Shown here piece after piece: positions 1-64,000 of a stretch of 64,000 nucleotides of DNA. Both the position numbers and the translations under genes were made by a program. This DNA is from Halarchaeum rubridurum. GTDB taxonomy: Archaea > Halobacteriota > Halobacteria > Halobacteriales > Halobacteriaceae. Numbering within the stretch: position 1 is the first letter of the stretch; each line of letters opens with the position of its first letter. The notes beneath the pieces were generated by a model. The model had not been told where the DNA came from. It saw only the letters and a list, made by a program, of their open reading frames with translations, and ran no database searches. The stretch lies in NCBI RefSeq assembly GCF_014647115.1, contig NZ_BMOO01000002.1, positions 248,001-312,000 of the forward strand, written 5' to 3'.

Positions 1-688
1 ACGGCGGGACGAGGCGGGTCGAGGGCACCGCGACGGTGCGCGCGACCTCGTCGTCGTGACGTCGGGTGTCCGCGGCCGACTCGACGTCGTACCACGCGTC
101 GCCGAACGCGAGCGGCGCGCTCGTCGAGAGCGACCCCTCGTAGCCCGCGACGCGGTACGTGGCCGTGGTCCTGACGGCGACGTCCACGCTCCCGGCGTCG
201 CCCGCGGCCGCCCGGTAGTCGGCGAGGCGCTCGCGGACGCGCTCGGTGTCGATGCGCACGGGCGTCGTGACGCTCTCAGTATCCGTCGTCGCGTTCGACC
301 CGAGCGGGACGGCGCGCGTCCAGAACGTCTCGTCGTCACGAGTCGCCGTGTAGACGAGCGTGACGTTCTGCGCGACGCGGGCGAACGACGCGTTCGTGCT
401 CCCCGTCCGCGCCGTGTAGACGAGGTCGGGGGCGGCGCGCGGGTAGACCGCGGGGTCGTCGAGGACCGTCCCAGGGTCGTGGAGCGCGCCGTCGCCGGCG
501 ACGGTCGCACGCCCGGACGTGTCGAGCGCGACGTGCTGGACGTTCGCGCGGTCCGTGACGGTCGTCGTCGGCGGATGGGCGGTCGTCCACGCGGCCGCGC
601 CGAACGCGGCGAGCGCGAGCAGGGCGAGGACGAGCGCGACGGCCGGGCCGCGCTTTGCGAGCACGTATCTGAGTCGGGGTGGGAGCAC
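1..688 (-). CDS. DUF5305-type membrane-anchored protein (C-terminus outside window)
   Basis: Translating the complement gives a continuous protein starting with GTG at 688, 6 nt after the stop of the upstream gene, and running off the left edge. It opens with a short basic stretch (LPPRLRYVLAKRG) and one hydrophobic segment at about residues 14-35. An extracytoplasmic beta-type region rich in T, V, D and N-x-T/S sequons follows, as expected for a surface protein. The pattern (single N-terminal anchor, then conserved YTA-RT and TYRVAGYEGSLS-type stretches) matches the haloarchaeal DUF5305 family, usually found beside SipW-like peptidases. Function is unknown; a role in surface-structure assembly is inferred from the neighbours. 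The family call rests on recall of the pattern, not a search. Confidence 0.75.
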   Translation of the reverse strand, partial: MLPPRLRYVLAKRGPAVALVLALLALAAFGAAAWTTAHPPTTTVTDRANVQHVALDTSGRATVAGDGALHDPGTVLDDPAVYPRAAPDLVYTARTGSTNASFARVAQNVTLVYTATRDDETFWTRAVPLGSNATTDTESVTTPVRIDTERVRERLADYRAAAGDAGSVDVAVRTTATYRVAGYEGSLSTSAPLAFGDAWYDVESAADTRRHDDEVARTVAVPSTRLVPP

Positions 689-694
689 GGTGTG

Positions 695-1189
695 TCAGGT
701 GGTAATCGCGGTCGATCTGTCGGGTGCCGAGACGGTGACGCCGCGCTCGCCGCTCGCGGTGACGTCGAAGCCGAGCGTGTCCAGCGTCGTGCCGGACGCG
801 ACGCGGACGTCCACGGTGTCGCTCGCACCCGGGTCGAGGGCGAGCGTCGCCTCGTCGCCCACGCTCGTGTCGTCCACGACGAGGTCGGCGTCGTCGCGCG
901 CGCTCTCGTGGAGCGAGACGGTCGCGCTCGCGGGCGCATCCAGGGTGTTCGTCACGGTGACGAGGCGACTCGTGTCGTTCGCTCGCACGGAGTCGTTCAC
1001 GTCGAGACCGACGACGCCGCCCTCGTCCGCGGCGACCGGGAGCGCGGAGCCGCGCTCGACGGCCGAGGTGGCGAACGCGCCGGTGCCCGCGCCGCCGACG
1101 GCGACGGCGACGATGACGGCGATTGCGAGCGCCGCGACGAGGAGCGCGCGACCGGAGGGCCCGCGCGAGCGGGTGCGTCGCCGGCTCAC
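695..1189 (-). CDS. SipW-type signal-peptide surface protein (DUF1102/TasA-like)
   Basis: 164 aa. The GTG start overlaps the TGA of the signal peptidase gene (GTGA), so the two are translationally coupled. Residues 1-13 are basic, 14-32 form a hydrophobic core, and then comes GTGAFATSAVERGSALPVA, the typical end of a SipW-type signal. The mature part is a small beta-rich domain with NDT and NTLDAPASAT stretches. The segment after the signal (AFATSAVERG..., then GGVVGL) is paralogous to AFTTATVERD... and GGLVGL in the protein ending at 2212. Such proteins in bacteria (TasA, camelysin) and archaea form extracellular fibres or sheaths after cleavage by a SipW peptidase. That function is inferred here. 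Confidence 0.72.
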   Translation of the reverse strand: MSRRRTRSRGPSGRALLVAALAIAVIVAVAVGGAGTGAFATSAVERGSALPVAADEGGVVGLDVNDSVRANDTSRLVTVTNTLDAPASATVSLHESARDDADLVVDDTSVGDEATLALDPGASDTVDVRVASGTTLDTLGFDVTASGERGVTVSAPDRSTAITT

Positions 1190-2187
1190 TCGAACCCCTC
1201 CGTGAGGAGTCGCCACCAGCGCGAACGCGACCCGCGGAGGCGTTCGCGACCGTCGACGAGGGCCGCGAGCGCGACGGCGGGCGAGAACGCGAGCGCCGCG
1301 GAGACGGCGGCCGCGAGCAGGGGTTCGGCGGCGTCGAGGCGCGCGAGCACCGAGTGCGGGAGCACGGCGGGGTAGCGCCGGACCGCGACCTCGACCGGTA
1401 TCGCCCCGGGTTCGGCGGGGGCGCGGACCCGCCCGGCGACCGTCAGCGTGGTGGCGTTCCGCGAGACGGCGACGTCGTGCAGTCCCGCGGTGTGGACGAC
1501 GCGGTCGGTCCACGGCCGCGACGGGACGGCGACGGTGTAGTTCAGCGCGTGCGTCGACCCCGTGGCGACGGTGGGAAGCGTACCGGTGCCGGTCGGGTCG
1601 TGGACGGCGACGATGGTCTCCGCGTGCGTCACGCCGCCGAGCGCGACGATGCCGGCCGTCCCCACCACGGCGGCGATGAGGAGCGGGAGGAGGACCGAGC
1701 GGGCGCTCGCGGGTCGGGTGGGACGCCCGGCCGAGCGGCCGCGACCGAGGAGCGCGGCGAGCCCGACGAGGCCGACGAGGAGCGCGACGTTGTCGTGGAC
1801 GAAGCGGACGGCGCGCCCGAGGTGCGGGACGACGACCGGCTCGTCGTTCCACGTCAGCACGCGCCCGACGACGGCGTCGCGCGGGACCGGCGGGTAGCCG
1901 GCGGCCTGGTCGGCGACGGGGTTGTTGTCGCCCTTCGTGCGGAAGCCGTCCGCGGTCTCGGCGACGACGCGGTGGGTCGTGTAGGCCCCGCGCGTCTCGC
2001 TCCAGAACGTCACGATATCTCCCGTCTCGACGTCGCCCGCGGGGACGAGGACGTAGCCGTCGCCGACGCCGATGGTCGGGTGCATGCTGTCCGAGTAGAC
2101 GTAGGACACCTGCACGGGCGAACCGGCCGGCGCGGCGACGAGCGCGGCGACGACGAGGAGCGCGGCGAGGGCGGCGGTACGGAGCAC
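1186..2187 (-). CDS. Signal peptidase I, S26B (SipW/SEC11-like)
   Basis: 333 aa membrane serine protease that removes signal peptides. After an N-terminal membrane segment (residues 2-20) comes YSDSMHPT with the nucleophile Ser34. THRV supplies His72, the S26B replacement for the bacterial lysine, and TKGDNN (Asp87) is the conserved third box. Two further membrane segments (about 133-185) and a C-terminal one (about 288-308) enclose an extra extracytoplasmic domain, so it is longer than a minimal archaeal peptidase of about 200 aa. It sits between two SipW-signal proteins and upstream of a DUF5305 gene. A dedicated peptidase for these substrates is more likely than the general secretory one. 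Confidence 0.85.
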   Translation of the reverse strand: MLRTAALAALLVVAALVAAPAGSPVQVSYVYSDSMHPTIGVGDGYVLVPAGDVETGDIVTFWSETRGAYTTHRVVAETADGFRTKGDNNPVADQAAGYPPVPRDAVVGRVLTWNDEPVVVPHLGRAVRFVHDNVALLVGLVGLAALLGRGRSAGRPTRPASARSVLLPLLIAAVVGTAGIVALGGVTHAETIVAVHDPTGTGTLPTVATGSTHALNYTVAVPSRPWTDRVVHTAGLHDVAVSRNATTLTVAGRVRAPAEPGAIPVEVAVRRYPAVLPHSVLARLDAAEPLLAAAVSAALAFSPAVALAALVDGRERLRGSRSRWWRLLTEGFE

Positions 2188-2211
2188 GAAGAACGGTGAG
2201 AGCGTGAGCGT

Positions 2212-2739
2212 TTAGGCCGTGACGTTCAGCGTCCCGGTGAGGTCGGCGCCGCTCGTCTGCCCGCCGGAGTCGACGGTGACGACGACGTCGAGCGCCTCGT
2301 TCGCGCCGAGCTCGCCCTCGTAGCCGGTGTCCTCGTTCACGGTAGTGACGGTTTGACTACTGCTGTTGATGAGCTCGAACTTGACGTTCTCCGTGGTCGG
2401 GTCGGGGTCGTTCGCCATGTCGTACGTGATGTTGAACGTGTGGGCGTTCGGGAAGTTGTTCGTGATGGTGAACGCCGGCGACGACGTGTTGCCGATGGTG
2501 AGCGTCGAGTTCGGGTTGACGCCGTTGGCAGTGCCGGCCGTGACGTCGATGGCGAGCTGGTCGTTGCTCGTCGTGACGAGCCCGGAGTCGCCGGCGCTCA
2601 GGCCGACGAGACCGCCGCTGTCCGTGGCGACGTTGAGGCTGGCGTCACGCTCGACGGTCGCGGTGGTGAACGCGCTCGCCCCGAAGGCGGAGGCGACGAC
2701 GACGATTCCGAGTGCGATGGCGGCGAGTTTGAGTCGCAT
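2212..2739 (-). CDS. SipW-type signal-peptide surface protein, putative filament subunit
   Basis: 175 aa from the ATG at 2739; a GTG at 2787 would add 16 residues, but the shorter form gives a normal short basic n-region (MRLKLAAIAL). The hydrophobic core ends in GASAFTTATVERDASLNVA, followed by GGLVGL, matching the paralogue encoded at 695-1189. The mature domain carries many N-x-S/T sequons and paired beta strands (FTITNNFPNAHTFNITYDM), ending LTGTLNVTA, as in TasA/camelysin-like subunits. It is first in the run, 24 bp upstream of the peptidase gene, which probably processes it. Function as a fibre or surface-layer accessory subunit is inferred. Confidence 0.75.
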   Translation of the reverse strand: MRLKLAAIALGIVVVASAFGASAFTTATVERDASLNVATDSGGLVGLSAGDSGLVTTSNDQLAIDVTAGTANGVNPNSTLTIGNTSSPAFTITNNFPNAHTFNITYDMANDPDPTTENVKFELINSSSQTVTTVNEDTGYEGELGANEALDVVVTVDSGGQTSGADLTGTLNVTA

Positions 2740-2958
2740 ACGCCCGAACGGAGTGCCCGCCGCCGAGAAAGACCGTCGTCTATTCACTTACCGGGCCCCC
2801 GCGCGGAACCTACTATGCGAGGTTCGCGGTGGTGCGGACGGGCGGGCGGCGGCGACGGCGGCGGTCGGACGCGCCGACGAGCGCGGCTGTTCGACGCCGT
2901 CGCGGCGGTGACCACGATAGGCCCCACGCTTTACTACGCGCGCACGAGACGGAAGAAC

Positions 2959-4068
2959 ATGAACGAGAAGCGACTCGTGGTCGCCTGTTTCGGCGTCCTC
3001 GTCGCCGCCGCCCTGGCCTTCCTCGCGTACCGGTTCATCGCGCCGCTGACCGTTTCGGTCTTCCTCTACTACTCGACGCGGCGCTACCACAAGTCGCTGA
3101 GACGCCTCCACCTCCCCTCGCGCGCCCGCGCGGCGATAGTCCTCGCGTCGTTGGCCGTCCCGCTCGTCCTCCTGATCGGCTACGCGGTCGTCCTCCTCGT
3201 CGTCGACGCGCGCTCGTTCATCACGCAGTACGCCCTCCTCGACGTCGCCGCGGCCCGCCTCCCGTGGTTCGAGGGAATCGACACCCTCCCGCCGCTCACC
3301 ATCGACGGCCTCTACACCGCCTATCAGTCCGGCCAGCTCAGCCCCTTCATCACGTTCGCGACCGACCACGCGGCCTTCCTCACGAGCCTCCTCTCCGAGC
3401 TGTTCCTCGACCTGTTCGTCATCATCATCGTCACCTACTACCTGCTCGTCGACGGCGGCCGCCTCCGCGAGTGGCTGCTGCGCTTCGACGACGACGCCAT
3501 CGTCCGGGACTACCTGGAGGCGACGGACGTCGAACTCGAGGCCGTCCTCTTCGGGAACCTCCTGAACGTCATCGCGGTGGCGCTCATCGCCATCGCGTCG
3601 TTCAGCGCGTACAACTTCGTCGCGCCCGAGGCGGTTCAGGTGCCGTATCCGGCGCTCGCGGGCGCGCTCACCGGTCTCGCGAGCCTCGTCCCCGTCGTCG
3701 GCATGAAGCTCGTCTACCTCCCGCTCGCGGCGATTACCGCGATTCCGGTCGCGCTCACGGGCCGGACGGGACTGCTCGTCTACGTCGTCGGCTTCCTCGT
3801 CGTCGCCGTCGTCGTCGTGGACACGATTCCCGACATCGTGCTTCGCCCGCTTCTCAGCGGCGAGAACACCCACGTCGGGCTCCTGATGCTCGCGTACACG
3901 CTCGGCCCGGTCGTCCTCGGCTTCTACGGGCTCTTCCTCGCGCCGATACTGCTCGTCGTCGGCCTGACGTTCGCCGACACCGCCCTCCCGCGACTCCTCG
4001 GTGCCGACCCGGTCGAGGGCGACGACGACACGCTCCCCGCCGCGCAGCGCCGCCTCGACGACTTCTGA
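2959..4068 (+). CDS. AI-2E family transporter (UPF0118 permease)
   Basis: 369 aa polytopic membrane protein. The ATG at 2959 (MNEKRLVVACFG) is chosen because the open frame upstream has no membrane or acidic haloarchaeal character. It shows the family layout: two or three N-terminal helices, an amphipathic stretch (about 100-145), a helix with LFLDLFVIIIVTYYLLVDGG, then a C-terminal cluster of helices with the conserved GALTGLASLVPVVG and PDIVLRPLL motifs. Members export autoinducer-2 or act as Na+/H+ antiporters; the substrate here cannot be told. It appears monocistronic and is followed by an intergenic 13-bp-period repeat. Confidence 0.85.
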   Translation: MNEKRLVVACFGVLVAAALAFLAYRFIAPLTVSVFLYYSTRRYHKSLRRLHLPSRARAAIVLASLAVPLVLLIGYAVVLLVVDARSFITQYALLDVAAARLPWFEGIDTLPPLTIDGLYTAYQSGQLSPFITFATDHAAFLTSLLSELFLDLFVIIIVTYYLLVDGGRLREWLLRFDDDAIVRDYLEATDVELEAVLFGNLLNVIAVALIAIASFSAYNFVAPEAVQVPYPALAGALTGLASLVPVVGMKLVYLPLAAITAIPVALTGRTGLLVYVVGFLVVAVVVVDTIPDIVLRPLLSGENTHVGLLMLAYTLGPVVLGFYGLFLAPILLVVGLTFADTALPRLLGADPVEGDDDTLPAAQRRLDDF

Positions 4069-4121
4069 GGCGGGCGGCGGCGCGGATACCGGACCCCGGA
4101 GCCACCGTTCGGTTTTCCAGT

Positions 4122-4147
4122 CAGTATGACGGAGCAGTAATACTGTA
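4122..4147 (+). repeat. 13-bp-period CAGTAATACTG element, site A
   Basis: Two adjacent 13-bp units, CAGTATGACGGAG and CAGTAATACTGTA. The second contains the dyad CAGTA-A-TACTG. The 15-mer GAGCAGTAATACTGT here recurs exactly at 46224. It lies 48 bp upstream of the next start codon. Confidence 0.6.
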
Positions 4148-4194
4148 TTCGACGACCCGCGGAGTTAACACCGTGGCGCGCGAGTGACCCGGTG

Positions 4195-4770
4195 ATGACT
4201 GTGGACCCGTCCGTTCGCGCCGGGCGCGTGACCGACCGCGCGCTCCGGCTCGGCCTCCTCGCGGTCGCCGTCGCCGGTCTCCGCCGGCGCGACCCGGGGG
4301 CGGTCGTCAACGCCCTCGTCGGACTCGCGGCGACGTTCCTCCCGGACGTGCTCGAACGGGGGGCGGCGGTCCGCTTTCGCCCCCGACACCGGGTCTGGGT
4401 GTCGGCGTCCGCCCTCCTCCACGCGGTCGGGATGCTCGGCCCGTACGACGAGACGTGGTGGTGGGACCACCTCACGCACCTCTGCTCGGCCTCGCTCGTC
4501 GGGACGGCGGCGCACCTGTTCGCGCGACGGCGCGGCCACGACACGACCCGAACCGTGCTCGCGGCCACGCTCGGCCTCGGCGTGCTCTGGGAGGGAATCG
4601 AGTACGCCGTCCACCGGACCGCCCGGCGCTTCGACCTGGAACCGCTCCTCGTCACGTACGGGCCGCGGGACACCGCTCTCGACCTCGTCTTCGACGCGCT
4701 CGGCGCGCTCTGTGTCGTCGCGTTCGGCGACCGGCTCCTCGGCGACGTGCGCGAGACGGACGGGGACTGA
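4195..4770 (+). CDS. Small polytopic membrane protein, YjdF/DUF2238-like
   Basis: 191 aa from the ATG at 4195; a GTG directly before it is an alternative. About five hydrophobic segments are visible. The stretch WWWDHLTHLCSASLV, followed by LGVLWEGIEY and DTALDLVFDALGA, resembles the paired W-D-x-x-x-H and E-x-x-E/D motifs of the YjdF/DUF2238 integral membrane family. No enzymatic role is established for that family. It stands alone: the upstream gene ends 126 bp earlier and the downstream gene is convergent. Family assignment is tentative. Confidence 0.65.
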   Translation: MTVDPSVRAGRVTDRALRLGLLAVAVAGLRRRDPGAVVNALVGLAATFLPDVLERGAAVRFRPRHRVWVSASALLHAVGMLGPYDETWWWDHLTHLCSASLVGTAAHLFARRRGHDTTRTVLAATLGLGVLWEGIEYAVHRTARRFDLEPLLVTYGPRDTALDLVFDALGALCVVAFGDRLLGDVRETDGD

Positions 4771-4800
4771 GGCGACGCGGACGGCCACGGGCGCGCGCCG

Positions 4801-7329
4801 TCACCCCGTCGCGGGCGAGTCCGTCGAGGTATCCGCCGCGGCGTCCTCCCTCCCGGGTCGGGCGTCGCGGCCGTCGACGTACCGCGCCCAGACGACGATG
4901 ACCGGCGGGAGCACGACCAGCGACGCGAGGTAGGAGTAGAGTATCGAGAGTCCGGTGAGGAGGCCGAACTGGCCGAGGACGGGCGTGATGGCGATGGCGA
5001 GGACGCCGATGCCGGTGACAGTCGTGAGCATGCTCCCGGTGAGCGCGCCGCCGGTCCCGCGCACGGTCCGCGTGAGGGCGTCGAAGACGTCCGCGGACTC
5101 GTCGTACTCCTCCGCGAAGCGATGGACGAGGTGGGCGGAGTAGTCGATTCCGAGGCCGATTCCGATGGAGAGGATGGTTCCCGTCAGGACGTTGAACGGG
5201 ATGTCGAGGTAGCGCATCGTCGCCGCGATGCCGACGACGGTCACCGCGATGGGGACGAGGTTGACGACCCCGAGCGACGGCCGCCCTTCGAGGAGCCCGT
5301 AGATGAGGACGAGGAACGCGGCCGTCCCGAGGAGCGCGAAGAGGAGGCTGACGAACGCCGATTCGGCGATGACGTCCGAGACGGCCTTCAGCACGACGAC
5401 GCTGCCGGTCGCGGTCGCCTCGAAGCGGAAGCGGTCGGCGACGGTCTGCGTGTCGCTCGTGACGGCGGCCTGCGAGGCGTCGGCCTCGACCGCGTACTGG
5501 ACGCGCGCCGCCGTGTAGTCGTCGGTGATGTAGTCGAGCGCGCGCTCGCGGGCGGGCGAGTCGAGGAGTGCGTCGTAGACCGTCGTCAGGTCGTCGTCGG
5601 GGATGCCGTTCGCGTTCCGGTCGTTGCGCGCGACGAGGCGCGCGAACTCGGCGTCCCGTCGCGCGTAGGCGCGGATGACGGTGACGATGCTCGTCTCGCG
5701 CGCGTGGCCGTCGTCGACGACGAAGCTGTCCGGGGGGCTCGCGCCGGCCTTCCACATCGACTCCAACGCGCCGTCGTTCGTCAGCGACCCCTCGACGTAG
5801 ACCGTCGTGACGTCCTCCTCCCCCGTCTGGAAGCGCTCTTCGAGGTAGTTCGTCGTCTCCGTCACCGTGTAGTCGCGGGGCTGGAGGGCCTCCGGGAAGT
5901 ACTCCAGGTAGTCGGGGTTGTCCTCGGGCGGGAGGAAGGAGTCCTGGGTGAAGCGGCTGTCGACGCCGGAGCCGTACGCGCCGAGCCACGCGGTGCTGAC
6001 GAGCAGGAGGGCGAGGAAGAGCTTCGGGGCGACCCGGGCGATTCGGACGCCGAGGGGGAGGAGCGCGCCGAGAACCGACTCCTCGGAGCCGAGCGGTTGC
6101 GAGCCGAAACGCGGGACGCCGACGCGCTCGCGGAGGTCGTCGGCGGCCACCTTCGCCGCCGGGAGGAAGACGCCGAAGATGCAGAAGGTGAAGACGATGC
6201 CGACGGCGGCGACGAGCCCGAAGTCGCGGATCGGGCCGAGTTGGCTGCTCGCGTTCGCGGCGAAGCCGATGACGGTCGTCCCGGTGACGATGACGAACGC
6301 GAGGAGCAGCTGGTCGGTCGCCGTCCGCATCGAGTCGCGCACGCCGAACCCCTGCACGCGTTCCTCGCGGTAGCGGTTGATGGCGTGGATGCCGAAGTCG
6401 ATTCCGACGGCGAGGAGGAGCGGCGGGACGGCTATCAGCATCTGCGAGAACGCGATGCCGGCGTGACCCATGAAGCCGAACGTCCAGAGTATCGCCATGG
6501 CGAGCGAGACGATGCCGAGCCCGAGGTCGATGGGGTCGCGGTACGCGATGACGAGGAAGAAGAGGATGAGCACGACGGCGGCGGGGACGACGAGCGCGAG
6601 CGAGTCGCCGATCACCGCGGCGAACTCCTCGGAGAGGATGCCGCTCCCGAACACCGTGATGTCGCCGCCGACGGAGTCGACGACGAAGACGGCGTGCTGT
6701 TGGATTGCTGTGAGAGGACTGGAGCCGCTCGTCCCTGCGCCGTCGCCGGTCTCGGCGGAGAGGGAGTGGGTGACGAGCCCGATGGTCGCCGACGCGGACG
6801 CGGAGCGGGCGTTGAAGTCCGTGCTGAGACTCGCCGCGAACGCCGGGCTCTCCGCGGCCGCGGTGGCGACGGCGGCGTCTATCTCGCCGGGCGTCGCGCG
6901 CTCGACGGCGTCGATCTGCGCGTCGAGCGTCGTCGCGGAGGGGTCGAGCGTCCGCGCGACGGTGCGCGCGACGCTCGTCGTGCCTGCGACCTGCAGATCG
7001 GGATTCGACCGCAGGCGCTCTTGGGCGCGGAGCATCCGCAGGAGTGCGGGCTTCGAGAGGACGTTCGCCCCCGACTGAATCAGCTGCGTCGTCCCCGTGT
7101 CGGGTTCGAACGTCACGCGCTCGAAGTTGTCGTTGACGTCGGAGAGGGCCTCCTGTGCGGGGACGTCCTCGGTGAACTGGCTGGTGCCCGAGGAGGTGCC
7201 GGAGCCGCCGAGGCCGAGGGCGAAGACGCCCGAGACGAGCAGGAAGGCGACGATGACGGTCCGCGGCCGGTCGACGATCCAGTGATCGACGGCGTCGATG
7301 TAGCGTTGAGCGTCTATCTGGACGTCCAT
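4801..7329 (-). CDS. MMPL/RND-superfamily export permease
   Basis: 842 aa. One N-terminal helix (about 22-42), a large extracellular loop, five helices (about 230-400), a second large loop (about 430-640) and five more helices (about 650-815) give the duplicated RND/MMPL fold. Each half has the hallmark sequence before an arginine-rich turn: GIDFGIHAINRYREE near residue 306 and GIGLGIDYSAHLVHRF near residue 725. The aspartates probably serve proton relay. It starts 3 nt after the stop of the secreted COG1361 gene, so the two form an operon, and the exoprotein is probably a partner or substrate-capture subunit. The cargo is unknown. Confidence 0.88.
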   Translation of the reverse strand: MDVQIDAQRYIDAVDHWIVDRPRTVIVAFLLVSGVFALGLGGSGTSSGTSQFTEDVPAQEALSDVNDNFERVTFEPDTGTTQLIQSGANVLSKPALLRMLRAQERLRSNPDLQVAGTTSVARTVARTLDPSATTLDAQIDAVERATPGEIDAAVATAAAESPAFAASLSTDFNARSASASATIGLVTHSLSAETGDGAGTSGSSPLTAIQQHAVFVVDSVGGDITVFGSGILSEEFAAVIGDSLALVVPAAVVLILFFLVIAYRDPIDLGLGIVSLAMAILWTFGFMGHAGIAFSQMLIAVPPLLLAVGIDFGIHAINRYREERVQGFGVRDSMRTATDQLLLAFVIVTGTTVIGFAANASSQLGPIRDFGLVAAVGIVFTFCIFGVFLPAAKVAADDLRERVGVPRFGSQPLGSEESVLGALLPLGVRIARVAPKLFLALLLVSTAWLGAYGSGVDSRFTQDSFLPPEDNPDYLEYFPEALQPRDYTVTETTNYLEERFQTGEEDVTTVYVEGSLTNDGALESMWKAGASPPDSFVVDDGHARETSIVTVIRAYARRDAEFARLVARNDRNANGIPDDDLTTVYDALLDSPARERALDYITDDYTAARVQYAVEADASQAAVTSDTQTVADRFRFEATATGSVVVLKAVSDVIAESAFVSLLFALLGTAAFLVLIYGLLEGRPSLGVVNLVPIAVTVVGIAATMRYLDIPFNVLTGTILSIGIGLGIDYSAHLVHRFAEEYDESADVFDALTRTVRGTGGALTGSMLTTVTGIGVLAIAITPVLGQFGLLTGLSILYSYLASLVVLPPVIVVWARYVDGRDARPGREDAAADTSTDSPATG

Positions 7330-7332
7330 CGG

Positions 7333-8973
7333 TCACTCCCGCCGGCGCCGCCAGAGGACGAACCCGACGACGGCGACGACGAGCACGGCGCCGCCGACGA
7401 GGGTGAGCGGGGGTCCGCCGCCCGAGGACTGCGCGACGGTGACGGGGACGGTGTACGTCCGTGAGACCTCGGTGTCGCCGTCGGGGAGTTCGTACTGGAA
7501 GTCGACGGAGACGGGGTAGCGCTTTTCGAGCGCGCTCCCGCCGGCGCTCAGGGCGATGGTGAACTCGTCGGTCTCGCCGGGCGCGAGCGACGGGACGATG
7601 CCCTCGTCGTCGTCGCTCCCGAGCGGGTCCTGCACGAACGCCTTCGCCTCGACGTTCCGCAGCGGTTCGTCGCCGTTGTTCGTCACGCGGACGGTGAGCG
7701 CGCGCGACCCGCCGGCGCGGACCGTGTCGTTGGCGACCGCCACGACGAACCGGTCCCGCTGGGGGGCGACCTCCGCGTTCGTCGTCAGCCCGTCGCTGCG
7801 TTCGACGTCGCCGCGCTGGTTCCGATACTCGACGGTGAGGGTGAACTGCTGGACGCTCGCGCTCGCGGCGTCGCTGACGGCGACGGTGTACGAGACCGGT
7901 GCGCGCTCGCCCGGCGCGAGGTCCCCGAGTGCGTATTCGGCGGAGTCGACGTGGACGTTCGGGTCGTTCGACGAGAACCGGACGACGGGGTCGCGGACGG
8001 GGTCGGGGCCGGTGTTGACGACGGTGGCGCGCAGGGTGCCGTCCTCGCCGACGCGCAGCGACGTCGAGACGTCGTCGAGGGCGAAGGCCTGTTCGGCGCG
8101 CGGGTCGACGCCGACGTTCAGCGTCTGTGAGGTGCGCGCGATTCCGTTGTGGTCGGTGTAGTCGACCGCGAGGTCGACGGTGTACTCGCGGAGCGCGGCG
8201 TCGTCCGCGAGCCCGACGACGTATTCGACGGTCCGCCGCTCGCCGGGCTCCCACGCGCCGAGCTGGGCGGTCGAGCTCGCCGAGCCGGAGCCGAAGGTGA
8301 GTTCGTCGCTCCGGGAGGTGGCCGTCGCGCTCGCCTCGCTCGCGGCGCGGGTGCCGACGTTCTCGACCGTCACGGAGAGCGACCCGGTCGAGCCGACCTG
8401 CGCGCTCGTCGAGCGGTTCACGACCGCGAAGCGCGCCTGGTCCCGAACGCGGACCGTGACGTACTGCGTCTCCTCGCGCTCGAAGTCGCGGTACTCGGCA
8501 CCGTACGCGTCGTAGCTCACGCTGCGCGTGTACGCGTAGGAGAGCGTTATCGGGACGCGATACGTGCCGGGGTCAGCGTCGTCCGAGACGGTGATGCCGA
8601 TGGGGTCGACGGGTGACGTCCCGGTCGGGACGTTCCCGACGCCGACGGTGCCGGTGTTCACCTCGATGGGTGCCGAGCCGGCCCGGGCGTCGACGGTGAG
8701 CCCGCGGGCCGTCGTCACGCGCTGTTCGTACTGTGAGGGGCCGCCCTGCTCGACGTCGCCGCGGTTCGAGACGCCGAGGCGGAGGGTGGCTTCGGTGCCG
8801 GGTTCGAACTCCTTCGTGTTCGTGAAGACGTCGAGTTCGGGGTTCCCGATGACCTGCCCGGAGTTCCCCGCCTGCTGCGCGCCGACGGGCGCGACGCCGG
8901 CGACGCTCGACCCGAGGAGGAGGCAGGCGAGGAACGCGCCGAGGAGGGCCGTTCGGAGGGGTCGCCCGAACAT
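7333..8973 (-). CDS. COG1361-type exoprotein with CARDB/NEW3-like repeats
   Basis: 546 aa. A Sec signal peptide covers residues 1-33 (hydrophobic LLGAFLACLLLGSSVAGV, then APVGAQQ). The body consists of about four to five beta-sandwich repeats with recurring motifs of the type V-x-N-x-G and L-A-P-G-E (for example VENVGTRAAS, GERAPVSYTV, RVTNNGDEPL), as in CARDB/NEW3 domains. A C-terminal transmembrane helix (about 519-541) ends in RRRRE, an outward-facing anchor. It is the first gene of a two-gene operon with the RND permease. COG1361 proteins with RND partners are common in archaea; their cargo is generally unknown. Confidence 0.82.
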   Translation of the reverse strand: MFGRPLRTALLGAFLACLLLGSSVAGVAPVGAQQAGNSGQVIGNPELDVFTNTKEFEPGTEATLRLGVSNRGDVEQGGPSQYEQRVTTARGLTVDARAGSAPIEVNTGTVGVGNVPTGTSPVDPIGITVSDDADPGTYRVPITLSYAYTRSVSYDAYGAEYRDFEREETQYVTVRVRDQARFAVVNRSTSAQVGSTGSLSVTVENVGTRAASEASATATSRSDELTFGSGSASSTAQLGAWEPGERRTVEYVVGLADDAALREYTVDLAVDYTDHNGIARTSQTLNVGVDPRAEQAFALDDVSTSLRVGEDGTLRATVVNTGPDPVRDPVVRFSSNDPNVHVDSAEYALGDLAPGERAPVSYTVAVSDAASASVQQFTLTVEYRNQRGDVERSDGLTTNAEVAPQRDRFVVAVANDTVRAGGSRALTVRVTNNGDEPLRNVEAKAFVQDPLGSDDDEGIVPSLAPGETDEFTIALSAGGSALEKRYPVSVDFQYELPDGDTEVSRTYTVPVTVAQSSGGGPPLTLVGGAVLVVAVVGFVLWRRRRE

Positions 8974-9249
8974 TCAGGCCACCGCGGGCGGACGGTCGGC
9001 GTCGTCCAGAATCGTCGCTACCGAGGGCTGGGCGTTCATGAGATACGTACACAGGTGACGAGAAGTCGTATGTACTTTGTGGTGAGAGGGCGACGGGCGT
9101 CGCGCGGCATCGCGGGGGCGAGCAGCGGGAGTGGGGTCGGTAGATGTATATCGTCACATGAAGTGTATCGACTCGTTCTGGTAATACTGGGCAGTACGAC
9201 CGGAGAAGTTGGCGAAAAATACTTGCCCCGCGGTGGTGAGGGAAGGAGC
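8974..9249. other. Divergent intergenic region
   Basis: It separates the minus-strand exoprotein gene from the plus-strand ParA gene. It holds the 13-bp-period element at 9179-9204 and an A/T-rich TATA-like box (AAAATACTT, about 9214-9222) about 28 nt upstream of the ParA start, which suggests an almost leaderless transcript. No open frame here looks coding. Confidence 0.55.
9179..9204 (+). repeat. 13-bp-period CAGTAATACTG element, site B
   Basis: Two 13-bp units, TGGTAATACTGGG and CAGTACGACCGGA, with the same spacing as the other sites but more diverged. It ends 45 bp upstream of the ParA-like start codon, just upstream of its probable TATA box. Confidence 0.5.
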
Positions 9250-10134
9250 ATGGCGACGATTGCATACACGATATGGAGCGAGGCGGGTGGGGTGGGAAAG
9301 ACCACCTTCACCGTCACGCTCGCGGCCGCGCACGCCCGGCACGGCCAGCGCGTGCTCGTCGTGGACCTCGACCCGCAGGACGGCGGGGCGACCCACCACT
9401 TCGGCGCGACGGAGGAGCGCGCGAACCCGGAGGCGGACAACCTCGTTCGCCACATGATCGGGCGACCAAAGGGCGACTTCGACGACCTCGTGACGTCAGT
9501 CGCGGACGGCATCGACCTCGTGCCGAGCCACAACATGCTGGAGTCCCTGGAGCGAAACCTCCTGCGCGCACAGCGCATGGAGGAGGACATGGGCGAGGAG
9601 TTCGTCCCCGAGCGCCAACTCCGTCGCGTCCTGGAGGAGAACGACGTGCCCGCGGCGTACGACGTCGTCCTCATCGACCCGCCGGCGACGGGCGGCCAGC
9701 ACGTCTACAACGCGGTGTACGCGGCGTCGAACCTCCTGATTCCGCTGGAGCTCTCCGCGAAGGGCCGGGAGTCCGTGGAGGGGATGCGCGATACCGTCGA
9801 GGGCATCGAGGCGGCGCTCGACGACGTGGAAGTCGGAGTGCTCGCCGTCGTCCCGAACCGCGTCTCGAACACGAAGAAGCAGGCGGAGTACGAGGCCGAC
9901 CTCGAAGCCCAGGAGTTCCCGGTCGCGCCCGTGGAGATACGGGAGCGCCGTGCGATGCTGGAGGGCGCGTGGGACGAGCAGGTGACGCCGTACGCGTTCG
10001 CCACGGGCCGTGAGCGGGTCCGCGAACGCGAACTGGAGACGCTCGCACAGTTCGACGAGCTCGCGCGGTACGTCTCCGCGCAGTTCGACGTGGACATCGA
10101 CGCGGACGACATCCCCGAGGAGGAGCGACTATGA
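9250..10134 (+). CDS. ParA/MinD-family ATPase with atypical Walker A
   Basis: 294 aa. The deviant P-loop is WSEAGGVGKTTFT (residues 8-20); VVDLDPQDGGATHHFG and VLIDPPATGG supply the Walker A' and B segments. The signature lysine that precedes GG in ParA/MinD proteins is alanine here (EAGGVGKT), an oddity because that residue reaches across the dimer. The family forms ATP-dependent dimers that position plasmids, chromosomes or protein clusters. The ATG at 9250 is chosen because the longer frame lacks a sensible N-terminus. The 3' end overlaps the next gene by ATGA. The neighbours (RdfA, SMC-like) favour a role in cell shape or chromosome organisation over plasmid partition. Confidence 0.85.
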   Translation: MATIAYTIWSEAGGVGKTTFTVTLAAAHARHGQRVLVVDLDPQDGGATHHFGATEERANPEADNLVRHMIGRPKGDFDDLVTSVADGIDLVPSHNMLESLERNLLRAQRMEEDMGEEFVPERQLRRVLEENDVPAAYDVVLIDPPATGGQHVYNAVYAASNLLIPLELSAKGRESVEGMRDTVEGIEAALDDVEVGVLAVVPNRVSNTKKQAEYEADLEAQEFPVAPVEIRERRAMLEGAWDEQVTPYAFATGRERVRERELETLAQFDELARYVSAQFDVDIDADDIPEEERL

Positions 10135-10610
10135 AACCCGGAGCCAGCGACCCGTTCGCCGACGACGAGGAGGACGAGAGAGTACCCGTGGACGAAGACG
10201 AAGCGGCCGACGAACCGACGGACGAGCCGTCCGCGGGGGCCGCGGAGGCGTCCGGCGCGGACGGCGTAGACGATGCGGACGGCACGGGGGACGCGGGGAC
10301 GACCGACGCCGCCGCGAGCGACGAATCGGCCGCCGGCGAGAGCGGAGACGCGGCCGGCGGGGCGGACGAGCCGGTCGAGTTCCCGTACATCTACCGCCGG
10401 GACAAGGTGAAAGACGAGCGTCCGGACGTTCATCAGTTGTTCGTGCGCGACGAGACGGATACGCTGGCGCGCGACGCGGAGCGCGACCTCGAAAAGCTCC
10501 TCGGCGAGGACGTCTATCGGCTCGACGCGCGCGAGGCTATCTACCTCGCGGGGATGCGCCACCTCGACGAGGCCGCGGACGTCCTCCGGGAGTGGGGGTA
10601 CGACCGATAA
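10131..10610 (+). CDS. Acidic partner protein of the ParA-like ATPase
   Basis: 159 aa, start coupled to the ParA stop (ATGA). Residues 1-85 are low-complexity D/E/A/G sequence. Residues 86-159 form the ordered part, opening EFPYIYRRDKVKDERP, then VHQLFVRDETD and helices ending LAGMRHLDEAADVLREWGYD. There is no recognisable DNA-binding motif. By position it is the ParA cognate partner (adaptor or cargo factor), as usual for a small gene coupled to parA, but it is not recognisably ParB. Function is inferred from context only. Confidence 0.72.
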   Translation: MKPGASDPFADDEEDERVPVDEDEAADEPTDEPSAGAAEASGADGVDDADGTGDAGTTDAAASDESAAGESGDAAGGADEPVEFPYIYRRDKVKDERPDVHQLFVRDETDTLARDAERDLEKLLGEDVYRLDAREAIYLAGMRHLDEAADVLREWGYDR

Positions 10611-10715
10611 ACCGGCAATTGGCGCCGGTAGACGCCCTCCGAACACTTACACGTATAGGTTTGTAAATCGTCGGCCGATACTACTATGTGGGGGCTCGGC
10701 TTACGCGGGGTATAG

Positions 10716-11333
10716 ATGAGTTCGGACGAAGGGGCCTGTGACTGTAAGGTCGGGCGCGTCGCGGACGCGTACGGGCTCGACGACGTCGACGGCGAGCTCG
10801 CGTCGCTGTGGCGCGGCGAGGGCGGGGAGTCGTACAGCCTCCGGGACCTCAAGGAGTACTTCAACCGGCGCGTGCTGGAGGCGGCGCTGCGCGCGGCGAA
10901 CGTCGAGGTGCTCGACGGCGAGTTGGAGAACACGTATCGGCTCCTGACGGACGACGACGTGAGCGCGGGGATGCGGACGCAGGCAATCGGCCGCCTCGAA
11001 CGCGACGGCGTGGACGTCGAGGGGGTACAGCGGGACTTCGTCTCACACCAGTCGATACACACGCACCTCCGTGAGTGTCTCGACGTCGAGAAGAACCCGG
11101 AGCCGGCGGACCGCGTCGCCTCGACGCGGAACACGGTCGGGTCGCTGGAGACGCGCACGGAGAAGATCGCCGCGAACAACCTCGAACGGCTCGCGGGCGA
11201 GGAGGTGGCGCTCGACGGCTTCGACGTCATCGTGACGACGCACGTGACCTGCGACGAGTGCGGGCGACGCCACGAGTTCGGTGACCTCCTCGAAGCCGGC
11301 GGATGCGACTGTCGGCTCGACTCGGCCGAGTGA
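10716..11333 (+). CDS. rdfA: Rod-determining factor RdfA
   Basis: 205 aa. The N-terminus (CDCKVGRVADAYGL, then YSLRDLKEYFNRRVLEAALR) is characteristic of the haloarchaeal RdfA family, needed for rod shape in Haloferax volcanii. A helical middle follows. The C-terminus has paired cysteines (CDECGRR, then GGCDC), a probable zinc site together with the N-terminal CDC. A TATA-like stretch around 10675-10687 precedes it. It lies between the ParA pair and an SMC-like gene, an association known for rdfA in other haloarchaea. Family identity is recalled from conserved motifs; molecular activity is unknown. Confidence 0.82.
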   Translation: MSSDEGACDCKVGRVADAYGLDDVDGELASLWRGEGGESYSLRDLKEYFNRRVLEAALRAANVEVLDGELENTYRLLTDDDVSAGMRTQAIGRLERDGVDVEGVQRDFVSHQSIHTHLRECLDVEKNPEPADRVASTRNTVGSLETRTEKIAANNLERLAGEEVALDGFDVIVTTHVTCDECGRRHEFGDLLEAGGCDCRLDSAE

Positions 11334-11342
11334 GTCTGCAGT

Positions 11343-11350
11343 ACCTATAA
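11343..11350 (+). promoter_or_regulatory. TATA-type promoter of SMC-like gene
   Basis: CCTATAAG lies 27-33 nt before the ATG at 11377, so the SMC-like gene probably has its own leaderless transcript although it follows rdfA by only 43 bp. Confidence 0.55.
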
Positions 11351-11376
11351 GTCGGCGGGTGGCGTAGCGCGGCTAT

Positions 11377-13341
11377 ATGCAGACGAGCCGAGAGGCGGGC
11401 ACGGGTGTCGACGTGCGCGTGTCCAACATCGGCGGTATCGAAGAGACCGCGGTCCACCTCACACCCGGCGTGAACGTCCTCGTCGGGCGGAACGCGACGA
11501 ACCGGACCTCGTTCCTCCAGTCGCTGATGGCGGTCGCGGGTAGCGAGCGCGCCACCCTCAAGGGCGACAGCGAGGAGGGACGCGTCGAGGCCGAACTCGA
11601 CGGGGAGACGTTCACGCGCGTGCTGACGCGACGCGGCGACGGCGTCGACTTCTCGGGCGACCCCATCCTCGAGGACGCGGAGGTCGCGGACCTGTTCGCG
11701 TTCCTGCTGGAGGACAACGAGGCGCGACGCGCGGTGGCGACGCAGGGCGACCTGCGCGAGCTCGTGATGCGGCCGGTCGACACCGAGGCGATCAACGACC
11801 GGATCGACGAGTTGCTCGCGGAGCGCAAACGGATCGACGACGAGATCGAGGAGGCGGAGGCCGCGGGCCGGCGTATCCCCGACCTGGAGGAGCGCCGCGT
11901 CGAGTTGCTCGACGAGATCGAGGCGAAGCGCGAGGCCCTGGAGGAGAAGCAGGCGGAGATCGACGACGCGGACGCGGACGTCGACGAGTCCCGCGAGGAG
12001 CGCGACGAGCTGGAGGACGCGCTCGACGACCTCAACGACCGGCGGGCTGAGCTGGACCGGATCGCCTCCCGACTGGAGAACGAGCGCTCCAGCCTCTCGT
12101 CGGTGCGCTCGGAGCGCGAGGACGTCGCGGGGACGCTCGAAGAGCTGGAGGGCGTCGCGGGGGACCGCGCGGAGTACCTCGACGAACAGGTGTCGTCGCT
12201 CCGGGACCGGAAGCGCGAGCTCGACTCGACGATCACGCAGCTCCAGAGCCTCATCCAGTTCAACGAGGAGATGCTGGAGGGCGAACACACCGAGGTGCTC
12301 CAGCTGCTCGCGGACGACGAGGGCGGGGAGGACTCGAACGCGGTGACGGACGCCCTCCTCGCCGGCGCGGAGAGTGCCGCGGGGCGCTGTTGGACCTGCG
12401 GCTCCGAGGTGTCGATGGAGGAGATCGAGGAGACGCTGGACACGCTGCGCGAGCTCGCCCGCGAGAAGCGCCAAGAGCGCTCGTCGGTGACGAGCGAGCT
12501 CGAGGAGGTCCAGTCGGAGCGCAACGAGATCGAGTCGCGCGTCGAGCGCCGCGAGGACCTCGAAACCCGCCTCGACGAACTCGGTGAGGAGATCGAGACG
12601 CGTGAGGGGAACGTCGAGCGACTCACCGAGGAGCGCGAGGAGGCCGCGGAGGCCGTCGAGGAACTGGAGGAGACGGTCGAGGAACTCGAAGCGGGCCGAC
12701 ACAGCGCCGTGCTCGACCTCCACCGGGAGGCGAACGAACTCCAGTTCGAACTGAACGACCTCCAGGACGACCTGGAGGACGTCGAGTCCGAGATCGCGTC
12801 GCTCGAAGCGGAGGTCGACCGGAAGTCGGAGCTGACGGAGAAACGCGAGTCGCTCACGGACGAACTCGCGGAGCTGCGGACGCGGATCGAGCGTCTGGAG
12901 GCGGAGGCCGTCGAGTCGTTCAACGACCACATGGAGACGGTGCTCGACGTGCTCGACTACGGGAACGTCTCGCGGGTCTGGATCGAGCGCGCCACCGAGC
13001 AGGTGCGGGAGGGCCGCCGGAAGGTCGAGCGGACGGCGTTCAGACTCCACGTGATCCGGACGGGTGCGGACGGGACGGCGTACGAGGACACGGTCGAGCA
13101 CCTCTCGGAGTCCGAGCGCGAGGTCATCGGCCTCGTCTTCGGGCTGGCGGGCTACCTCGTCCACGAGGTGTACGAGGAGTGTCCGTTCATGCTCCTCGAC
13201 TCGCTGGAGGCCATCGACTCGAATCGGATTGCGGCGCTCGTCGACCACTTCCACGAGTACGCGCCGTACATCGCCGTCGCGCTCCTCCCGGAGGACGCGC
13301 AGGCGCTCGACGACGACTACCGGCGCGTGACCGACATCTGA
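11377..13341 (+). CDS. Archaea-specific SMC-related ATPase (Sph-like)
   Basis: 654 aa Rad50/SMC-like protein. The N-terminal ATPase lobe has a degenerate P-loop GRNATNRTS (residues 38-46), where the usual GK pair is NR. A long coiled coil runs from about 140 to 335, and CWTCG (Cys338, Cys341) at the apex is a Rad50-type zinc hook. The returning coil spans about 350-520. The C-terminal lobe has the signature LSESEREV and Walker B CPFMLLDSLEAID (near 603). The cysteine hook and short arms separate it from true SMC. In haloarchaea this family occurs beside rdfA. A role in nucleoid or cell-shape organisation is inferred. Confidence 0.82.
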   Translation: MQTSREAGTGVDVRVSNIGGIEETAVHLTPGVNVLVGRNATNRTSFLQSLMAVAGSERATLKGDSEEGRVEAELDGETFTRVLTRRGDGVDFSGDPILEDAEVADLFAFLLEDNEARRAVATQGDLRELVMRPVDTEAINDRIDELLAERKRIDDEIEEAEAAGRRIPDLEERRVELLDEIEAKREALEEKQAEIDDADADVDESREERDELEDALDDLNDRRAELDRIASRLENERSSLSSVRSEREDVAGTLEELEGVAGDRAEYLDEQVSSLRDRKRELDSTITQLQSLIQFNEEMLEGEHTEVLQLLADDEGGEDSNAVTDALLAGAESAAGRCWTCGSEVSMEEIEETLDTLRELAREKRQERSSVTSELEEVQSERNEIESRVERREDLETRLDELGEEIETREGNVERLTEEREEAAEAVEELEETVEELEAGRHSAVLDLHREANELQFELNDLQDDLEDVESEIASLEAEVDRKSELTEKRESLTDELAELRTRIERLEAEAVESFNDHMETVLDVLDYGNVSRVWIERATEQVREGRRKVERTAFRLHVIRTGADGTAYEDTVEHLSESEREVIGLVFGLAGYLVHEVYEECPFMLLDSLEAIDSNRIAALVDHFHEYAPYIAVALLPEDAQALDDDYRRVTDI

Positions 13342-13729
13342 GGCGAGGACAGGGTCGGGCCCCGAGTCGCCCGTTTTGACGGGGTAGTGACTTGGTGAAT
13401 TGTTCTTAAACAGAAATTTTGTCCAATAATACTGCTCAGTAATACTGCCTGTAAATTCTGCTCAGGTCATTTGATTGGACAGTATGAGTGAAGGGTATGG
13501 TCAGAGTGGTTGATTGCGTTTAGTGAGTGGCCGTCGTGGTCGGTATGTGCGCCCGGTCCGGGCGGGCGGTCCCGATGGTGTCGCCGGCCGGGCAGGGGCA
13601 GCCGGCAGTGGGCCACCGCGGGTCCGCGGCGTCGAACAGGGGTGGACGAGGCGGTGGTCGCATCGCACGCGCCACGAGCCAGCGGGGTTCATCACGAACG
13701 TTTTCGTGAGGCGGGGTCGAAGGAGGCGT
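13342..13729. other. 388-bp intergenic region without a gene
   Basis: It holds the longest 13-bp-period repeat array (13411-13475), flanked by an inverted repeat GTCCAAT (13421) / ATTGGAC (13474). The remainder is GC-rich without a convincing coding frame. It probably carries the promoter of the winged-helix gene at 13730 and the 3' end of the SMC-like transcript. Confidence 0.5.
13411..13475 (+). repeat. 13-bp-period CAGTAATACTG array, site C (five units)
   Basis: Units at exact 13-bp steps: CAGAAATTTTGTC / CAATAATACTGCT / CAGTAATACTGCC / TGTAAATTCTGCT / CAGGTCATTTGAT. The 19-mer spanning units two and three (13423-13441) recurs exactly at 46252-46270. The array is about 255 bp upstream of the regulator gene. 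Confidence 0.7.
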
Positions 13730-14320
13730 ATGAGTAGTTCGAACGGCGACCTCGACATCTCGCCGCGCGACGTGGTCATCATGAAGGTGCGTGTCGAGTA
13801 TCCGACGGTCTCGACGCGCGAGCTCAGCGACATCCTGGAGAGCGAGTACGGAATCGAGCTCTCGCACAACCGCATCAACGAGATACTCCGGGAGCTCTCC
13901 GATTCGGGCGCGTTCCGCGAGACTATCTTCCCGAATCAGGAGATGTTCCGTCACTACCTCTTCCGAATCGCCTTCCACTACCCGAACTTCGAGGAGGGGT
14001 GGGAGTCGTGTTACTGGGACCTCCGGGAGGACCCCCACGTCCTCATGTTCTTCAACGCGGACAGCCGGTACCACTGGCATCTCGTCACGCAGTTCCGCAG
14101 CGACGAGCAGATGGGCCGCTGGGTGCACGAGTTCTTCAAGGAGCACGGCGACTTCCTCGACGACTTCCACAACACGGTGTTACGAAACGTGCATAAGTTC
14201 CAGACGGACGCGGCCATCTTCGACGACATCCTCGTGGAGACGGCGGAGGGACGCGCGTACCTCGAAGAGCACTACGGCGAAATCGACACGGCCACCGACC
14301 CCGGCGTCCCCGACCAGTAG
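13730..14320 (+). CDS. Winged-helix transcriptional regulator (AsnC-like HTH)
   Basis: 196 aa. Residues 8-65 form a winged helix (PRDVVIMKVRVEYPTVSTREL, with recognition helix around LSHNRINEILRELSDSG). The remaining 130 residues (RIAFHYPNFEEGW, RYHWHLVTQF, WVHEFFKEHGDFLDDF) are a haloarchaea-typical aromatic-rich effector domain, not a standard RAM domain. The ATG at 13730 follows a purine-rich stretch. The gene sits 137 bp upstream of an FAD aromatic hydroxylase on the same strand and is a plausible regulator of it. The ligand is unknown. Confidence 0.78.
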   Translation: MSSSNGDLDISPRDVVIMKVRVEYPTVSTRELSDILESEYGIELSHNRINEILRELSDSGAFRETIFPNQEMFRHYLFRIAFHYPNFEEGWESCYWDLREDPHVLMFFNADSRYHWHLVTQFRSDEQMGRWVHEFFKEHGDFLDDFHNTVLRNVHKFQTDAAIFDDILVETAEGRAYLEEHYGEIDTATDPGVPDQ

Positions 14321-14440
14321 GGGCGGGCGCGACGCCGCGACGTCGAGTCGTCCGTCGTAAACTCAAAGGGGTATTTTCTCGTCTGTCGGTCATTCTAGAG
14401 TAGGTAGTACGTGATTGCGTAAACACCAAGTGGGTCGAAG

Positions 14441-14457
14441 ATTATCTATCGGGATAG
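14441..14457 (+). promoter_or_regulatory. Candidate operator at hydroxylase start
   Basis: ATTATCTATCGGGATAG directly precedes the ATG. It contains the dyad CTATC-GG-GATAG, and the 11-mer ATTATCTATCG recurs in the same orientation and position before the CoA ligase gene (55957-55967). Confidence 0.5.
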
Positions 14458-15675
14458 ATGAGCGAAGACCCAGTCATCGTCGCGGGCGCGGGGCCGACCG
14501 GGATGGTCACGGCGCTCGGCCTGCAGGCGCGCGGTACCCCCGTCGAGTTGTACGAGGCCGACCCCGAGGACCGCGACCGCCCGGGAAGTCGTGCCATCTT
14601 CGTCCACGGCGCGACGCTGCGGACGCTGGACACCCTCCACCCGGGTCTCGGCTCCGACCTCGCCGAGCGGGGGATGGTGTGGCCGACCCGGCGAACGCTG
14701 TTCCGCGGGGAGGAGGTGTTCTCGCGGACGTACGACGACCCGCTCGACGCCGGCGAGGGGCTCCCGCCGTTCAGCAGCCTCCCGCAGGTGTGGACGGAGG
14801 ACATCCTGCTCGACACGCTCGACGACGTCGGCATCGACATCCACTGGAACACGCCGGTCGAGACCGTCGAGACGCGCCCGGACGGCGTGACGGTCGGCAC
14901 GGGCGACGGCGAGACGCGCGAAGCGTCGTACGTCGTCGGCGCGGACGGTGCGGGTTCGACCGTCCGCACGGAGATCGGCGCGGACTTCGCGGGCGACCAA
15001 TCGGAGAACTACTTCATCATCGCGGACATCGAGGAGGTCCCGGACGACCCGCGCCCGACCGAGCGCGTCTTCCACTACGACACGCCCGAGCTCGGCGGTC
15101 GCAACCTCCTCATCGTCCCGTTCCAGGGCGGGTGGCGCGTCGACATCCAGTGTAAGCCCGACGACGACCCCGACCACATCACGAGCGACGCGGTCATCTC
15201 CGAGTACACGGCGCGCGCGCTCGGCGAGCGCTACCGCGACCGCGTCGAGTGGGTGTCCGCCTACCAGTTCAAGCAGGTGAACGCGGACACGTACACGGAC
15301 GAGCACGAGCGCGTGCTGCTCGCGGGCGAGGCCGCCCACCTCTTCGCGCCGTTCGGCGCGCGCGGGATGAACTCGGGGATCGCGGACGCGGACGCGGTCG
15401 CGTCGGCCATCGCGGGCGCGCTCGCCGCCGACGTCGACGCGGTCGCGCGCGCGGAGGTCAGGAAGTGCGCGGAGCGCCGCCAGCGCGCCGGCGAGTGGAA
15501 CAAGGACGCGGCCGCCCAGGCACTCGAATACCTGCAGGGGGAGAGCCCCGTGACGAAGGCGAAAAAGCGCCTCGCGGCGGCGGCGGCGGACTACTACGAA
15601 CCCGCGGGCGAGTGGCTCGACGACGCCCCATACGGCCCGCACGGGAGCCCGCCGGTCTCCATCGGCCAGTACTGA
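14458..15675 (+). CDS. FAD-dependent aromatic monooxygenase
   Basis: 405 aa flavoprotein hydroxylase of the p-hydroxybenzoate/phenol hydroxylase superfamily. The Rossmann GxGxxG is VIVAGAGPTGMV (residues 6-17), the DG motif is VVGADGAGSTVR (about 158-169), and the third FAD motif is LAGEAAHLFAPFGARGMNSG (about 288-307; GE replaces the usual GD). Such enzymes add a hydroxyl ortho to an existing one, preparing the ring for cleavage. The substrate cannot be named; relatives act on salicylate, hydroxyphenylpropionate and hydroxybenzoates. It follows a winged-helix regulator and precedes a hydroxyacid dehydrogenase and a PaaK-like ligase. Confidence 0.83.
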   Translation: MSEDPVIVAGAGPTGMVTALGLQARGTPVELYEADPEDRDRPGSRAIFVHGATLRTLDTLHPGLGSDLAERGMVWPTRRTLFRGEEVFSRTYDDPLDAGEGLPPFSSLPQVWTEDILLDTLDDVGIDIHWNTPVETVETRPDGVTVGTGDGETREASYVVGADGAGSTVRTEIGADFAGDQSENYFIIADIEEVPDDPRPTERVFHYDTPELGGRNLLIVPFQGGWRVDIQCKPDDDPDHITSDAVISEYTARALGERYRDRVEWVSAYQFKQVNADTYTDEHERVLLAGEAAHLFAPFGARGMNSGIADADAVASAIAGALAADVDAVARAEVRKCAERRQRAGEWNKDAAAQALEYLQGESPVTKAKKRLAAAAADYYEPAGEWLDDAPYGPHGSPPVSIGQY

Positions 15676-15762
15676 ACAGCGAGGCGGGCGGCCCGCCGCG
15701 CCGGCTCCCGTCTCCCGACGGTGCACTTTGATAACGCTAGCGACCACTCTCACGATAACGAC

Positions 15763-18700
15763 ATGACGACGCGACAGACGGACGCGACGCCGCCGGACCC
15801 GGCGACGGCATCGGACGCGAACTACGACTACGCGGGCGAGGACGTCGAGCGGCCCGACCTGTTGGACGCGCTCGACCGACTCGCCGACGGCGAGGTACGC
15901 TTCGACTCGTACTCGCGCGAGCTGTACGCGACGGACGCGAGCGCGTACGAGGTGACGCCCATCGGCGTCGTCTTCCCGCGGAACACGGCGGACGTCGCGG
16001 CGGTGGTGGAGTACTGCGCGACGGAGGACGTCCCGGTGCTCCCGCGGGGCGGCGGGACGAGCCTCGCGGGCCAGACCGTGAACGAGGCGGTCGTCCTCGA
16101 CTTCACGCGGCACATGGACGGCGCGGCGGACGCCGACCCCGAGGCCCGGACGGTGCGCGTCCAGCCCGGCATCACGCTCGCGCGACTGAACGAGGGGCTC
16201 TCCGTCTACGACCTGAAGTTCGCGCCCGACCCCGCGGCGGGCGACCGGAGCGTCATCGGCGGCGCAATCGGGAACAACTCGACGGGGTCGCACTCGCTGA
16301 AGTACGGCAAGACGGACGCGTACGTCGAGGAGGTCGAGGCCGTCCTCGCGGACGGGAGCGTGACGCGTTTCGCCGAGGTGTCCGTCGGCGAGCTCCGCGA
16401 GAGCGCGGACGCCGAGGGCGACATCGAGTCGCGAATCCACGCGACGGTGCTCGACGTCCTCGAAGACGAGCGCGACGAGATCGACGCGCGCTACCCCGAG
16501 CTGAAGCGCAACGTCTCGGGTTACAACTTCGACATGCTCGTCGCGGAGGCGTACGGGGAGCGGGACGGCGCGACGGCGGAGGGCGTGGACGCGGAGACGG
16601 ACGCTGAAGCGGACGCGGAGACGGACGCCGACGGCGCGACGCTCCCCGACGACGCGACCGTCAACCTCGCGCGCCTGCTCGCGGGGAGCGAGGGGACGCT
16701 CGCGGTCATCACGGAGGCGACCGTCTCGCTCGAACCCGTCCCGGAGACGAAAGCGGTCGCGCTCCTCACGTACGACGAGCTGACGGCGGCGGTCGAGGAC
16801 GTCACCGAGGTGCTCGAACACGACCCGGCGGCCGTGGAGTTCATCGACGACACGCTGATCGACCTCGCGGGCGACACCTCGGAGTTCCGCGACGTCGTCG
16901 AGATGCTCCCGGAGGGGACGCGCGCGGCGCTCCTCGTGGAGTTCTACGCGGAGAGCGACGACGACGGCCGCGGGAAGGTGGACGCGCTCGTCGCCGACCG
17001 CGTCGGGACGTCGGCGATGGACGCCATCGAGGCCCACGGCGAGGAGGAGCGCGGGCGCGTCTGGAAACTCCGGAAGGCCGGCAACCCGATCCTGCTCTCG
17101 CGGACGACGGACGAGAAGCACCTCTCCTTCATCGAGGATTGCGCGGTGCCGGCGGAGGTGCTCCCGGAGTACGTGCAGGGCTTTCGGGACATCCTCGCGG
17201 ACCACGACACCTTCGGGGCGTTCTACGGCCACGCGGGCCCGGGCGTTCTGCACATCCGGCCGCTCGTCACGACGAAGACGGAGGAGGGGCTCGCGGCCTA
17301 CGAGAGCATCGCGGACGAGGTGACGGACCTCGTCGTCGAACTCGGCGGGTCGGTCTCCGGCGAGCACGGCGACGGCCGCGCGCGCACCCAGTGGAACGAG
17401 AAGCTCTACGGGCGCGAGCTCTGGGAGACGTTCCGCGAGCTGAAGACGGCGTACGACCCGAACTGGCTCCTCAATCCCGGGCAGGTCTGCGGTTACGACC
17501 CGGACGAGACCCTGCCCGAGGGCGTGCCGGAGCGCGCGCGGCGCGTCTCGATGACCGAGGACCTCCGCTACGACCCCGACTACGAGTTCGAGGCCGGCTT
17601 CGAGCCCGAGCTCGCGTGGGAGAACGACAACGGCTTCGAGGGGATGGTCGAGCTCTGTCACGGCTGTGGCGGCTGTCGCACCGACCAGGACACGGGCGGG
17701 GGCGTGATGTGCCCGACGTACCGCGCGAGCGACGAGGAGATACAGGCGACGCGCGGGCGCGCGAACCTCCTGCGTCAGGCGATGAGCGGCGACCTCCCCG
17801 ACGAGCAGTTCGACGTCGAGTTCATGCACGAGGTGATGGACCTCTGTATCGGCTGTAAGGGCTGTTCGAACGACTGCCCGAGCGAGGTCGACATGGCGAA
17901 GATGAAGGCCGAGGTCACCCACGAGTACCACCAGCGAGAGGGCGCGAGCCTCCGCGATAGGGTCTTCGCGAACGTCGATGCGCTCTCGAAGCTCGGCTCG
18001 GCGTTCGCGCCGCTCTCGAACCTCGCGGCGAAGCTCCCGGGGTCGCGCGCGCTCCTCGAACGGACGCTCGGAATCACCGCGGAGCGCACGCTGCCGTCCT
18101 TCCGCGCGCAGACGCTCCACGACTGGTTCGAGGCGCGCGGGGGCTCGCGCGTCCCCGAGGACGAGGCCGAGCGTCGCGTCGTCTTCTTCGTCGACACCTA
18201 CACGAACTACAGCCACCCCGAGGTGGGGAAGGCGACCGTCGAGGTGCTGGAGGCGGCGGGCGTCCACGTCGACCTCGCGGAGCGGACGGACAGCGGCCGG
18301 CCCGCCCACTCGAAGGGCTTCCTCGACAAGTCGCGCGCGACGGCGTCGGAGAACGTCGCGGAACTCCACCCGCGGGTCGAGGACGGCTGGGACGTCGTGC
18401 TCGTCGAGCCCTCGGACGCCGTGATGGTCCAACACGACTACCTGGACCTGCTCTCGGGCGAGCGCGTCGAGGCCGTCGCGGAGAACACCTACGACGTGAT
18501 GGAGTACCTCGACACCCACCGGCTCGTCGCGGAGCTCGACACGCGCGACCCCGCGGAGACGCTGACCTACCACGGCCACTGCCACCAGAAGGCCGTGAAG
18601 AAGGACCACCACGCGGTCGGCGCGCTCCGGCGCGCGGGCTACGAGGTGGACCCGCTCGACTCGGGCTGTTGCGGGATGGCGGGCTCGTTCGGCTACGAGG

Positions 18701-18885
18701 CCGAGCACACCTCGATGAGCGACGCCATCGGCGAGGTCCTCTTCGAGCAGGTCGAGGAGAGCGACGGCGACCGCGTCGTCGCGCCCGGCGCGTCCTGTCG
18801 CACGCAGCTCGGTGACCGCGAGGCGGACGCCGAGCGGCCGCCGACGCCGGTCGAGATGCTGGCGACCGCAGTCCGCACCGCGTAA
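15763..18885 (+). CDS. Fused FAD/Fe-S 2-hydroxyacid dehydrogenase (GlcD-GlcF type)
   Basis: 1040 aa from the ATG at 15763; the frame is open a little further upstream. Residues about 50-230 are an FAD_binding_4 (PCMH) domain with LPRGGGTSLAGQTV and GGAIGNNSTGSHSLKYGKT; about 240-570 are the FAD-oxidase C domain (SGEHGDGRARTQW). The Fe-S half follows, with CHGCGGC near 632, CIGCKGC-x3-CP near 695, and CCG-type motifs HGHCHQK (about 937) and DSGCCGMAGSFG (about 967). Such fusions oxidise D-lactate, glycolate or D-2-hydroxyglutarate and pass electrons to the membrane chain. Between FAD motifs lies an acidic repeat (about 275-298, alternating AETDA units), an insertion absent from typical family members. 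Confidence 0.85.
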   Translation: MTTRQTDATPPDPATASDANYDYAGEDVERPDLLDALDRLADGEVRFDSYSRELYATDASAYEVTPIGVVFPRNTADVAAVVEYCATEDVPVLPRGGGTSLAGQTVNEAVVLDFTRHMDGAADADPEARTVRVQPGITLARLNEGLSVYDLKFAPDPAAGDRSVIGGAIGNNSTGSHSLKYGKTDAYVEEVEAVLADGSVTRFAEVSVGELRESADAEGDIESRIHATVLDVLEDERDEIDARYPELKRNVSGYNFDMLVAEAYGERDGATAEGVDAETDAEADAETDADGATLPDDATVNLARLLAGSEGTLAVITEATVSLEPVPETKAVALLTYDELTAAVEDVTEVLEHDPAAVEFIDDTLIDLAGDTSEFRDVVEMLPEGTRAALLVEFYAESDDDGRGKVDALVADRVGTSAMDAIEAHGEEERGRVWKLRKAGNPILLSRTTDEKHLSFIEDCAVPAEVLPEYVQGFRDILADHDTFGAFYGHAGPGVLHIRPLVTTKTEEGLAAYESIADEVTDLVVELGGSVSGEHGDGRARTQWNEKLYGRELWETFRELKTAYDPNWLLNPGQVCGYDPDETLPEGVPERARRVSMTEDLRYDPDYEFEAGFEPELAWENDNGFEGMVELCHGCGGCRTDQDTGGGVMCPTYRASDEEIQATRGRANLLRQAMSGDLPDEQFDVEFMHEVMDLCIGCKGCSNDCPSEVDMAKMKAEVTHEYHQREGASLRDRVFANVDALSKLGSAFAPLSNLAAKLPGSRALLERTLGITAERTLPSFRAQTLHDWFEARGGSRVPEDEAERRVVFFVDTYTNYSHPEVGKATVEVLEAAGVHVDLAERTDSGRPAHSKGFLDKSRATASENVAELHPRVEDGWDVVLVEPSDAVMVQHDYLDLLSGERVEAVAENTYDVMEYLDTHRLVAELDTRDPAETLTYHGHCHQKAVKKDHHAVGALRRAGYEVDPLDSGCCGMAGSFGYEAEHTSMSDAIGEVLFEQVEESDGDRVVAPGASCRTQLGDREADAERPPTPVEMLATAVRTA

Positions 18886-18926
18886 CTTCTAGGGCGGCTT
18901 TTCCCGTCGGCCGTAATTCGTTCGCG

Positions 18927-18952
18927 CAGTATTGGCGAACAGTCACAAACAT
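18927..18952 (+). repeat. 13-bp-period CAGT element, site D (diverged)
   Basis: CAGTATTGGCGAA followed by CAGTCACAAACAT, again with 13-bp spacing. Only the CAGT heads are conserved, so this is the weakest member. It sits 67 bp upstream of the PaaK-like gene. Confidence 0.35.
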
Positions 18953-19019
18953 TATTGTTCGTGGTGGTCTCTGTGCGGACAGCGATGGGACGAGACACGG
19001 TCACGGCGGGGTGGGTTCG

Positions 19020-20354
19020 ATGAGTCGGATGTGGAACCCGATGTTGGAGACGATGGACCGCGCGGAACTGCGCTCGTTGCAGGTGGACCGGTTCCGCGAG
19101 CAGGTCCGTCACGCCTACGAGCACTCGCCGTTCTACCGGCGGAAGCTCGATGCGGCGGGCATCGACCCGGACGACATCCGGACGTACGAGGACGTCCGGG
19201 AGGTACCGACGACGAAGAAGGGCGAGTTGCGCGAGGCGCAGGGCGGCGAGCCCTTCCCGTACGGCGACCTGTTGGCGGCGTCGCCCGAGGAGGTGACGGA
19301 GTACCACCAGACGTCGGGGACGACGGGCGAGCCCGTCCGGCAGGCCGACTCATGGGGCGACTGGGAGTGGTGGGGCGACTGCTGGGCGACGGTGCTCTGG
19401 GCGCAGGGCATCCGCCCCGACGACCGGGTGTTCTTCCCCTTCTCGTACAACGTCTTCGTCGCCTTCTGGGCGGCGCACTACGCCTGCGAGCGCATCGGTG
19501 CCGAGGTCGTGCCGGGCGGGAACCTCTCCTCGGCGCAGCGCGTGCGCAAGATGCGTGAGGTGGACGTGACGGCGTTCGCCAGCACGCCGACGTACGCGCT
19601 GCGGCTCGCGGAGGTCGCCCGCGAGGAGGGCTTCGAGCCGACGGATTTCGCGGTGGACACGGTCGTCTGCGCGGGCGAGCCCGGCGCGAGCGTCCCGGGG
19701 ACGAAGGCGCGCATCGAGGAGGCGTGGGGTGCGGACGTCTACGACCACGCGGGCGCGACGGAGGCGGGCGCGTGGGGGTTCTCCTGCGACGGCGAGAGCG
19801 TCGGGCTCCACCTCAACGAGGGCCAGTTCCTCATCGAGGTGCTCGACGAGGACGGCGAGCCCGTGGAGCCGGGCGAGACGGGCGAAATCGTCATCACGCC
19901 GCTGAACCGCACCGCCCAGCCGTACATCCGCTTCGAGCTGCGCGACGAGATCGGCCTGCGCGAGAGCGCGGCCGTCTGCGACTGCGGGCGGACGTTCCGG
20001 TTCGCCGAGGGCGGCGTCCTCGGCCGCCTCGACGACCTCACGAAGGTCAACGGCGTCCTGCTCGCGCCGACCGCCATCGAGGACGTCGTGCGCTCCTACG
20101 ACGGCGTCTCCGACGAGTACGAGGTCATCATCGACGGTCACGAGGAGAAACCGGACCTCGACGTCGTGACCGTCGTCGCCGAGGAGAACCCGGAGACGGG
20201 CGTCCCCGCCTCGGAGGCGGGCGACGAGCTCCGGAAGCGACTCAAACAGACGACGAGCATCACCTGTCGGGTCGACGTCGTGGCGTACGAGTCGCTCGAC
20301 CGACCCGAGCTGAAGGCCGACCGACTCGACGACCGACGCGAGAACCATGTCTAA
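19020..20354 (+). CDS. PaaK-type phenylacetate--CoA ligase
   Basis: 444 aa adenylate-forming ligase. The phosphate-binding loop is QTSGTTGEPVRQ (about 98-109). YDHAGATEAGAWG is the A5-type motif, YIRFELRDEIGLRE the A7/A8 region, and LDDLTKVNGVLLAPTAIED the conserved PaaK hinge and C-terminal domain. PaaK enzymes couple phenylacetate or related aryl acids to CoA. The ATG at 19020 is preferred over a GTG three codons upstream. The last 8 bp overlap a 76-aa gene. With the FAD hydroxylase upstream, an aryl-acid substrate is likely; exact specificity cannot be told. Confidence 0.87.
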   Translation: MSRMWNPMLETMDRAELRSLQVDRFREQVRHAYEHSPFYRRKLDAAGIDPDDIRTYEDVREVPTTKKGELREAQGGEPFPYGDLLAASPEEVTEYHQTSGTTGEPVRQADSWGDWEWWGDCWATVLWAQGIRPDDRVFFPFSYNVFVAFWAAHYACERIGAEVVPGGNLSSAQRVRKMREVDVTAFASTPTYALRLAEVAREEGFEPTDFAVDTVVCAGEPGASVPGTKARIEEAWGADVYDHAGATEAGAWGFSCDGESVGLHLNEGQFLIEVLDEDGEPVEPGETGEIVITPLNRTAQPYIRFELRDEIGLRESAAVCDCGRTFRFAEGGVLGRLDDLTKVNGVLLAPTAIEDVVRSYDGVSDEYEVIIDGHEEKPDLDVVTVVAEENPETGVPASEAGDELRKRLKQTTSITCRVDVVAYESLDRPELKADRLDDRRENHV

Positions 20355-20577
20355 AGAGCGCGACGACTACGACCTGGACGAGTTGCGGGCGCTCGTCGCC
20401 GACCTCGACGAGGCGGCGGCGGCGCTCAGAGCGTACGGCGAGACGAACGACGTGCCCGCGATAGAGCGGGGCGCGACGCGCGTGGAGGGGACGCTCAGCT
20501 CCGTGAAGCAGAACGTCCCCGGCGCGCTCGCACGCGACGGCGCGTTCGGGGGTGACGCGGAGGACGAGGAATCGTAA
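20347..20577 (+). CDS. Small acidic helical protein coupled to PaaK-like gene
   Basis: 76 aa, overlapping the ligase gene by 8 bp, so probably translated with it. It is mostly helical (DLDELRALVADLDEAAAALRAY) with a second helix around VEGTLSSVKQNVPGAL and an acidic tail. I do not recognise a family. The overlap and haloarchaeal amino-acid composition support a real gene; it could be an accessory or assembly factor for the ligase. Confidence 0.6.
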   Translation: MSKERDDYDLDELRALVADLDEAAAALRAYGETNDVPAIERGATRVEGTLSSVKQNVPGALARDGAFGGDAEDEES

Positions 20578-20718
20578 CGGCGGAAAAGAGCGGGAAAAGA
20601 GAGAAACGGAAGACCCGGAGCGGCACGGAACGGGGGAGGCGCCGGAGCGGTGCGGGGCGAGCGAGCGAGGGGCGCGCCGACGCGCGGCGCGGAGCGGGGG
20701 AAGAGCCGACGAGCCGGC

Positions 20719-22095
20719 TCAGAGTTCGACGCGGAGGCGCGTCTCGCCGTCGGGGTCGGTGACGGGGCGGACGTCGCGGACGGCGTCGCCGTCGGCGGCG
20801 ACGCGGAGGTCGTAGCGGCCGAGGTCGGCGGTCGTCGAGAACTCCCCGTTCGCGTCTGTCGTCCCGCGGGCGTCCGTGAACCACTGGTCGAAGACGAGGT
20901 CGGTGTAGGCGTGGTAGCCGGGTTTCTTCGACCAGTCGGCGCGAAAGAGCGGCGCGTCGCCCTTCCAGTGCTGGTCGTCCCAGTAGCCCCAGAGCCGAAA
21001 GCCCACGCTCGCGGGGTGGCTGTAGACGGTCTTGAGGGTGTGATAGAGGTAGTCGCCGGCCGCCCGCTCGTCCGCGATTCCCGGGGTGTCGAACTCGGAG
21101 ACGACGAGGTCGATGTCGCCGAGGCCGGCGAAGCGTTCGAGGCGCGCGTACTGCTCCGCGGGGCCGACGCCGCCGTCGGGCGTCGTGACGTGGGACTGGA
21201 AGGCGACCTCGTCGGGCGGAGCCTCGCCGCCGAGGAGGTACGTGACGAGGTCGGCGTACCGGTCGCGGTGGTCGGGGCGGTCGAGCGTGAGGATGTCGTA
21301 GTCGTTGACGGCGAACGTCGCGTCGGGGGCGGCCTCGCGCGCGATGGCGAACCAGCGGCGCAGCGGCGGCGAACGCGTCGGCGGGGCATCGGATAGCAGG
21401 TCCGTGAAGTCGTGGAAGCCGAGTTGTTCGTTCAACAGCACCCAGTCCTCGACGCCGTGGTCGCCCGCGTTGTGGCCGATCAGCGAGCGGACGTGGTCGT
21501 CGACGAGCGTGCGGAGGCGCTCGGTGTCGCCGGCCTCGTAGGCGTCCCAGACCTCGTCCGGGAGGACGTTCTTCTCGTGGTTCTGCCAGACGACGGGCGC
21601 GCCGGCGACGGTGACGTCGTTCGAGCGCAGGAAGGTGACGACGCCGTGCGTCCGCTCGTGGCCGTCCGGCTCCGTCCACTGTCGCCACTTGTAGGCGTTC
21701 TCGAAGACCGCCTCGTTGAACAGGCGGGGGAGCCAGCGCCGATAGGGGTCGCCGGGGTCGCTCGACCAGTGGCGCGCGACGTTGTACGCCGTCGAGAAGT
21801 CGTAGGCGTGACGTCGGAGGCGGAGGCGGACGTCCGCGTCGGGGACCGGGTCGCCGTCCCGGACGACCGAGACGGTCACGTCGCCGCGGCGGTGGCGCTC
21901 GATGCGTCGGTCGGCTGCCCGCTCCCACGCGGGCGGGTCGTCGTCGCGCTCCCAGTCGCTCCCCGGCACCGGCTCGAAGTCCGGGAAGGCGTCCGTGGTG
22001 GTGCGTCGGGACGAAGGCGTACGAGTCGGACCGTCGCCGCCCGCGCAGCCGCCGAGCAGCGCCGTCGCGGCGACGAGGAAGTGCCGGCGGTCCAT
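20719..22095 (-). CDS. Exported GH10 endo-1,4-beta-xylanase-like lipoprotein
   Basis: 458 aa. The N-terminus MDRRHFLVAATALLGGC carries a twin-arginine motif and a lipobox (Cys17), so it is probably Tat-exported and lipid-anchored. A linker leads to a short beta domain (VSVVRDGDPVPDADVRLRLR) and then a GH10 barrel: VAGAPVVWQNHEKN, the acid/base glutamate in VLLNEQLGF (near 222), QSHV and the nucleophile in VVSEFDTPG (near 334), then FRLWGYWDDQHW. A short C-terminal beta tail follows. A TATA box (GTATAAATT, 22119-22127) lies 26-33 nt upstream, implying a leaderless transcript. Xylan is the usual substrate; plant-type GH10 proteins have the same short N-terminal domain. Confidence 0.82.
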   Translation of the reverse strand: MDRRHFLVAATALLGGCAGGDGPTRTPSSRRTTTDAFPDFEPVPGSDWERDDDPPAWERAADRRIERHRRGDVTVSVVRDGDPVPDADVRLRLRRHAYDFSTAYNVARHWSSDPGDPYRRWLPRLFNEAVFENAYKWRQWTEPDGHERTHGVVTFLRSNDVTVAGAPVVWQNHEKNVLPDEVWDAYEAGDTERLRTLVDDHVRSLIGHNAGDHGVEDWVLLNEQLGFHDFTDLLSDAPPTRSPPLRRWFAIAREAAPDATFAVNDYDILTLDRPDHRDRYADLVTYLLGGEAPPDEVAFQSHVTTPDGGVGPAEQYARLERFAGLGDIDLVVSEFDTPGIADERAAGDYLYHTLKTVYSHPASVGFRLWGYWDDQHWKGDAPLFRADWSKKPGYHAYTDLVFDQWFTDARGTTDANGEFSTTADLGRYDLRVAADGDAVRDVRPVTDPDGETRLRVEL

Positions 22096-22240
22096 ACGGG
22101 CACGTGGCGACTCGGCGCGTATAAATTCACCTGCCGACGTCGGTAACGAAAGTCGATACACCGCATGCGACGATACGCACGTGGTGGGGGCCGCGCCGCC
22201 GAGGGAACCTATTTGCCGCTCCCACCGAAAGCGTCGCCCG

Positions 22241-23620
22241 ATGACCGTCGTGTCGGCCCGCGTTCGGTCCGTCTGGCGGGAGAGCGTCTCGCTGGGTTGG
22301 CCCATCGCGCTCCAGCAGACGCTGAACACGCTGATGCGGACCGTCGACGTCCTGATTACGGGCTTCTTCTCGCCGGCGGCGGTGGCGGCGATCGGGCTCG
22401 CGGACCTCTACGCGCGCGTCCCGCTCCGGGTCGGCATGGGGCTCGGGAGCGGGGCCATCGCCGTCGCCAGCCAGGAGACCGGGCGGGGGGCGACGGCGAC
22501 GCGTGACCGCGCCATCGCGCAGGCCCTGCTCGTCGGCGCGCTCGCCGGCCTGCCGCTCACCGCCGTGGGCGTGCTCGGAAGCGAGGCCCTCATCGGCGTT
22601 CTCGGCGCCGAGCACGCGGTCGTGTTGCTCGGCGGGCAGTACCTGGCCATCGTGCTGGCGGCCGCGCCGTTCCGCATCACGGGGTTCGTCGGTGCGCGCG
22701 CCCTCCAGGGGGTCGGGGACACCCGCACCCCGATGCTCGCGAACGGGACGGCGACGGGGCTCAACGTCCTGCTCTCGGTCGCGCTCGGGCTCGGTATCGG
22801 GCCCGCGCCGCGCCTCGGAATCGTGGGTGTCGGGGCGGCGACGGCGGCGAGTCGCGTGGTGGAGGCCGCCCTGCTCGTCGGTGCGCTCCGGAGTCCGAAC
22901 ACGGAGGCCTCGCTCGCGTGGCCCCGGGAGTTCGTCGTGACGCGACAGCTCCTCGCGGTGAGCGCCCCGGACGTCGCGGGCGGGATGAGCACCGAGCTCG
23001 CGAACTTCCCGTTCAACGCGCTCCTCCTCCTGTTCGGGACGGAGGCGACCGCGGCCTACCACATCGCCAACCGGCTCTCCCAGCAGCTCGCCGCGCCGCT
23101 CTTCCGGGCGCTTCGGACGGTATCGAGCATCCGCGTCGGGCAGGCGCTCGGGGCGGGGGACGAAGGGGAGGCGCGGACCGTCGCCGGCGCGGTCTGCGCG
23201 CTCGGTCTCCTGATACTCGGCGCGGCGGGCGCGGCGCTGTTCGTCGGCGCGGACCCGCTCGTCGGGCTGTTCACGGACGACGCCGCGACGGCCGGCGACG
23301 CGGTCGCGTTCACCCGGGCGTTCGCCGTCGCCATGGTCCCCATCGGCGTCTACTTCCCGCTCGCCGGGGCGCTGAAGGGTGCGGGCGACACGCGAACGCC
23401 GTTCTACGCTGGTCTCGTGGGTGCGTACGGCTTCCTGCTCGGTTCCTCCTACGTCCTCGCGGTCACGCTCGGTCTCGGTATCGTCGGGGTCTGCGTCGGC
23501 CTCGTCCTCTCGTGGGCGGGGCGGGCCGTCGTCGTGGGTGTCGGGGTCCGACGGGGCGACTGGGCCGGACTGGCCGCGCGGCTAATCGCCGAGCGGGCGA
23601 CGCTCGACGAGCCGGAGTAA
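22241..23620 (+). CDS. MATE family efflux transporter
   Basis: 459 aa, about 12 membrane helices in two homologous halves. Typical signatures are VSLGWPIALQQTLNTLMRTVDV at the first helix, the paired GVGDTRTPM and GAGDTRTPF loops, and ALQG/LKGAGDTRTP before each half's later helices. The family exports cationic drugs or metabolites with Na+ or H+. The ATG at 22241 starts the first helix; the frame upstream lacks membrane character. A TATA-like CCTATTTG lies about 26-33 nt upstream. It appears monocistronic, divergent from the xylanase gene. Substrate unknown. Confidence 0.87.
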   Translation: MTVVSARVRSVWRESVSLGWPIALQQTLNTLMRTVDVLITGFFSPAAVAAIGLADLYARVPLRVGMGLGSGAIAVASQETGRGATATRDRAIAQALLVGALAGLPLTAVGVLGSEALIGVLGAEHAVVLLGGQYLAIVLAAAPFRITGFVGARALQGVGDTRTPMLANGTATGLNVLLSVALGLGIGPAPRLGIVGVGAATAASRVVEAALLVGALRSPNTEASLAWPREFVVTRQLLAVSAPDVAGGMSTELANFPFNALLLLFGTEATAAYHIANRLSQQLAAPLFRALRTVSSIRVGQALGAGDEGEARTVAGAVCALGLLILGAAGAALFVGADPLVGLFTDDAATAGDAVAFTRAFAVAMVPIGVYFPLAGALKGAGDTRTPFYAGLVGAYGFLLGSSYVLAVTLGLGIVGVCVGLVLSWAGRAVVVGVGVRRGDWAGLAARLIAERATLDEPE

Positions 23621-23634
23621 CAGGGAGGCCGGTC

Positions 23635-23698
23635 GAGCGAAGGGACGGGCGAGCGAAGGGACGGGCGAGCGAAGGGACGGGCGAGCGAAGGGACGGGC
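23635..23698 (+). repeat. Tandem repeat, four identical 16-bp units
   Basis: Four perfect copies of GAGCGAAGGGACGGGC lie between the convergent MATE and GDT1-like genes. It is non-coding and probably a variable-number repeat. Confidence 0.9.
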
Positions 23699-23721
23699 GA
23701 GGGGAGCGCGCTGAACGAGCG

Positions 23722-24489
23722 TCAGAGCGATTCCGGGTCGGTGACGCGGCGGTATATCGCGCCGCCGACGGCGAACGCGACGGCGGCGACGGCGACGCCG
23801 ACGACGGTCGGGCCGGTGAGGAGGCCCCACTGGAAGAGGCCGACGGCGACGAAGACCGCGGCCCCGGCGGCCTGGACGAAGGCCATCGGGAGGACGCGCT
23901 CCGCGGCCTGCCCGATGAACGCGTCGATACCGGTGCGGACGGCGAGGCCGAGCCACGCGCCGGCGACGACCGCGAGCGGCGCGTTCGGAAAGGTCGCGCC
24001 GAGGTTGATAGTGAGGAGCTGCGTCTTGTCGCCGACCTCCGCGATGGCGATGGCGACGAAGGCGACGACGAACGCGCTGGAACCCCGGACGCGCTCGTAG
24101 ACGCCGTCGGGGAAGATACCCTCGAAGAGGTCGGCACCCTCGACGCGCCCGTCGGTGGTCGCGTAGAGCGTGTACGCCTGGTAGCACGTCCAGAGGCCGA
24201 CGAGGACGAACAGCGAGCCGGTGAGGACCGGGGTGAGGCCGGCGGGGAGCGCGCCGAGCACCGCGGCCCCGACGGATACCTCGACGACGTTCCAGAGCGC
24301 GAACGCGGTGACCGCGCCGGCGAACACGCGTTTGGCGTCGTAGATGGTCGCCAGCGTGATGACGGCGAGCTGGCCCTTGTCGCCGAAGGTGGCGAGGAAG
24401 TTCGTGACGAACGACGCGACGAACGGCCCGAGCTCCTCGTACTGCTGGACGAGGCCGCCGACACCGCCGGCGTCGAACGGGAGTGCCAC
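23722..24489 (-). CDS. TMEM165/GDT1 family cation transporter
   Basis: 255 aa from a GTG start. It has two homologous three-helix halves. The second carries the canonical signature AEVGDKTQ and the first a degenerate TFGDKGQ (the acidic residue that normally precedes GDK is lost). The family exchanges Mn2+ or Ca2+ for protons across membranes. A DtxR-type box lies about 208 bp upstream (24697-24710), which fits a metal-controlled gene, possibly Mn2+. The stretch between box and start is a purine-rich low-complexity tract. Confidence 0.85.
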   Translation of the reverse strand: MALPFDAGGVGGLVQQYEELGPFVASFVTNFLATFGDKGQLAVITLATIYDAKRVFAGAVTAFALWNVVEVSVGAAVLGALPAGLTPVLTGSLFVLVGLWTCYQAYTLYATTDGRVEGADLFEGIFPDGVYERVRGSSAFVVAFVAIAIAEVGDKTQLLTINLGATFPNAPLAVVAGAWLGLAVRTGIDAFIGQAAERVLPMAFVQAAGAAVFVAVGLFQWGLLTGPTVVGVAVAAVAFAVGGAIYRRVTDPESL

Positions 24490-24519
24490 GTTACGCGGCC
24501 ACCCCCGGGAGGCTGGTGG

Positions 24520-24680
24520 GGCGGACGGGAGACGGGGAGCGGACGGGAGAGAACGGGAGGGGGAGTCGGGAATCGGGGGGTCGGGAGTAGAGGTGTTGGA
24601 AGTGGAGGAGCTGAGAGTGGACGGGAGAGGGTGGAGAGTGGAGGAGTCGGGAGGGGAAGTGTCGGGAGGGGGCGAGCGCC
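24520..24680. repeat. Low-complexity G/A-rich tract
   Basis: Imperfect repeats of GGACGGGAG, GTCGGGA and GGAGAGTGGA on the plus strand form a strong purine/pyrimidine strand asymmetry. It occupies the 5' region of the GDT1-like gene. An open minus frame across it (24491-24682) is proline/serine-rich and not convincing. Confidence 0.6.
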
Positions 24681-24696
24681 ATCTGTCGGGTCGGTT

Positions 24697-24710
24697 TTAG
24701 ATAGGTCTAA
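24697..24710. promoter_or_regulatory. DtxR/SirR-type metal box
   Basis: TTAGATAGGTCTAA is an inverted repeat (TTAGA-N4-TCTAA) embedded in GTTTTAG...CTAATCC, the same flanks as the perfect box at 33219. It is upstream of the GDT1-like gene and downstream of the metal ATPase gene; GDT1 is the likelier target. Confidence 0.55.
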
Positions 24711-24760
24711 TCCTTAGGGTTGCCGACACGGCGGCGGCGTCGAGGGGTGGGCGAGCGCGG

Positions 24761-27208
24761 TCAGTCGTCGGCGTCGGACGCGACGCCGGAGAGTCGCATG
24801 GCGTTCGCCGTGACGCCGACGGTCATGCCCGCGTCGCCGGCGAGGACGGCCAGCCAAATCGGGACGAGCCCGAACGGGACGGCGAGCGCGAGCGCGGCCT
24901 TCACGAGGAGGCTCACGCCGATGTTCTGCCGGATGACGCCGTTGGTCTCCCCCGCGAGCTCGTAGAGGTAGGGGAGCTTCGAGAGGTCGTCGCCCATCAG
25001 CGCGACGTCGGCGGTTTCGAGCGCCGTGTCCGTACCCGCCGCGCCCATGGCGACGCCGACGGTCGCGCTCGCCATCGCGGGCGCGTCGTTGATGCCGTCG
25101 CCGACCATCGCCGCGCCGCCCTCGGAGGACTCGACGAGGTCCGCGACGGCCGCGACCTTCTCGTCGGGGAGGAGTCCGGCGCGGTAGTCGTCGAGGCCGA
25201 CCTGCTCGGCGATGGCGCGCGCGGTGCGCTCGTTGTCGCCCGTGAGCATCACGGTGTGTTCGACGCCGAGCGCGCGCAGGCGTTCGATGGCCCGCGACGC
25301 CTCGGGGCGCACCTCGTCGGCGACCGCGACGACGCCTTCGAGTTCGTCCTCGGTGCCGACGAGGACGACGGTTTTCCCCTCGGATTGGAGCGCCGGGACG
25401 GTCTCGGAGAGCAGGTCGAGGCAGTCGTTTCGCTCGCAGAGGTCGCGGCTCGTCCGCGTCACGACCCCGCCGTCGGTCGTCGCGTGGACGTGCGAGAGGT
25501 CGAAACCGAGGTCGGAGAAGAGGCCGGGCTTGCCCGCGTAGTGCGTCGTCCCGTCGAGGTCCGCGCGGACGCCCTTGCCCGTGAGGCTCTCGAAGTCGTC
25601 GACCTCGCGCTCGGGGAGGTCGGCGGTCTCGGCCGCGGCCCGCTCGACGATGGCGTCGCCGATGGGGTGTTCGCTGCGCGCCTCCAAACCGCGCGCGCAG
25701 CGGAGGACGTCCGCCTCCGTGTTACCGTTGAGCGGGACGACGTCGGTGACGGAGAGTTCGCCCTTCGTGAGCGTCCCCGTCTTGTCGAAGGCGACGGCCT
25801 CGACATCGCCGACGGCTTCTAGGTGGGTGCCGCCCTTGACGAGCACGCCGTTCTTCGCGGCGCTCGTCAACCCGGAGACGACGGAGACGGGCGTCGAGAT
25901 GACGAACGCACAGGGGCAGGCGAGCACGAGGAGCGTGAGGCCGTGGAGCACCGCCGTCGACCACGTCGCGCCGAGGACGAACGGGCTGCCGACGACGACG
26001 AGGGCGGCGAAGGCGACGACCGCGGGCGTGTAGTACGCGGCGAAGCGCTCGACGAACTGCTCGCGCTCCGTCCGCTTCGACTGGGCGTCCTCGATCATGG
26101 TGACGACGCGCGAGAGCGTGTCCTCGCCCGCGGCGGACGTCACCGAGATTTCGAGGTAGCCCTCCTCGTTGATGGTGCCCGCGTACACCTCGTCGTCCAC
26201 GGTCTTGTCGACGGGGACGCTCTCGCCCGTTATCGGGGCCTGATTGACCGCGCTCGCGCCGTCGACGACGCGGCCGTCGCGGGGTATCTTCTCGCCCGGC
26301 CGGACGACGACGACGTCGCCCACGGCCACGTCCTCGACGGGGACCGTCTCCGTCCCGCCGTCGCGCTTCACCGTCGCCTCGTCCGGCGAGAGGTCCATCA
26401 GTTCGCGCAGCGAGTTCCGCGCGCGGTCCATCGACGCCCGCTCTAAGAGTTCGGCGACGCTGAACAGCACGGCGAGGGTCGCGGCCTCGAAGTAGAGCGA
26501 GCGGCCGAACGCGACGCTCGCGGCTATCGCGCCGAAGATGGCGACGGTCATCAGGAAGTCGATGTCGAGCGAGCGGTTCGTCGCGGAGTAGTAGCCGTTG
26601 CGGACGATTGCCTGCCCGCCGACCGCGACGGCGAGGAGGAAGAGGCCGTCCGCGACGTGGAGCGGTTCGCCGAGGACCGCGGCGACCGGCGCGTTCAGGC
26701 CGACGAGGAGGTGCTCGACGAGGAGGCCGGCCGCGAGGAAGAGGGCGCTGACGCCGGTCTTCTTCGCGCGCGTGCTCGTCCAGACGTCGCCGCCATCGCC
26801 GTGCGAGTGACCGTGGCCGTCGCCCTCCCCGTTGTCGTCGCTCTCCGCGTGTCCGTCACTTCCGGCGTAGTCGTCACCGGTCTCGCCGTCGCGTTCGACC
26901 CGCTCGACGGCGTAGCCCGCGCCCTCGATGGCGGAGACGACCGCGGACTCGTCGCTCGCGTCGGCGTCGTAGGTGACCGTGACGCGGCCGGTCGTCGGGT
27001 GCGTCTCGTAGTCGAGTACGCCGGGGACGCGCTCGATGCCGTTCTCGACCTTCCCCGCGCACGACGCGCAGTCCATGTCGGGGACGGCGAGCCGGAGCGT
27101 CACCGTCTCACCCCCGGAGTCGGCGGCGGACCCGTCGTCCCCCGCGGTGTCGGCGTCGCGGCCTTCGGGGTCGCCCTCGGGCCCGTCGTCGGTGTCGGCG
27201 GCGTTCAT
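24761..27208 (-). CDS. Zn/Cd/Pb-type P1B ATPase
   Basis: 815 aa metal exporter. One N-terminal heavy-metal domain has PDMDCASCAGK (Cys47, Cys50), followed by a His-rich linker (GHGHSHGDGG). Then come eight membrane helices with CPC near 430, the phosphorylation site DKTGTLTKG (Asp near 472), the HP motif SEHPIG, and TGDNERTA and GDGINDAPA in the ATP domain. The last helices read PIWLAVLAGDAGMTVGVTANA, with the aspartate typical of the ZntA/CadA (P1B-2) group, not the CopA group. It therefore probably exports zinc, cadmium or lead. A TATA box and a metal-box-like dyad lie upstream (27269-27295). Confidence 0.88.
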   Translation of the reverse strand: MNAADTDDGPEGDPEGRDADTAGDDGSAADSGGETVTLRLAVPDMDCASCAGKVENGIERVPGVLDYETHPTTGRVTVTYDADASDESAVVSAIEGAGYAVERVERDGETGDDYAGSDGHAESDDNGEGDGHGHSHGDGGDVWTSTRAKKTGVSALFLAAGLLVEHLLVGLNAPVAAVLGEPLHVADGLFLLAVAVGGQAIVRNGYYSATNRSLDIDFLMTVAIFGAIAASVAFGRSLYFEAATLAVLFSVAELLERASMDRARNSLRELMDLSPDEATVKRDGGTETVPVEDVAVGDVVVVRPGEKIPRDGRVVDGASAVNQAPITGESVPVDKTVDDEVYAGTINEEGYLEISVTSAAGEDTLSRVVTMIEDAQSKRTEREQFVERFAAYYTPAVVAFAALVVVGSPFVLGATWSTAVLHGLTLLVLACPCAFVISTPVSVVSGLTSAAKNGVLVKGGTHLEAVGDVEAVAFDKTGTLTKGELSVTDVVPLNGNTEADVLRCARGLEARSEHPIGDAIVERAAAETADLPEREVDDFESLTGKGVRADLDGTTHYAGKPGLFSDLGFDLSHVHATTDGGVVTRTSRDLCERNDCLDLLSETVPALQSEGKTVVLVGTEDELEGVVAVADEVRPEASRAIERLRALGVEHTVMLTGDNERTARAIAEQVGLDDYRAGLLPDEKVAAVADLVESSEGGAAMVGDGINDAPAMASATVGVAMGAAGTDTALETADVALMGDDLSKLPYLYELAGETNGVIRQNIGVSLLVKAALALAVPFGLVPIWLAVLAGDAGMTVGVTANAMRLSGVASDADD

Positions 27209-27268
27209 ACGCGGCGCTAGGGGGAGCGCACTTGTTAATGTAGCTGCTACGATTCGGGGTCCGAGTGG

Positions 27269-27295
27269 TATATATTGTTATCGAGATAGCTCTAA
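27269..27295 (-). promoter_or_regulatory. Promoter and candidate metal box of the P1B ATPase gene
   Basis: TATATATTG (27269-27277, TATA on the minus strand) adjoins CGAGATAGCTCTAA (27282-27295), which matches the box at 24697 in 11 of 14 positions. The box lies just upstream of the TATA, where a DtxR-family regulator could block or assist initiation. The ATG is about 60 nt downstream. Confidence 0.45.
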
Positions 27296-27432
27296 GTTGT
27301 TAAATCGGTGTGCGGTCGCGGGTCAGCGTGGGGCGACAGGGCCGGCGCGGGGTCGGGGTGCGACGACAGGAGCCGGGATGTGACGGCAGGAGTCGTGGGG
27401 GCCACACCTCGATGGCGCGGCGGCCGACGTCG

Positions 27433-28587
27433 TCAGATGGCCCCCATGTCCCGTTGCTTGCGCATGAGGTAGAGAAAGTAGGGGCCGCCGACGATACCGG
27501 TGACGATGCCGACGGGAATCTGCGTCGGGCTGAGCGCGAGGCGCGCGCCGACGTCGGCGACGACCATCAGCGCGGGGCCGGCGAACAGACAGCCGACGAC
27601 GAGCTTCCGGTAGTCGCTACCGACGATGTTGCGCACCATGTGTGGGACGATGAGGCCGACGAAGCCGACGATGCCGGCGGCGGCGATGCTCGCGGCCGCG
27701 GCCAGCACCGCGACGCCGGAGAGCGCGAAGCGGATTTTCTCGACGTCCATCCCGAGCGAGCGCGCCGTCTCCTCGCCGAGCAGGAGGACGTTGAGCTGGC
27801 GGGCGCTGAGCAGCGCGAGCGCCATCGAGAGTATCGTCCACGGGAGGACCATGCGCACCTGCGCCCAGTCCGTCCCGGTGAGCGACCCGGTCGTCCACGA
27901 GATCGCGGACTGGACGACGCCGAGGTCGTCCGCGAAGAAGAAGACGCCGGTCTGGAGGGAGCCGAAGACGGTGCCGACGATGACGCCGGCGAGGACGAGC
28001 CTGACGGGGCTCGTGCCGTTCTTCCACGCGATGGCGTAGACGATGAGGAAGGCGACGATGCCCCCGAGCGCGGCGATGACCGGGAGGAGCGAGGAGATAC
28101 CGAGCACGAGCGTCCCGAAGACGTACGGGACCGCAATCGTGACGCCGGAGAAGGCCACGAGGACGAGCAGAATCGTCAGCCCCGCGCCCGACGAGACGCC
28201 GAGGATGTACGGGCTGGCGAGCTCGTTGCGCGTGACGGCCTGGAAGATCGCCCCGGAGACCGCGAGGTTCATCCCGACGAGCGCCGCGACGAACACCCGC
28301 GGGAGGCGGATGTTCCAGACGATGAGGCTCTCGCGAGTCATCTCGGGGACCGACGAGCCGAAGACGAACGCCGACCACGCGTCGAGGCTGAAGAGCACGT
28401 GCGGGTTGAACACGGCCTGCCACGCCTGCACGAGCGTCATCGTGTACGACCCGAAGCTCACCTGCACGAGACCACCGACGACGACGGCGAGCGTGCTGGC
28501 GAGACAGAGCGTGGCCAGCGCGCTGTAGTCGGCGGCGACGCGCCGGAGGAGCCCGATTCGCTCGCCGTCGTGCGACGCCCCCGCCAC
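27433..28587 (-). CDS. FecCD-family ABC transporter permease
   Basis: 384 aa, GTG start 2 nt after the stop of the oxidoreductase gene. It has about ten membrane helices. Hallmarks are NIRLPRVFVAALVG, LAVSGAIFQAVTRNELASPYILGVSSGAGL (split here by position), RSLGMDVEKIRF (the coupling helix facing the ATPase) and GFVGLIVPHMVRNIVGSDYR near the end. The family imports iron-siderophores, haem or cobalamin. It is last in an operon with three binding proteins under an iron-type box, but no ATP-binding subunit is encoded here, so the ATPase must come from elsewhere. Confidence 0.9.
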   Translation of the reverse strand: MAGASHDGERIGLLRRVAADYSALATLCLASTLAVVVGGLVQVSFGSYTMTLVQAWQAVFNPHVLFSLDAWSAFVFGSSVPEMTRESLIVWNIRLPRVFVAALVGMNLAVSGAIFQAVTRNELASPYILGVSSGAGLTILLVLVAFSGVTIAVPYVFGTLVLGISSLLPVIAALGGIVAFLIVYAIAWKNGTSPVRLVLAGVIVGTVFGSLQTGVFFFADDLGVVQSAISWTTGSLTGTDWAQVRMVLPWTILSMALALLSARQLNVLLLGEETARSLGMDVEKIRFALSGVAVLAAAASIAAAGIVGFVGLIVPHMVRNIVGSDYRKLVVGCLFAGPALMVVADVGARLALSPTQIPVGIVTGIVGGPYFLYLMRKQRDMGAI

Positions 28588-28589
28588 GG

Positions 28590-29528
28590 TCAGTCACCCC
28601 CGTCGTCGCGCGCCGCCTCGATCTCCCGGGCGGCCTCGAGGACGTACTCGTCGTCGACGTGTTCGAGGAGTCGTTTCTGCCCGCGTTCCGCCGCTGCCTC
28701 GATTTCGCCCGCCTCACGGTAGGCGTCGAGGCGACGGTCGATCTCGCGTTCGCGGAGCTCGACGACGCGTTCGTCGTCGAAGTCGAGGTCGTCGGGGGCG
28801 CGCTCGGCGAACCACTCGCGCCAGCGTTCGCGGGTCGCCCACTCCTCGCTGCGCGAGGCCGCGCGACGCACCCAGTCGTAGTGGTCGGCGACGGCGTCCG
28901 GGAGACCGCGCTCGCGCCGGACGTCCGCGAGGAGCGCACGGGCGGTGCGCGCGCCCTGTCCGGCGGCCATGATGGCCTGCGCGTCGGCCGTGCTCGTCGG
29001 CGAGGCGACGTAGACGCCGTCGACCGGCGTGCGGCCGTCCTCGTCGGGGTAGTCCCGGTCGAAGTACTGGTGCGTCTCCCCGTCGTGTTCGTGAGTCTCG
29101 AAGAGCGCGTCCTCGTCGTCGAGGCCGCGGAGGTAGTCGGCGTCGTAGCGCGTCGCCGCGACGACGCGCCGCGCCGTGACGGTCGTCCCGTCGGCGGTCT
29201 CGACGGCGAGGCCCGCGTCGCGGCGCTCGACGGACTCGACGAGTTCGTCGCGGCGCTCGGCCCCCGCGACGGCGAGGTGGTCGTGCATCAACTCGTAGAA
29301 GGTTTCTACGTCGATGCCGGCGGGGAAGCCGAGGTAGTTTTCGAGGTACGCACAGCGGGCGAGCGAGGCGTTCCCGCGGTCGAAGACGAGCGTGTCGAGG
29401 CCGTAGCGCGCGGTGAAGACGGCGGCGGCACAGCCGGCGGGGCCGCCGCCGACGACGGCGACGTCGTAGTCGGGTACGGCGTCGGTATCGGCCGACGCCG
29501 CGGCGTCACGCTCTAGGTCGGTCGCCAC
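28590..29528 (-). CDS. Thioredoxin-reductase-like FAD oxidoreductase
   Basis: 312 aa. VAVVGGGPAGCAAAVFTARYG (about 24-44) is the FAD-binding Rossmann motif, followed by LARCAYLENYLGFP. It lacks the CxxC redox pair of thioredoxin reductase and a clear second nucleotide motif. A segment VDGVYVASPTSTADAQAIMAAGQGA matches the C-terminal FAD contact. The last 120 residues are charged and helical (EIDRRLDAYREAGEIEAAAERG), unlike thioredoxin reductase. Its place between binding proteins and permease suggests reductive release of the imported metal complex in the cytoplasm. That role is inferred. Confidence 0.75.
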   Translation of the reverse strand: MATDLERDAAASADTDAVPDYDVAVVGGGPAGCAAAVFTARYGLDTLVFDRGNASLARCAYLENYLGFPAGIDVETFYELMHDHLAVAGAERRDELVESVERRDAGLAVETADGTTVTARRVVAATRYDADYLRGLDDEDALFETHEHDGETHQYFDRDYPDEDGRTPVDGVYVASPTSTADAQAIMAAGQGARTARALLADVRRERGLPDAVADHYDWVRRAASRSEEWATRERWREWFAERAPDDLDFDDERVVELREREIDRRLDAYREAGEIEAAAERGQKRLLEHVDDEYVLEAAREIEAARDDGGD

Positions 29529-29531
29529 GGC

Positions 29532-30803
29532 TCAGACACCCCCGTCGCCGGTGACGATAGCGGCGACGCGCTCGCGGTCGAAGAGCCGTTCGCTCTCGGG
29601 AATCTCGGGGTACGGGCCGCCGTCGTAGCCCGGCCACGCGCCGAAGGTGTCGGGGTAGAGCTGTTTCGCCGTCATCTCCACCTGGAAGAGGTTCATCAGC
29701 GGCCCCTGGAGGGGGTTGCCGCCCGCGTAGAACCGGTCGTTCCGAATCGCGGAGAGCTGACCGCCGACGGGGTGGTCCGCGATCTCCTCGCGGATCGCGG
29801 CGACGTCGTAGTAGGAGTAGCCGTAGCGGTGCAGGACGACGTCGGGGTCGATTTCGAGCATCGTCTCGAAGTCGTAGGCGGAGTCGTACGAGACGTCGCC
29901 CCCCGCGAAGGCGTCGGGGGCCGCCATCGGGCGCGTGTGGGCGTTCGCGAAGCCGGCGGTGTTGATCGTCGCGGGGTAGAACGTCTCGCCCATGTAGAGG
30001 ACGGAGCCGACCGTCGGGCGTTCGTCCTCGGGCGGGAGGTTCGCCTCGATGCGCGTGAGGAGGTCGTCGCGGACAGATTCGAGCGCTACGTAGCGGTCGT
30101 CCGCCCGGAAGACGGTCCCGACTCGCTCCGCGATTTCCCAGAGCGTGTAGTACTCGTAGGCGTCGCGGTAGGGTTCGGGCGGTTGGGTGTTGTTGCGGCT
30201 GTAGTTGTTCCCGAAGAAGGGCGCGACATCGTCGCGGATGTCCTCGACGTCGGCGACGCTCCAGCCGTCGAAGGAGACGACGAGCGCCGGGTCGACGAGG
30301 TGGAGGTCGCTGTCGAGTTCGTAGAACAACTCCTCGTCGACGGTGAGCCCCCCGCCGCCGGCGTTGAGCTGGACGAGGTCGCTCGCGTCGAAGGAGACGC
30401 CGTCGAGCCGGGCGTAGAAGGCGTCGAGCGCGCCCGCGACCTCCGTGCTGAAGCCGAGGGAGTTCACGGCGTCGCCGTAGCCGTACGCGACCGCCATGTC
30501 CGCGTAGAGGAGGTTGTACACCATCACGCGCTCCGGCGGCGCGTCGAACTCCAGAGTGCCGGCGGGCGCGAGCGTCGCCTCGTACGTCGAGGAGGACGTC
30601 GGCTCCGATTCGTCCGTGCTCGTCGCGCTCGTGGTCGTCTCCGCCGTCCCGTCGCTCGCGCTCGAACAGCCGGCGAGGAGACCGGCGGCGAGAGTCGCCC
30701 CGCCGTAGGCTAGGTAGTCGCGCCGCGTCGTGTCGCCCCGCGCCGCGTCGCGTGGCGTCGCGTCGTGTCGCGGCGTGCCGTGTCGAGTCTCGTCGTCCCC
30801 CAT
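29532..30803 (-). CDS. Iron/corrinoid-type ABC binding lipoprotein 3
   Basis: 423 aa from the ATG at 30803, placed one base after the TGA of the previous gene. The N-terminus is a repetitive R/H/D/T stretch (residues 1-28), then the Tat lipobox signal RRDYLAYGGATLAAGLLAGC. A Ser/Thr linker precedes a FepB/BtuF-like fold with LEFDAPPERVMVYN, SDLHLVDPALVV, FFGNNYSRNN and the C-terminal block FQVEMTAKQLYPDTFGAWPGY shared by all three paralogues. It is the most divergent of the three. The repetitive N-terminus reflects a local GTGTCGC-like DNA repeat. Confidence 0.85.
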   Translation of the reverse strand: MGDDETRHGTPRHDATPRDAARGDTTRRDYLAYGGATLAAGLLAGCSSASDGTAETTTSATSTDESEPTSSSTYEATLAPAGTLEFDAPPERVMVYNLLYADMAVAYGYGDAVNSLGFSTEVAGALDAFYARLDGVSFDASDLVQLNAGGGGLTVDEELFYELDSDLHLVDPALVVSFDGWSVADVEDIRDDVAPFFGNNYSRNNTQPPEPYRDAYEYYTLWEIAERVGTVFRADDRYVALESVRDDLLTRIEANLPPEDERPTVGSVLYMGETFYPATINTAGFANAHTRPMAAPDAFAGGDVSYDSAYDFETMLEIDPDVVLHRYGYSYYDVAAIREEIADHPVGGQLSAIRNDRFYAGGNPLQGPLMNLFQVEMTAKQLYPDTFGAWPGYDGGPYPEIPESERLFDRERVAAIVTGDGGV

Positions 30804-30804
30804 C

Positions 30805-32010
30805 TCAGAACTCCCCACGGATGACGTCCGCGACGCGCTGGCGGTCGAAGAACTGCTCGTCCGCGGGGAGCTCGGGATACGGGCCCTCGACGTAGTCGGG
30901 CCACGTCCCGAAGGCGTCGGGGTAGAGCTGTTTCGCCGTCATCTCCAACTGGAAGAGGTTGAGGATGGGCCCCTGGTAGCGCGCGCCCTGCGCGTAGATG
31001 CGGCCGTTCTGCACGGCGCTCACCTCGCTTGCGACCGGGTCGTCTTCGAGCGCCGCGCGGATGTCCGCCATGTCGTAGGTGGGGTGGAGTCCCCCGAAGA
31101 CGAGGATGACGTCCGGGTCGGCCTCGAGGAGGGTCTCCGTGTCGATCCGCGACGCCGAGGTGACGCCGTCGTCGAAGGCGTCGCGGGGCTCGAAGGGCCG
31201 GACGTGCGCGGTGAGGAACCCCGGCGTGTCGACGTTGTAGACGTACGGGGCCGAGGGGTCGCTGAAGCCGCCCATGGCGACGGTCGGCCGGTCGGCCTCG
31301 GCGGGAAGGTCCGCCTCGATACGGGCGAGCACGTCGTCGTGAATCGCGGCGAGCGCCTCGTAGCGCTCGTGGTCCCGGAAGACCCGCGCGACCTTCTCGA
31401 ACTGCTCCCAGAGCGTGTAGTACTCGTAGTCGCCCGGCCACTCGCTCGGCGGTCGTTTGTGCGCGCTGCTGAACGTGTTCCCGAACCACGGCCCGAGGTT
31501 CTGTGCGATCTCGTCGAGGTCGGCCGTGCTCCAGTCGTCGAGCGCGAACACGCTCGCCGGGTCGGCGAGGTGGACGTCGCTGTCGAGTGCGTAGAGCTTC
31601 TCCTTCGAGGGCTCCCACGAGGAGTAGCGCCCCGACCAGTCGAGGTCGACGCCGGGGAGGCGCGGCGTGAACTGGTTCCAGAGCGCGTCGTAGTAGTCGG
31701 GCGCGTGCAGCGCGTTCACGTCGTCGCCGCGTCCGAGCGCGAACGCCATCCCCGCGAGGTGCGTCAGTCGCGTGAAAATCGTCTCGGGGACGGCGTCGAA
31801 CTCGACCTCGCCCATCGGCGACATCGTCACGGTGTACGACTCGTCCTCGGTCGTGGTCGTCGATGTCGACGTCGTCTCCGTCGAGGACGTGGTCGTCTCG
31901 CCGATATCGCCGCTGGTACAGCCGGCGAGGAGGCCGCCGCCGACGAGCGCGCCGCCGTAGGTCAGGTAGTCGCGCCGCGTCGGCTCGGCGAGAGGCGTGT
32001 CGTCGCGCAT
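30805..32010 (-). CDS. Iron/corrinoid-type ABC binding lipoprotein 2
   Basis: 401 aa. Tat signal TRRDYLTYGGALVGGGLLAGC (Cys near 31), then a Thr/Ser/Glu linker. The binding domain begins MSPMGEVEFDAVPETIF and contains DSDVHLADPASVF, PWFGNTFSSAHKRPP, YEYYTLWEQFEKVARVF and LFQLEMTAKQLYPDAFGTWP. It is closely related to binding protein 1 (same linker and MSPMGEVEFDAVP), indicating tandem duplication. The central loops differ, which may mean different ligands. It is the middle gene of three. Confidence 0.87.
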   Translation of the reverse strand: MRDDTPLAEPTRRDYLTYGGALVGGGLLAGCTSGDIGETTTSSTETTSTSTTTTEDESYTVTMSPMGEVEFDAVPETIFTRLTHLAGMAFALGRGDDVNALHAPDYYDALWNQFTPRLPGVDLDWSGRYSSWEPSKEKLYALDSDVHLADPASVFALDDWSTADLDEIAQNLGPWFGNTFSSAHKRPPSEWPGDYEYYTLWEQFEKVARVFRDHERYEALAAIHDDVLARIEADLPAEADRPTVAMGGFSDPSAPYVYNVDTPGFLTAHVRPFEPRDAFDDGVTSASRIDTETLLEADPDVILVFGGLHPTYDMADIRAALEDDPVASEVSAVQNGRIYAQGARYQGPILNLFQLEMTAKQLYPDAFGTWPDYVEGPYPELPADEQFFDRQRVADVIRGEF

Positions 32011-32011
32011 A

Positions 32012-33214
32012 TCAGTTCCCCCCCGCGATGGCGTCGGCGACGGCGCCGCGGTCGAAGAGACGCTCGTCCTCGGGTATCTCGGGGTAGTCCGCTCCGTCCG
32101 TGTACCCGGGCCACGCGCCGAAGGCGTCGGGGTAGAGCTGTTTCGCCGTCATCTCCAACTGGAAGAGGTTCGCGATGGGGCCCTGGTAGCGGACGCCCTG
32201 TGCGTAGACGCGGTCGTTTCGCACGGCGGCGATCTCGCTCGCGACGGGGTCGTCTTCGAGGGCGCTGCGAACGTCGGCGATGCTGTAACTCGACGCCATC
32301 GTGAAGAGGACGAGGAGGACGTCGGGGTCGCGGTCGAGCATCGCTTCGTAGTCGACCTGCGTCGTCGACCCGGCCCAGTCGGCGTCGCCGAACGCGTCGT
32401 CGGCGGCGAGCGGGCGCGTGTGCGCGCAGAGGAACCCGGGGGCGTTGAGGTGGTAGACCCAGAGCGTCCCGTCCTGCCCGGGGAAGACGAGCGACACCGT
32501 GGGCCGCTCGTCCTCGGACGGGAGGTCCGCCTCGATGGTCTCGCGGATCGCGTCGTGCTCGGCCTTCAGCGCTCGGTAGTTCTCCCTGGCGTCGAAGACT
32601 CGTGCGACCCGCTCGAAGACCTGCCAGAGCGTGTAGTACTCGTAGCCGTCCGCCCACTGCTCGGGCGGCTCGGAGTGCGAGCCGCTGTAGTAGTTGCCGA
32701 ACCACGGGCCGATGTCCGTGCGGACGTCCGCCACGTCGTTCGCGTCGAGGTGCTGGAGCGTCGAGGCGTAGGCGGGGTCGACGAGGTGGACGTCGCTGTC
32801 GAGCTCGTAGTACCCTTCCAGACCCATGTTCCAGGAGTCGGTGAGCGAGTCGGCGTCGAGGGAGACGCCGTCGAGGTGGGCGTAGAAGTGGTCGAGCACC
32901 GTGCCGTTGTACTGCGGGTAGAACGCGGCGTCGAGCGCGTCGGCCTTCCCCGCGGCGACGGCCATGTCGACCGTGTTCGGCTGCCCGGCGAGGACGCGTG
33001 TCGGGACGGCGTCGAACTCGACCTCGCCCATCGGCGACATCGTCACGGTGTACGACGTGTCCTCACTCGTGGTCGTGGACGTCGACGTCGTCTCCGTCGA
33101 GGACGTGGTCGTCTCCTCTCCCCCCGTTCCCGCACAGCCGGCGAGCAGGCCGCTACCGAGCGCCAGCCCGCCGTACGTCAGGTAGTCGCGCCGCGTCGGT
33201 TCGTCACTCGGCAT
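32012..33214 (-). CDS. Iron/corrinoid-type ABC binding lipoprotein 1
   Basis: 400 aa. Tat lipobox signal TRRDYLTYGGLALGSGLLAGC, Thr/Ser linker, then MSPMGEVEFDAVPTRVLAG, DSDVHLVDPAY, PWFGNYYSGSHSEPP and the shared LFQLEMTAKQLYPDAFGAWP. It is the first gene of the operon. A perfect 14-bp DtxR-type palindrome lies 5 bp before the ATG and a TATA box just beyond, so transcription is probably leaderless and iron-repressed. The ligand could be a siderophore, haem or corrinoid; the box argues for iron. Confidence 0.87.
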   Translation of the reverse strand: MPSDEPTRRDYLTYGGLALGSGLLAGCAGTGGEETTTSSTETTSTSTTTSEDTSYTVTMSPMGEVEFDAVPTRVLAGQPNTVDMAVAAGKADALDAAFYPQYNGTVLDHFYAHLDGVSLDADSLTDSWNMGLEGYYELDSDVHLVDPAYASTLQHLDANDVADVRTDIGPWFGNYYSGSHSEPPEQWADGYEYYTLWQVFERVARVFDARENYRALKAEHDAIRETIEADLPSEDERPTVSLVFPGQDGTLWVYHLNAPGFLCAHTRPLAADDAFGDADWAGSTTQVDYEAMLDRDPDVLLVLFTMASSYSIADVRSALEDDPVASEIAAVRNDRVYAQGVRYQGPIANLFQLEMTAKQLYPDAFGAWPGYTDGADYPEIPEDERLFDRGAVADAIAGGN

Positions 33215-33218
33215 GGTT

Positions 33219-33242
33219 TTAGGCTAGCCTAATCCTGTATAA
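33219..33242 (-). promoter_or_regulatory. Iron-type operator and TATA box of the uptake operon
   Basis: TTAGGCTAGCCTAA (33219-33232) is a perfect palindrome like the DtxR/IdeR/SirR box. TTATACAG on the minus strand (33235-33242) is the TATA box, 21-28 nt from the ATG, so a bound repressor would cover the start site of a leaderless transcript. Confidence 0.78.
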
Positions 33243-33288
33243 CCGCTTCGGTATCGGCGGCCGGGACGCCGGTCAGTCGCCGACCCGC

Positions 33289-34275
33289 TCAGTACGGCGC
33301 GCCGCAGCGCGGGCACATCGGCGGGCCGGCCTCGGGGAGCGCGAGCCCGCAGTTCGGGCACTCGCCGTCGGGTTCCGTGATCGCCGCCACGGCGTCGGCG
33401 GTCGTCCGGTCGAGGCCGGCGACGGTCCCGACGTCGTCCGCGTCGCCCGCGTCGGCGTCGCCGAGCGCGAACCGGGCGCGGGCCGCGACGGGCGGGTCGT
33501 CGGCGAGCGCGGCGTCGAGGGCGTCTGAAGAACCACCGTCGATGTCCGCGTCGACGGCCGCGCGGGGGAGGAGGCCGAGCGCTTCAGCGGCGCGGGCGCG
33601 GACCCACGGGACATCGTCGGCGAGCGCCGCGACGAGCGCGTCGCGCACGTCGGCGAGCGCGTCGGGGTGCGCCGTGCCGATGGCGACGAGCGCCGTGCAG
33701 AGGTGATAGCGAACCAGGTCCGCGCGCCCGTCGAGGTGGCCGGCGAGTCGCTCGGCGTGGTGTCGGAGGCGCGAGGGGTCGCCGCGCGCGACGCACTCGG
33801 CGGCGAGCGCGAGGCGGGCCGCGACGTCGGCGTCGTCGGTGTCGTCGAGTCCGAGGAGGAGGTCGGCGACGACGTCCGGCGTCGCGGCGTCGGTCGGGTA
33901 CGCGACGGCGACGCGGCCGATGGCCTCGGCGCTCCGCGCGCGGACGTAGCGGAACTCGGCGTGGTCGGCGAGTCGCTCGGCGAGCGCGGGGACGACCGGC
34001 CGAACGCACCCGGGGTCGGCGGCGGCGAGCGACGCGAACAGTTTCGCGGCGGTCAGTCGGACGGCGCGGTCGTCGTCGGTGAGGAAGGCGGTGAGGTCGG
34101 GGAAGAGGGGTGCGAGGGCGTCAGGGCGGTCCTCGGCGCGCTCGCGGAGGGCGCGAAGGGTCGCCTTCCGCGCGTCGACGTCCGCGTCGCGGCACCGTTC
34201 GAGGGCGGCGAGCGCGTCGGCCTCGTCGTCGGCGTCGAGCGCGGCGAGCAGGCGGTCGGTCGGCGGCGAGCCCAT
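33289..34275 (-). CDS. HEAT-repeat protein with C-terminal zinc ribbon
   Basis: 328 aa. Residues about 1-290 are tandem two-helix HEAT-like units, with recurring pairs such as DRAVRLTAAKLFASLAAADP, FRYVRARSAEAIGRVAVAYP and VPWVRARAAEALGLLP. The C-terminus CPNC-x11-CPRC (Cys306, 309, 321, 324) is a zinc ribbon. HEAT proteins of this kind are scaffolds for protein binding; no enzymatic function is seen. It stands between the metal-uptake operon and the cobalamin operon and is probably independent of both. Confidence 0.82.
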   Translation of the reverse strand: MGSPPTDRLLAALDADDEADALAALERCRDADVDARKATLRALRERAEDRPDALAPLFPDLTAFLTDDDRAVRLTAAKLFASLAAADPGCVRPVVPALAERLADHAEFRYVRARSAEAIGRVAVAYPTDAATPDVVADLLLGLDDTDDADVAARLALAAECVARGDPSRLRHHAERLAGHLDGRADLVRYHLCTALVAIGTAHPDALADVRDALVAALADDVPWVRARAAEALGLLPRAAVDADIDGGSSDALDAALADDPPVAARARFALGDADAGDADDVGTVAGLDRTTADAVAAITEPDGECPNCGLALPEAGPPMCPRCGAPY

Positions 34276-34374
34276 TACCGCGACGTCGCGGGCGCGGGGG
34301 CTTCGGCCCTTCGGTCGACGCCGACGGCGAGGTCTCGGGAGCCCGGTCCGGCGACCGCTCGATTCCCCCGGTCG

Positions 34375-35892
34375 CTAAACGCCGAGGTCGGTGGCGTCGC
34401 GGAGCGCGTCGACGAGGCCGGCGTCGGAGACGAGGGCGGCGGCGCGGTCGGCGGGCGAGTCGCGGTCGGCGGGGGGTGAGGGACGCGGGACCCCGGCGCG
34501 CTCGTAGAGCCCGTCCACGAAGGCGTCGCGCACGGTCGCGTTCTCGAAGACGCCGTGGAGGTACGTCCCGAGGGCGTCGGAGGTGGCGACGCTGCGCGGC
34601 CCGAGCGGGTGCGTCACGTCGGCACGCGCCGCGCCGCGGTCCGTGAGTTCGGTGCGGCCCATGTGTATCTCGTAGCCGGTCGCGGTGCCGGTCGCGCCGG
34701 CGATGGGGTCCGCGTCGACGACGTCGAGCGAGACGCGTTCGAGGTGTTTCTCGGTGCAAAAGGCGGTGATGACGGGGAGGACGCCGAACCCCGGGAGGCG
34801 CTCGACGTCGTCGGTGCTCTCGACGCCGGCGTTCGTGAGCGCCGCGCCGAGCAGCTGGTAGCCGCCGCAGAGGCCGACGACGGGGCCGTCGAAGGCACGG
34901 AGGCGGTCACCGAAGCCGGCGTCGCGGAGCGCGCGCAGGTCGTCGACGGTGTTCTTCGTGCCGGGGAGGACGACGGCGTCCGCGTCGGCGATTCGCCCGG
35001 TCGGGGGGACGTAGCGCACCCGGACGCCGGGGACGGCGGCGAGCGGTTCGAGGTCGGTGGCGTTCGAGATGCGGGGGAGGCGGACGGCGGCGACGGTGAC
35101 GCGTCGGGCGTCGGGGACGCCGTCGTCGGCACCGCGGACGGCCGACTCGTCGGCGGCGGGGAGCGAGACGCTGTCCTCCGCGGGGAGCCCCGGGTCGTCG
35201 TACGGGAGGACGGCGAGGACCGGGACGCCGGTGCGGGCCTCGATCTCCTCGATGCCGGGTTCGAGGAGCGCGGGGTCGCCGCGGAACTTCGTGATGGCGG
35301 CGCCGACGACGCGCTCGCGGACGTCGGCGGGGAGGAGTTCGAGCGTGCCGTAGAGGCTGGCGAACGCGCCGCCGCGCTCGATGTCGACGAGGACGAGCAC
35401 GTCGGCGTCCGCGACCCGCGCGGTTTCGAGGTTGGCGAGGTCCCGGTCGTGGAGGTTGATTTCGGCGATGCTGCCCGCGCCCTCGGCGACCACGACGTCG
35501 TGGGCGTCGGCGAGGAGCTCGTGGGCGGCGACGGCGGCCTCGCGGGCGCGCGACCAGTAGTCGCGGTAGTAGTCGTCGGTGTCGACGTGCGTGACGGCGC
35601 GCCCGTCGACGACGAGTTGGCTCTCCCGGTCGCCGCGGGGTTTGAGGAGGACGGGGTTGTGGTCGGTCGTGGGTGCGACCCGCGCCGCGCGGGCCTGAAC
35701 GTACTGCGAGACGCCGACTTCGCCGGGGTCACCGTCGGGCGCGGGGACGACGCGGGCGTTGTTGCTCATGTTCTGCGCCTTGTACGGCGCGACGGCGCGA
35801 CCGCGGTCGGCGAGCGCGCGACAGAGGCCGGCGACGACCGTGCTCTTGCCGACGTGGCTCGCCGTCCCGGCGACCAGGAGGGTGTTCGCCAT
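34375..35892 (-). CDS. cbiP: Cobyric acid synthase (CbiP/CobQ)
   Basis: 505 aa glutamine-dependent amidase acting on adenosylcobyrinic acid a,c-diamide. The N-terminal DTB-synthetase-like ATPase has [10 protein letters not shown] (residues 9-18) and [11 protein letters not shown]. The C-terminal class I glutaminase has the nucleophile in [10 protein letters not shown] (Cys near 341) and the histidine in YLHGVFEN (near 446). The length is normal. The ATG overlaps the stop of the adenosyltransferase gene (TGATG). It is the last gene of the ten-gene cobalamin operon. Confidence 0.93.
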
Positions 35893-36677
35893 CAGTACTC
35901 GGTGCCCTTCCGGGCGCGCCGGCCGGCGTCGATCGGGTGGGTGTGTTTTCGCACCTCGGAGACGAGGTCGGCGTGGTCGGCGAGATAGTCGGGTTCGTCG
36001 TGGCTCCCCGTGAGGACGAGTTCGAGGTCGTCGGGCTTCGAGGTCACGAGGTCGACGAGGTCGGCTTCGGCGACGAGACCGCGCGAGACGGCGTAGAGCA
36101 CCTCGTCGAGGACGAGCATGTGGACGCCGCGGTCCGCGGGCGCGTCGAGCGGGAGCGCGCCGTCGACGTCACGGGCGGCGTCGACGAGTTCGCGCGCGCG
36201 GCGGAACGCAGCGCGGGCCTCGGCGGCGTGCTCGTCCTCGTCGGACCCATCGCGGAGGCCGTGCCAGCCGTAGTGGCCGGCGTTCTCGTACGTGAACCCG
36301 GGGAGGGCGGCGATGGCGTTGTACTCGCCGCGGGTGTCCTCGACGCTGTCCGCGCCGCCCTTCATGAACTGGAGCATGTGGACGCGGTAGCCGTGGCCGG
36401 CCGCGCGGAGGCCCATCCCCATCGCGGCCGTCGTCTTGCCCTTCCCGTCGCCCCACCAGACCTGCACGAGGCCGAACTCCTCGGGGGCCGTGGGTTCGAT
36501 GGCGCGCGCGTCCGGCCGTCGGCCCTTGCCGGGCGTCGGGCGACGCGGCGCGTCCGCGGAGCCGTCGTCGTCGCGCGACGCGTCGGTCGGGCGGGCGGCC
36601 GGGCCGTCGTCAGTGCCGTCCGCTGTCCGTTCGCTCGCTGCCCCGTCGTCGTGGTCGTCGTGATCGTCGTGGCTCAT
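35892..36677 (-). CDS. cobA: Corrinoid adenosyltransferase (CobA/BtuR type)
   Basis: 261 aa. Residues 70-261 are the CobA/CobO/BtuR domain: [20 protein letters not shown] is the P-loop, then [23 protein letters not shown] and [13 protein letters not shown]. It transfers the adenosyl group of ATP to cob(I)yrinic acid diamide or cobinamide. The first 70 residues are a D/H/P-rich extension (HDDHDDHDD) absent from bacterial CobA; it may bind metal or be a halophilic tail. It is coupled by ATGA to an 81-aa gene upstream and by TGATG to cbiP downstream. Confidence 0.92.
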
Positions 36678-36919
36678 AGGTCGATGAAGGTGTCGAACGG
36701 GCCGCTCGCAGTAGAGGCGTGGCAGTGCGTCGCGAGCGTCGCGTGTTCTCGGAGGGGGTCGCGCGCGGTGGCGGCGTCGAGCGCGGCCGCGCGGGGTCGG
36801 CAGGCGGCGTCGAGCGCGGCCGCGCGGGGTCGGCAGGCGGCGAGCGCGCGACGGACCGCGAGGGTCGCGGCGGTCTCGTCCGGCCCGGAGGCCGTACCGC
36901 CGGGGACGACCCCGGTCAC
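36674..36919 (-). CDS. Small unknown protein in cobalamin operon
   Basis: 81 aa, GTG start within the stop of cbiZ (GTGA) and stop within the start of cobA (ATGA). Coupling on both sides makes a real gene very likely. It begins TGVVPGGTASGPDETAATLA, has helical Ala/Arg-rich sequence and ends [16 protein letters not shown] perfect 33-bp tandem duplication repeats the 11-residue unit ACRPRAAALDA. I recognise no family. The position suggests a small helper of CbiZ or CobA, for example a corrinoid-binding or adaptor protein. Confidence 0.7.
   Translation of the reverse strand: MTGVVPGGTASGPDETAATLAVRRALAACRPRAAALDAACRPRAAALDAATARDPLREHATLATHCHASTASGPFDTFIDL
36773..36838. repeat. 33-bp tandem duplication inside the small cobalamin-operon gene
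   Basis: Two 33-bp copies, in frame, starting GGCGTCGAGCGCGGCC. They add 11 residues to the 81-aa protein. Confidence 0.85.
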
Positions 36920-37617
36920 GGCGCGAACACCTCGGTACGGCGCGTCGTCGCCACGCCGTGTTCGGCGTCGGCCACGGAGTCGGGCGGGGCGCGTTCGGCG
37001 TACCGCGAGGCGAGGCTCGCTCGGACGGCGTCGCGGACGCACGCCCGCGCGGCCGCGCCGACGGCGGTCGCGCTGCCGGCGAACCGCGCGGGCTCCCCGT
37101 CGGGGTCGGTGCCGGCGACGACCGCGTCCGTCGTGGTGCCGGGGAAGCCGGTCTCGGCGAGGAGCGTCGCGGTCTTCGCCTCGACGGCGGTGGCGAGGAG
37201 GCCGGCGAGCGCGCCGCGGTCGAGCGAGCGCGTCGTCACGAGGAGGACGTTGACCGTCCCGGGGTGCGCCTCGGCCGTCTCGGGGACGCCGGCGTCGGCG
37301 TCGCCCGCGTCCACGGGGAGCGCGGCCGGATTGGAGACGCCGGCGGTCGCGTAGGCGATGACGGGGTCGCTGCGCGCGCCCCGGCAGTGCGCGAGGTCGA
37401 CGCCGGTGAGGAGAGCGGGCCCGGGCGCGTCGAACCGCGCGCGCTCGCGGCGGTCGGCGACGTACGCGTCGAGGTCGGTCTCGGTCCACCCCTCGGGGAC
37501 GGAGACGTTGTAGGCGGCGTCGGCGTCCCGATAGCCCCCGTCGGGGCCCGTGGAGAGCCACCGCGCCCCCTGGCGGGCGACGCGGAGGACCCCCTCGCGG
37601 ACGGTCGCCTCAGACAT
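36916..37617 (-). CDS. cbiZ: Adenosylcobinamide amidohydrolase CbiZ
   Basis: 233 aa from the ATG at 37617, overlapping the cobD stop by 8 bp; a longer open frame upstream is a shadow of cobD. Conserved CbiZ features include RWLSTGPDGGYRDADAAYNVSVPEGW, ALLTGVDLAH, VIAYATAGVSNP, GTVNVLLVTTRSL and TGFPGTTTDAVVAG (quoted in parts). The enzyme cuts the aminopropanol arm from adenosylcobinamide to return adenosylcobyric acid for CbiB, the archaeal salvage route. Its presence shows that this organism can take up incomplete corrinoids. Confidence 0.92.
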   Translation of the reverse strand: MSEATVREGVLRVARQGARWLSTGPDGGYRDADAAYNVSVPEGWTETDLDAYVADRRERARFDAPGPALLTGVDLAHCRGARSDPVIAYATAGVSNPAALPVDAGDADAGVPETAEAHPGTVNVLLVTTRSLDRGALAGLLATAVEAKTATLLAETGFPGTTTDAVVAGTDPDGEPARFAGSATAVGAAARACVRDAVRASLASRYAERAPPDSVADAEHGVATTRRTEVFAP

Positions 37618-38623
37618 CGGCGAGCACCTCGACGAGGCGGTCGTTCTCGGCGGGGCGGCGGACGGCGACGCGGACGTGCGCGTCGAGGCCGCGGAAGGTC
37701 GTCGCGTCGCGCACGGCGACCCCGCGTTCGCGCGCGCCAGCGACGACGGCGTCGACGGTCCGGTCGCCGACGTCGAGGAGCAAGAAGGGCGCGTCGGAGG
37801 GGTGGACGTCGTACCCCGCCGCGTCGAGCGCGTCGCGGAGGCGTTCGCGTTCGGCGGCGACGCGGCGGCGCGTCTCGGCGACGAAGTCGGTTCGGTCGAG
37901 GCAGTGGGTCCCGACGGCGAGCGCGGGCCGTCCGAGGTTCCACGTGCGGCGGGCACCCAGGAGCCGTTCGCGCAGGTCACCGACCGCGACGGCGTACCCG
38001 GCGCGGATGCCGGGGAGCCCGTAGAGCTTCGTGAGCGAGCGCGCGACCATCACGCCCTCGGTGCCGGCGAGCGAGGGCGTGTCCGTGTAGCCGAGGAAGG
38101 CCTCGTCGACGAGCAGGGGCGTGCCGGCGGCGCGACAGCGGGCGGCGAACGCCCGGAGGCGCTCGGGGTCCGCGCAGTCGCCCGTGGGGTTGTTCGGGGT
38201 GCAGAGGACGACGAGCGCGTGGGCGGACGGGTCGGCGTCGAGGACGGCGTCGTGGGCGACGAACGTCGGCTCCGCGCCCTGAAGGCGGACCTCGCGGGCG
38301 TACTCGGCGAAGCTCGGTTTCGGGACGAGGACGCTGTCGCCGGCGGTGACGGTGGTCTCGATACCGAGTCGGATGGCGGCGAGGCCGCCGGGAGTCGGGA
38401 CCACGTCGGCGGCGTCGCAGCCGACGACGGCGGCCGCCGCGTCGCGGTAGGCGTCCGGGGGCTCCGCCGGGTAGGTCCGTGCGGCGTCGAACGCGTCGGC
38501 GTAGACCTCGCGCGCGCCCTCGGGGACCGCGGGGTTCGTGTTCGCGCTGAAGTCGAGGACGTCGGGGTCGTCGCTGCTCCCGTGGGGGACGCGGTCGACC
38601 CCGGTCGCGGCCTCAGGGTCCAT
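37610..38623 (-). CDS. cobD: Threonine-phosphate decarboxylase CobD
   Basis: 337 aa PLP enzyme of the class I/II aminotransferase fold. It makes (R)-1-amino-2-propanol phosphate for the nucleotide-loop arm. Visible motifs: DFSANTNPAVPEG at the N-terminus, TPGGLAAIRLG, CTPNNPTGD, LLVDEAFLGY, and the PLP lysine in RSLTKLYGLPGIRAGY. The ATG at 38623 is chosen; a GTG two codons upstream also fits. It overlaps cobT by 11 bp and cbiZ by 8 bp. Confidence 0.9.
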   Translation of the reverse strand: MDPEAATGVDRVPHGSSDDPDVLDFSANTNPAVPEGAREVYADAFDAARTYPAEPPDAYRDAAAAVVGCDAADVVPTPGGLAAIRLGIETTVTAGDSVLVPKPSFAEYAREVRLQGAEPTFVAHDAVLDADPSAHALVVLCTPNNPTGDCADPERLRAFAARCRAAGTPLLVDEAFLGYTDTPSLAGTEGVMVARSLTKLYGLPGIRAGYAVAVGDLRERLLGARRTWNLGRPALAVGTHCLDRTDFVAETRRRVAAERERLRDALDAAGYDVHPSDAPFLLLDVGDRTVDAVVAGARERGVAVRDATTFRGLDAHVRVAVRRPAENDRLVEVLADV

Positions 38624-39611
38624 CGTCACCGACGAGGGCGTCGTAGCGGGCGAACAGGCGCTCGCGGACGTCGGCCATCGGGACGCCGGCGCGGTCGGCG
38701 AGGTGGAGCGCGCCGCCCATGCCGACGCCCTCCTTGGCGACGCCGGCGAGGTAGTGGTCCGTGGCGACGTGCTCGTCCGGGACGAAGCCGGGGTCGGTCA
38801 CGTGCAGGGTGACGTCGAGGGCGTCCGCGGCGGCGCGGACGTCGACGGCGTCGTCGTCCGCGATGAAGGAGGTGGTGGCGACGTCGAAGTCGGCGGTGAC
38901 GTCGGCGTGGCGCGCGAGCGTCGCCGCGGCGAGCATCTGGGTGCCGCCGGCGAGCGTCACGTCCGCGCCGCGTTCGAGCGCGCCGCGCAGGAGGCCGAGC
39001 GTGACGGCGAGCGTCGGGTCGCCCATCCGGCGAATCGCCTCGATTGGCTCCCCGGCGAGGTCGCCGGCGTCGAGACCGCTCGCGTCGAGGCCGTCCGCGA
39101 CGACCTCGCGCTTGAGCGCGAGGGGGTTCGCGGGGAGGGAGGAGGAGACGGCGTAATCGGCGCCGAGGGCGCGCAGGACGCCCATGGCGGTGGTCGTGCC
39201 GCCGGGAATCGTCTCCCCGACGACGAACTCGTCGTCGGGGTGGCCGGCGGCGTACTCGCGGGCGACGTCGTGGCGGGCGGCGGCGTCCGGGACCGGGTCG
39301 GCCGAGCGGACGTCCGCGCCGGGGTCGCTGCCGAAGCCGACGGAGGGGGCGGCGGTGCGGGCGGCGAGGCCGGCGTCGGCGACGACGACGTCGAAGCCGA
39401 GGAGGTCGCGGACGGCGCGCGTCACGAGGCCGGGGGTCGGGCACCCCTCGGGGCTGACGGGGACGATGGGGGCGAACACGGGCCGGCCGTAGGCGACGAG
39501 CTCGGCGTCGGCGGCGGGCGTGTGCGCCATGAGGGCGGGCGTCTCGCCGGCGGCGCTGATGCCGTCGATGCCCGCGGTCTCGGTCGTCCCGGCGACGAGG
39601 ACGAACGTCAC
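38613..39611 (-). CDS. cobT: Archaeal-type CobT (UPF0284), NaMN:base phosphoribosyltransferase
   Basis: 332 aa, GTG start inside the cobY stop (GTGA). It lacks close similarity to short bacterial CobT motifs but matches the archaeal UPF0284 form: SPEGCPTPGLVTRAV, GETIPGGTTTAMGVLRALG, AGGTQMLAAATLARH and EGVGMGGALHLADRAGV. The reaction activates the lower-ligand base as its riboside phosphate from nicotinate mononucleotide. All neighbours are cobalamin genes, which supports the assignment. Confidence 0.9.
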   Translation of the reverse strand: MTFVLVAGTTETAGIDGISAAGETPALMAHTPAADAELVAYGRPVFAPIVPVSPEGCPTPGLVTRAVRDLLGFDVVVADAGLAARTAAPSVGFGSDPGADVRSADPVPDAAARHDVAREYAAGHPDDEFVVGETIPGGTTTAMGVLRALGADYAVSSSLPANPLALKREVVADGLDASGLDAGDLAGEPIEAIRRMGDPTLAVTLGLLRGALERGADVTLAGGTQMLAAATLARHADVTADFDVATTSFIADDDAVDVRAAADALDVTLHVTDPGFVPDEHVATDHYLAGVAKEGVGMGGALHLADRAGVPMADVRERLFARYDALVGDDGP

Positions 39612-40180
39612 AGCAGGGCCTCCGCGACTGCGGCGTCTCGGCGGCGGTTCACGTTCACGGCGTAGCGAACGTCGTACGACAGCAACACGGTTTCGGTGTC
39701 CCCGTCCGCGACGACGTTGACGCCGGTCGGGGCGACCTCGCGGCCGTCGCGCTCGTAGGTCGTGTCGGCGCTGACGCCGAGGTGGCGTTTGAGTGCGGCG
39801 GGAACGCAGACCTGCACGCCGGGGCCGTCGGCGGCGTCCGCGGAGACGTCGAGGACGCGGTTCACCGACGCCGCGTCGAGCAGGGGGAGGTCGGCGGCGA
39901 CCGTCAGAACGGGCGATTCGAGCGTATCAAGCGCCGCGCCGAGGTCCGCGACGTACCCCTCGCCGGGCGTCTCGATCAGCGAGACGCCGCGGTCGTCGAG
40001 GTGCGCGGCCGTCTCGGGGGCGTGCGGGCTGACCGCGGCGTGCGTCGTCTCGACGCGGCTGGCCGCAAGCGCGTCCGCGACGCGCTCGACCATCGGGACG
40101 CCGGCGACGCGGGAGAGCGGTTTCTCCGCCGTCGCGTCGAGTCGGGTGCCCCGGCCGCCGCACATCACCAGGCCGTCCAC
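39608..40180 (-). CDS. cobY: Adenosylcobinamide-phosphate guanylyltransferase CobY
   Basis: 190 aa nucleotidyltransferase that replaces bacterial CobU in archaea, making AdoCbi-GDP from GTP. The N-terminus VDGLVMCGGRGTRLD (residues 1-15) with EKPL is the nucleotide-binding signature, which fixes the GTG start at 40180 even though this overlaps cobS by 16 bp. Later come LTVAADLPLLDA (the metal-binding aspartate region) and VAPTGVNVV. An internal ATG at 40165 would remove the first beta strand. Confidence 0.91.
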   Translation of the reverse strand: MDGLVMCGGRGTRLDATAEKPLSRVAGVPMVERVADALAASRVETTHAAVSPHAPETAAHLDDRGVSLIETPGEGYVADLGAALDTLESPVLTVAADLPLLDAASVNRVLDVSADAADGPGVQVCVPAALKRHLGVSADTTYERDGREVAPTGVNVVADGDTETVLLSYDVRYAVNVNRRRDAAVAEALL

Positions 40181-40932
40181 GCGACCACCCCCGCGAAGAG
40201 CGCGGCGAGGCGAGCGAGTTCGTTCGCGCCGCCGAGGACGTCGCCGCTGACGCCGCCGAGCCGTCGGGTCGCCCACGCGCGGACGCAGAGCGCGGTGCAG
40301 AGGGCCGCGACGAGGGCGAGCACCCCTGCGGGCGTCGGCCACGCGAGGAGGGCGGCGGGGAGCGAGACGGCGACCGGGAGCGCGAGCGAGCGCGCGTCGA
40401 GGTCGCCGGCGACGGCGGAGCCGAGGCCCTCGTGAGCGGGGTCGCCGAGGCAGGCGACGGCGGCCACGGCGAGTTTCGCGCCGACCTCGGCGGTGACGAC
40501 GAGCGCGAGCGCGCGGAGTGGGAGCGCGGCGAGGGTGGAGCCGAGGGCGAACAGGCCGAGGAGGACGAGGCCGAGGGCGAGTGCGCCGCCGACACCGACC
40601 GTCGTGTCCGTCATGACCTCGCGGCGTTCGGCGGGCGTACCGTGGACGACGGCGGCGTCGCCGAGGTCGGTGATCGCGTCGGCGTGCGGGATGCCGGTGA
40701 CGACGTAGACCCAGCAGACGAAGGCGAACGCGGCGAGCGAAGGGGAGAGTGGGAGCGCGAGCGGGAGTGCGAGCGCGACGCCGATGGGGTAGCCGGCGAG
40801 CGGGAAGGCGACGGGGGTCGCGCGGAAGGCGTCCCAGGCGGCCCGGTCGTGACCGACCGGCGCGCGCGTGAGGAACCCGAGCGCGCCACGGAGGGCGCGG
40901 GCGACGCGGCGGACCGGCGCGCTCAGACCCAC
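40165..40932 (-). CDS. cobS: Cobalamin synthase CobS
   Basis: 255 aa integral membrane enzyme joining AdoCbi-GDP to alpha-ribazole (phosphate). It has about seven hydrophobic helices. The conserved region FLTRAPVGHDRAAW and the acidic metal-binding motif TGIPHADAITDLGDA match CobS. Near the C-terminus, RLGGVSGDVLGGANELARL is also diagnostic. The GTG at 40932 overlaps the cbiB stop by 10 bp; another GTG two codons earlier is possible. Confidence 0.91.
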   Translation of the reverse strand: MGLSAPVRRVARALRGALGFLTRAPVGHDRAAWDAFRATPVAFPLAGYPIGVALALPLALPLSPSLAAFAFVCWVYVVTGIPHADAITDLGDAAVVHGTPAERREVMTDTTVGVGGALALGLVLLGLFALGSTLAALPLRALALVVTAEVGAKLAVAAVACLGDPAHEGLGSAVAGDLDARSLALPVAVSLPAALLAWPTPAGVLALVAALCTALCVRAWATRRLGGVSGDVLGGANELARLAALFAGVVAWTAW

Positions 40933-41840
40933 GCGCACACCCCCGTGAGGGCGACGCCGAGGACGGCGGCGCGGTCGACGATTCGGACGCCGCGCCGGGC
41001 GCGCTCGGGCGTCGGCGGGTCGGCGGTCGGGTGCAGCGCGTAGACGCCGGGTTTGGCGAGGCGGACGTCGAGGACGGCGGCGAGCGTGGCCATCGGCCAC
41101 CCGGAGTTCGGCGACGGCGGGTCGCGCGCCCACGCGGCGGCCCGATGGAGGGCCCCGATGTCGCCGCCGGCGACGGCGAGGAGAAACGCGCTGACGCGCG
41201 CCGGGAGCCACATGACGGCGTCGTCGAGCCGCGCGCTCGCCGTGCCGTGGGGCTTCGAGGGGTAGCCGAGCATGGAGTCGAGCGTGTTGACGGCCTTCAC
41301 CCACGCGGCGGCGGCCGCCGCGACGGGGAGCGACACCTGCGCGCCGAGCGCGAACGCGGTGAGCGGCGCGACGAGGCCGTCGGCGAGGTTCTCGGCCGCG
41401 CTCTCGACGGCCGCGCTGCGGAGGTCGGCGACGGAGAGCGAGTCGGTGTCGCGCCCGACGAGCGCGCGGACGTCGTCGCGGGCCGCGTCGGGGTCGTCGG
41501 CCAGCGTGGCGAGGACGTCGGCGGCGGTGCTGACGAGCGCGCGGCGACTCGACGCGACGAAGACCCAGAGTCCCGCGACGGCGGCGCCCGCGGCGAGAGC
41601 GGCGGGGCCGGCGACGAGCAGCGACGGAAGGGCGACGCTCGCGGCGACGACGGCGGCCGCGGCGAGCGGGAGGGCGAACGCGACGAGCGCACCGGCGAGT
41701 CGGGGGTGTCGCCACGGCCGGTCGGCGCGGCCGACGGCGCGCCCGAACCACGCGACCGGGTGGAAGCGGGTGGACGGTTCGCCGACGAGCGCGTCGAGCG
41801 CGACGCCGAGCGCGAGTGCGAGGGCGGCGGCGACGCTCAC
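40923..41840 (-). CDS. cbiB: Adenosylcobinamide-phosphate synthase CbiB
   Basis: 305 aa membrane protein that joins adenosylcobyric acid to aminopropanol phosphate. Signatures: DALVGEPSTRFHPVAWFGRAVG near the N-terminus (in parts), VGRDTDSLS, AVESAAENLADGLVAPL, KAVNTLDSMLGY, and RDPPSPNSGWPMATLAAVL. The GTG start is inside the stop of the HAD gene (GTGA). In haloarchaea CbiB is needed both for new synthesis and for cobinamide salvage with CbiZ. Confidence 0.93.
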   Translation of the reverse strand: MSVAAALALALGVALDALVGEPSTRFHPVAWFGRAVGRADRPWRHPRLAGALVAFALPLAAAAVVAASVALPSLLVAGPAALAAGAAVAGLWVFVASSRRALVSTAADVLATLADDPDAARDDVRALVGRDTDSLSVADLRSAAVESAAENLADGLVAPLTAFALGAQVSLPVAAAAAAWVKAVNTLDSMLGYPSKPHGTASARLDDAVMWLPARVSAFLLAVAGGDIGALHRAAAWARDPPSPNSGWPMATLAAVLDVRLAKPGVYALHPTADPPTPERARRGVRIVDRAAVLGVALTGVCAWV

Positions 41841-42478
41841 CGCGTCTCACCGAGTCTGTCGGGGAGGGCGGCGAGCGGCGTCTCGTCGACGAGGATGCCG
41901 TGCGCGCCGGCGGCGTCCGCGCCGCCGTCGGTCCGCGGGTCGTCGCCGACGTGGCGGAGGTCGGCGAGCGGGACGTCGAGGCGGCCGGCGACGGCCGCGA
42001 ACGCCCGACGGTCGGGTTTCCGCCAGCCGCAGGCGACGCTGGTGACGATTTCGTCGAAGGCGTCGGCGTCGAGGGCGGAGCGGCGGAGCGCGCGGCGGAC
42101 GAGGCCGGGGACGCTGCAGTTCGAGAGGACGCAGACGGGGCCGACGCGCGCCGCGGCGCGGACGGCGTCGGGGGCGTCGGGGTGGGTGTCGACGTCGGTC
42201 GGGTCGAAGGCGGCGACGACGGCGCGCCGGACGGCGTTCCCGTGTCCGTCGCCGTCGGTCGGGTCGACACCGCGGCTCCGCAGGGCGGCGGCGACGTGCG
42301 CGGGGAGGGGGAGTTCGGCCCCGTCGGGGACGTCGACGTGCGGTTCGCGGTACGCGCTCGCCCAGTCGGTGGGGACAGTGACGTCGCGCGCGTCGAGTTC
42401 GGCCGCGACTGCGGCGGCCGGGTCGGCCGGCCGGGGGACGGAGAGGAGCGTGTCGAAGAGGTCGAAGGAGGTTGCCAT
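41837..42478 (-). CDS. HAD-superfamily hydrolase, first gene of cobalamin operon
   Basis: 213 aa. HAD motif I is FDLFDTLLS (nucleophile Asp6, Asp in position +3 is D), motif II VLSNCS, motif III KPDRRAF with the lysine, and motif IV HVGDDPRTDGG. The small helical cap is of the haloacid-dehalogenase type. It is coupled to cbiB by GTGA. The pathway needs a phosphatase for alpha-ribazole phosphate or adenosylcobalamin phosphate, and no CobC or CobZ is present here, so this enzyme is a reasonable candidate. The substrate is inferred from context alone. Confidence 0.82.
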   Translation of the reverse strand: MATSFDLFDTLLSVPRPADPAAAVAAELDARDVTVPTDWASAYREPHVDVPDGAELPLPAHVAAALRSRGVDPTDGDGHGNAVRRAVVAAFDPTDVDTHPDAPDAVRAAARVGPVCVLSNCSVPGLVRRALRRSALDADAFDEIVTSVACGWRKPDRRAFAAVAGRLDVPLADLRHVGDDPRTDGGADAAGAHGILVDETPLAALPDRLGETR

Positions 42479-42840
42479 CGGTGAGCGGTGGTGTGGTCGT
42501 GGTGGAGCGCTCGGGCGCGCGTCCGGGGTCGTCGAAAGGGAGGGCACAGCGGGCCAAGAAGGTTGTCGATGACCGGCGTCGACGGCGCCCGACGGCTGTG
42601 CGACGGTCGATGCTCGACCGACCGGCGTACGGGACGACCCGTCGAAGGACCGGGCGGGTGTCACGGCCGTCGATACCGTCGCCGGACGCGTCGTGCTCCG
42701 GGGTACGACCGCGAGCGCTCACGCGTGGCTCTCCCGGCGGGTCGCCCGCCCCGAGCGGACGGACCGAGCGGAGCGAACGACGCCGCCCCGAACACCGGCC
42801 GGGGGTGTCGGGGCTCGTGGATGTCGGTCCGGCCCCCGGT
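42479..42840. other. Upstream region of the cobalamin operon, no gene seen
   Basis: About 360 bp of GC-rich sequence. I looked for a B12-riboswitch core and a clear TATA box for the minus-strand operon and found neither. The operon promoter must lie here, or the leader is long. No frame looks coding. Confidence 0.4.
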
Positions 42841-42851
42841 TCGGCAACAAC

Positions 42852-43052
42852 TTTTTTATCAAAGAACCCGTACTGATAACCGTCATCCCAAGGGGGATGG
42901 GGCTGCTGAGTGGCCCGCCGGTGGGTGACGACCCGCGATTGGTTCACCGGACGCCACAACCACGCTACCGGTGCGGGACGACGCGCCCCTCGGTACAGCA
43001 AGAAGTCTGGAGGCATTCCATTGCATCCCGCCCCACTGCGGGCGGGGACTTC
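42852..43052 (+). ncRNA. Candidate structured RNA or IS200/IS605-derived mini-element
   Basis: A strong TATA-like box TTTTTTATC (42852-42860) is followed 24 nt later by a run of hairpins: CATCCC/GGGATG (42884-42899, loop AAGG), CCGGTG/CACCGG (42918-42950) enclosing GGGT-GACG-ACCC, and finally an outer stem GAAGTC/GACTTC (43002-43052) around a perfect CCCGCCC/GGGCGGG hairpin (43027-43046). No reading frame fits. The layout could be a small RNA gene, or left and right hairpin ends of an IS200/IS605-type element without transposase (PATE). It matches no RNA family I know. Confidence 0.4.
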
Positions 43053-43112
43053 CACACGTCCGAGCGACGCGTCCGTCGACCAGCTCCTCGACGGCGACGA
43101 CGGGCCCGTGTG

Positions 43113-43118
43113 TTTATG
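43113..43118 (+). promoter_or_regulatory. TATA-type promoter of universal stress protein gene
   Basis: TTTATG lies 24-29 nt before the GTG start at 43142, consistent with a leaderless transcript. Confidence 0.5.
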
Positions 43119-43141
43119 CGCTGGCGGCCGTAGCGGGGTGC

Positions 43142-43564
43142 GTGTACGACGAGATACTCGTTCCGACGGACGGGAGCCCCGAAGCGGAGGCGGCCGTCGA
43201 GCACGCCGTCGACATCGCGGCGACGTACGGCGCGCGGATTCACGCGCTCTACGTCGTCGACACGAGCCCGTACGCGACGTTGGACGCGACGGAGACGGTC
43301 GTGGAGGACCTGGAGGACGAGGGCGAGGACGCGGTCGAATACGTCACGACGGCCGCGGCGGACGCGGGCGTCGAGGCGCGCAGCACGATAACGAACGGGA
43401 ACGTCCACGAGGCGATTACGACGTACGCGCGGGCCAACGACATCGACCTCATCGTCATGGGGACGCACGGCCGTCGCGGCCTCGGGCGGGTGCTCGTCGG
43501 GAGCGTCACCGAGCGCGTCGTCCGAACCGCCGACGTACCCGTGTTGACGGTTCGAAGCGGGTGA
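43142..43564 (+). CDS. Universal stress protein, UspA family
   Basis: 140 aa from GTG (YDEILVPTDGSPEAEAAV). It has the complete ATP-binding type signature GTHGRRGLGRVLVGSVTERV (about 109-128, G-x2-G-x9-G-S/T) and ends VRTADVPVLTVRSG. A longer open frame upstream runs through the structured element and is not coding. Haloarchaea carry many such single-domain proteins, whose roles in stress or metabolism are mostly unknown. It is monocistronic. Confidence 0.88.
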   Translation: MYDEILVPTDGSPEAEAAVEHAVDIAATYGARIHALYVVDTSPYATLDATETVVEDLEDEGEDAVEYVTTAAADAGVEARSTITNGNVHEAITTYARANDIDLIVMGTHGRRGLGRVLVGSVTERVVRTADVPVLTVRSG

Positions 43565-43672
43565 CGCCGAGGCGGGTGGTGCACCACGGCGCGCCACGGC
43601 GCGAGCGAATGGGCGAGTGACCGACGGCGTCGACGTCGAAAAGCGACCGACGCCCCGCGAGTGACGGAGCCG

Positions 43673-43918
43673 TCAGCGGCGTCCGTCGCCGTCGGGGTCC
43701 GCGTGCGTCGACGCGACCGCGAGACTGCCGAGCGCGCCCACGGCACCGACGACGACCCCGAGGCTCGCCGTGCCGTACATGCCGACGAGCAGCCCGAGCG
43801 CGTAGCACGCGACGCCGAGGGCGGCGCAGAGCGCGAACAGGAGTTCGGCGGCTCCGGCGGCGGTACGCGCCGGTGTCGCCGGCCGGTCGGGCAGCCGGTT
43901 TCGCACGGGCGTTTTCAT
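43673..43918 (-). CDS. Small two-helix membrane protein
   Basis: 81 aa from ATG (a GTG codon precedes it). A basic N-terminus (KTPVRNRLPDRP) is followed by two hydrophobic helices, GAAELLFALCAALGVACYAL and TASLGVVVGAVGALGSLAV, and a D/R-rich tail. No family is recognised. The membrane pattern and start context support a real gene, but it could still be a chance frame. Confidence 0.55.
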   Translation of the reverse strand: MKTPVRNRLPDRPATPARTAAGAAELLFALCAALGVACYALGLLVGMYGTASLGVVVGAVGALGSLAVASTHADPDGDGRR

Positions 43919-43993
43919 CACGGTTAATTATTGTGTTTGGTGCGTCATAGGTGTTTGGGTGGCGTTACCACACATCGTTTTTCGGCCGCCGCG

Positions 43994-44749
43994 TCACATG
44001 TACATACCGTCCTGCGTGTCGTAGCCGCCGAGGCCCTCCTCGCCCTCGGCCGCGGACGCGACGCGTTCGGCGAGCTTTCCGTAGTACTCGCGGAGTTGCT
44101 CGTTCAGGGCTTCGAGTTCGCTCTCGTCGACGTCGAAGTCGTGGACGGTTTCGAGCGCCGTGAGCAGGCGGAGCGAGGCGTCGACGTCCGGGCCCGGAGG
44201 GTGAGTCGGGGTGACGTAGACGCCGACGTCCGGTGCGTCCCCGTCGAGGCCGCGGGTGACGAGTTCGCCCGCGACGCCGTCGAGGAAGCCGTTCGCCAGC
44301 GGGTGAAAGACGTCGTCGGGGAGGCGACGTTCCCGGTACGCCTCGGTGGCGACGTGGAACACCGCGTGTTCGTCCGGCCCGTGGGCGAACGGGACGCCGT
44401 GGAGGACCGCGATTTCGTCGATTCCCTCCGTCTCCGCCCACGACAGGAGGGCGTCGGCGTACGAGCGCGCGGCCCCGACCGGGACGAACAGTTCGCCGAC
44501 GAGCACGGACAGCGGCGCGTCGTCGAGCGTGTAGAGTCGGCTGTGGTGGCGCGGGACGCCCGCCTCGAACGGCGCGATGGCCGGGAGGGCGTCGGTCGAG
44601 ACGCGACCCGCGCGCGTCGCGTCGAGGTGACGAACGAGGTAGTCGGCCGCGGTCACGCCGGCGAGGCCGGGGTGCGTCTGACCGACGACGAGGGTCGTAC
44701 CGGTCTCGCGTCCCGACTCGGTGGTGACGTCGAACGAGGACTGCGACAT
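43994..44749 (-). CDS. PAC2-family protein (proteasome-assembly-chaperone-like)
   Basis: 251 aa from the ATG at 44749 (MSQSSFDVTTES); an upstream ATG would add eight residues. It has the PAC2 pattern: TTLVVGQTHPGLAGVTAADYLVRHL at the N-terminus (in parts), LSVLVGELFVPV, IDEIAVLHGVPFAHGPDEH, and LLTALETVHDFDVDESELEAL near the C-terminus. Archaeal PAC2 (DUF75) proteins resemble eukaryotic proteasome assembly chaperones, but their partner in haloarchaea is not settled. It appears monocistronic. Confidence 0.82.
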   Translation of the reverse strand: MSQSSFDVTTESGRETGTTLVVGQTHPGLAGVTAADYLVRHLDATRAGRVSTDALPAIAPFEAGVPRHHSRLYTLDDAPLSVLVGELFVPVGAARSYADALLSWAETEGIDEIAVLHGVPFAHGPDEHAVFHVATEAYRERRLPDDVFHPLANGFLDGVAGELVTRGLDGDAPDVGVYVTPTHPPGPDVDASLRLLTALETVHDFDVDESELEALNEQLREYYGKLAERVASAAEGEEGLGGYDTQDGMYM

Positions 44750-44843
44750 GGTACCGGCGTCGGGGGCGACCACCGTAACTCTATCTCCGAGACCGGCCGA
44801 AGGACCGGGTTCGACCGAACGGGAGCGTCGAGTCGGAACCGAA

Positions 44844-45851
44844 TCAGGCCGTGGTTTCGTAGTAGTCGCCGCCCTCGTCGTAGCGCGCGTCGCGTATCCG
44901 GTGGCGCTGGTCGGCGGAGAGCGAGACGTCGACGGCGCCGAGGTTCTCCGCGAGCTGGTCGGTGGTGCGCGCGCCGACGATGGGGACGCAGGTGAACGCC
45001 TCGCGCTCGACGAGCCACCGGAGCGCGACCTGCGCGGGCGTCGCGCCCTCCTCCTCGGCGACCGTGCGAATCGCGTCGAGGACGTGCCAGCCGCGCTCGG
45101 AGACGTAGTAGTCGGAGAACAGGTCGTCGAGTTGACCGCGCGACCCCTCGGGGGCCGTCACGTCGTACGTCCCCTGGCCCGCGCGCTCGTACTTCCCGGT
45201 GAGGAAGCCGCCGGCGAGCGGCGAGTACGGGCAGACCGCGAGGTCCTGGTCGGCACAGACGGAGAGGTAGTCGGCGACGTCGCGCTCGTAGGCGGCGTGG
45301 TAGAGCGGTTGGGTGACGTCGAAGCGCTGGAGGCCCTCGGCGTCGGCCTTCCAGAGGGCCTTCGTGAGCTGCCACGCGGCCATCGTCGAGGCACCGAGAT
45401 AGTTGACCGTTCCCTCCTCGACGAGGCCGGTGAGGGTTTCGAGGGTCTCCGTAATCGGCGTCTCGTCGTCCCAGCGGTGGATGTAGTAGACGTCGAGGTA
45501 GTCGGTCCCGAGGCGGTCCAGGGTGCCCTCGATTTCCGCGCGAATCGTCTTGCGCGAGAGGTTCTCCTGAAAGCGCGACTCCTGCGTCCAGTAGACCTTC
45601 GAGGCGAGCACGTAGTCCTCGCGGTCGCGTTCGTCGAGCCACTCGCCGATCCACGTCTCGGAGCGGCCGTCGCCGTAGCCGTTCGCGGTGTCGATGAAGT
45701 TCCCGCCGGCGTCCGCGAACGCGTCGAGCAGGTCGTGGGCCGTCTCCCGGTCCGTCTCCACGACGCCGTCGGACTCCTTCCCGAAGCGCCACGTGCCGAG
45801 ACAGAGCCGCGAGACGTCGACGCCCGTCGCGCCGAGTTTGGTGTACTCCAT
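44844..45851 (-). CDS. Aldo/keto reductase
   Basis: 335 aa NADPH-dependent (beta/alpha)8 oxidoreductase of the Kv-beta/YajO-like branch. The catalytic set is visible: Asp54 and Tyr59 in NFIDTANGYGDG, Lys85 in LASKVYW, and His125 in YYIHRWDD. YSPLAGGFLTGKYER and IVGARTTDQLAENLGA are typical cofactor-binding segments. The substrate is unknown; relatives reduce aldehydes and sugars. The length is standard and the ATG is clear. Confidence 0.88.
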   Translation of the reverse strand: MEYTKLGATGVDVSRLCLGTWRFGKESDGVVETDRETAHDLLDAFADAGGNFIDTANGYGDGRSETWIGEWLDERDREDYVLASKVYWTQESRFQENLSRKTIRAEIEGTLDRLGTDYLDVYYIHRWDDETPITETLETLTGLVEEGTVNYLGASTMAAWQLTKALWKADAEGLQRFDVTQPLYHAAYERDVADYLSVCADQDLAVCPYSPLAGGFLTGKYERAGQGTYDVTAPEGSRGQLDDLFSDYYVSERGWHVLDAIRTVAEEEGATPAQVALRWLVEREAFTCVPIVGARTTDQLAENLGAVDVSLSADQRHRIRDARYDEGGDYYETTA

Positions 45852-45898
45852 ACACCGAGTCCGCCCGGCGGGAGAATCAAGTCACCGGCCGCGGCGGT

Positions 45899-46027
45899 CT
45901 AGTCGTCCGCGACGGCGAGCCCGCGGCCGGTCGCGTCGTCGCAGTCGTGCTCGAAGAGGTCGTCGAGGACGGCGAAATCGGTGTCACAGACGGCACACCG
46001 GACGTCGCCGACGGTCGCGGTCGCCAT
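45899..46027 (-). CDS. Small zinc-finger protein
   Basis: 42 aa. Cys11-x2-Cys14 (CAVC) and His27-x-Cys29 (HDC) form a compact probable zinc site around DFAVLDDLFEH. Haloarchaea encode many such one-domain zinc-finger microproteins of unknown role. The gene lies downstream of an unrelated region and 47 bp from the aldo/keto reductase gene on the same strand, so it could be co-transcribed with it. Confidence 0.65.
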   Translation of the reverse strand: MATATVGDVRCAVCDTDFAVLDDLFEHDCDDATGRGLAVADD

Positions 46028-46376
46028 CAGGCGACCACCCCGTGTGCCCCGCGTGTCCCGCGATACCGCCGTCGCGGGCGGGCGTAGACGACGGCCGGGC
46101 CGGACCGACCGAGGGCGGTGTCCGTGCGGGGCGTGGTGTCGACGGCCGTGGACGACGTCGTCACACTCGCCGCTTTCCGCGCGGGCTATGTAAGTGTATC
46201 CCACGGCCCGACCATTTCGGAGTGAGCAGTAATACTGTTCAGAAATACTGACCAATAATACTGCTCAGTATGATAGAGGGGTTTCGCTGTCACGCCGACG
46301 CACCGGCCCTCCGGGAGGTATCGACGGTGCATGCCGCGACGGCGGCGTTTAACCGGGTGACGGGCGAAGCGCCGCC
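46028..46376. other. Divergent intergenic region, 349 bp
   Basis: It separates the zinc-finger gene (minus) from the iron-type alcohol dehydrogenase gene (plus). It contains the four-unit 13-bp-period array at 46227-46278. Nothing else coding was seen. GTTTAAC at about 46348-46354 may be the TATA box of the dehydrogenase gene, about 25-30 nt before its ATG. Confidence 0.5.
46227..46278 (+). repeat. 13-bp-period CAGTAATACTG array, site E (four units)
   Basis: Units at exact 13-bp steps: CAGTAATACTGTT / CAGAAATACTGAC / CAATAATACTGCT / CAGTATGATAGAG. It shares a 19-mer with site C and a 15-mer with site A. It ends 98 bp upstream of the dehydrogenase start. Confidence 0.75.
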
Positions 46377-47573
46377 ATGGACGAACACATCGGCGCGGAG
46401 GGGTTCCGGTTCGACTACCGGCCGCCGGCGATACGCTTCGGGGCGAGCGCGACGAGCGAGTTGGGCGCGGAACTCGACGCGCACGGGGTGGAGCGCGCGC
46501 TCGTCGTCGCCGGCACGACGACCGGGACGGTACCGGCCGTAATCGAGCCGGTCGTGGACGGTGCGGACGGCCGGACGGGGGAGGTGTTCGCGGAGACGAC
46601 CCCGGAGAAACGCCTCGACACGGCGCTCGACGGGGCGAGGCGGTACGACGAGACCGACGCGGACGGGGTCGTGGCGCTCGGCGGCGGGTCGAGCCTCGAC
46701 GTCGCGAAGGCGGTGCGCGCGCTCGCGGCGAGCGACGACCGGGCGGCCGCGGTGCGGGCGTTCGCGGAGAGCGGGTCGCTCCCGGTTCCGGACACCTTGC
46801 CGCCGCTCGTCGTCGTGCCGACGACGCTCGCCGGGGCCGACCTCACGCACGTCGCGGGCCTCCGCACGACGCCCGAGAGCGGGCACGTCGAGTCCGCCGT
46901 CGACGGCGGGCTCTCCGACCCGCGTCTGATGCCGGACGCGGCCGTCTACGACCCGGGTCTCGTCGCCACGACGCCCGAGGGCGTCCTCGCCGCCTCCGCG
47001 ATGAACGGGTTCGACAAGGGTGTGGAGGCGCTGTACGCGCGAGCCGCGACGCCCGTGACCGACGGGACCGCGATGCGCGGGCTCTCGCTCCTCCGCGAGG
47101 CGCTCCCGACGCTCCGCGGGGACGACCCGGCGTACGGCGACGCGGTCCGGGGGACGATTCTCGTGCAGTACGGTATCTCGCGGCCCGACGCCTCGACGCT
47201 CGCGCTCGTCCACGCGTTCGGGCACGGGCTGACCACGCACTCGTCGATTCAGCAGGGTGCGGCGCACGCGATAATCGCCCCGCACGCGCTCGCCTACCTC
47301 TTCGAGCGCGGCCCGTGTCGCCGAGACCTGCTCGCGGACGCACTCGGCGTCGATTCGGCGACCGACCCGGCCGCCGGCGTGGTCGAGGCCGTCACCGCCG
47401 TCCGCGACGGGCTCGACCTCCCGACACGACTGCGCGACGTGGCGGACATCGCGGCGGACGACCTGGCCGACATCGCGGCGACGACGGCCGCGGACCGTCT
47501 CGTCGAGAACGTCCCGACGGGAATCGACACGTCAGCGGCGGCGCTGGAGGACGTGGTACGGGCGGCGTGGTGA
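46377..47573 (+). CDS. Iron-type alcohol dehydrogenase / maleylacetate-reductase-like
   Basis: 398 aa group III dehydrogenase. An N-terminal Rossmann-like part includes GVVALGGGSSLDVAKAVRAL. VVPTTLAGADLTHVAGL replaces the usual TTAGTGSE motif and resembles maleylacetate reductases (PTTYAGSE-x-T). The metal site is formed by FDKGVEALYA (Asp) and histidines in LVHAFGHGLTTH and GAAHAIIAPHALAY. Maleylacetate reductase would fit an aromatic degradation theme, but alcohol or lactaldehyde reduction is also possible. It appears monocistronic, with the 13-bp array upstream. Confidence 0.82.
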   Translation: MDEHIGAEGFRFDYRPPAIRFGASATSELGAELDAHGVERALVVAGTTTGTVPAVIEPVVDGADGRTGEVFAETTPEKRLDTALDGARRYDETDADGVVALGGGSSLDVAKAVRALAASDDRAAAVRAFAESGSLPVPDTLPPLVVVPTTLAGADLTHVAGLRTTPESGHVESAVDGGLSDPRLMPDAAVYDPGLVATTPEGVLAASAMNGFDKGVEALYARAATPVTDGTAMRGLSLLREALPTLRGDDPAYGDAVRGTILVQYGISRPDASTLALVHAFGHGLTTHSSIQQGAAHAIIAPHALAYLFERGPCRRDLLADALGVDSATDPAAGVVEAVTAVRDGLDLPTRLRDVADIAADDLADIAATTAADRLVENVPTGIDTSAAALEDVVRAAW

Positions 47574-47874
47574 GTGACGGGGGTTCACAGTAAACGAAAG
47601 GGGCGGGACGAGCCCGCCCGGCCGGCCAAGGGGGAGAGGGGGGGATAGCCGACCACTGTGTGGCCGGTGTCGGCCACGTACCGACACAGCCCCCACGTCA
47701 CCAAAGAACCAGCGCCTAACTACATAGAGTCGGGGGCGAGCGCCGGCCCGAGTCGGTCGGGACGAGAACCGGGGGCCGCGTCCCGGCGCGTCCGTCGTCG
47801 GTCGGTCGCGGCCGCGGCGGATGGCGGCGGGACGCGGCGGTAGTTTTTATCCTGTCCCGGGTGGAGTGGAGCGT
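47574..47874. other. Intergenic region, 301 bp, with hairpins
   Basis: It holds the perfect hairpin at 47601-47619 and a second inverted repeat GTGGCC/GGCCAC near 47660-47680. TTTTTAT at 47844-47850 is the TATA box of the next gene, 25-31 nt before its ATG (leaderless). No coding frame is convincing. Confidence 0.5.
47601..47619 (+). terminator. Hairpin after dehydrogenase gene
   Basis: GGGCGGG-ACGAG-CCCGCCC, a perfect 7-bp stem 28 bp downstream of the stop codon. No T-run follows, so a terminator or RNA-stability role is only suggested. Confidence 0.35.
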
Positions 47875-49191
47875 ATGGACTCGAAGAACTTCCTCTTCTG
47901 CTCGCTCGACGCGGCGCTCATCACGGACGTCGCGTGGCAGGTCCACCGGGAGGGCCACGACGTCAAGTACTACATCGAGGCCGAGAGCGACCGGGAGATC
48001 GGCGACGGGTTCGTCCCGAAGACCGACGACTGGGAGGCCGAAGTGGAGTGGGCCGACGTCGTCGTCTTCGACGACATCTGGGTCGGAAGCGACATCGGCA
48101 CGGGCGCGCTCGCGGAGGAGCTTCGCGAGCGCGGGAAGGCGGTCGTCGGCGGGACGCCGAACACGGACCGACTCGAAGAGGACCGCGGCTACGCCATGGA
48201 GGTCCTCGAAGAACACGGCGTCAACACTATCGACCACCGCGTCTTCCACGACTTCGACGAGGGAATCCGGTTCGTCCAGCAGAACCCCGCCCCCTACGTC
48301 GTCAAGCCGCTCGGCGAGGTCCAGAACGTCAAGCGGCTCCTCTACGTCGGCGACGAGGACGACGGGAGCGACGTCGTCGACGTCCTCGCGGCGTACAAGA
48401 AGGCGTGGGGCCACCGGATGAAGGGCTTCCAGCTCCAGCGGAAGGTCGAGGGCGTCGAGGTCGCCATCTGCGGATTCTTCGACGGCGAGCGGTTCATCGA
48501 CCAGGTCAACTTCAACTTCGAGCACAAGAAGCTCTTCCCGGGGAACATCGGCCCCTCGACGGGCGAGATGGGGACGTCGATGTTCTGGGGTGGCCGGAAC
48601 GAGCTCTTCGCGGAGACGTTGGGGAAACTCGAGGGGTGGCTCGCCGAGGAGGGGTACGTCGGGAGCATCGACGTCAACTGCATCGTGAACGAGACCGGCA
48701 TCTACCCCCTGGAGTTCACGCCGCGTTTCGGCTACCCCACTATCGCCCTCCAGGAGGAGTCCTTCGAGTCGAGCACCGGGGCGTTCTTCTACGACCTCGC
48801 GCACGGGAACGACCCGGAACTGCAAGTGCACAACGGCTATCAGATCGGCGTGCGGATCGTCCTCCCGCCGTTCCCCTTCGACGACGAGCGGACGTACGAC
48901 GAGAGTTCGCGGAACGCCGCGGTCGTCTTCGAGACGGCGGACCGCGAGGGCGTCCACATAGAGGACGCGAAGAACGTCGAGGGACAGTGGCGCGTCGCCG
49001 GCGAATCCGGGATGCCCCTCGTCGTCACCGGAAAGGGCGAGACGATGCGACAGGCGCGCGAGCAGGCCTACGAGCGCATCGACCGAATCGTGATGCCGAA
49101 CATGTACTACCGCGACGACATCGGCGAGCGCTGGATCGCGGGCGACGGCGACCGCTTGCAGGCGTGGGGATACCTCGGGCCGCAGTCGTAA
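47875..49191 (+). CDS. PurD-like ATP-grasp ligase
   Basis: 438 aa from the ATG at 47875 in a leaderless context. N-terminal Rossmann-like part (NFLFCSLDAALITDVAWQVH, then VVFDDIWVGSDIG), ATP-grasp core with PYVVKPLGEVQNV, GFQLQRKVEGVEVAICGFFDG and NIGPSTGEMGTSMF, and metal-binding YPLEFTPRFGYPTI. It resembles phosphoribosylamine--glycine ligase, but several loops are distinct from standard PurD. It may be a second paralogue used on another carboxylate. Purine neighbours are absent. Confidence 0.78.
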   Translation: MDSKNFLFCSLDAALITDVAWQVHREGHDVKYYIEAESDREIGDGFVPKTDDWEAEVEWADVVVFDDIWVGSDIGTGALAEELRERGKAVVGGTPNTDRLEEDRGYAMEVLEEHGVNTIDHRVFHDFDEGIRFVQQNPAPYVVKPLGEVQNVKRLLYVGDEDDGSDVVDVLAAYKKAWGHRMKGFQLQRKVEGVEVAICGFFDGERFIDQVNFNFEHKKLFPGNIGPSTGEMGTSMFWGGRNELFAETLGKLEGWLAEEGYVGSIDVNCIVNETGIYPLEFTPRFGYPTIALQEESFESSTGAFFYDLAHGNDPELQVHNGYQIGVRIVLPPFPFDDERTYDESSRNAAVVFETADREGVHIEDAKNVEGQWRVAGESGMPLVVTGKGETMRQAREQAYERIDRIVMPNMYYRDDIGERWIAGDGDRLQAWGYLGPQS

Positions 49192-49301
49192 GACGACCGC
49201 TCGACGCGGGACGCGGCGGGGAAACGGTGTGGCCGTGGGACGCGGCGGCCGGTCGGAGGGGCCGCGGCGTCCCGGTGTCGTTCAGCGCGTCGGCGCGCGA
49301 G

Positions 49302-50558
49302 TCAGCACATGTTCGGCGGGATGACGTTCGTGTACTCCTCCATCGGGGTAAACTGCGTGTCCTGGCGGGTGGCACCGATGAAGTCGATCTCGACCTGGCC
49401 GTCGCCGGCGCGGAAGGTCGTGTCGCCGAAGATGGACTGCCAGTTGAGGCCGCCGAGGGCCTCGATGACGTCGTCGCCGTTCGTGGACCCGGCGCTCTCC
49501 ATGGCCTTGGCGAGCGCGCGGACGGTCTCGAAGCCACTGCCGCAGGCCGCGTTCGGCAGGAGGCTGGTGCTGTCGGTCGGGTAGAGCTCCTTGAACGTCT
49601 GGTTGATCTCGCTTTCGCTCGCGGGGTTGTAGAAGGTCGTCCCGTACCAGCCGTCCGCCGAGCCGCCGACGGACGCCTGCACGATCTGGTTGACCGGCTT
49701 TCCGGAGTTGAACATCAGGACCTTCTCCTCCTTGAGGTTGTAGTCCGCGGCCTGGTTGATAAGTGAGATGGCGAGACTGGCCGGCATGACGCCGGTGATG
49801 AGCTTCGCGTCGCTGTTGAGGAGCTCGGAGATGTACGAGGAGAGGTCCTGCGTCCCAAGCGGGACGAGGGTCTGCCCGGTGACCTCGCCGCCCTCCTCGC
49901 TCAGGCGGTTCTTGAGCAGTTCGAGGTTGTTCTGCCCGAGGGAGTAGTCGGCGGAGAAGAAGTGCATCCGCTGCGGGTCGAAGTCCCGGTCGATGTGGTT
50001 CGGCAGGTCGTTGATGAAGTTGACCCCGACGTCGACGGTGTGGCGGTTGCTCGGCCAGATGAAGAAGGAGTAGTCCGAACAGTTGTCCCCCTCGCGGGCC
50101 GTCGTCGAGGAGGCCTGCGTCGGGAGGATGGGAATCTGCGCCTCGTTGCTGATGTAGGGAACGACGGACGCCGTCGAGGAGCTGAGCGACGGGCCGATGA
50201 TGGCGTCGACGTTCTCCTGCGTGACGAGCGAGCGCGCGCCTTCGAGCGCGCCGGACGGCGTGGACTGGGTGTCCCGGACGACGAGTTCGAAGTCGGAGTC
50301 GAGAATCTGCCCACCGAGGTGCTCCTTCGCCATCTCGACGCCGCGCTGGACCTCCTGGCCGGTCGTGGGCGTCGCGCCACTCAGCGGCGCGAGAACGCCG
50401 ATCTTCGCGCTACCGTCACCACTCCCGCCGCTGCCACCGCTCCCGCCGCTTCCGCCGCCGCCACCGCAGCCGGCGAGAGCCGTCGCGGTGACCGTGGCTC
50501 CCGCAGCTTTGAGGAATCGGCGCCGCCGCACCGAGCTCCGCTCATTATTATTAGCCAT
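49302..50558 (-). CDS. LivK-like branched-chain/aromatic ABC binding lipoprotein
   Basis: 418 aa. Tat signal RRRRFLKAAGATVTATALAGC with lipobox, followed by a Gly/Ser linker (GGGGGSGGSGGSGGSG) typical of haloarchaeal lipoproteins. The mature part is a type I periplasmic binding protein: KIGVLAPLSGATPTTGQEVQRG, AIIGPSLSSSTASVVPYIS, and a C-terminal GDTTFRAGDGQ. The family binds branched-chain amino acids, amides or aromatic acids such as benzoate or phenylacetate. It is last of five transporter genes in strand order and has its own TATA box. Confidence 0.88.
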   Translation of the reverse strand: MANNNERSSVRRRRFLKAAGATVTATALAGCGGGGGSGGSGGSGGSGDGSAKIGVLAPLSGATPTTGQEVQRGVEMAKEHLGGQILDSDFELVVRDTQSTPSGALEGARSLVTQENVDAIIGPSLSSSTASVVPYISNEAQIPILPTQASSTTAREGDNCSDYSFFIWPSNRHTVDVGVNFINDLPNHIDRDFDPQRMHFFSADYSLGQNNLELLKNRLSEEGGEVTGQTLVPLGTQDLSSYISELLNSDAKLITGVMPASLAISLINQAADYNLKEEKVLMFNSGKPVNQIVQASVGGSADGWYGTTFYNPASESEINQTFKELYPTDSTSLLPNAACGSGFETVRALAKAMESAGSTNGDDVIEALGGLNWQSIFGDTTFRAGDGQVEIDFIGATRQDTQFTPMEEYTNVIPPNMC

Positions 50559-50585
50559 AGTGTGACCGATGAGTGGACCTCCGAG

Positions 50586-50593
50586 TTTATAAC
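50586..50593 (-). promoter_or_regulatory. TATA-type promoter of the binding-protein gene
   Basis: GTTATAAA on the minus strand, 28-35 nt upstream of the ATG at 50558. The binding-protein gene is therefore probably transcribed separately from the permease genes. Confidence 0.6.
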
Positions 50594-50619
50594 GTTTCGG
50601 TATCAGCGAGGGCGGACGG

Positions 50620-51585
50620 TTACTCGCCGTCGCGCCAGCGCTGCAGGAGGCCGACGAGTCCGTCCGGAAGGACGAAGACGAAGACGATGAAGAGGGCACC
50701 CAGAATCAGCAGGTACCCCTCGGGGAGCACCGCACCGAGGTAGGACTCGAATATCGTGAGGCCGAACGCGGCGAGGAACGGCCCGAAGAAGGTTCCGAGT
50801 CCGCCGATGACGACCCAGATAGTGACCTCGCCGGTCAGGCTGAAGGCCATGAGCGACGGCGAGGCGACGTTGACCGTCGCGACGTAGAGCGCGCCGGCTA
50901 TCGAGGAGACCGTCGCGGAGAGGACCCAGGCGATGAGCTTCTCCCGGTCCGTGTCGTAGCCGAGGTAGCGCATCCGGACCTCGTTCTGCCGCGTCGCGTG
51001 GAGGACGTCCCCGTAGTCCGAGGAGAGGAGCCAGTAGAGGAGGCCCGCGACGACGACGACGGCGAGCAGCGCGAAGTAGTAGTACGGGACCGTCCGGGAG
51101 AGGTCGATGCCGAACAGGGTCGGCGCGGTCAGGTAGCCGAGCCCGTTCGACCCGCCGGTGAGCCACGTCGTCGCGTACGTGAAGTCGTGGACGAGCACGC
51201 CGAACGCGAGCGTGAACAGGACGAAGTAGACGAGCCCGATGCGGCGCTTGATCGGCCCGTAGCCTATCAGGACCGCGATGACGACGGCGAGCACGATGGC
51301 GGCCGGGAAGCCGAGCCAGTACGACGAGCCGTAGTCCACGACGAGCTTCGCCACCGAGTACGCGCCGATGCCGAAGAAGGCCGCGGGGGCGAGCGTGAAC
51401 AGCCCGACGTAGCCGAGCGCGATGTCGACGGAGATGGCGAACAACCCGAGGATGATCGCCTGCGTGGCGATGCTGAGGAAGTACTGCTCGGTGACGAGCG
51501 GCAGGATGGCCAGCAGGAGGACGGGGACGAGCAGCCACCGCTTCGTCTCCGTGAAGTACCGACGGAGTTCGGCGACGGCGCTCAT
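50620..51585 (-). CDS. LivM-like ABC permease
   Basis: 321 aa with about ten hydrophobic helices. LivM signatures include ILGLFAISVDIALGYVGLFTLAPAAFFGIGAY (in parts), RRIGLVYFVLFTLAFGV, the EAA-like coupling loop GDVLHATRQNEVRMRYLGYDTDREKL, and GGLGTFFGPFLAAFG. The ATG overlaps the stop of the LivH gene by 4 bp. It pairs with LivH to form the membrane channel. Substrate as for the binding protein. Confidence 0.9.
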   Translation of the reverse strand: MSAVAELRRYFTETKRWLLVPVLLLAILPLVTEQYFLSIATQAIILGLFAISVDIALGYVGLFTLAPAAFFGIGAYSVAKLVVDYGSSYWLGFPAAIVLAVVIAVLIGYGPIKRRIGLVYFVLFTLAFGVLVHDFTYATTWLTGGSNGLGYLTAPTLFGIDLSRTVPYYYFALLAVVVVAGLLYWLLSSDYGDVLHATRQNEVRMRYLGYDTDREKLIAWVLSATVSSIAGALYVATVNVASPSLMAFSLTGEVTIWVVIGGLGTFFGPFLAAFGLTIFESYLGAVLPEGYLLILGALFIVFVFVLPDGLVGLLQRWRDGE

Positions 51586-52472
51586 TCGAACACCTCCGGC
51601 TTCCCGAAGAAGCCACGTGGCTTGTACAGGATGAACACCATCGCGGCGACGAAGACGCCGAGACGGACGTACGTCGGCTGGAGGAACAGCCAGCCGAAGG
51701 CGGTTATCTGCCCGACGATGAGGCTAACCAGGAACGAGCCCTTGAAGCTCCCCATCCCGCCGACGATGATGACGAGGAATGCGAGGATCATGTAGCTCAT
51801 CCCCATCCCGGGCGAGACGGACGTCACGGGCCCGGTGAGACCGCCGGCGAGCGCGGCGAGCGCAGCGCCGATGACGAACGTGAGCGTGTACACGCGCGCG
51901 GAGTCGACGCCGAGGATTTCGGCCGTCTCGGACTCCGTGGCGGTCGCGTGTATCTCCATGCCCAGTCGCGTGTAGGAGAGCAGGGCACCGATACCGAGGG
52001 CGACGGCGAACCCGATAGCGATTATCAGGAGCCGGTGTTTCGGGTACGTCGCGCCCATGAAGCTGACGTAGCCGGGGAGGGGCGAGGCGATCTGTCTCGC
52101 CTGGTCGCCGAATTGGAAGGAGATGAGCTCCTCGATGACGACGTACATCCCGAACGTCCCCAGGAATCCGAGGAGCGGGCGCTCGTAGACCCGGTGGAGG
52201 ACGCTGCGTTCGAGGACGAGACCGAGGAGGGCGACGAGGGCGATTGCGCCGAACAGACCGAGCCAGAAGCTTCCGGTCGCGTCGGCGATCAGGAGCGTGC
52301 CGTAGCCACCGAGGGCGACCAGCGCCCCGTGGGCGAAGTTGATCAGCCCGATGAGGCCGAAGATGAGCGTCAGCCCGCTGGCGACGAGGAAGATTATCAT
52401 GCCCTGGCTGATCCCGTTCAGCAGGTACGTGGCGAACTCGCTCGACGTGAGGAGCGGTAGGTGGTACATCAT
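51582..52472 (-). CDS. LivH-like ABC permease
   Basis: 296 aa, eight or so helices. LivH signatures: GISQGMIIFLVASGLTLIFGLIGLINFAHGAL (in parts), TRLGMEIHATATESETAEILGVDSARVY as the coupling loop, and GGMGSFKGSFLVSLIVGQ. Two ATG codons stand at the start; the first is used. It is coupled to LivM by a 4-bp overlap. A motif CGAAAGATAATG lies 97 bp upstream (52569-52580). Confidence 0.9.
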   Translation of the reverse strand: MMYHLPLLTSSEFATYLLNGISQGMIIFLVASGLTLIFGLIGLINFAHGALVALGGYGTLLIADATGSFWLGLFGAIALVALLGLVLERSVLHRVYERPLLGFLGTFGMYVVIEELISFQFGDQARQIASPLPGYVSFMGATYPKHRLLIIAIGFAVALGIGALLSYTRLGMEIHATATESETAEILGVDSARVYTLTFVIGAALAALAGGLTGPVTSVSPGMGMSYMILAFLVIIVGGMGSFKGSFLVSLIVGQITAFGWLFLQPTYVRLGVFVAAMVFILYKPRGFFGKPEVFE

Positions 52473-52568
52473 GGCGTTGGGGGTTGTGTGCTGTCCATCA
52501 GTGTGTCACGGGAACGGCGCGATAATCGCCCGTTTCCCGAGTTCGGCGTCCGAGGTGTTTTCGATAGT

Positions 52569-52580
52569 CATTATCTTTCG
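52569..52580 (-). promoter_or_regulatory. CGAAAGATAATG motif upstream of livH-like gene
   Basis: The 12-mer CATTATCTTTCG (plus strand) occurs here and, identically, upstream of the LivG-like gene at a similar distance (97 versus 89 bp). Its core CGAAAGATAAT differs by one base from CGATAGATAAT before the CoA ligase gene. Confidence 0.5.
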
Positions 52581-52654
52581 TATTGGGGTAGAGGTTACGC
52601 CACACCGTCTTATGTCTTCTGTTACCCACCAAGGGGGTGGGGGTGGCAGTCGCC

Positions 52655-53365
52655 TCAGACCGTGAGGTACTCGTCCTGTAGCTCCTCGTCGTCGAGGTAG
52701 TCCGCGTCGCCGTCGGCGACGATGCGCCCCGTCTCGATCATGTAGCCGCGGTCGATGAGCGGGAGCATCCGCGTGATGTTCTGCTCGACTATCAACACCG
52801 CGCGGTCCTCGGTGACGAGCTCTTCGAGTATCTCGATGACGTCGTCGATGATCGTCGGTGCGAGCCCCTCCGTCGGTTCGTCGAGGAGGAGGAGGTCGGG
52901 GTCGGTGACGAGCGCGCGCCCGATGGCGAGCATCTGCTGTTCGCCGCCGCTGAGCGTCCCGCCGCGCTGCGACTCGCGCTCGCCGAGGCGCTCGAACTTC
53001 TCGAAGACGTAGTCGAGTCGCTCCTCGCGCGTCGAGCGGTCGATGGTGCGGGGTGCGGCGAGTTCGAGGTTCTCACGGACGGTCAGCGCCGGGTATATCT
53101 CGCGGTCCTCGGGGACGTACGCGATTTTCTCGCGGATGATGTCGTGGGTCTCCCACTCCGAGATGTCCTCGCCGTCGTAGACGACGCGGCCGGTCTTGCG
53201 GTCGATGCGGTTGACGATGCTGTCGAGCAGCGTCGTCTTCCCCATCCCGTTCCGGCCGAAGATGCCGACGACGTCGTTGTCGCCGACGTCGATGGAGACG
53301 TCGAAGAGTATCTGGCTCTCGCCGTAGTAGGCGTTCAGGTCCTCGACGGAGAGGAGTTCACTCAC
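52655..53365 (-). CDS. LivF-like ABC ATPase
   Basis: 236 aa. Walker A GRNGMGKTT (about 36-44), Q-loop region, signature LSGGEQQMLAIGRAL, Walker B LLLLDEPTEGL and H-loop in VLIVEQNI. LNAYYGESQILFDVSIDV at the N-terminus is typical of LivF. It starts 8 bp inside the end of the LivG-like gene. Confidence 0.91.
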   Translation of the reverse strand: MSELLSVEDLNAYYGESQILFDVSIDVGDNDVVGIFGRNGMGKTTLLDSIVNRIDRKTGRVVYDGEDISEWETHDIIREKIAYVPEDREIYPALTVRENLELAAPRTIDRSTREERLDYVFEKFERLGERESQRGGTLSGGEQQMLAIGRALVTDPDLLLLDEPTEGLAPTIIDDVIEILEELVTEDRAVLIVEQNITRMLPLIDRGYMIETGRIVADGDADYLDDEELQDEYLTV

Positions 53366-54080
53366 CGAGATACACCTCCTTGACAGTCTCGTTCTCGACG
53401 ACCTCCGAGGGCGGCCCGGTCGTGAGAATCGAGCCGTTGTGGAGGACGCTGATGCGGTCGGAGAGCGCGCGAACGAGGTCGATGTCGTGTTCGACGACGA
53501 GCATCGTGTAGTCGCCGCGCATGTCCTCGAATATCTGCCGGACCTCCTCGGTCTCCGAGTGGTTGAGCCCCGCGGCGGGTTCGTCGAAGAGGATCACTTC
53601 GGGGTCCATGGCGAGTACCATGGCGATGTCGAGGAACCGCTGTTCGCCGTGGGAGAGGTTCTTCGCGACCGTGTCGAGTCGGCCGTCGAGGTGTGCGGTC
53701 TCCGCTATCTCCTCTATCTTCTCCGTGTAGTCCGTCCGCGGAGTGAACGCGCTCAGGACCGTCCGCGTCGGGTCCCGCGAGGCGAGCCGGAGGTGCTTGC
53801 GGACGGTCATCTCGGGGAAGTACTGAACGACCTGGAACGACCGTCCGATACCCATGTTCGCGATATCGGTGGGCGAACGGCCGGCGATGTCCTCGCCGTC
53901 GTACATGATGGTGCCGCGAGTGGGGGCGAGGTCGCCGGTGATGAGGTTGATGGTCGTGGTCTTCCCCGCGCCGTTCGGGCCGATGAGCCCGTGAATCTCT
54001 CCCGGTTCGAGCTCCAAGTCGAGGTCCTCGATGGCGACGAGGGAGCCGAACTCCTTGGTGAGCCCCTCAATGGAGAGCAC
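53358..54080 (-). CDS. LivG-like ABC ATPase
   Basis: 240 aa from GTG. Walker A GPNGAGKTTTINL (about 36-48), signature LSHGEQRFLDIAMVLAM, Walker B VILFDEPAAGLNHSE and VVEHDIDLVRALSDRISVLH are standard LivG. The signature sequence begins LSHGE in place of LSGGE, as usual in this family. It is the first gene of the two-ATPase unit. Confidence 0.91.
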   Translation of the reverse strand: MLSIEGLTKEFGSLVAIEDLDLELEPGEIHGLIGPNGAGKTTTINLITGDLAPTRGTIMYDGEDIAGRSPTDIANMGIGRSFQVVQYFPEMTVRKHLRLASRDPTRTVLSAFTPRTDYTEKIEEIAETAHLDGRLDTVAKNLSHGEQRFLDIAMVLAMDPEVILFDEPAAGLNHSETEEVRQIFEDMRGDYTMLVVEHDIDLVRALSDRISVLHNGSILTTGPPSEVVENETVKEVYLGE

Positions 54081-54386
54081 GGTACCACCGACCAGACCCG
54101 GTTCGTTCTGCCGCCCGTCGTCCGGGAGCGACGGACGGGATCGTCTGTGGGAACATCTCTGGTCCGTCCATTATCTTTCGGGGAGGTTAATGCTTTCGGG
54201 GCACGTTCGTTCGTGACACTCCAACAATCATTCGTGGTGGTCGACGGACGGTCGAACCGTCGGCGGAACCGGCGGACGTCGCCGTCGGCGGCGACGGGGC
54301 GCGAGAGCGGGGACGGGGCACGTCGAGAACGGGGACGAACGGAGAAACGAGTCGGGACCGGAGCGGGGACGGACCGCGCGTGAGCG
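54081..54386. other. 306-bp region upstream of the LivG-like gene
   Basis: It contains the CATTATCTTTCG motif (54169-54180), a TATA-like CATTAAC on the minus strand near 54185-54191, and ATCATTCGTG (54227-54236), a 10-mer repeated upstream of the extradiol dioxygenase gene. The rest is GC-rich without a coding frame. Confidence 0.5.
54169..54180 (-). promoter_or_regulatory. CGAAAGATAATG motif upstream of livG-like gene
   Basis: Identical 12-mer to that at 52569-52580, 89 bp before the GTG start and just downstream of the probable TATA box. Confidence 0.5.
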
Positions 54387-55952
54387 TTACTCGTCGTCGC
54401 CGAGCTGCTTGGCGCTGAGACGGTCGAGTTTGCCGGTGGCGGTGCGGGGGAGGGGCTCGTCGACGAAGTGGTAGGTGCGCGGGCGTTCCATCCGCGAGAG
54501 GTTGTCGCTGGCGATACACCAGTCGTCGAGGTCGTCGGCCGTGACGTCCGGGTCCGAGCGGTTGACGTAGGCGGTGACCTTCTCCCCGTACTCCTCGTCC
54601 TTGACGCCGACGATGGCCGCCTCCTCGACGCCGGGGTGTTCGTTGAGGCGCTCCTCGATGGGGGCGGGGTAGACCTTGATACCCTTCGAGAGAATCATCA
54701 GGTCGCTGCGGCCCTCCAGGTAGATGAATCCGTCCTCGCTGCGGTAGCCCAGGTCCCCCGAGTACCACCAGCCGTCCTCGAAGGACGCGTCGGTCTTCTG
54801 GGTGTTCCCCCACGCCCACACCGGCGCGTCCGGCGCGTTGATGACGAGTTCGCCGACCTCACCCTGCGGGACGACGTCGTCGTACGACCCGCCCTCCTCG
54901 ACGATCCGCAACCGAACCCCCGGAACGGGCTTCCCGACGCTCTCCACGCGCTCCTCGTTCAACTCCGCGTTCTGCATCACCGTCGAGAACGACTCCGTCG
55001 CCGCGTACATGTTCTTCACGTCGGAGCAGAGTTTCTCCCGAAGGTTGCGCAGCGTCGTCGCGTCCAGCACTTCGCCGGCCGACGTGATCGCATCGAGCGA
55101 GGAGACGTCGTGTTCTTCGAGGGCGTCCGAGCGCAGGATTTCGCGCCACATCGTCGGCACGAGCATCCCCGTGGTGAGTTCGTGCTCCTCGATCATGTCG
55201 AGGTAGGTCTCGACGTCCCAGTTGCTGAGGAAGTGCGTCTCCGCCCCGGAGACGAGCGCGGGGAGCATCACCGAGTACCACGCCGCGAACGACGGCGTGA
55301 ACGTGTTCGGCTGGCGCGACGAGCGATTCACCTCCGCGACGTCGACGAGCGTGCTCCCGCGGAGGTAGAGGGCGCGGTTGGTGAAACACCAACCCTTGGG
55401 CTGGCCGGTGGTGCCGGAGGTCCAGAGGACGGCGGCGAGGTCGTCCTCGTTGACGCGGACGTCGGGTTCGGCGGCCGACTGGCCCTCGATGAGGTCCGCC
55501 TTCGACTGCTCGTAGTCCGCCTGCGGGTCCGCGAGCGTGATGACCGCCGCCAGGTCGGTGCTGATCTTCTCCCGGACGCGCTCCTCGAAGAACTCGGCGG
55601 TGCGCTCGTCGACGACGAGCACCCGCGGGCGGAGTTCGTCGATGCAGTGCTGGACCGTGTTCGGCGACGCACGGATGTGGAGGTTCGACACCGTACACCC
55701 CGCCTTCAGCGCCCCGTTCCACAGCGAGACGTGGTCGAGGGAGTTCTGACAGAGCATCGCCACCCGGTCGCCCTGCGCGACGTACTCCCGGAGTCCGTTC
55801 GCGACCCGGTTGCTCTCCCGGTCGAACTCCTCCCACGTCATCGTCCGACCGTCCACCCCGGTCCCGAACGCCGTTCCGTTCGGGTTGTTCTCCGCTGCGA
55901 TGGCCGAGAGGTCTCTAATCGCGGGAACGTCGTGCTCGGACCCGTGTTGCAT
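54387..55952 (-). CDS. AMP-forming acyl/aryl-CoA ligase
   Basis: 521 aa ANL-superfamily ligase. Phosphate-binding motif LWTSGTTGQPKG (about 175-186), A5 motif YAATESFSTVMQ, A7 GWWYSGDLGYRSEDGF (near 394-409), A8 GRSDLMILSKGIKVYPAPIE, and the catalytic lysine in RTATGKLDRLS (near 509). The ATG at 55952 is used; the open frame upstream runs through the divergent thioesterase and is a shadow. It sits beside a hydroxybenzoyl-CoA-thioesterase-like gene and the Liv transporter, so an aromatic acid is the likely substrate. Confidence 0.88.
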   Translation of the reverse strand: MQHGSEHDVPAIRDLSAIAAENNPNGTAFGTGVDGRTMTWEEFDRESNRVANGLREYVAQGDRVAMLCQNSLDHVSLWNGALKAGCTVSNLHIRASPNTVQHCIDELRPRVLVVDERTAEFFEERVREKISTDLAAVITLADPQADYEQSKADLIEGQSAAEPDVRVNEDDLAAVLWTSGTTGQPKGWCFTNRALYLRGSTLVDVAEVNRSSRQPNTFTPSFAAWYSVMLPALVSGAETHFLSNWDVETYLDMIEEHELTTGMLVPTMWREILRSDALEEHDVSSLDAITSAGEVLDATTLRNLREKLCSDVKNMYAATESFSTVMQNAELNEERVESVGKPVPGVRLRIVEEGGSYDDVVPQGEVGELVINAPDAPVWAWGNTQKTDASFEDGWWYSGDLGYRSEDGFIYLEGRSDLMILSKGIKVYPAPIEERLNEHPGVEEAAIVGVKDEEYGEKVTAYVNRSDPDVTADDLDDWCIASDNLSRMERPRTYHFVDEPLPRTATGKLDRLSAKQLGDDE

Positions 55953-55956
55953 ATAA

Positions 55957-55967
55957 CGATAGATAAT
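55957..55967 (-). promoter_or_regulatory. ATTATCTATCG operator-like motif at CoA ligase start
   Basis: ATTATCTATCG on the minus strand, 4 nt before the ATG, between the start codon and the TATA-like TTATAC (plus strand 55979-55984). The same 11-mer occupies the same place before the FAD hydroxylase gene. Confidence 0.55.
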
Positions 55968-56144
55968 AGCGCTCTCACTTATACTTTGAGAGTTCGCATC
56001 GACCGAGGTCTCGGCGCGTCCCGCCGACGTCCCGCCGCCCGAACACCGCGTTCTCGGTCTCGCCGACGACGCATACCTCCGCTGCGGGCCTCGCGGGGAG
56101 ACGGCACCGAAAGGGATTTGTGTATAAACTTCATCTTCCGGGTG

Positions 56145-56540
56145 ATGTTCGAGCACGAATGGAAGTGCCACTGGGGCCAAGTCGATCCGGCAGGTATCGC
56201 GTACTACCCGCGTCTCGTCGACGCGATGCACGAGGCCGGTGAGGAGTTCATGGAGAGCATCGGTATCTCCTACTGGGACGTCAAGGAGTTCGACATGGAC
56301 CTGCCGCTCGTGGCGATGGACATGGAGTTCCGCAAGCCGGTGTTCGTCGGCGACACGATCAGCATTGAGGTCGAACCCGACATCGGCAACAAGAGCCTCG
56401 GCTTCGACTTCACGGCGCGCCACGAGGACGGCGCCGTCGCCTTCGAGGGGCACGAACAGCACGTCTGCGTCGACGAGGACAAACAGAGCATGGTCATCCC
56501 CGACAAGGTGCGCGAGCCGCTCGAAGAGGCCATCGAATAA
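56145..56540 (+). CDS. Hot-dog thioesterase, 4-hydroxybenzoyl-CoA type
   Basis: 131 aa. WGQVDPAGIAYYPRLVDAMHEA (in parts: VDPAGIAYYPR) carries the catalytic Asp typical of the 4HBT/YbgC subfamily, followed by LPLVAMDMEFRKPVFVGDTI, the second hot-dog strand motif. It hydrolyses aryl- or acyl-CoA. It is divergent from the CoA ligase gene, and the two share a 192-bp control region. TGTATAAAC (56121-56129) gives a leaderless context. It probably relieves CoA trapping in the aromatic pathway. Confidence 0.86.
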   Translation: MFEHEWKCHWGQVDPAGIAYYPRLVDAMHEAGEEFMESIGISYWDVKEFDMDLPLVAMDMEFRKPVFVGDTISIEVEPDIGNKSLGFDFTARHEDGAVAFEGHEQHVCVDEDKQSMVIPDKVREPLEEAIE

Positions 56541-56927
56541 CGCGCCTCGACGCCGTCGTCGCGCGTTGGAACTGTCAGCCGTCGTTTTCTCCCGTCCGCG
56601 CGAGAGCGCGTGCTCGCCGTGAATAGATGACGTAGCACGGACCGAGAGTCAGCCGACGCGCCGTCCCACGACGACAACCGTCCATCCCGTCGCCCGTGCG
56701 GACCGCCACGCGTTCCTCACGGCCGTCCGGCCGTGTCGTCCTCGTCTCCGAGAGTGTCGGATACGTCTCGATATATGATGAGGTATATTTACAGACCTAT
56801 TGCCGTAAAGAACCGCGGTCGTGGACCGGCGGGCCGGACGGGTAGCCACGACGGCCGAGCGATTCGGGCGGTTCGAGCGCCAACGGAGACGATGCGGCGG
56901 CGTCCGAGATGCTCCGGACGAGCCGAG
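56541..56927. other. 387-bp gap between convergent genes
   Basis: It lies between the ends of the thioesterase and IclR genes. It includes an A/T-rich patch near 56768-56792 (ATATATGATGAGGTATATTT) in otherwise GC-rich sequence. No frame is convincing. It may hold an unrecognised short transcript or both terminators. Confidence 0.4.
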
Positions 56928-57710
56928 TCAGGGCTCGCGCGGCGTCCCCGAACCGCCGTACTGATAGTTGATCGAGATGCGGTTGACGGACTCCTCTATC
57001 TTCTGGCGGAGCTCCTCCTGGTACGACTCGTTCTGCACGCGGCCCGTCGGGGCGACGATGTTCAGCGCGCCGTGGAGTCGCTCGTCGATGAGGATGGGGA
57101 CCGCTATCATGCCCATCCCGATGACCTGCTCGTCCCAGTCGACCGCGTAGCCGCGCTCCTGGATGCGTTCGCGTTCCGCCCGAAGGGCGTCGGGGTCCGT
57201 GACGGTCCGTTCGGTGCGCTGTGCCAGCGGGCCGTCGCGTAAGATCGCCTCCGCTTCGTCGTCCGGGAGGTACGCGAGTATCACCTTCCCGGACGCGTGC
57301 GTGTGCAGCGGCGTCATCGCACCCGGATACGTCCCGAGGTTCAACGCCTGTGGGCCCTCCTCCTGGTGGAGTATCAACCCCTTGCCGTCGTGCTCGATGG
57401 TGAGCCCGACGAGTTCGTCCGTGTCGTTCGCCACGCGCTTCATCTCGGGTTTCGCGGTCTGGAAGAGCCGGTCGCGGTGTTTCATCCGGCCGGCCATCGT
57501 GTATATCCGCGGGCTGAGGCGGTACTCGCCGTCCTCCCGCGTCACGTAGCCGGTCTCGTGGAGCGTCCGGAGATAGTCGTACATCGTGCTGCTCGGGAGG
57601 TCCATGCGCCGCGCGAGCTCGGTCGGGCCGGCCCCGTTCGTCTCTTGGAGGACGTCGAGTACCTCGAACGCCCGCCGAATCGTCGTCAGCGAACGGGGAT
57701 CGTCGCTCAT
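56928..57710 (-). CDS. IclR-family transcriptional regulator
   Basis: 260 aa. Residues 8-70 are the winged helix (TTIRRAFEVLDVLQETNGAG, LARRMDLPSSTMYDYLRTLHETGYV); residues 75-250 are the IclR effector domain (ALNLGTYPGAMTPLHTHASGKVILAYL in parts, and IGMGMIAVPILIDERLHGALNIVAP). IclR regulators often control aromatic catabolic genes. A dyad ATATT-N6-AATAT overlaps its own TATA region (57738-57753), suggesting autoregulation. Its place beside the dioxygenase gene makes it the first candidate for controlling this cluster. Confidence 0.9.
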   Translation of the reverse strand: MSDDPRSLTTIRRAFEVLDVLQETNGAGPTELARRMDLPSSTMYDYLRTLHETGYVTREDGEYRLSPRIYTMAGRMKHRDRLFQTAKPEMKRVANDTDELVGLTIEHDGKGLILHQEEGPQALNLGTYPGAMTPLHTHASGKVILAYLPDDEAEAILRDGPLAQRTERTVTDPDALRAERERIQERGYAVDWDEQVIGMGMIAVPILIDERLHGALNIVAPTGRVQNESYQEELRQKIEESVNRISINYQYGGSGTPREP

Positions 57711-57737
57711 ACACGCACTATCGTGACTGACGCCGAT

Positions 57738-57753
57738 ATATTTTCCGGAATAT
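57738..57753. promoter_or_regulatory. Dyad operator at the IclR promoter
   Basis: ATATT-TTCCGG-AATAT, an inverted repeat 28-43 nt before the IclR ATG and overlapping the TATA-like AATATATC on the minus strand. Probable autoregulatory site. Confidence 0.5.
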
Positions 57754-57863
57754 TCGGATAGGGTGGATGCGGGGGTGCGCGCACGACGCGAGCGCCGACG
57801 GACGCGTCGCTACGCGTCGCTACGCGGGTGGCGCGCCGAAAAAACGGAAAGACGTCCGGTGCG

Positions 57864-58799
57864 TCAGTACTGGACGCGGTCGGTCGACTCGATCTGGCCG
57901 ATCCACTGGCGGTCCTCGAGGTCGCCCTCCTGCCACGCGATGGGCTCCCAGTTGGGGTCGAAGACGAGGTAGCCGCCGGCGTTGAACTCGATGCGGTGGC
58001 CGCTCTCCTCGTCGCGCGTGTAGAGGAACTTCCCGCGGGAGATGGAGTGCTGGCCGATGCCGTCCGTGGGAACGCCGCGTTCGTTCATCGCGTCCGCCGC
58101 GTCGAAGAGGTCGTCCGCGCTGTCGACCTTGTAGGCGATGTGGTGGAGGCCCGGCGGTTGCTCCGCCTCGTCGTCGATGACCGCGGCCTCGATCTTGTTC
58201 CCGTTCGCGCTCACGAACGTCCCCCAGCGCGAGCCGTCCTCGCGGTCGTAGTACTCCTGCACTTTGAAATCGAGGGCCTCCTGGAGCCACTCGGCACACC
58301 CCGGGGCGTCGGCGTCCCAAATCTGGACGTGGTCGATGCGGCGGGGGGCGATGGCGTTCGTCGTCGTCCGGGAGTAGGTCTTGTTCTTCAGCTTCGAGCG
58401 CCGCTCGGCGGGCGGGTCGGGCTTCTCCATCTCGTGATAGAACTCGAAGGGATGACCGTGCGGCGTCGAGAAGCGGATGGCTTCGCCCTGTCCGGCCTCC
58501 TCGTCGGCGTCGACCCACGTCACGTCGAGGCCCTCCTCGGTTTCGAGCATCTCCGCGTACGCCTCGAGGTCCTCTGGGTTCCGGGTCTGCCAGCCGATGT
58601 GGTCGACGCCCGCCCGCTCGGCCTCCGTCAGGCTGACCGAGTGGTGGTCGAACTCGTCGACCGCGCGGAGGTAGACCGTGCCGTCCTGTCGTTCGACTTC
58701 CTCGAACCCGACGGCGTCGACGAAGAACGCCAGGGACGCGTCGAGGTCCGCCGTTTCGAGCGCGACGTGCCCAATACGTGCCAGCTCTGGTTCGGACAT
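57864..58799 (-). CDS. Extradiol ring-cleavage dioxygenase, type I (VOC fold)
   Basis: 311 aa with two VOC modules (about 9-120 and 153-275), the catechol 2,3-dioxygenase layout. Iron ligands are expected in the second module: His in RRIDHVQIW (near 155), His in GLHHIAYKV (near 213) and Glu in GHRIEFNAGGY (near 265). It opens a catecholic ring next to the diol with O2. TTAATG on the minus strand at about 58826-58831 is a TATA box for a leaderless transcript. The substrate is not determined; neighbours suggest a (methoxy)catechol or dihydroxyaryl acid. Confidence 0.87.
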   Translation of the reverse strand: MSEPELARIGHVALETADLDASLAFFVDAVGFEEVERQDGTVYLRAVDEFDHHSVSLTEAERAGVDHIGWQTRNPEDLEAYAEMLETEEGLDVTWVDADEEAGQGEAIRFSTPHGHPFEFYHEMEKPDPPAERRSKLKNKTYSRTTTNAIAPRRIDHVQIWDADAPGCAEWLQEALDFKVQEYYDREDGSRWGTFVSANGNKIEAAVIDDEAEQPPGLHHIAYKVDSADDLFDAADAMNERGVPTDGIGQHSISRGKFLYTRDEESGHRIEFNAGGYLVFDPNWEPIAWQEGDLEDRQWIGQIESTDRVQY

Positions 58800-58979
58800 A
58801 TACGGGTATCATTCGTGAACCATCATTAAGCCTTCTGTACCGCTGAGTGTGCGTGAGAACGACGGCGCGCGGCGGTCCCGACGAACGCAGACGCAGTCAC
58901 GGTAGACGATACCGCGTACCGCGGCCTGCTGGCGCGATGTATAACTATTTGTCGGTGGGGACACAACGGTCGGACAGTA

Positions 58980-60491
58980 ATGAGTAAACAAGACGCCGTG
59001 CCGTCGGCAGCGGAGGCGCTCCCCGACCCGGCCGACGCGGACAACGTCGTGTACAACCCCGACGAGGCGGAGTTGCGCGAGTTCTCCGCGCACCTGGAGA
59101 CGACGACGGAGTTCGGTTCGCCCGCGTACGTCAGCGAGCAGCGCTCGCGCTCGTCCGACCGGACGAAAAACGACGTCGACGACGAGTTCGAGCGCGCGGA
59201 CTACGACCGCATCACGGAGGCGCTCTCACACGCGCGCGAGGACGAGATGCTCTGCATCGACCGACAGGTCGGTCGTCACCCCGAGCACACCTACCACTAC
59301 CGCTACTACGTGCCAAAGGAGTACGGCCGCATCGCGCTCGCCGTCACGCGGCTCTTCGAGCCCGCGCCGGCGGACGCCGAGCCGGACTTCCTCACCGTCC
59401 AGCTCCCCGACCACGACGACCTCGCCATCCGCGCCGTCCCGGACGCCGGCGTCACCGCCGTCCTCGGGAGCGACTACACGGGCGAGGCGAAGAAGGCTGC
59501 CCTCCGCCTGTTCATGTACCGCGCGAAGCGGGCCGGCGGGCTCGGCCTCCACGCGGGGAGCAAGCGGGTCACGGTCCACGACGACGAGGGTGACCTCCGA
59601 ACCGTCGGGCAGGTCTTCCTCGGGCTCTCCGGGACGGGGAAGTCGACGCTCACCGCCCACGGTCTCGGCCTCGACGACCCCGAGGACGCCGTGATGGTGC
59701 AGGACGACGTCTGCGCGCTCCTGCCGAACGGGACCGTCGCCGGGAGCGAGGGCAACGGGCTCTACCTCAAGACCATCGGCCTCGACGCCGACGAGCAACC
59801 CGAGGTGTACGACGCCGTCACGCACGAGACGGCCGTCCTGGAGAACGTCGACGTCGCCGACGACGGCACCGTCGACTTCGACAGCGAGACGTACACCAGC
59901 AACGGGCGCGCCGCGGTCCTCCGCGAGCACCTCGACTCCGCGGCCGAGGAGATCGACCTCGAACGCGCCCAGCAGGTGTTCTTCATCACGCGGAACCCGA
60001 CGATGCCGCCCGTCGTGAAGCTCCCGGCGGACGCGGCCGCCGCGGCGTTCATGCTCGGCGAGTCCATCCAGACGAGCGCGGGCGACCCGTCGAGCGCCGG
60101 CGAGGCCATCCGCGTCGTCGGGACGAACCCCTTCATCGTCGGCTCGGAGGGCGAGGAGGGCAATCGCTTCCGCGACCTCGTCGACGACCTCGGCGTCGAG
60201 TGTTACGTGCTCAACACCGGCTACCTCGGCGAGAAGGCCAAGTCCATCGGCGTCGAGGAGTCCACGACGATACTCCGCGAAATCTCTCGCGGGCGCGTCG
60301 AGTGGGACGACGCCGCCGAGCGCGGGTTCGCCGTCCCGACGTCGGTGCCGGGGATGGACATCGAGGCGTACGACGTCGCCGACTACGTCGAGGACTACGA
60401 CGAGAAGCGCCGCGAACTCCGCGCCGAGCGCCGCGACTACCTCGAAAGCTTCGACGACCTCGACGAGGGAATCGTCGAGAACGTCTACTGA
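58980..60491 (+). CDS. pckA: Phosphoenolpyruvate carboxykinase (ATP)
   Basis: 503 aa. The kinase-1a P-loop is FLGLSGTGKSTLTAHG (about 214-229), followed by MVQDDVCALLPNG with the metal-binding aspartates, and EGNGLYLKTIGL. FITRNPTMPPVVKL and the C-terminal RVVGTNPFIVGSEGEEGNRF match the ATP-dependent family. It converts oxaloacetate to PEP for gluconeogenesis, needed when growing on aromatics or organic acids. TATAACTA (58940-58947) lies about 35 nt upstream. Confidence 0.92.
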   Translation: MSKQDAVPSAAEALPDPADADNVVYNPDEAELREFSAHLETTTEFGSPAYVSEQRSRSSDRTKNDVDDEFERADYDRITEALSHAREDEMLCIDRQVGRHPEHTYHYRYYVPKEYGRIALAVTRLFEPAPADAEPDFLTVQLPDHDDLAIRAVPDAGVTAVLGSDYTGEAKKAALRLFMYRAKRAGGLGLHAGSKRVTVHDDEGDLRTVGQVFLGLSGTGKSTLTAHGLGLDDPEDAVMVQDDVCALLPNGTVAGSEGNGLYLKTIGLDADEQPEVYDAVTHETAVLENVDVADDGTVDFDSETYTSNGRAAVLREHLDSAAEEIDLERAQQVFFITRNPTMPPVVKLPADAAAAAFMLGESIQTSAGDPSSAGEAIRVVGTNPFIVGSEGEEGNRFRDLVDDLGVECYVLNTGYLGEKAKSIGVEESTTILREISRGRVEWDDAAERGFAVPTSVPGMDIEAYDVADYVEDYDEKRRELRAERRDYLESFDDLDEGIVENVY

Positions 60492-60494
60492 GGC

Positions 60495-61262
60495 TCACTC
60501 GCTCAGCGTCGCCTCGAAGATAGCCTTCAGATTGGCGAACGACTCGACGTCGCCGTCGCGCGTCTCGATCTCGAACAGGTCGCGGGCGTCCGCGTCGGCC
60601 TCGCGGAGGATGGTCTCGACGCGCTCGCGCGTCTCGCCGTCGAGCGATTGGGCGGCCGCCCACGCGTCGAAGTCGAGCGTCTTCTTGAACCGCGCCGTCC
60701 GCTCGACGGTGAACCCCGCGTCGCGCAGCCACTCGCGCCACTGTTCGACGGTGTAGGACTCGACGTGGCTCGGGTCGCGCAGGCGCTCGACGCGGTTGAG
60801 GAACGCGCCGAGGTCGGGGTCCGGGGGCGCGACGTTGTCCTCGACCACGAGCCGCCCGTCCGCGGTGAGGACGCGCGCGGCCTCCGCGACGAAGGCCTCT
60901 GGGTCGGGGAAGTGGTGGGCGGCGATGCGACACGTCACCGCGTCGACACCGTCGTCCGCGACCGGGAGGCGTTCGGCGTCACCGACGACGCCTGCGACGC
61001 CGTCGAAGGCGTCCGTCGCGGTCCGCACCATCTCGGGGGACGCGTCGAGGCCGACGACCTCGGGGACGCCGCGGTCGGCGAGCGCCCCCGCGGTGTGGCC
61101 GGCACCCGTGGCGACGTCGAGTGCGGTCGTCGCGTCCGCACACCAGTCCGCCAGCGTTTCGAGGTCGCGGCCCTCGCCGTGGACGTCGCTCTCCAGGTAG
61201 GCGTCCGCGGCGGCACCGAACGACGCCGCCGTCTCGCGCTTCCGGTCCGTGTGGTCCGTCAT
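60495..61262 (-). CDS. Class I SAM-dependent methyltransferase
   Basis: 255 aa from the ATG at 61262. Motif I is ALDVATGAGHTAGALAD (about 47-63), motif II VVGLDASPEMV, motif III DDGVDAVTCRIAAHHFPDPEAF, the UbiE/Methyltransf_11 pattern. A C-terminal YTVEQWREWLRDAGF matches small-molecule methyltransferases. Convergent with pckA (3 bp apart). The substrate is unknown; a methyl acceptor in the nearby aromatic or one-carbon pathway is possible, but it may be unrelated. Confidence 0.84.
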   Translation of the reverse strand: MTDHTDRKRETAASFGAAADAYLESDVHGEGRDLETLADWCADATTALDVATGAGHTAGALADRGVPEVVGLDASPEMVRTATDAFDGVAGVVGDAERLPVADDGVDAVTCRIAAHHFPDPEAFVAEAARVLTADGRLVVEDNVAPPDPDLGAFLNRVERLRDPSHVESYTVEQWREWLRDAGFTVERTARFKKTLDFDAWAAAQSLDGETRERVETILREADADARDLFEIETRDGDVESFANLKAIFEATLSE

Positions 61263-61313
61263 CGTCACGTCGTTCGGGCCGGAGCGCAAAGAAGCGTCCC
61301 GTCTCGGGACGGC

Positions 61314-62096
61314 CTAGCGGAGGTCGTCGATCCGGTCGAGGCGCTCGCTCAGGACGGCCTTCGCGGAGGAGAGGTCGCCGCCCATCCGGATGATCTGGTG
61401 GCCGTCGTCGATGGCCTCGGCGACCGCTTCGGGCTCGTTCGCGATGCAGCCCATCGGGACGCCGGCGTCGAGACACTGCTGTTGGATGTCCGCGATCTGT
61501 GCTTGGACCTCGGGGTGGGACTTCTCGTTCGGGTGGCCCATCTGCACGGAGAGGTCAGAGGGGCCGATGAAGACGAAGCCGAGTTCCGGGACGTCGAGGA
61601 TGTTCTCGAGGTCGTCGACGGCGGTCGTCTTCTCTATCATGACGCCGAGACAGACCTCCTCGTCCTCGGTCTCGACGTAGTCGTCCGCGCTCCCCCACGT
61701 CCGGGAGCGCCCGCTGGCGAGGCCGCGCTCGCCGGGTTCGCCGTCGTAGACGAAGCGCGTCGCCTTCGCGGCCCGGCGGACCTCCTCGGCGGAGTCGACG
61801 CGCGGGATGAAGACGTTGCGGACGCCCGCGTCGAGGACCTTGCGGATGAGCGCGGGGTCGGCGGAGGGGAGGCGAACGAAGAGTTCGGTGCCCCCGACCT
61901 CGGCGGCGCGCGTCAGGTCCTCGAAGAGCGTGCTGTCGTACGGGCTCGGACCCTGGTGCTCGAAGTCGAGCCAGACGAAGTCGATACCGAGGTCGCCGTA
62001 CACCTCGATGACCGTCGGCGAGAACGTCACGGAGCGAGCGCCGAGGACGACCTCGCCGTTCTCGATGCTCTCGCGGAACGAGTTGTGTTGATCCAT
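61314..62096 (-). CDS. HpcH/HpaI-family aldolase
   Basis: 260 aa class II aldolase. IDFVWLDFEHQGPS holds the general base histidine, FVRLPSADPALIRKVLDAGVRNVFIPRVDS the conserved arginine (in parts), and LGVMIEKTTAVDDLENIL plus FIGPSDLSVQMGH the metal-binding Glu and Asp. The family splits 4-hydroxy-2-oxo acids to pyruvate or oxaloacetate, the last step of meta-cleavage. A CGATAGAT motif lies upstream of its TATA box. It follows the VOC gene (62211) on the same strand. Confidence 0.87.
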   Translation of the reverse strand: MDQHNSFRESIENGEVVLGARSVTFSPTVIEVYGDLGIDFVWLDFEHQGPSPYDSTLFEDLTRAAEVGGTELFVRLPSADPALIRKVLDAGVRNVFIPRVDSAEEVRRAAKATRFVYDGEPGERGLASGRSRTWGSADDYVETEDEEVCLGVMIEKTTAVDDLENILDVPELGFVFIGPSDLSVQMGHPNEKSHPEVQAQIADIQQQCLDAGVPMGCIANEPEAVAEAIDDGHQIIRMGGDLSSAKAVLSERLDRIDDLR

Positions 62097-62124
62097 ACCG
62101 TCTGGTCGTGCACGGTCTCCGAAG

Positions 62125-62142
62125 TTATAGATTCCGATAGAT
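62125..62142 (-). promoter_or_regulatory. TATA box and CGATAGAT motif before the aldolase gene
   Basis: On the minus strand, ATCTATCGG (62134-62142) is followed by CTATAA (62125-62130), which is 29-34 nt before the ATG at 62096. The 9-mer ATCTATCGG is shared with the hydroxylase upstream region, though here it lies upstream of the TATA. Confidence 0.45.
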
Positions 62143-62210
62143 GGAACGGACGGCGCGGACGCTACGCGGTTGGCGCGATAAAAATGAAGACGTGGTGGGT
62201 CGTCGCGGAG

Positions 62211-62579
62211 TTACTCGTCGTCTTCGACCATCTGGAAGCGACGGCCGTCGGGGTCGCGGAAGTTCGTGATGGTGCGACCCGTGTGCTCGACGTAGTAGGG
62301 ATCGGAGACCTGGTCGACGTTCTCGTCCTCCTTGAGTTTCTCCGTGATCGCCTCGATGTCCTCGACGGCGTAGGCGATGTGGTTGATGCCGGGGACTTCC
62401 TCGCCCTCGACCGTGTGAATCTCGAAGAGCGGGCCGTCGCCGTCCTCGGGCACGAGCTCGAAGGACTGGCCGTGGTGCGTCGTCTCCCGGTGCTCCTCGT
62501 AGCCGAGGGACTTCAGGAACTCCGCCATCTCTTCTGCGTCACTCGCCTCGATTTCGATGTGGTCGATATCTCCAAGCAC
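62211..62579 (-). CDS. Single-domain VOC/glyoxalase-fold protein
   Basis: 122 aa from GTG (LGDIDHIEIEASDAEEMAEF). Metal-ligand-like positions are His in DIDHIEI, Glu in LFEIHTV, His in GINHIAYAVEDI; the fourth position is Gln in RRFQMVEDD. This is the pattern of methylmalonyl-CoA epimerase/glyoxalase-like proteins. In this cluster it may isomerise or hydrate a ring-cleavage product. The activity is not assigned. Confidence 0.78.
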   Translation of the reverse strand: MLGDIDHIEIEASDAEEMAEFLKSLGYEEHRETTHHGQSFELVPEDGDGPLFEIHTVEGEEVPGINHIAYAVEDIEAITEKLKEDENVDQVSDPYYVEHTGRTITNFRDPDGRRFQMVEDDE

Positions 62580-62668
62580 ACCCGAGAGTTCGCTCGCGCC
62601 GGTAGTAAGCGTTGTGGTGTGGGTGAAAAAGCGCCGTCGCCGGCGGCGAGACGGTCGGGGGCGCGTCC

Positions 62669-63568
62669 TCAGGCGTCGGGGAGGTCGACCTCGACGCCGT
62701 GCTGGAGGCCGGCCGCCTTCACGGTGTTGTAGAGGAGCATGGCGATGGTCATCGGGCCGACGCCACCGGGAACCGGCGTGATGGCGTCCGCCTTCTCCTT
62801 TGCGCTCTCGAACTCGACGTCACCGACGAGCTCGTAGCCCTTCTCCGTGTCCGCGTCGACGCGGTTGACGCCGACGTCGATGACGGTGGTGCCCTCACTG
62901 AGCATCGAGCCGTCGATGAGCTCGGGGACGCCGACGGCGGCGACGACGATGTCGGCCGCCTTCGTCTTCTCCTCGAGGTTCTGCGTCTTGGAGTGACAGA
63001 CGGTCACGGTCGCGTTCGCGTTCTCGCCGGACTGGACGAGGAGGTTCGCCAGCGGCTTGCCGACGATGTTGGAGCGCCCGACGATGGTGACGTCCTTCCC
63101 GGTCGTGTCGACGTCCGCGGCACCGAGGAGGATTTGGACGCCGTGGGGCGTGCAGGGCTTGAAGCGCGCGTCGCCCGCGACGAGGCGACCGACGTTCTCC
63201 GGGTGGAAGCCGTCGACGTCCTTCATCGGGTCGATGCGCTGGAGGACCTTGCGCTCGTCGACGTGGTCGGGGACCGGCATCTGAACGAGGATGCCGTGGA
63301 CCTCGGGGTCCTCGTTCAGCTCGTCGACCTTGTCGAGGAGCTCCTGCTCGGGAGCCTCGGGGTCGATTTCGACGTGTACGCTGTTGATGCCGATGTTCTC
63401 GCAGGCGCGCTGTTTCATCGAGACGTACGTCTCGCTCGCGCCGTCGTCGCTCATCAGCACGGTGGCGAGCCCCGGCGTCACGTCCTCGTCGGCGAGGGCG
63501 TCGACGTTCTCGCTCAGCTCGTCCTTGATACGATCACTAACCGCGTTCCCGTCGATAATGTCGGCCAT
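62669..63568 (-). CDS. folD: Methylene-tetrahydrofolate dehydrogenase/cyclohydrolase FolD
   Basis: 299 aa from the ATG at 63568 (MADIIDGNAVSDRIKDE); an ATG four codons upstream is less likely. Catalytic lysine in ETYVSMKQRACENIG, HGILVQMPVPDHVDE, DPMKDVDGFHPENVG, Rossmann VTIVGRSNIVGKPLANLL and the terminal ITPVPGGVGPMTIAMLL are all present. It interconverts methylene- and formyl-THF. Lying just downstream of the THF-dependent demethylase gene on the same strand, it probably oxidises one-carbon units released from methoxy groups, in addition to its general role. Confidence 0.94.
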   Translation of the reverse strand: MADIIDGNAVSDRIKDELSENVDALADEDVTPGLATVLMSDDGASETYVSMKQRACENIGINSVHVEIDPEAPEQELLDKVDELNEDPEVHGILVQMPVPDHVDERKVLQRIDPMKDVDGFHPENVGRLVAGDARFKPCTPHGVQILLGAADVDTTGKDVTIVGRSNIVGKPLANLLVQSGENANATVTVCHSKTQNLEEKTKAADIVVAAVGVPELIDGSMLSEGTTVIDVGVNRVDADTEKGYELVGDVEFESAKEKADAITPVPGGVGPMTIAMLLYNTVKAAGLQHGVEVDLPDA

Positions 63569-63757
63569 ATTGGATAGCACCTTGTTGTCGCCGCGCGAAC
63601 CCCGGACGGTGACGTCAGCCCGCCGAGCCGACGGCGAGCGCAGTCTCGGGGCCGTTATCGGAATAGTGAGTCATCGGAGCACAAAATACCTTCGATGCGT
63701 CCGGCGAACGCGAGGTGGGACAAAAGCCGCGCAGGGAGCCGCGAGTTACATGCACGC

Positions 63758-63774
63758 CCCCTCACGAGGAGGGG
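63758..63774 (-). terminator. Hairpin downstream of the demethylase-like gene
   Basis: CCCCTC-ACGAG-GAGGGG, a 6-bp stem 25 bp past the stop codon. No T-run follows; a terminator or mRNA-end role is only suggested. Confidence 0.35.
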
Positions 63775-63798
63775 AACCCGCGGGTCGGTGGGGTGGTG

Positions 63799-64000
63799 TT
63801 ACCGCTTGTCCTCGCCGTACGGGGCGGGGTGGACGGTCGCGGTAATCTCGGTCTGTTCGTGGCGCTCGACGACCGGGTTCTCCTCGCCGCCGTCGGGCTC
63901 GCCCCAGACGATGGTGACCTCGGTGCCGGGCTCGGTGTACTCGGTGTCGAGGACCGCGAGGGAGAGGAACTTCCGCTCGTTGTAGACGTAGCTCTTGTCG
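63799..64000 (-). CDS. THF-dependent O-demethylase / GcvT-like protein (C-terminal 66 residues)
   Basis: Only the 3' end is in the window. The residues read ERKFLSLAVLDTEYTEPGTE, then VTIVWGEPDGG and HEQTEIRATV-like HEQTEITATVHPAPY before the stop. The segment VVWGEPDGG-x-VERH-x-QTEI-ATV is characteristic of aminomethyltransferase-fold demethylases such as LigM/DesA, which move methyl from vanillate or syringate to tetrahydrofolate. Proximity to folD and an extradiol dioxygenase supports that reading over glycine cleavage GcvT. The N-terminal part lies beyond 64000. Confidence 0.75.
   Translation of the reverse strand, partial: DKSYVYNERKFLSLAVLDTEYTEPGTEVTIVWGEPDGGEENPVVERHEQTEITATVHPAPYGEDKR

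Follow-up and report, generated by a model that had tools for sequence, protein, structure and literature searches.

The first two genes of a four-gene cluster in Halarchaeum rubridurum, encoding a ParA-type ATPase and a small acidic partner (positions 9250-10610 of the window, meaning the whole 64,000-nucleotide stretch that was analyzed), very probably serve as a cassette that partitions a Halarchaeum megaplasmid, with a partner that binds iterons and with the downstream rdfA-ASRP pair as a separate unit. A ParA, its partner and repeats that covary with the partner reproduce the anatomy of a ParA, a centromere-binding protein and a centromere, making a plasmid partition cassette the most likely reading. 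The sharing of replicons in polyploid, multi-replicon haloarchaea is poorly understood, and the literature searched yielded no haloarchaeal centromere or centromere-binding protein. The cassette offers a candidate binder family and predicts which DNA sites each subfamily recognizes, as well as four places on a single megaplasmid that would act as centromeres.

All four genes lie on the plus strand, where the preliminary description had placed them: parA (9250-10134), the partner gene (10131-10610), a gene of the rdfA family (10716-11333) and a gene for an SMC-like ATPase (ASRP/Sph; 11377-13341). They adjoin on one 552-kb Halarchaeum contig of a draft assembly, which carries its own Orc1 gene and is homologous to pCBA1220-01, annotated as a 603-kb plasmid; by this homology the contig is probably a plasmid as well. 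Genes of the partner family occur in 103 plasmid records and often stand second in them. The window contains no Rfam RNA and no tRNA.

The pairing of the first two genes is close and general. In 64 of 65 partner loci the gene immediately before the partner, in the same orientation, is parA, and the junction in these loci is mostly a 4-bp start/stop overlap, as it is here. The partner family is haloarchaeal and matched no family in Pfam, NCBIfam or PHROGs. Alignments give its architecture as an N-terminal MKxGAxDPFAD peptide, an acidic linker and a conserved C-terminal domain (residues about 82-158); the window's protein, which begins MKPGASDPFAD and has a conserved domain of 76 residues, bears out its earlier designation as an acidic partner. 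In the structural model a strand-like segment is followed by helices at 107-124, 130-140 and 145-154 (pLDDT about 85). This strand-helix-helix pattern does no more than suggest a ribbon-helix-helix fold, given that Foldseek matched the model to nothing below E = 3 among PDB and viral models. When PDB chains were searched with a profile of the partner family, matches were at chance level only, with no SegB or other archaeal segregation protein among the chains matched, in a set that may contain no SegB structure. Relatives of the partner or of RdfA were not found on the viral contigs searched, which does not favor a virus origin.

The ATPase is ParA-type, with domain scores of 90 bits for AAA_31 and 61 bits for CbiA in Pfam, and its closest sequence relatives in the PDB are Soj/ParA (Soj structures at 1e-13) and McdA. 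The reading of it as MinD/ParA-type stands in its ParA half. MinD identity was rejected: no MinD model reached its cut-off (minD_arch gave 39.6 bits against 201.75), and the C-terminus is acidic, with no basic membrane helix. The Walker A motif, SEAGGVGKT, lacks the signature lysine of KGGxGK[ST], which a motif survey found to be missing across the family; the form SE[AS]GGVGK[TS] occurs in 82 of 83 members, marking a divergent ParA like McdA. Cyanobacterial McdA is itself a ParA-family ATPase whose non-canonical Walker A has no signature lysine.

The DNA flanking the pair carries palindromic iterons. At 9185-9196, before parA, a single unit (TACTGGGCAGTA) matches TACTGNNCAGTA exactly and is the proposed operator and partition site; pCBA1220-01 has an iteron at the equivalent position, and other genera have arrays there. 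It is the one clear iteron of the window's parA promoter, to which a BRE/TATA-like element recognized from its sequence (CGAAAAATACTT, 9213-9224, plus strand, 26-37 nt before the parA ATG) may also belong. Relatives have a comparable element, such as GACGAATATTTATG, equally far from parA. Five units phased at 13 bp (13404-13467) follow just 3′ of the four-gene cluster, with a three-unit array score of 40.1 under the matrix from other genera described below, and two other Halarchaeum genomes have an array or site at the equivalent place; four more units with the same phasing lie at 46220-46270 (score 54.9), in an array that three further Halarchaeum replicons also have beside the equivalent gene for an alcohol dehydrogenase. 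Within the window, TACTGNNCAGTA has 5 matches with at most one mismatch, against 0.09 expected. The preliminary description mentioned none of these three sets of flanking sites.

The 13-bp periodicity is common in the family. In 50 of 63 loci, autocorrelation of the DNA ahead of parA peaked at a lag of 13 or 26 bp; mean z was 3.8 at lag 13 but -0.75 at lag 14. The iterons covary in sequence with the C-terminal domain of the partner (Mantel p = 0.0002, 30 non-redundant loci), another subfamily having, for example, TGTTCATTA. The presumed strand and the remainder of the domain correlate equally well with the iterons, so the covariation may partly reflect shared descent.

A motif matrix trained on 25 parA-upstream loci, all from other genera, picked out four arrays with 13-bp phasing, and no more, along the 552-kb contig (at 73.3, 192.8, 261.4 and 294.2 kb), two of them inside the window. 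It found no array with a period of 11, 12, 14, 15 or 16, and 240 kb from a different contig, used as background, had none. On the other side, permuted matrices produced one or more arrays in 10 of 300 trials. All four exact TACTGNNCAGTA sites are on the 552-kb contig, and in three congeners 10 of 11 exact sites share a contig with the gene cluster. Several arrays keep their position between Halarchaeum species.

It might be supposed that an ordinary transcription regulator of the megaplasmid uses the TACTGNNCAGTA sites as operators and that the cargo of the ParA pair is a different one. An alcohol dehydrogenase gene does lie 107 bp beyond one array, in a conserved position, and a gene for an HTH-like protein comes after the array at 13404-13467. 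That array nevertheless ends 263 bp short of the next ATG (at 13730), and two of the four arrays sit between convergent genes, where an operator role is not expected. The matrix that found the arrays came from parA-upstream arrays of other genera, and the motif type varies with the C-terminal domain of the partner. Operators of such a regulator are accordingly a very improbable account of the arrays.

A second possibility would retain the pair as a positioning device for cargo other than DNA, like McdAB or the MinD2 and MinD4 of Haloferax, and leave the iterons to autoregulation only. The absence of the signature lysine and the weak matches of this ParA to McdA structures would fit such a role, as would six relatives of the ParA pair, mostly on chromosome-sized contigs, at which iterons are absent. 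We consider it very unlikely in view of the strong association with plasmid records and of multiple dispersed arrays that are confined to the replicon carrying parA.

In the partition cassette favored here, the C-terminal domain of the partner would bind the 13-bp palindromic iterons (TACTGNNCAGTA in the window's subfamily), repressing parA through the operator at 9185 and loading onto the iteron arrays. Its N-terminal MKxGAxDPFAD peptide, carried on the acidic tether, would contact ParA and probably stimulate its ATPase, and the lysine-less ParA may ride the nucleoid and so separate plasmid copies. The Halarchaeum centromere would be spread over several arrays; elsewhere it would mostly be a single array before parA. 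Two observations weigh against this model: the window's parA promoter has one clear iteron only, and the six relatives of the pair mentioned above have none.

Among known systems, type Ib partition (delta-omega of pSM19035, ParF-ParG of TP228) combines a ParA with a small ribbon-helix-helix centromere binder and iterons; the ParA is small and has no N-terminal HTH, the downstream small partner has a flexible N-terminal tail, and the iteron centromere adjoins the operon. The window shares the small ParA without an N-terminal HTH, the small partner encoded directly downstream with an N-terminal tail that is probably flexible, and the iterons near these genes. It differs in having a partner with no detectable sequence or fold match, a ParA without the signature lysine, a 13-bp palindromic iteron unit, and arrays that are dispersed in Halarchaeum. 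The missing lysine is a likeness to McdA-McdB, but McdA positions carboxysomes, and the window's pair has iterons and a plasmid location. SegAB of the Sulfolobales and AspA-ParB-ParA of pNOB8 are likewise archaeal and ParA-based, although for the window DNA segregation is only proposed; SegAB is chromosomal, and the pNOB8 system comprises three proteins and a 23-bp palindrome (PMC5120986).

The two downstream genes belong to well-defined families. The rdfA product scores 230 bits against PF21811 (Rod-determining factor A; gathering score 27), and the SMC-like protein scores 656 bits against NF045487 (archaea-specific SMC-related protein, ASRP; cut-off 300) and has a CWTC zinc hook, as expected from its earlier description as a hooked SMC-like ATPase. 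That RdfA pairs with an SMC-like protein (ASRP/Sph) is known from earlier work, in which 78% of the genes for RdfA and 84% of those for SMC-like proteins were adjacent (Schiller et al. 2024, PMC10869688), and an ASRP gene adjoins the RdfA gene in 48 of the 60 RdfA loci in our survey; what is new here is the ParA pair. RdfA-Sph3 of Haloferax volcanii (HVO_2174/HVO_2175) has the same adjacent RdfA-family and SMC-like genes, a likeness at the family level, whereas the window's pair is megaplasmid-borne, stands next to a ParA cassette and lacks ddfA.

The preliminary description had gone further, joining the ParA pair, RdfA and ASRP in one system that would couple placement of the nucleoid to cell shape. 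The order parA-partner-rdfA-ASRP is common to five Halarchaeum genomes, and the arrangement is therefore not due to chance; it is also found on two Haladaptatus plasmids, and in Natronosalvus the linkage is present but rearranged, with ASRP, then rdfA, nearby. At one further locus (L206) an unrelated ParA and a small acidic protein stand directly before rdfA-ASRP. A role in shape would agree with the loss of rods in Haloferax on deletion of HVO_2174 or sph3 (PMC10869688). Rod formation, however, has been shown only for HVO_2174/Sph3, and Haloferax Sph paralogues differ, deletion of sph2 having the opposite phenotype; each of the four influences gene conversion (PMC10869688, PMC11276520).

Against a common system, any ParA-like gene lies within 10 kb at just 2 of the 60 RdfA loci, and the present partner family at none. 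Conversely, an RdfA gene lies within 5 kb at 1 of 112 other partner loci across the class, about the chance level. The gap between partner gene and rdfA (106 bp in the window, 257 bp in Haladaptatus) is unlike the 4-bp overlap of parA and partner gene, and the iterons follow ParA rather than RdfA-ASRP; as a property of RdfA-ASRP they were rejected, no 13-bp array occurring in the 60 RdfA loci. The neighborhood holds in the closest subfamily, and in most genomes the pair is unlinked to rdfA, one of the outcomes that the preliminary description had itself named as refuting. Since linkage to rdfA-ASRP is not general, a joint system for shape and for placement of nucleoid or replicon is not established, and we regard it as very unlikely. 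More probably rdfA and ASRP make up a widespread unit of two genes in its own right, of which a megaplasmid-borne copy stands beside the partition cassette.

A closer connection is conceivable, though it too is unlikely: the partner, at dispersed iteron arrays, could recruit RdfA and ASRP, so that on some haloarchaeal megaplasmids the centromere would fold the replicon as well as segregate it. The gene order in Halarchaeum and Haladaptatus, the second, unrelated ParA cassette at L206 and the array immediately after ASRP would all fit this arrangement, which, if true, would be an archaeal counterpart of SMC loading by ParB-parS built from unrelated parts. Like bacterial ParB-parS/SMC, the megaplasmid has several putative centromere sites on one replicon and an SMC-family gene beside par genes; unlike it, the window has no ParB-CTPase homologue, and any loading of ASRP at iterons would be conjectural. 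The locus is a clean case for asking whether SMC-like ASRP proteins act with a centromere.

The alignment and model of RdfA indicate a helical N-terminal domain and a C-terminal CxxC...CxC motif; its fold comparison gave nothing below E = 0.25, and a profile search of the PDB with its family gave matches at chance level only. ASRP has a Walker A of the form GRNATNRTS, and a motif survey found the CxxC of its CWTC zinc hook in 55 of 56 relatives.

The four genes that the preliminary description joined into one shape and nucleoid locus are present as described, all on the + strand: parA (9250-10134), the gene for its small acidic partner (10131-10610), rdfA (10716-11333; PF21811, 230 bits) and an SMC-like ATPase gene (11377-13341; NF045487, archaea-specific SMC-related protein or ASRP, 656 bits). 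Upstream of parA on the - strand (4801-8973), an MMPL/Patched-type transporter gene adjoins a CARDB-repeat surface protein gene. The partner, which has no match in Pfam, NCBIfam or PHROGs, occurs in 71/116 genomes of the class, and in 64/65 loci it is directly preceded by ParA on the same strand, mostly with a 4-bp overlap.

Conservation of the whole neighborhood held only in part. When 112 listed partner matches outside the window's genome were compared with RdfA positions, at least one lay within 5 kb of an RdfA match among those listed; the single listed close case (genome G046) has partner and RdfA on opposite strands. At 60 sampled RdfA loci (about 10 kb on each side), the partner was absent from every one, and any ParA-like gene was found at two. 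A further search restricted to the partner subfamily closest to the window's shifts the linkage picture somewhat: the order parA-partner-rdfA-ASRP is shared by Halarchaeum and by Haladaptatus plasmids, from H. salinisoli and H. halobius; Natronosalvus hydrolyticus has it rearranged, with partner followed by ASRP and rdfA facing; and most of the other 22 loci show no rdfA linkage. Linkage of the ParA pair to rdfA is recurrent but uncommon. The likeliest reading of rdfA-ASRP is an independent unit, found next to this ParA cassette in some cases.

That RdfA-family genes often adjoin SMC-like (Sph) genes has already been published: across 24 haloarchaeal genomes the two are neighbors for 42 of 54 RdfA and 42 of 50 SMC-like genes (PMC10869688); ASRP adjoins RdfA at 48 of our 60 loci. 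This adjacency alone does not mean a shape function, because the Haloferax Sph paralogues behave differently. Rods are abolished by loss of HVO_2174 or sph3; sph2 deletion gives predominantly rods, joint deletion of sph2 and sph4 is impossible, and all four paralogues affect intermolecular gene conversion (PMC11276520). By their A or B locus numbers, three of the four Haloferax Sph genes lie off the main chromosome. Among 56 relatives of the window's ASRP, the Walker A motif reads GRNATNRTS, with arginine for the usual lysine, in 46 and GKNATNRTS in four.

The ParA proteins carry SE[AS]GGVGK[TS] in 82 of 83 members, the signature lysine being missing. Three parts make up the partner: a conserved peptide at the N-terminus (MKxGAxDPFAD), a linker that is acidic and of low complexity, and a C-terminal domain containing residues that are invariant or nearly so. 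AlphaFold2 models this domain as an extended VHQLFV followed by three helices (pLDDT about 85). This segment order matches a ribbon-helix-helix domain, which is a candidate fold only, as Foldseek with the model returned no match. The partner gene is present in 103 PLSDB records; in many of these it lies at about position 1.2-1.5 kb, the record beginning at parA.

In 50 of 63 loci the DNA before parA has its autocorrelation peak at 13 or 26 bp (mean z 3.8 at lag 13 versus -0.75 at lag 14). The repeat unit (iteron) varies by subfamily: TACTGNNCAGTA accompanies the partner strand VHQLFV, TGTTCATTA xPLFL, TCTTAGAT TVQLHL, GCTATA xPIFI and TAACTA xQYFL. Over 30 non-redundant loci, iteron similarity correlates with similarity of the partner strand segment (r = 0.55, Mantel p = 0.0002) and with that of the rest of the C-terminal domain (r = 0.60). 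Some of this covariation reflects shared descent, since a gene and the DNA before it descend together; even so, unconstrained intergenic DNA would not be expected to stay similar at such distances. One pair subfamily (loci L122, L136, L138, L140, L141 and L142), mostly on large contigs, has the partner strand PVYV and a ParA 38-40% identical, and lacks upstream 13-bp iterons; its cargo may be a different one or lost altogether.

ParA-mediated partition is an established general scheme that most likely applies to this cassette. The partner would bind its own iterons and shut down parA from a site at 9185; array-bound partner would engage nucleoid-bound ParA through its N-terminal peptide, and ParA would pull replicon copies apart. 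Recruitment of ASRP-RdfA to iteron-bound partner seems improbable to us. In the open-access literature searched, we found no account of the partner family or of its iterons, nor of a centromere from any haloarchaeon.

The replicon concerned is a 552-kb contig (C2) of a draft genome, the window being its 248001-312000. Halarchaeum sp. CBA1220 carries a homologous four-gene cluster on its plasmid pCBA1220-01 (circular, 603 kb). The single Orc1 gene of this plasmid is separated from its parA by about 57 kb, counted through the start of the record, and has a CopG-family ribbon-helix-helix gene nearby (NZ_CP054708.1 594879-597665). On C2, one Orc1 gene lies 68 kb from parA, at 324.9 kb, and a second at 520.9 kb. 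On the cluster homology and these Orc1 genes, C2, a draft contig rather than a closed assembly, is treated as a putative megaplasmid.

All four exact TACTGNNCAGTA occurrences in this genome are on C2, and 10 of 11 in three congeners are on the cluster-bearing contig. An iteron matrix derived from 25 loci, all from genera other than Halarchaeum, finds four 13-bp-phased arrays on C2, at 73.3, 192.8, 261.4 (window 13404-13467) and 294.2 kb (window 46220-46270). It finds none in 240 kb of contig C3 and none on C2 at periods 11, 12, 14, 15 or 16; column-permuted matrices gave arrays in 10/300. For each C2 array, one or more congeners have a counterpart at the orthologous position; the arrays at 73.3 and 192.8 kb sit between convergent genes. 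In Haladaptatus, Halomicrococcus and Halorientalis most tandem sites lie immediately before parA, and dispersal therefore looks like a Halarchaeum feature. No 13-bp arrays were found at RdfA-ASRP loci elsewhere.

In three genera rdfA-ASRP recurs beside this ParA cassette. At locus L206 (G074:C2:1-12500, 575-5801), rdfA-ASRP is directly preceded by another kind of ParA, which has the canonical KGGFGKT: AGGTAGCT repeats lie upstream of parA, an unrelated 112-aa acidic protein overlaps ParA, and rdfA, ASRP, an Lrp-like gene and a second RdfA follow. At locus L224 (15315-16151), about 5 kb from rdfA-ASRP, lies the gene for a ParA-like protein whose Walker A is degraded (SSERGPHTSG).

Follow-up and report, generated by a model that had tools for sequence, protein, structure and literature searches.

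The 64-kb stretch of DNA analysed here (the window) contains, at 42842–43056 on the + strand, a conserved unit that we consider likely, judging from its sequence, to be a lineage-restricted, independently transcribed gene for a structured intergenic small RNA (sRNA), with a predicted RNA of about 170–175 nt. All features described below are on the + strand, and the unit comprises a promoter followed by the putative RNA. An earlier note on this DNA had raised the possibility of a new small RNA, and this reading is strengthened by a promoter conserved beside a drifting spacer, by conservation of the transcribed part, by pair-preserving changes in hairpin P2, and by the different neighbours of the element in a second species of the genus.

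Promoter, extent and predicted fold

The limits of the unit are the edges of its alignment with a single relative in one other same-genus genome, G001, which we equate with Halarchaeum acidiphilum (L002:1499-1712(-), on contig 133; 84% identity over 214 bp, E 1e-56). The aligned edges are sharp, with GCAACAA at the left and CTTCCAC at the right, and the flanks are at chance, the 100 bp on the left scoring about 0.9 SD and the 80 bp on the right about 1.7 SD above shuffled sequence.

At the left end is a BRE/TATA promoter element, GCAACAACTTTTTTAT (42844–42859), which includes the TATA-like sequence TTTTTTAT (42852–42859). This is its sole occurrence on both strands of the window, where the expected count is 0.00 (100 dinucleotide shuffles of the window). 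In haloarchaea, transcription is expected to start about 27–28 nt past the centre of the TATA box; counting about 27 nt from the centre of TTTTTTAT leads to about 42882, right before P1, which begins at 42884. The earlier note's TATA-like box, spaced for initiation at the first hairpin, is thus correctly placed. With the A-rich stretch upstream, TTTTTTAT fits the TTWT promoter motif of haloarchaea given in PMC4983044, and the haloarchaeal BRE consensus CGAAA has no exact match in the element's promoter. Scans for bacterial-type promoters and terminators, which are built for bacteria and not for archaea, returned no site and no terminator-like match.

The predicted fold opens with P1 (42884–42899), a 6-bp hairpin (CATCCC/GGGATG) with pair probabilities of 0.94–0.96, which would sit at the 5' end of a transcript starting at about 42882. 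It is followed by P2 (42900–42916), a 7-bp hairpin (GGGCTGC/GTGGCCC), and the RNA is closed by a 3' domain (43002–43052) in which the 6-bp outer stem P5 (GAAGTC/GACTTC, 43002–43007 with 43047–43052) encloses the 7-bp hairpin P6 (CCCGCCC/GGGCGGG, 43027–43046), together with a conserved segment, ATTCCATTGCAT. Ensemble pair probabilities are 0.83 or more for P1, P2, P5 and P6, and the final outer stem around a 7-bp GC hairpin proposed in the earlier note is therefore well supported. In the conserved core between these parts (42936–42977), a CACCGG/CCGGTG stem (42945–42950 with 42968–42973) can form around the loop ACGCCACAACCACGCTA, with pair probabilities of 0.46–0.54 and of 0.07 for the outermost pair. 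Of the independent stems previously proposed, P1 and P2 are thus well determined, and the middle one is present as a pairing that is not settled. CACCGG has two possible partners, CCGGTG at 42968–42973 and CCGGTG at 42918–42923. The stretch 42952–42963 has the highest unpaired value (0.80) among the 12-nt stretches printed.

Folding alone proves nothing, because the stability is ordinary for this composition. The fold has a z of −0.93 relative to shuffles, 36 of 200 being as good, and the trimmed element has a z of −0.66 (47/200); the opposite strand gives a slightly better value (z −1.75; 9/200).

Conservation between two species

Conservation between the two species is distributed in blocks. 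The promoter element is 15/16 identical and the spacer that follows it (42860–42881) only 10/22, with one 1-nt gap; that the promoter is kept while the spacer next to it drifts speaks for transcription in the + direction. Within the putative RNA, the P1 region (42882–42899) is identical at 17/18 positions, the P2 region at 11/20 and 42918–42935 at 15/19. The core is 41/42 identical, followed by 42978–42998 (17/21), 42999–43008 (9/10) and the variable 43009–43014 (2/6), and the 3' block (43015–43048) and the end (43049–43055) are identical at 33/34 and 7/7 positions. Long unchanged blocks of non-coding DNA imply constraint, because the USP genes of the window and of H. acidiphilum are only 82% identical.

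The earlier note had suggested a search for compensatory changes in relatives, and would have counted an absence of structural conservation against itself. The prediction of P2 used the window sequence only, and in H. acidiphilum four of its seven pairs differ, all of them standard and one changed on both sides. All seven pairs are thus retained despite five substitutions in the stem, an outcome that random substitutions reach in 0.7% of trials, or in 17.5% if transitions only are allowed. A covariation shuffle test has no power with two sequences only, and 247 of 500 shuffles score at least as high as the real alignment. Of the 54 pairs in the window-only fold, ten differ in H. acidiphilum and three of these ten break, and the middle domain of the relative folds differently; we therefore claim P1, P2, P5 and P6, which are retained in both species (two sequences only), and leave the middle aside.

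Distribution and alternative readings

The element is present as a single copy in its own genome and within the window, and among the four same-genus genomes it is found in this one and in H. acidiphilum. The other two, G002 and G003, have only matches of about 16–34 nt, and a model search of their syntenic stretches with filters off gave partial, low scores (best E 0.023). A scan of the genome collection with a 21-nt piece of the core returned one record, H. acidiphilum NZ_BATA01000033.1. More widely, a model search of 98 relatives (E ≤ 1) recovered both known copies together with seven matches that were short or weak, the best at 0.039. In 391 genomes of the class, a sample without the H. 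acidiphilum genome, the copy in the window's own genome was the only one found at E ≤ 0.01, with none in the other 390; because such searches evaluate only a few candidates in each genome, a very diverged relative could escape them. A 25-nt core pattern with three mismatches allowed occurs in its own genome and in two others of the 391, one of the two extra matches falling within a reading frame; in each of these two genomes the model detects that short stretch and no more. The weak matches in other Halobacteria span 16–47 nt each, and the five that we examined resemble, on visual inspection, GC-rich coding DNA.

Searches of reference collections were also negative. At the gathering score, Rfam has no family match to the element in a search of the whole window, and with E up to 5 across 42700–43200 it yields a single weak match, to a snoRNA family, that lies outside the element; no tRNA or tmRNA was found. 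Plasmid and phage collections have no match. Exact patterns occur in 0, 1, 5, 5 and 0 stretches of viral contigs, and a model search of these 11 stretches gave a best E of 0.35. We found no paper linking Halarchaeum acidiphilum with a small RNA, and no small-RNA title is among the matches listed for literature naming Halarchaeum.

The unit could instead be a non-autonomous mobile element (an IS200/605-type PATE or other MITE) mobilized by a transposase in trans, with P1 and P5/P6 as near-terminal palindromes. This would account for its different genomic places in the two species and for the sharp edges of the alignment, the genome carries TnpB genes, and the Haloquadratum PATEs described in PMC3119063 have near-terminal palindromes without terminal inverted repeats or target duplication. 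We nonetheless regard it as unlikely, since there is one copy per genome and the ends do not fit. In G003, two TnpB elements that are 91% identical over 1401 bp define such ends: the left one has TTCAC and, starting about 19 nt inward, a palindrome, and at the right one GATTTAC comes after a palindrome. For other TnpB elements in the genus the terminal sequence is GTAGTTCAC or GATTCAC; the stop codon and following sequence were surveyed for five of 20 loci, and four of the five have such an end. The element starts with GCAACAA and ends with GACTTCCAC, and on neither strand does it show TTCAC and a palindrome at one end with a palindrome and TTTAC or TTCAC at the other. No match better than E 0.13 was obtained to the 20 TnpB loci compared, which are among 44 TnpB matches listed, and a hairpin element acting as DNA would have no use for a promoter retained while the adjacent spacer drifts. 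The transposase-less IS200/IS605 derivative offered as a second option in the earlier note is thus unsupported, and the search for further genome copies that it recommended gave the single copy that it had named as counting against it. G002 and G003 lack the element, but there are larger rearrangements around both places and no clean empty site. Matches to the TnpB zinc-binding domain number 10–13 in each of the four genomes.

The neighbourhoods differ between the two species. In the window, a HAD-like gene and cobalamin genes such as CbiB lie upstream on the opposite strand, and a USP gene begins at 43142 on the same strand, 86 nt past the element. In H. acidiphilum an HTH_10 gene on the same strand ends 83 nt before the copy, and a convergent DAO/GCV_T (dimethylglycine-dehydrogenase-like) gene has its 3' end towards it, so that the copy is no gene's leader there. 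With no directly shared neighbour between the two species, a cis role for any one neighbour is improbable. The same-strand position 86 nt upstream of the USP gene might suggest a long structured 5' leader or riboswitch of that gene, a reading to which we give very little credence: the USP homology to H. acidiphilum and G002 begins at about 43110 and includes the gene's own TATA-like box shortly before the start codon, as is seen in both species, G002 keeps the USP gene without the element, and 15 kb separate the two in H. acidiphilum. The USP gene of the window looks leaderless (43110–43142), with TTTATGC some 24 nt before its GTG start, and the H. acidiphilum homologue has TTTATAC before ATG.

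A USP homologue is nonetheless found downstream of the element in the same orientation in both genomes, at 86 nt in the window and at about 15 kb in H. acidiphilum, which hints at vertical descent. By our own post hoc estimate, the chance of a USP gene lying downstream within about 15 kb in the same orientation is about 0.6%, and the shared order favours descent followed by rearrangement rather than two separate insertions. The lack of the element in G002 and G003 nonetheless weighs against the sRNA reading, G002 being closer to the window than H. acidiphilum is at the USP gene (89% vs 82%). In G002 the USP region follows sequence matching the window near 34318. An 8.8-kb block of the window (34318–43110), with cobalamin genes and the element, is absent at this place in G002; G003 keeps the cobalamin block elsewhere without the element and has other genes after HAD. 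The intergenic region after DAO/GCV_T in G002 (L095:1240-1480 (-)) contains ACACAACCACAA and GGTAGCGTGG, which are reminiscent of the core, and a model search of this region gave no real match to the element. In H. acidiphilum the DAO/GCV_T frame (L060:4362-7388) shifts near its end relative to G002 and runs through the element's opposite strand, reflecting either a frameshift or an assembly error.

Least plausible, and barely credible, is the reading as a gene for a small protein, or what is left of one, on either strand: although the opposite strand of the H. acidiphilum copy has an open frame of 73 residues, a 2-nt indel interrupts it in the window, the conserved promoter points the other way, third-position bias is absent, and five frames tried against Pfam at E 1 gave no match. 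The RNA part also contains indels of 2, 1 and 2 nt, and its substitutions are spread 9/11/13 over positions modulo 3, both of which argue against coding. The description of the element as lacking an ORF was right in substance; its open frames arise by chance in GC-rich DNA and none is retained between the two species.

Proposed action and relation to known RNAs

Taking the element as an sRNA gene, the archaeal BRE/TATA promoter at 42844–42859 would start transcription near 42882 and give a structured RNA of about 170–175 nt ending near 43055, with P1 and P5/P6 protecting its ends. It would act in trans, most likely, by analogy with archaeal sRNAs in general, through base pairs that mRNAs form with the conserved, exposed loop CGCCACAACCAC and possibly also with ATTCCATTGCAT. 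A two-state middle domain is possible, because CACCGG can pair with either CCGGTG. In one more speculative version, which we think doubtful, the element represents a Halarchaeum-confined new class of structured RNA in which the invariant segment GGTTCACCGG swaps between its upstream and downstream CCGGTG partners, exposing or hiding the loop CGCCACAACCAC, and would be a two-state regulator and not a plain antisense sRNA.

The proposed sRNA gene resembles the intergenic sRNAs of Haloferax volcanii, such as sRNA132 (PMC6560208), in being a stand-alone intergenic gene with a TATA-type promoter and no conserved ORF. Its intergenic position without a conserved ORF and its own archaeal promoter agree with the promoter features and class traits of haloarchaeal sRNAs in PMC4983044 and PMC5867862. 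Class-wide searches show no relative of the element, and the likeness is one of class features and not of catalogue entries compared one by one. The haloarchaeal PATEs and IS605-type elements (PMC3119063) are similarly short and non-coding with palindromes towards both ends; the element differs in its single copy, its terminal sequences and its blockwise, RNA-like conservation. It would be a structured non-coding RNA gene like those of archaeal SRP RNA and RNase P RNA, each of which is present once elsewhere in the genome, whereas the element has no Rfam match.

Most of what is known of haloarchaeal sRNAs comes from catalogues of transcripts. The element probably adds to the haloarchaeal intergenic sRNAs, a known kind. 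Its promoter is sharp and its edges are fixed, its exposed loop is invariant, and it can be compared with the copy in a second species, so that the structure and target of this defined gene would be directly amenable to study. Its patchy occurrence inside one genus would make it a case of sRNA gain or loss.
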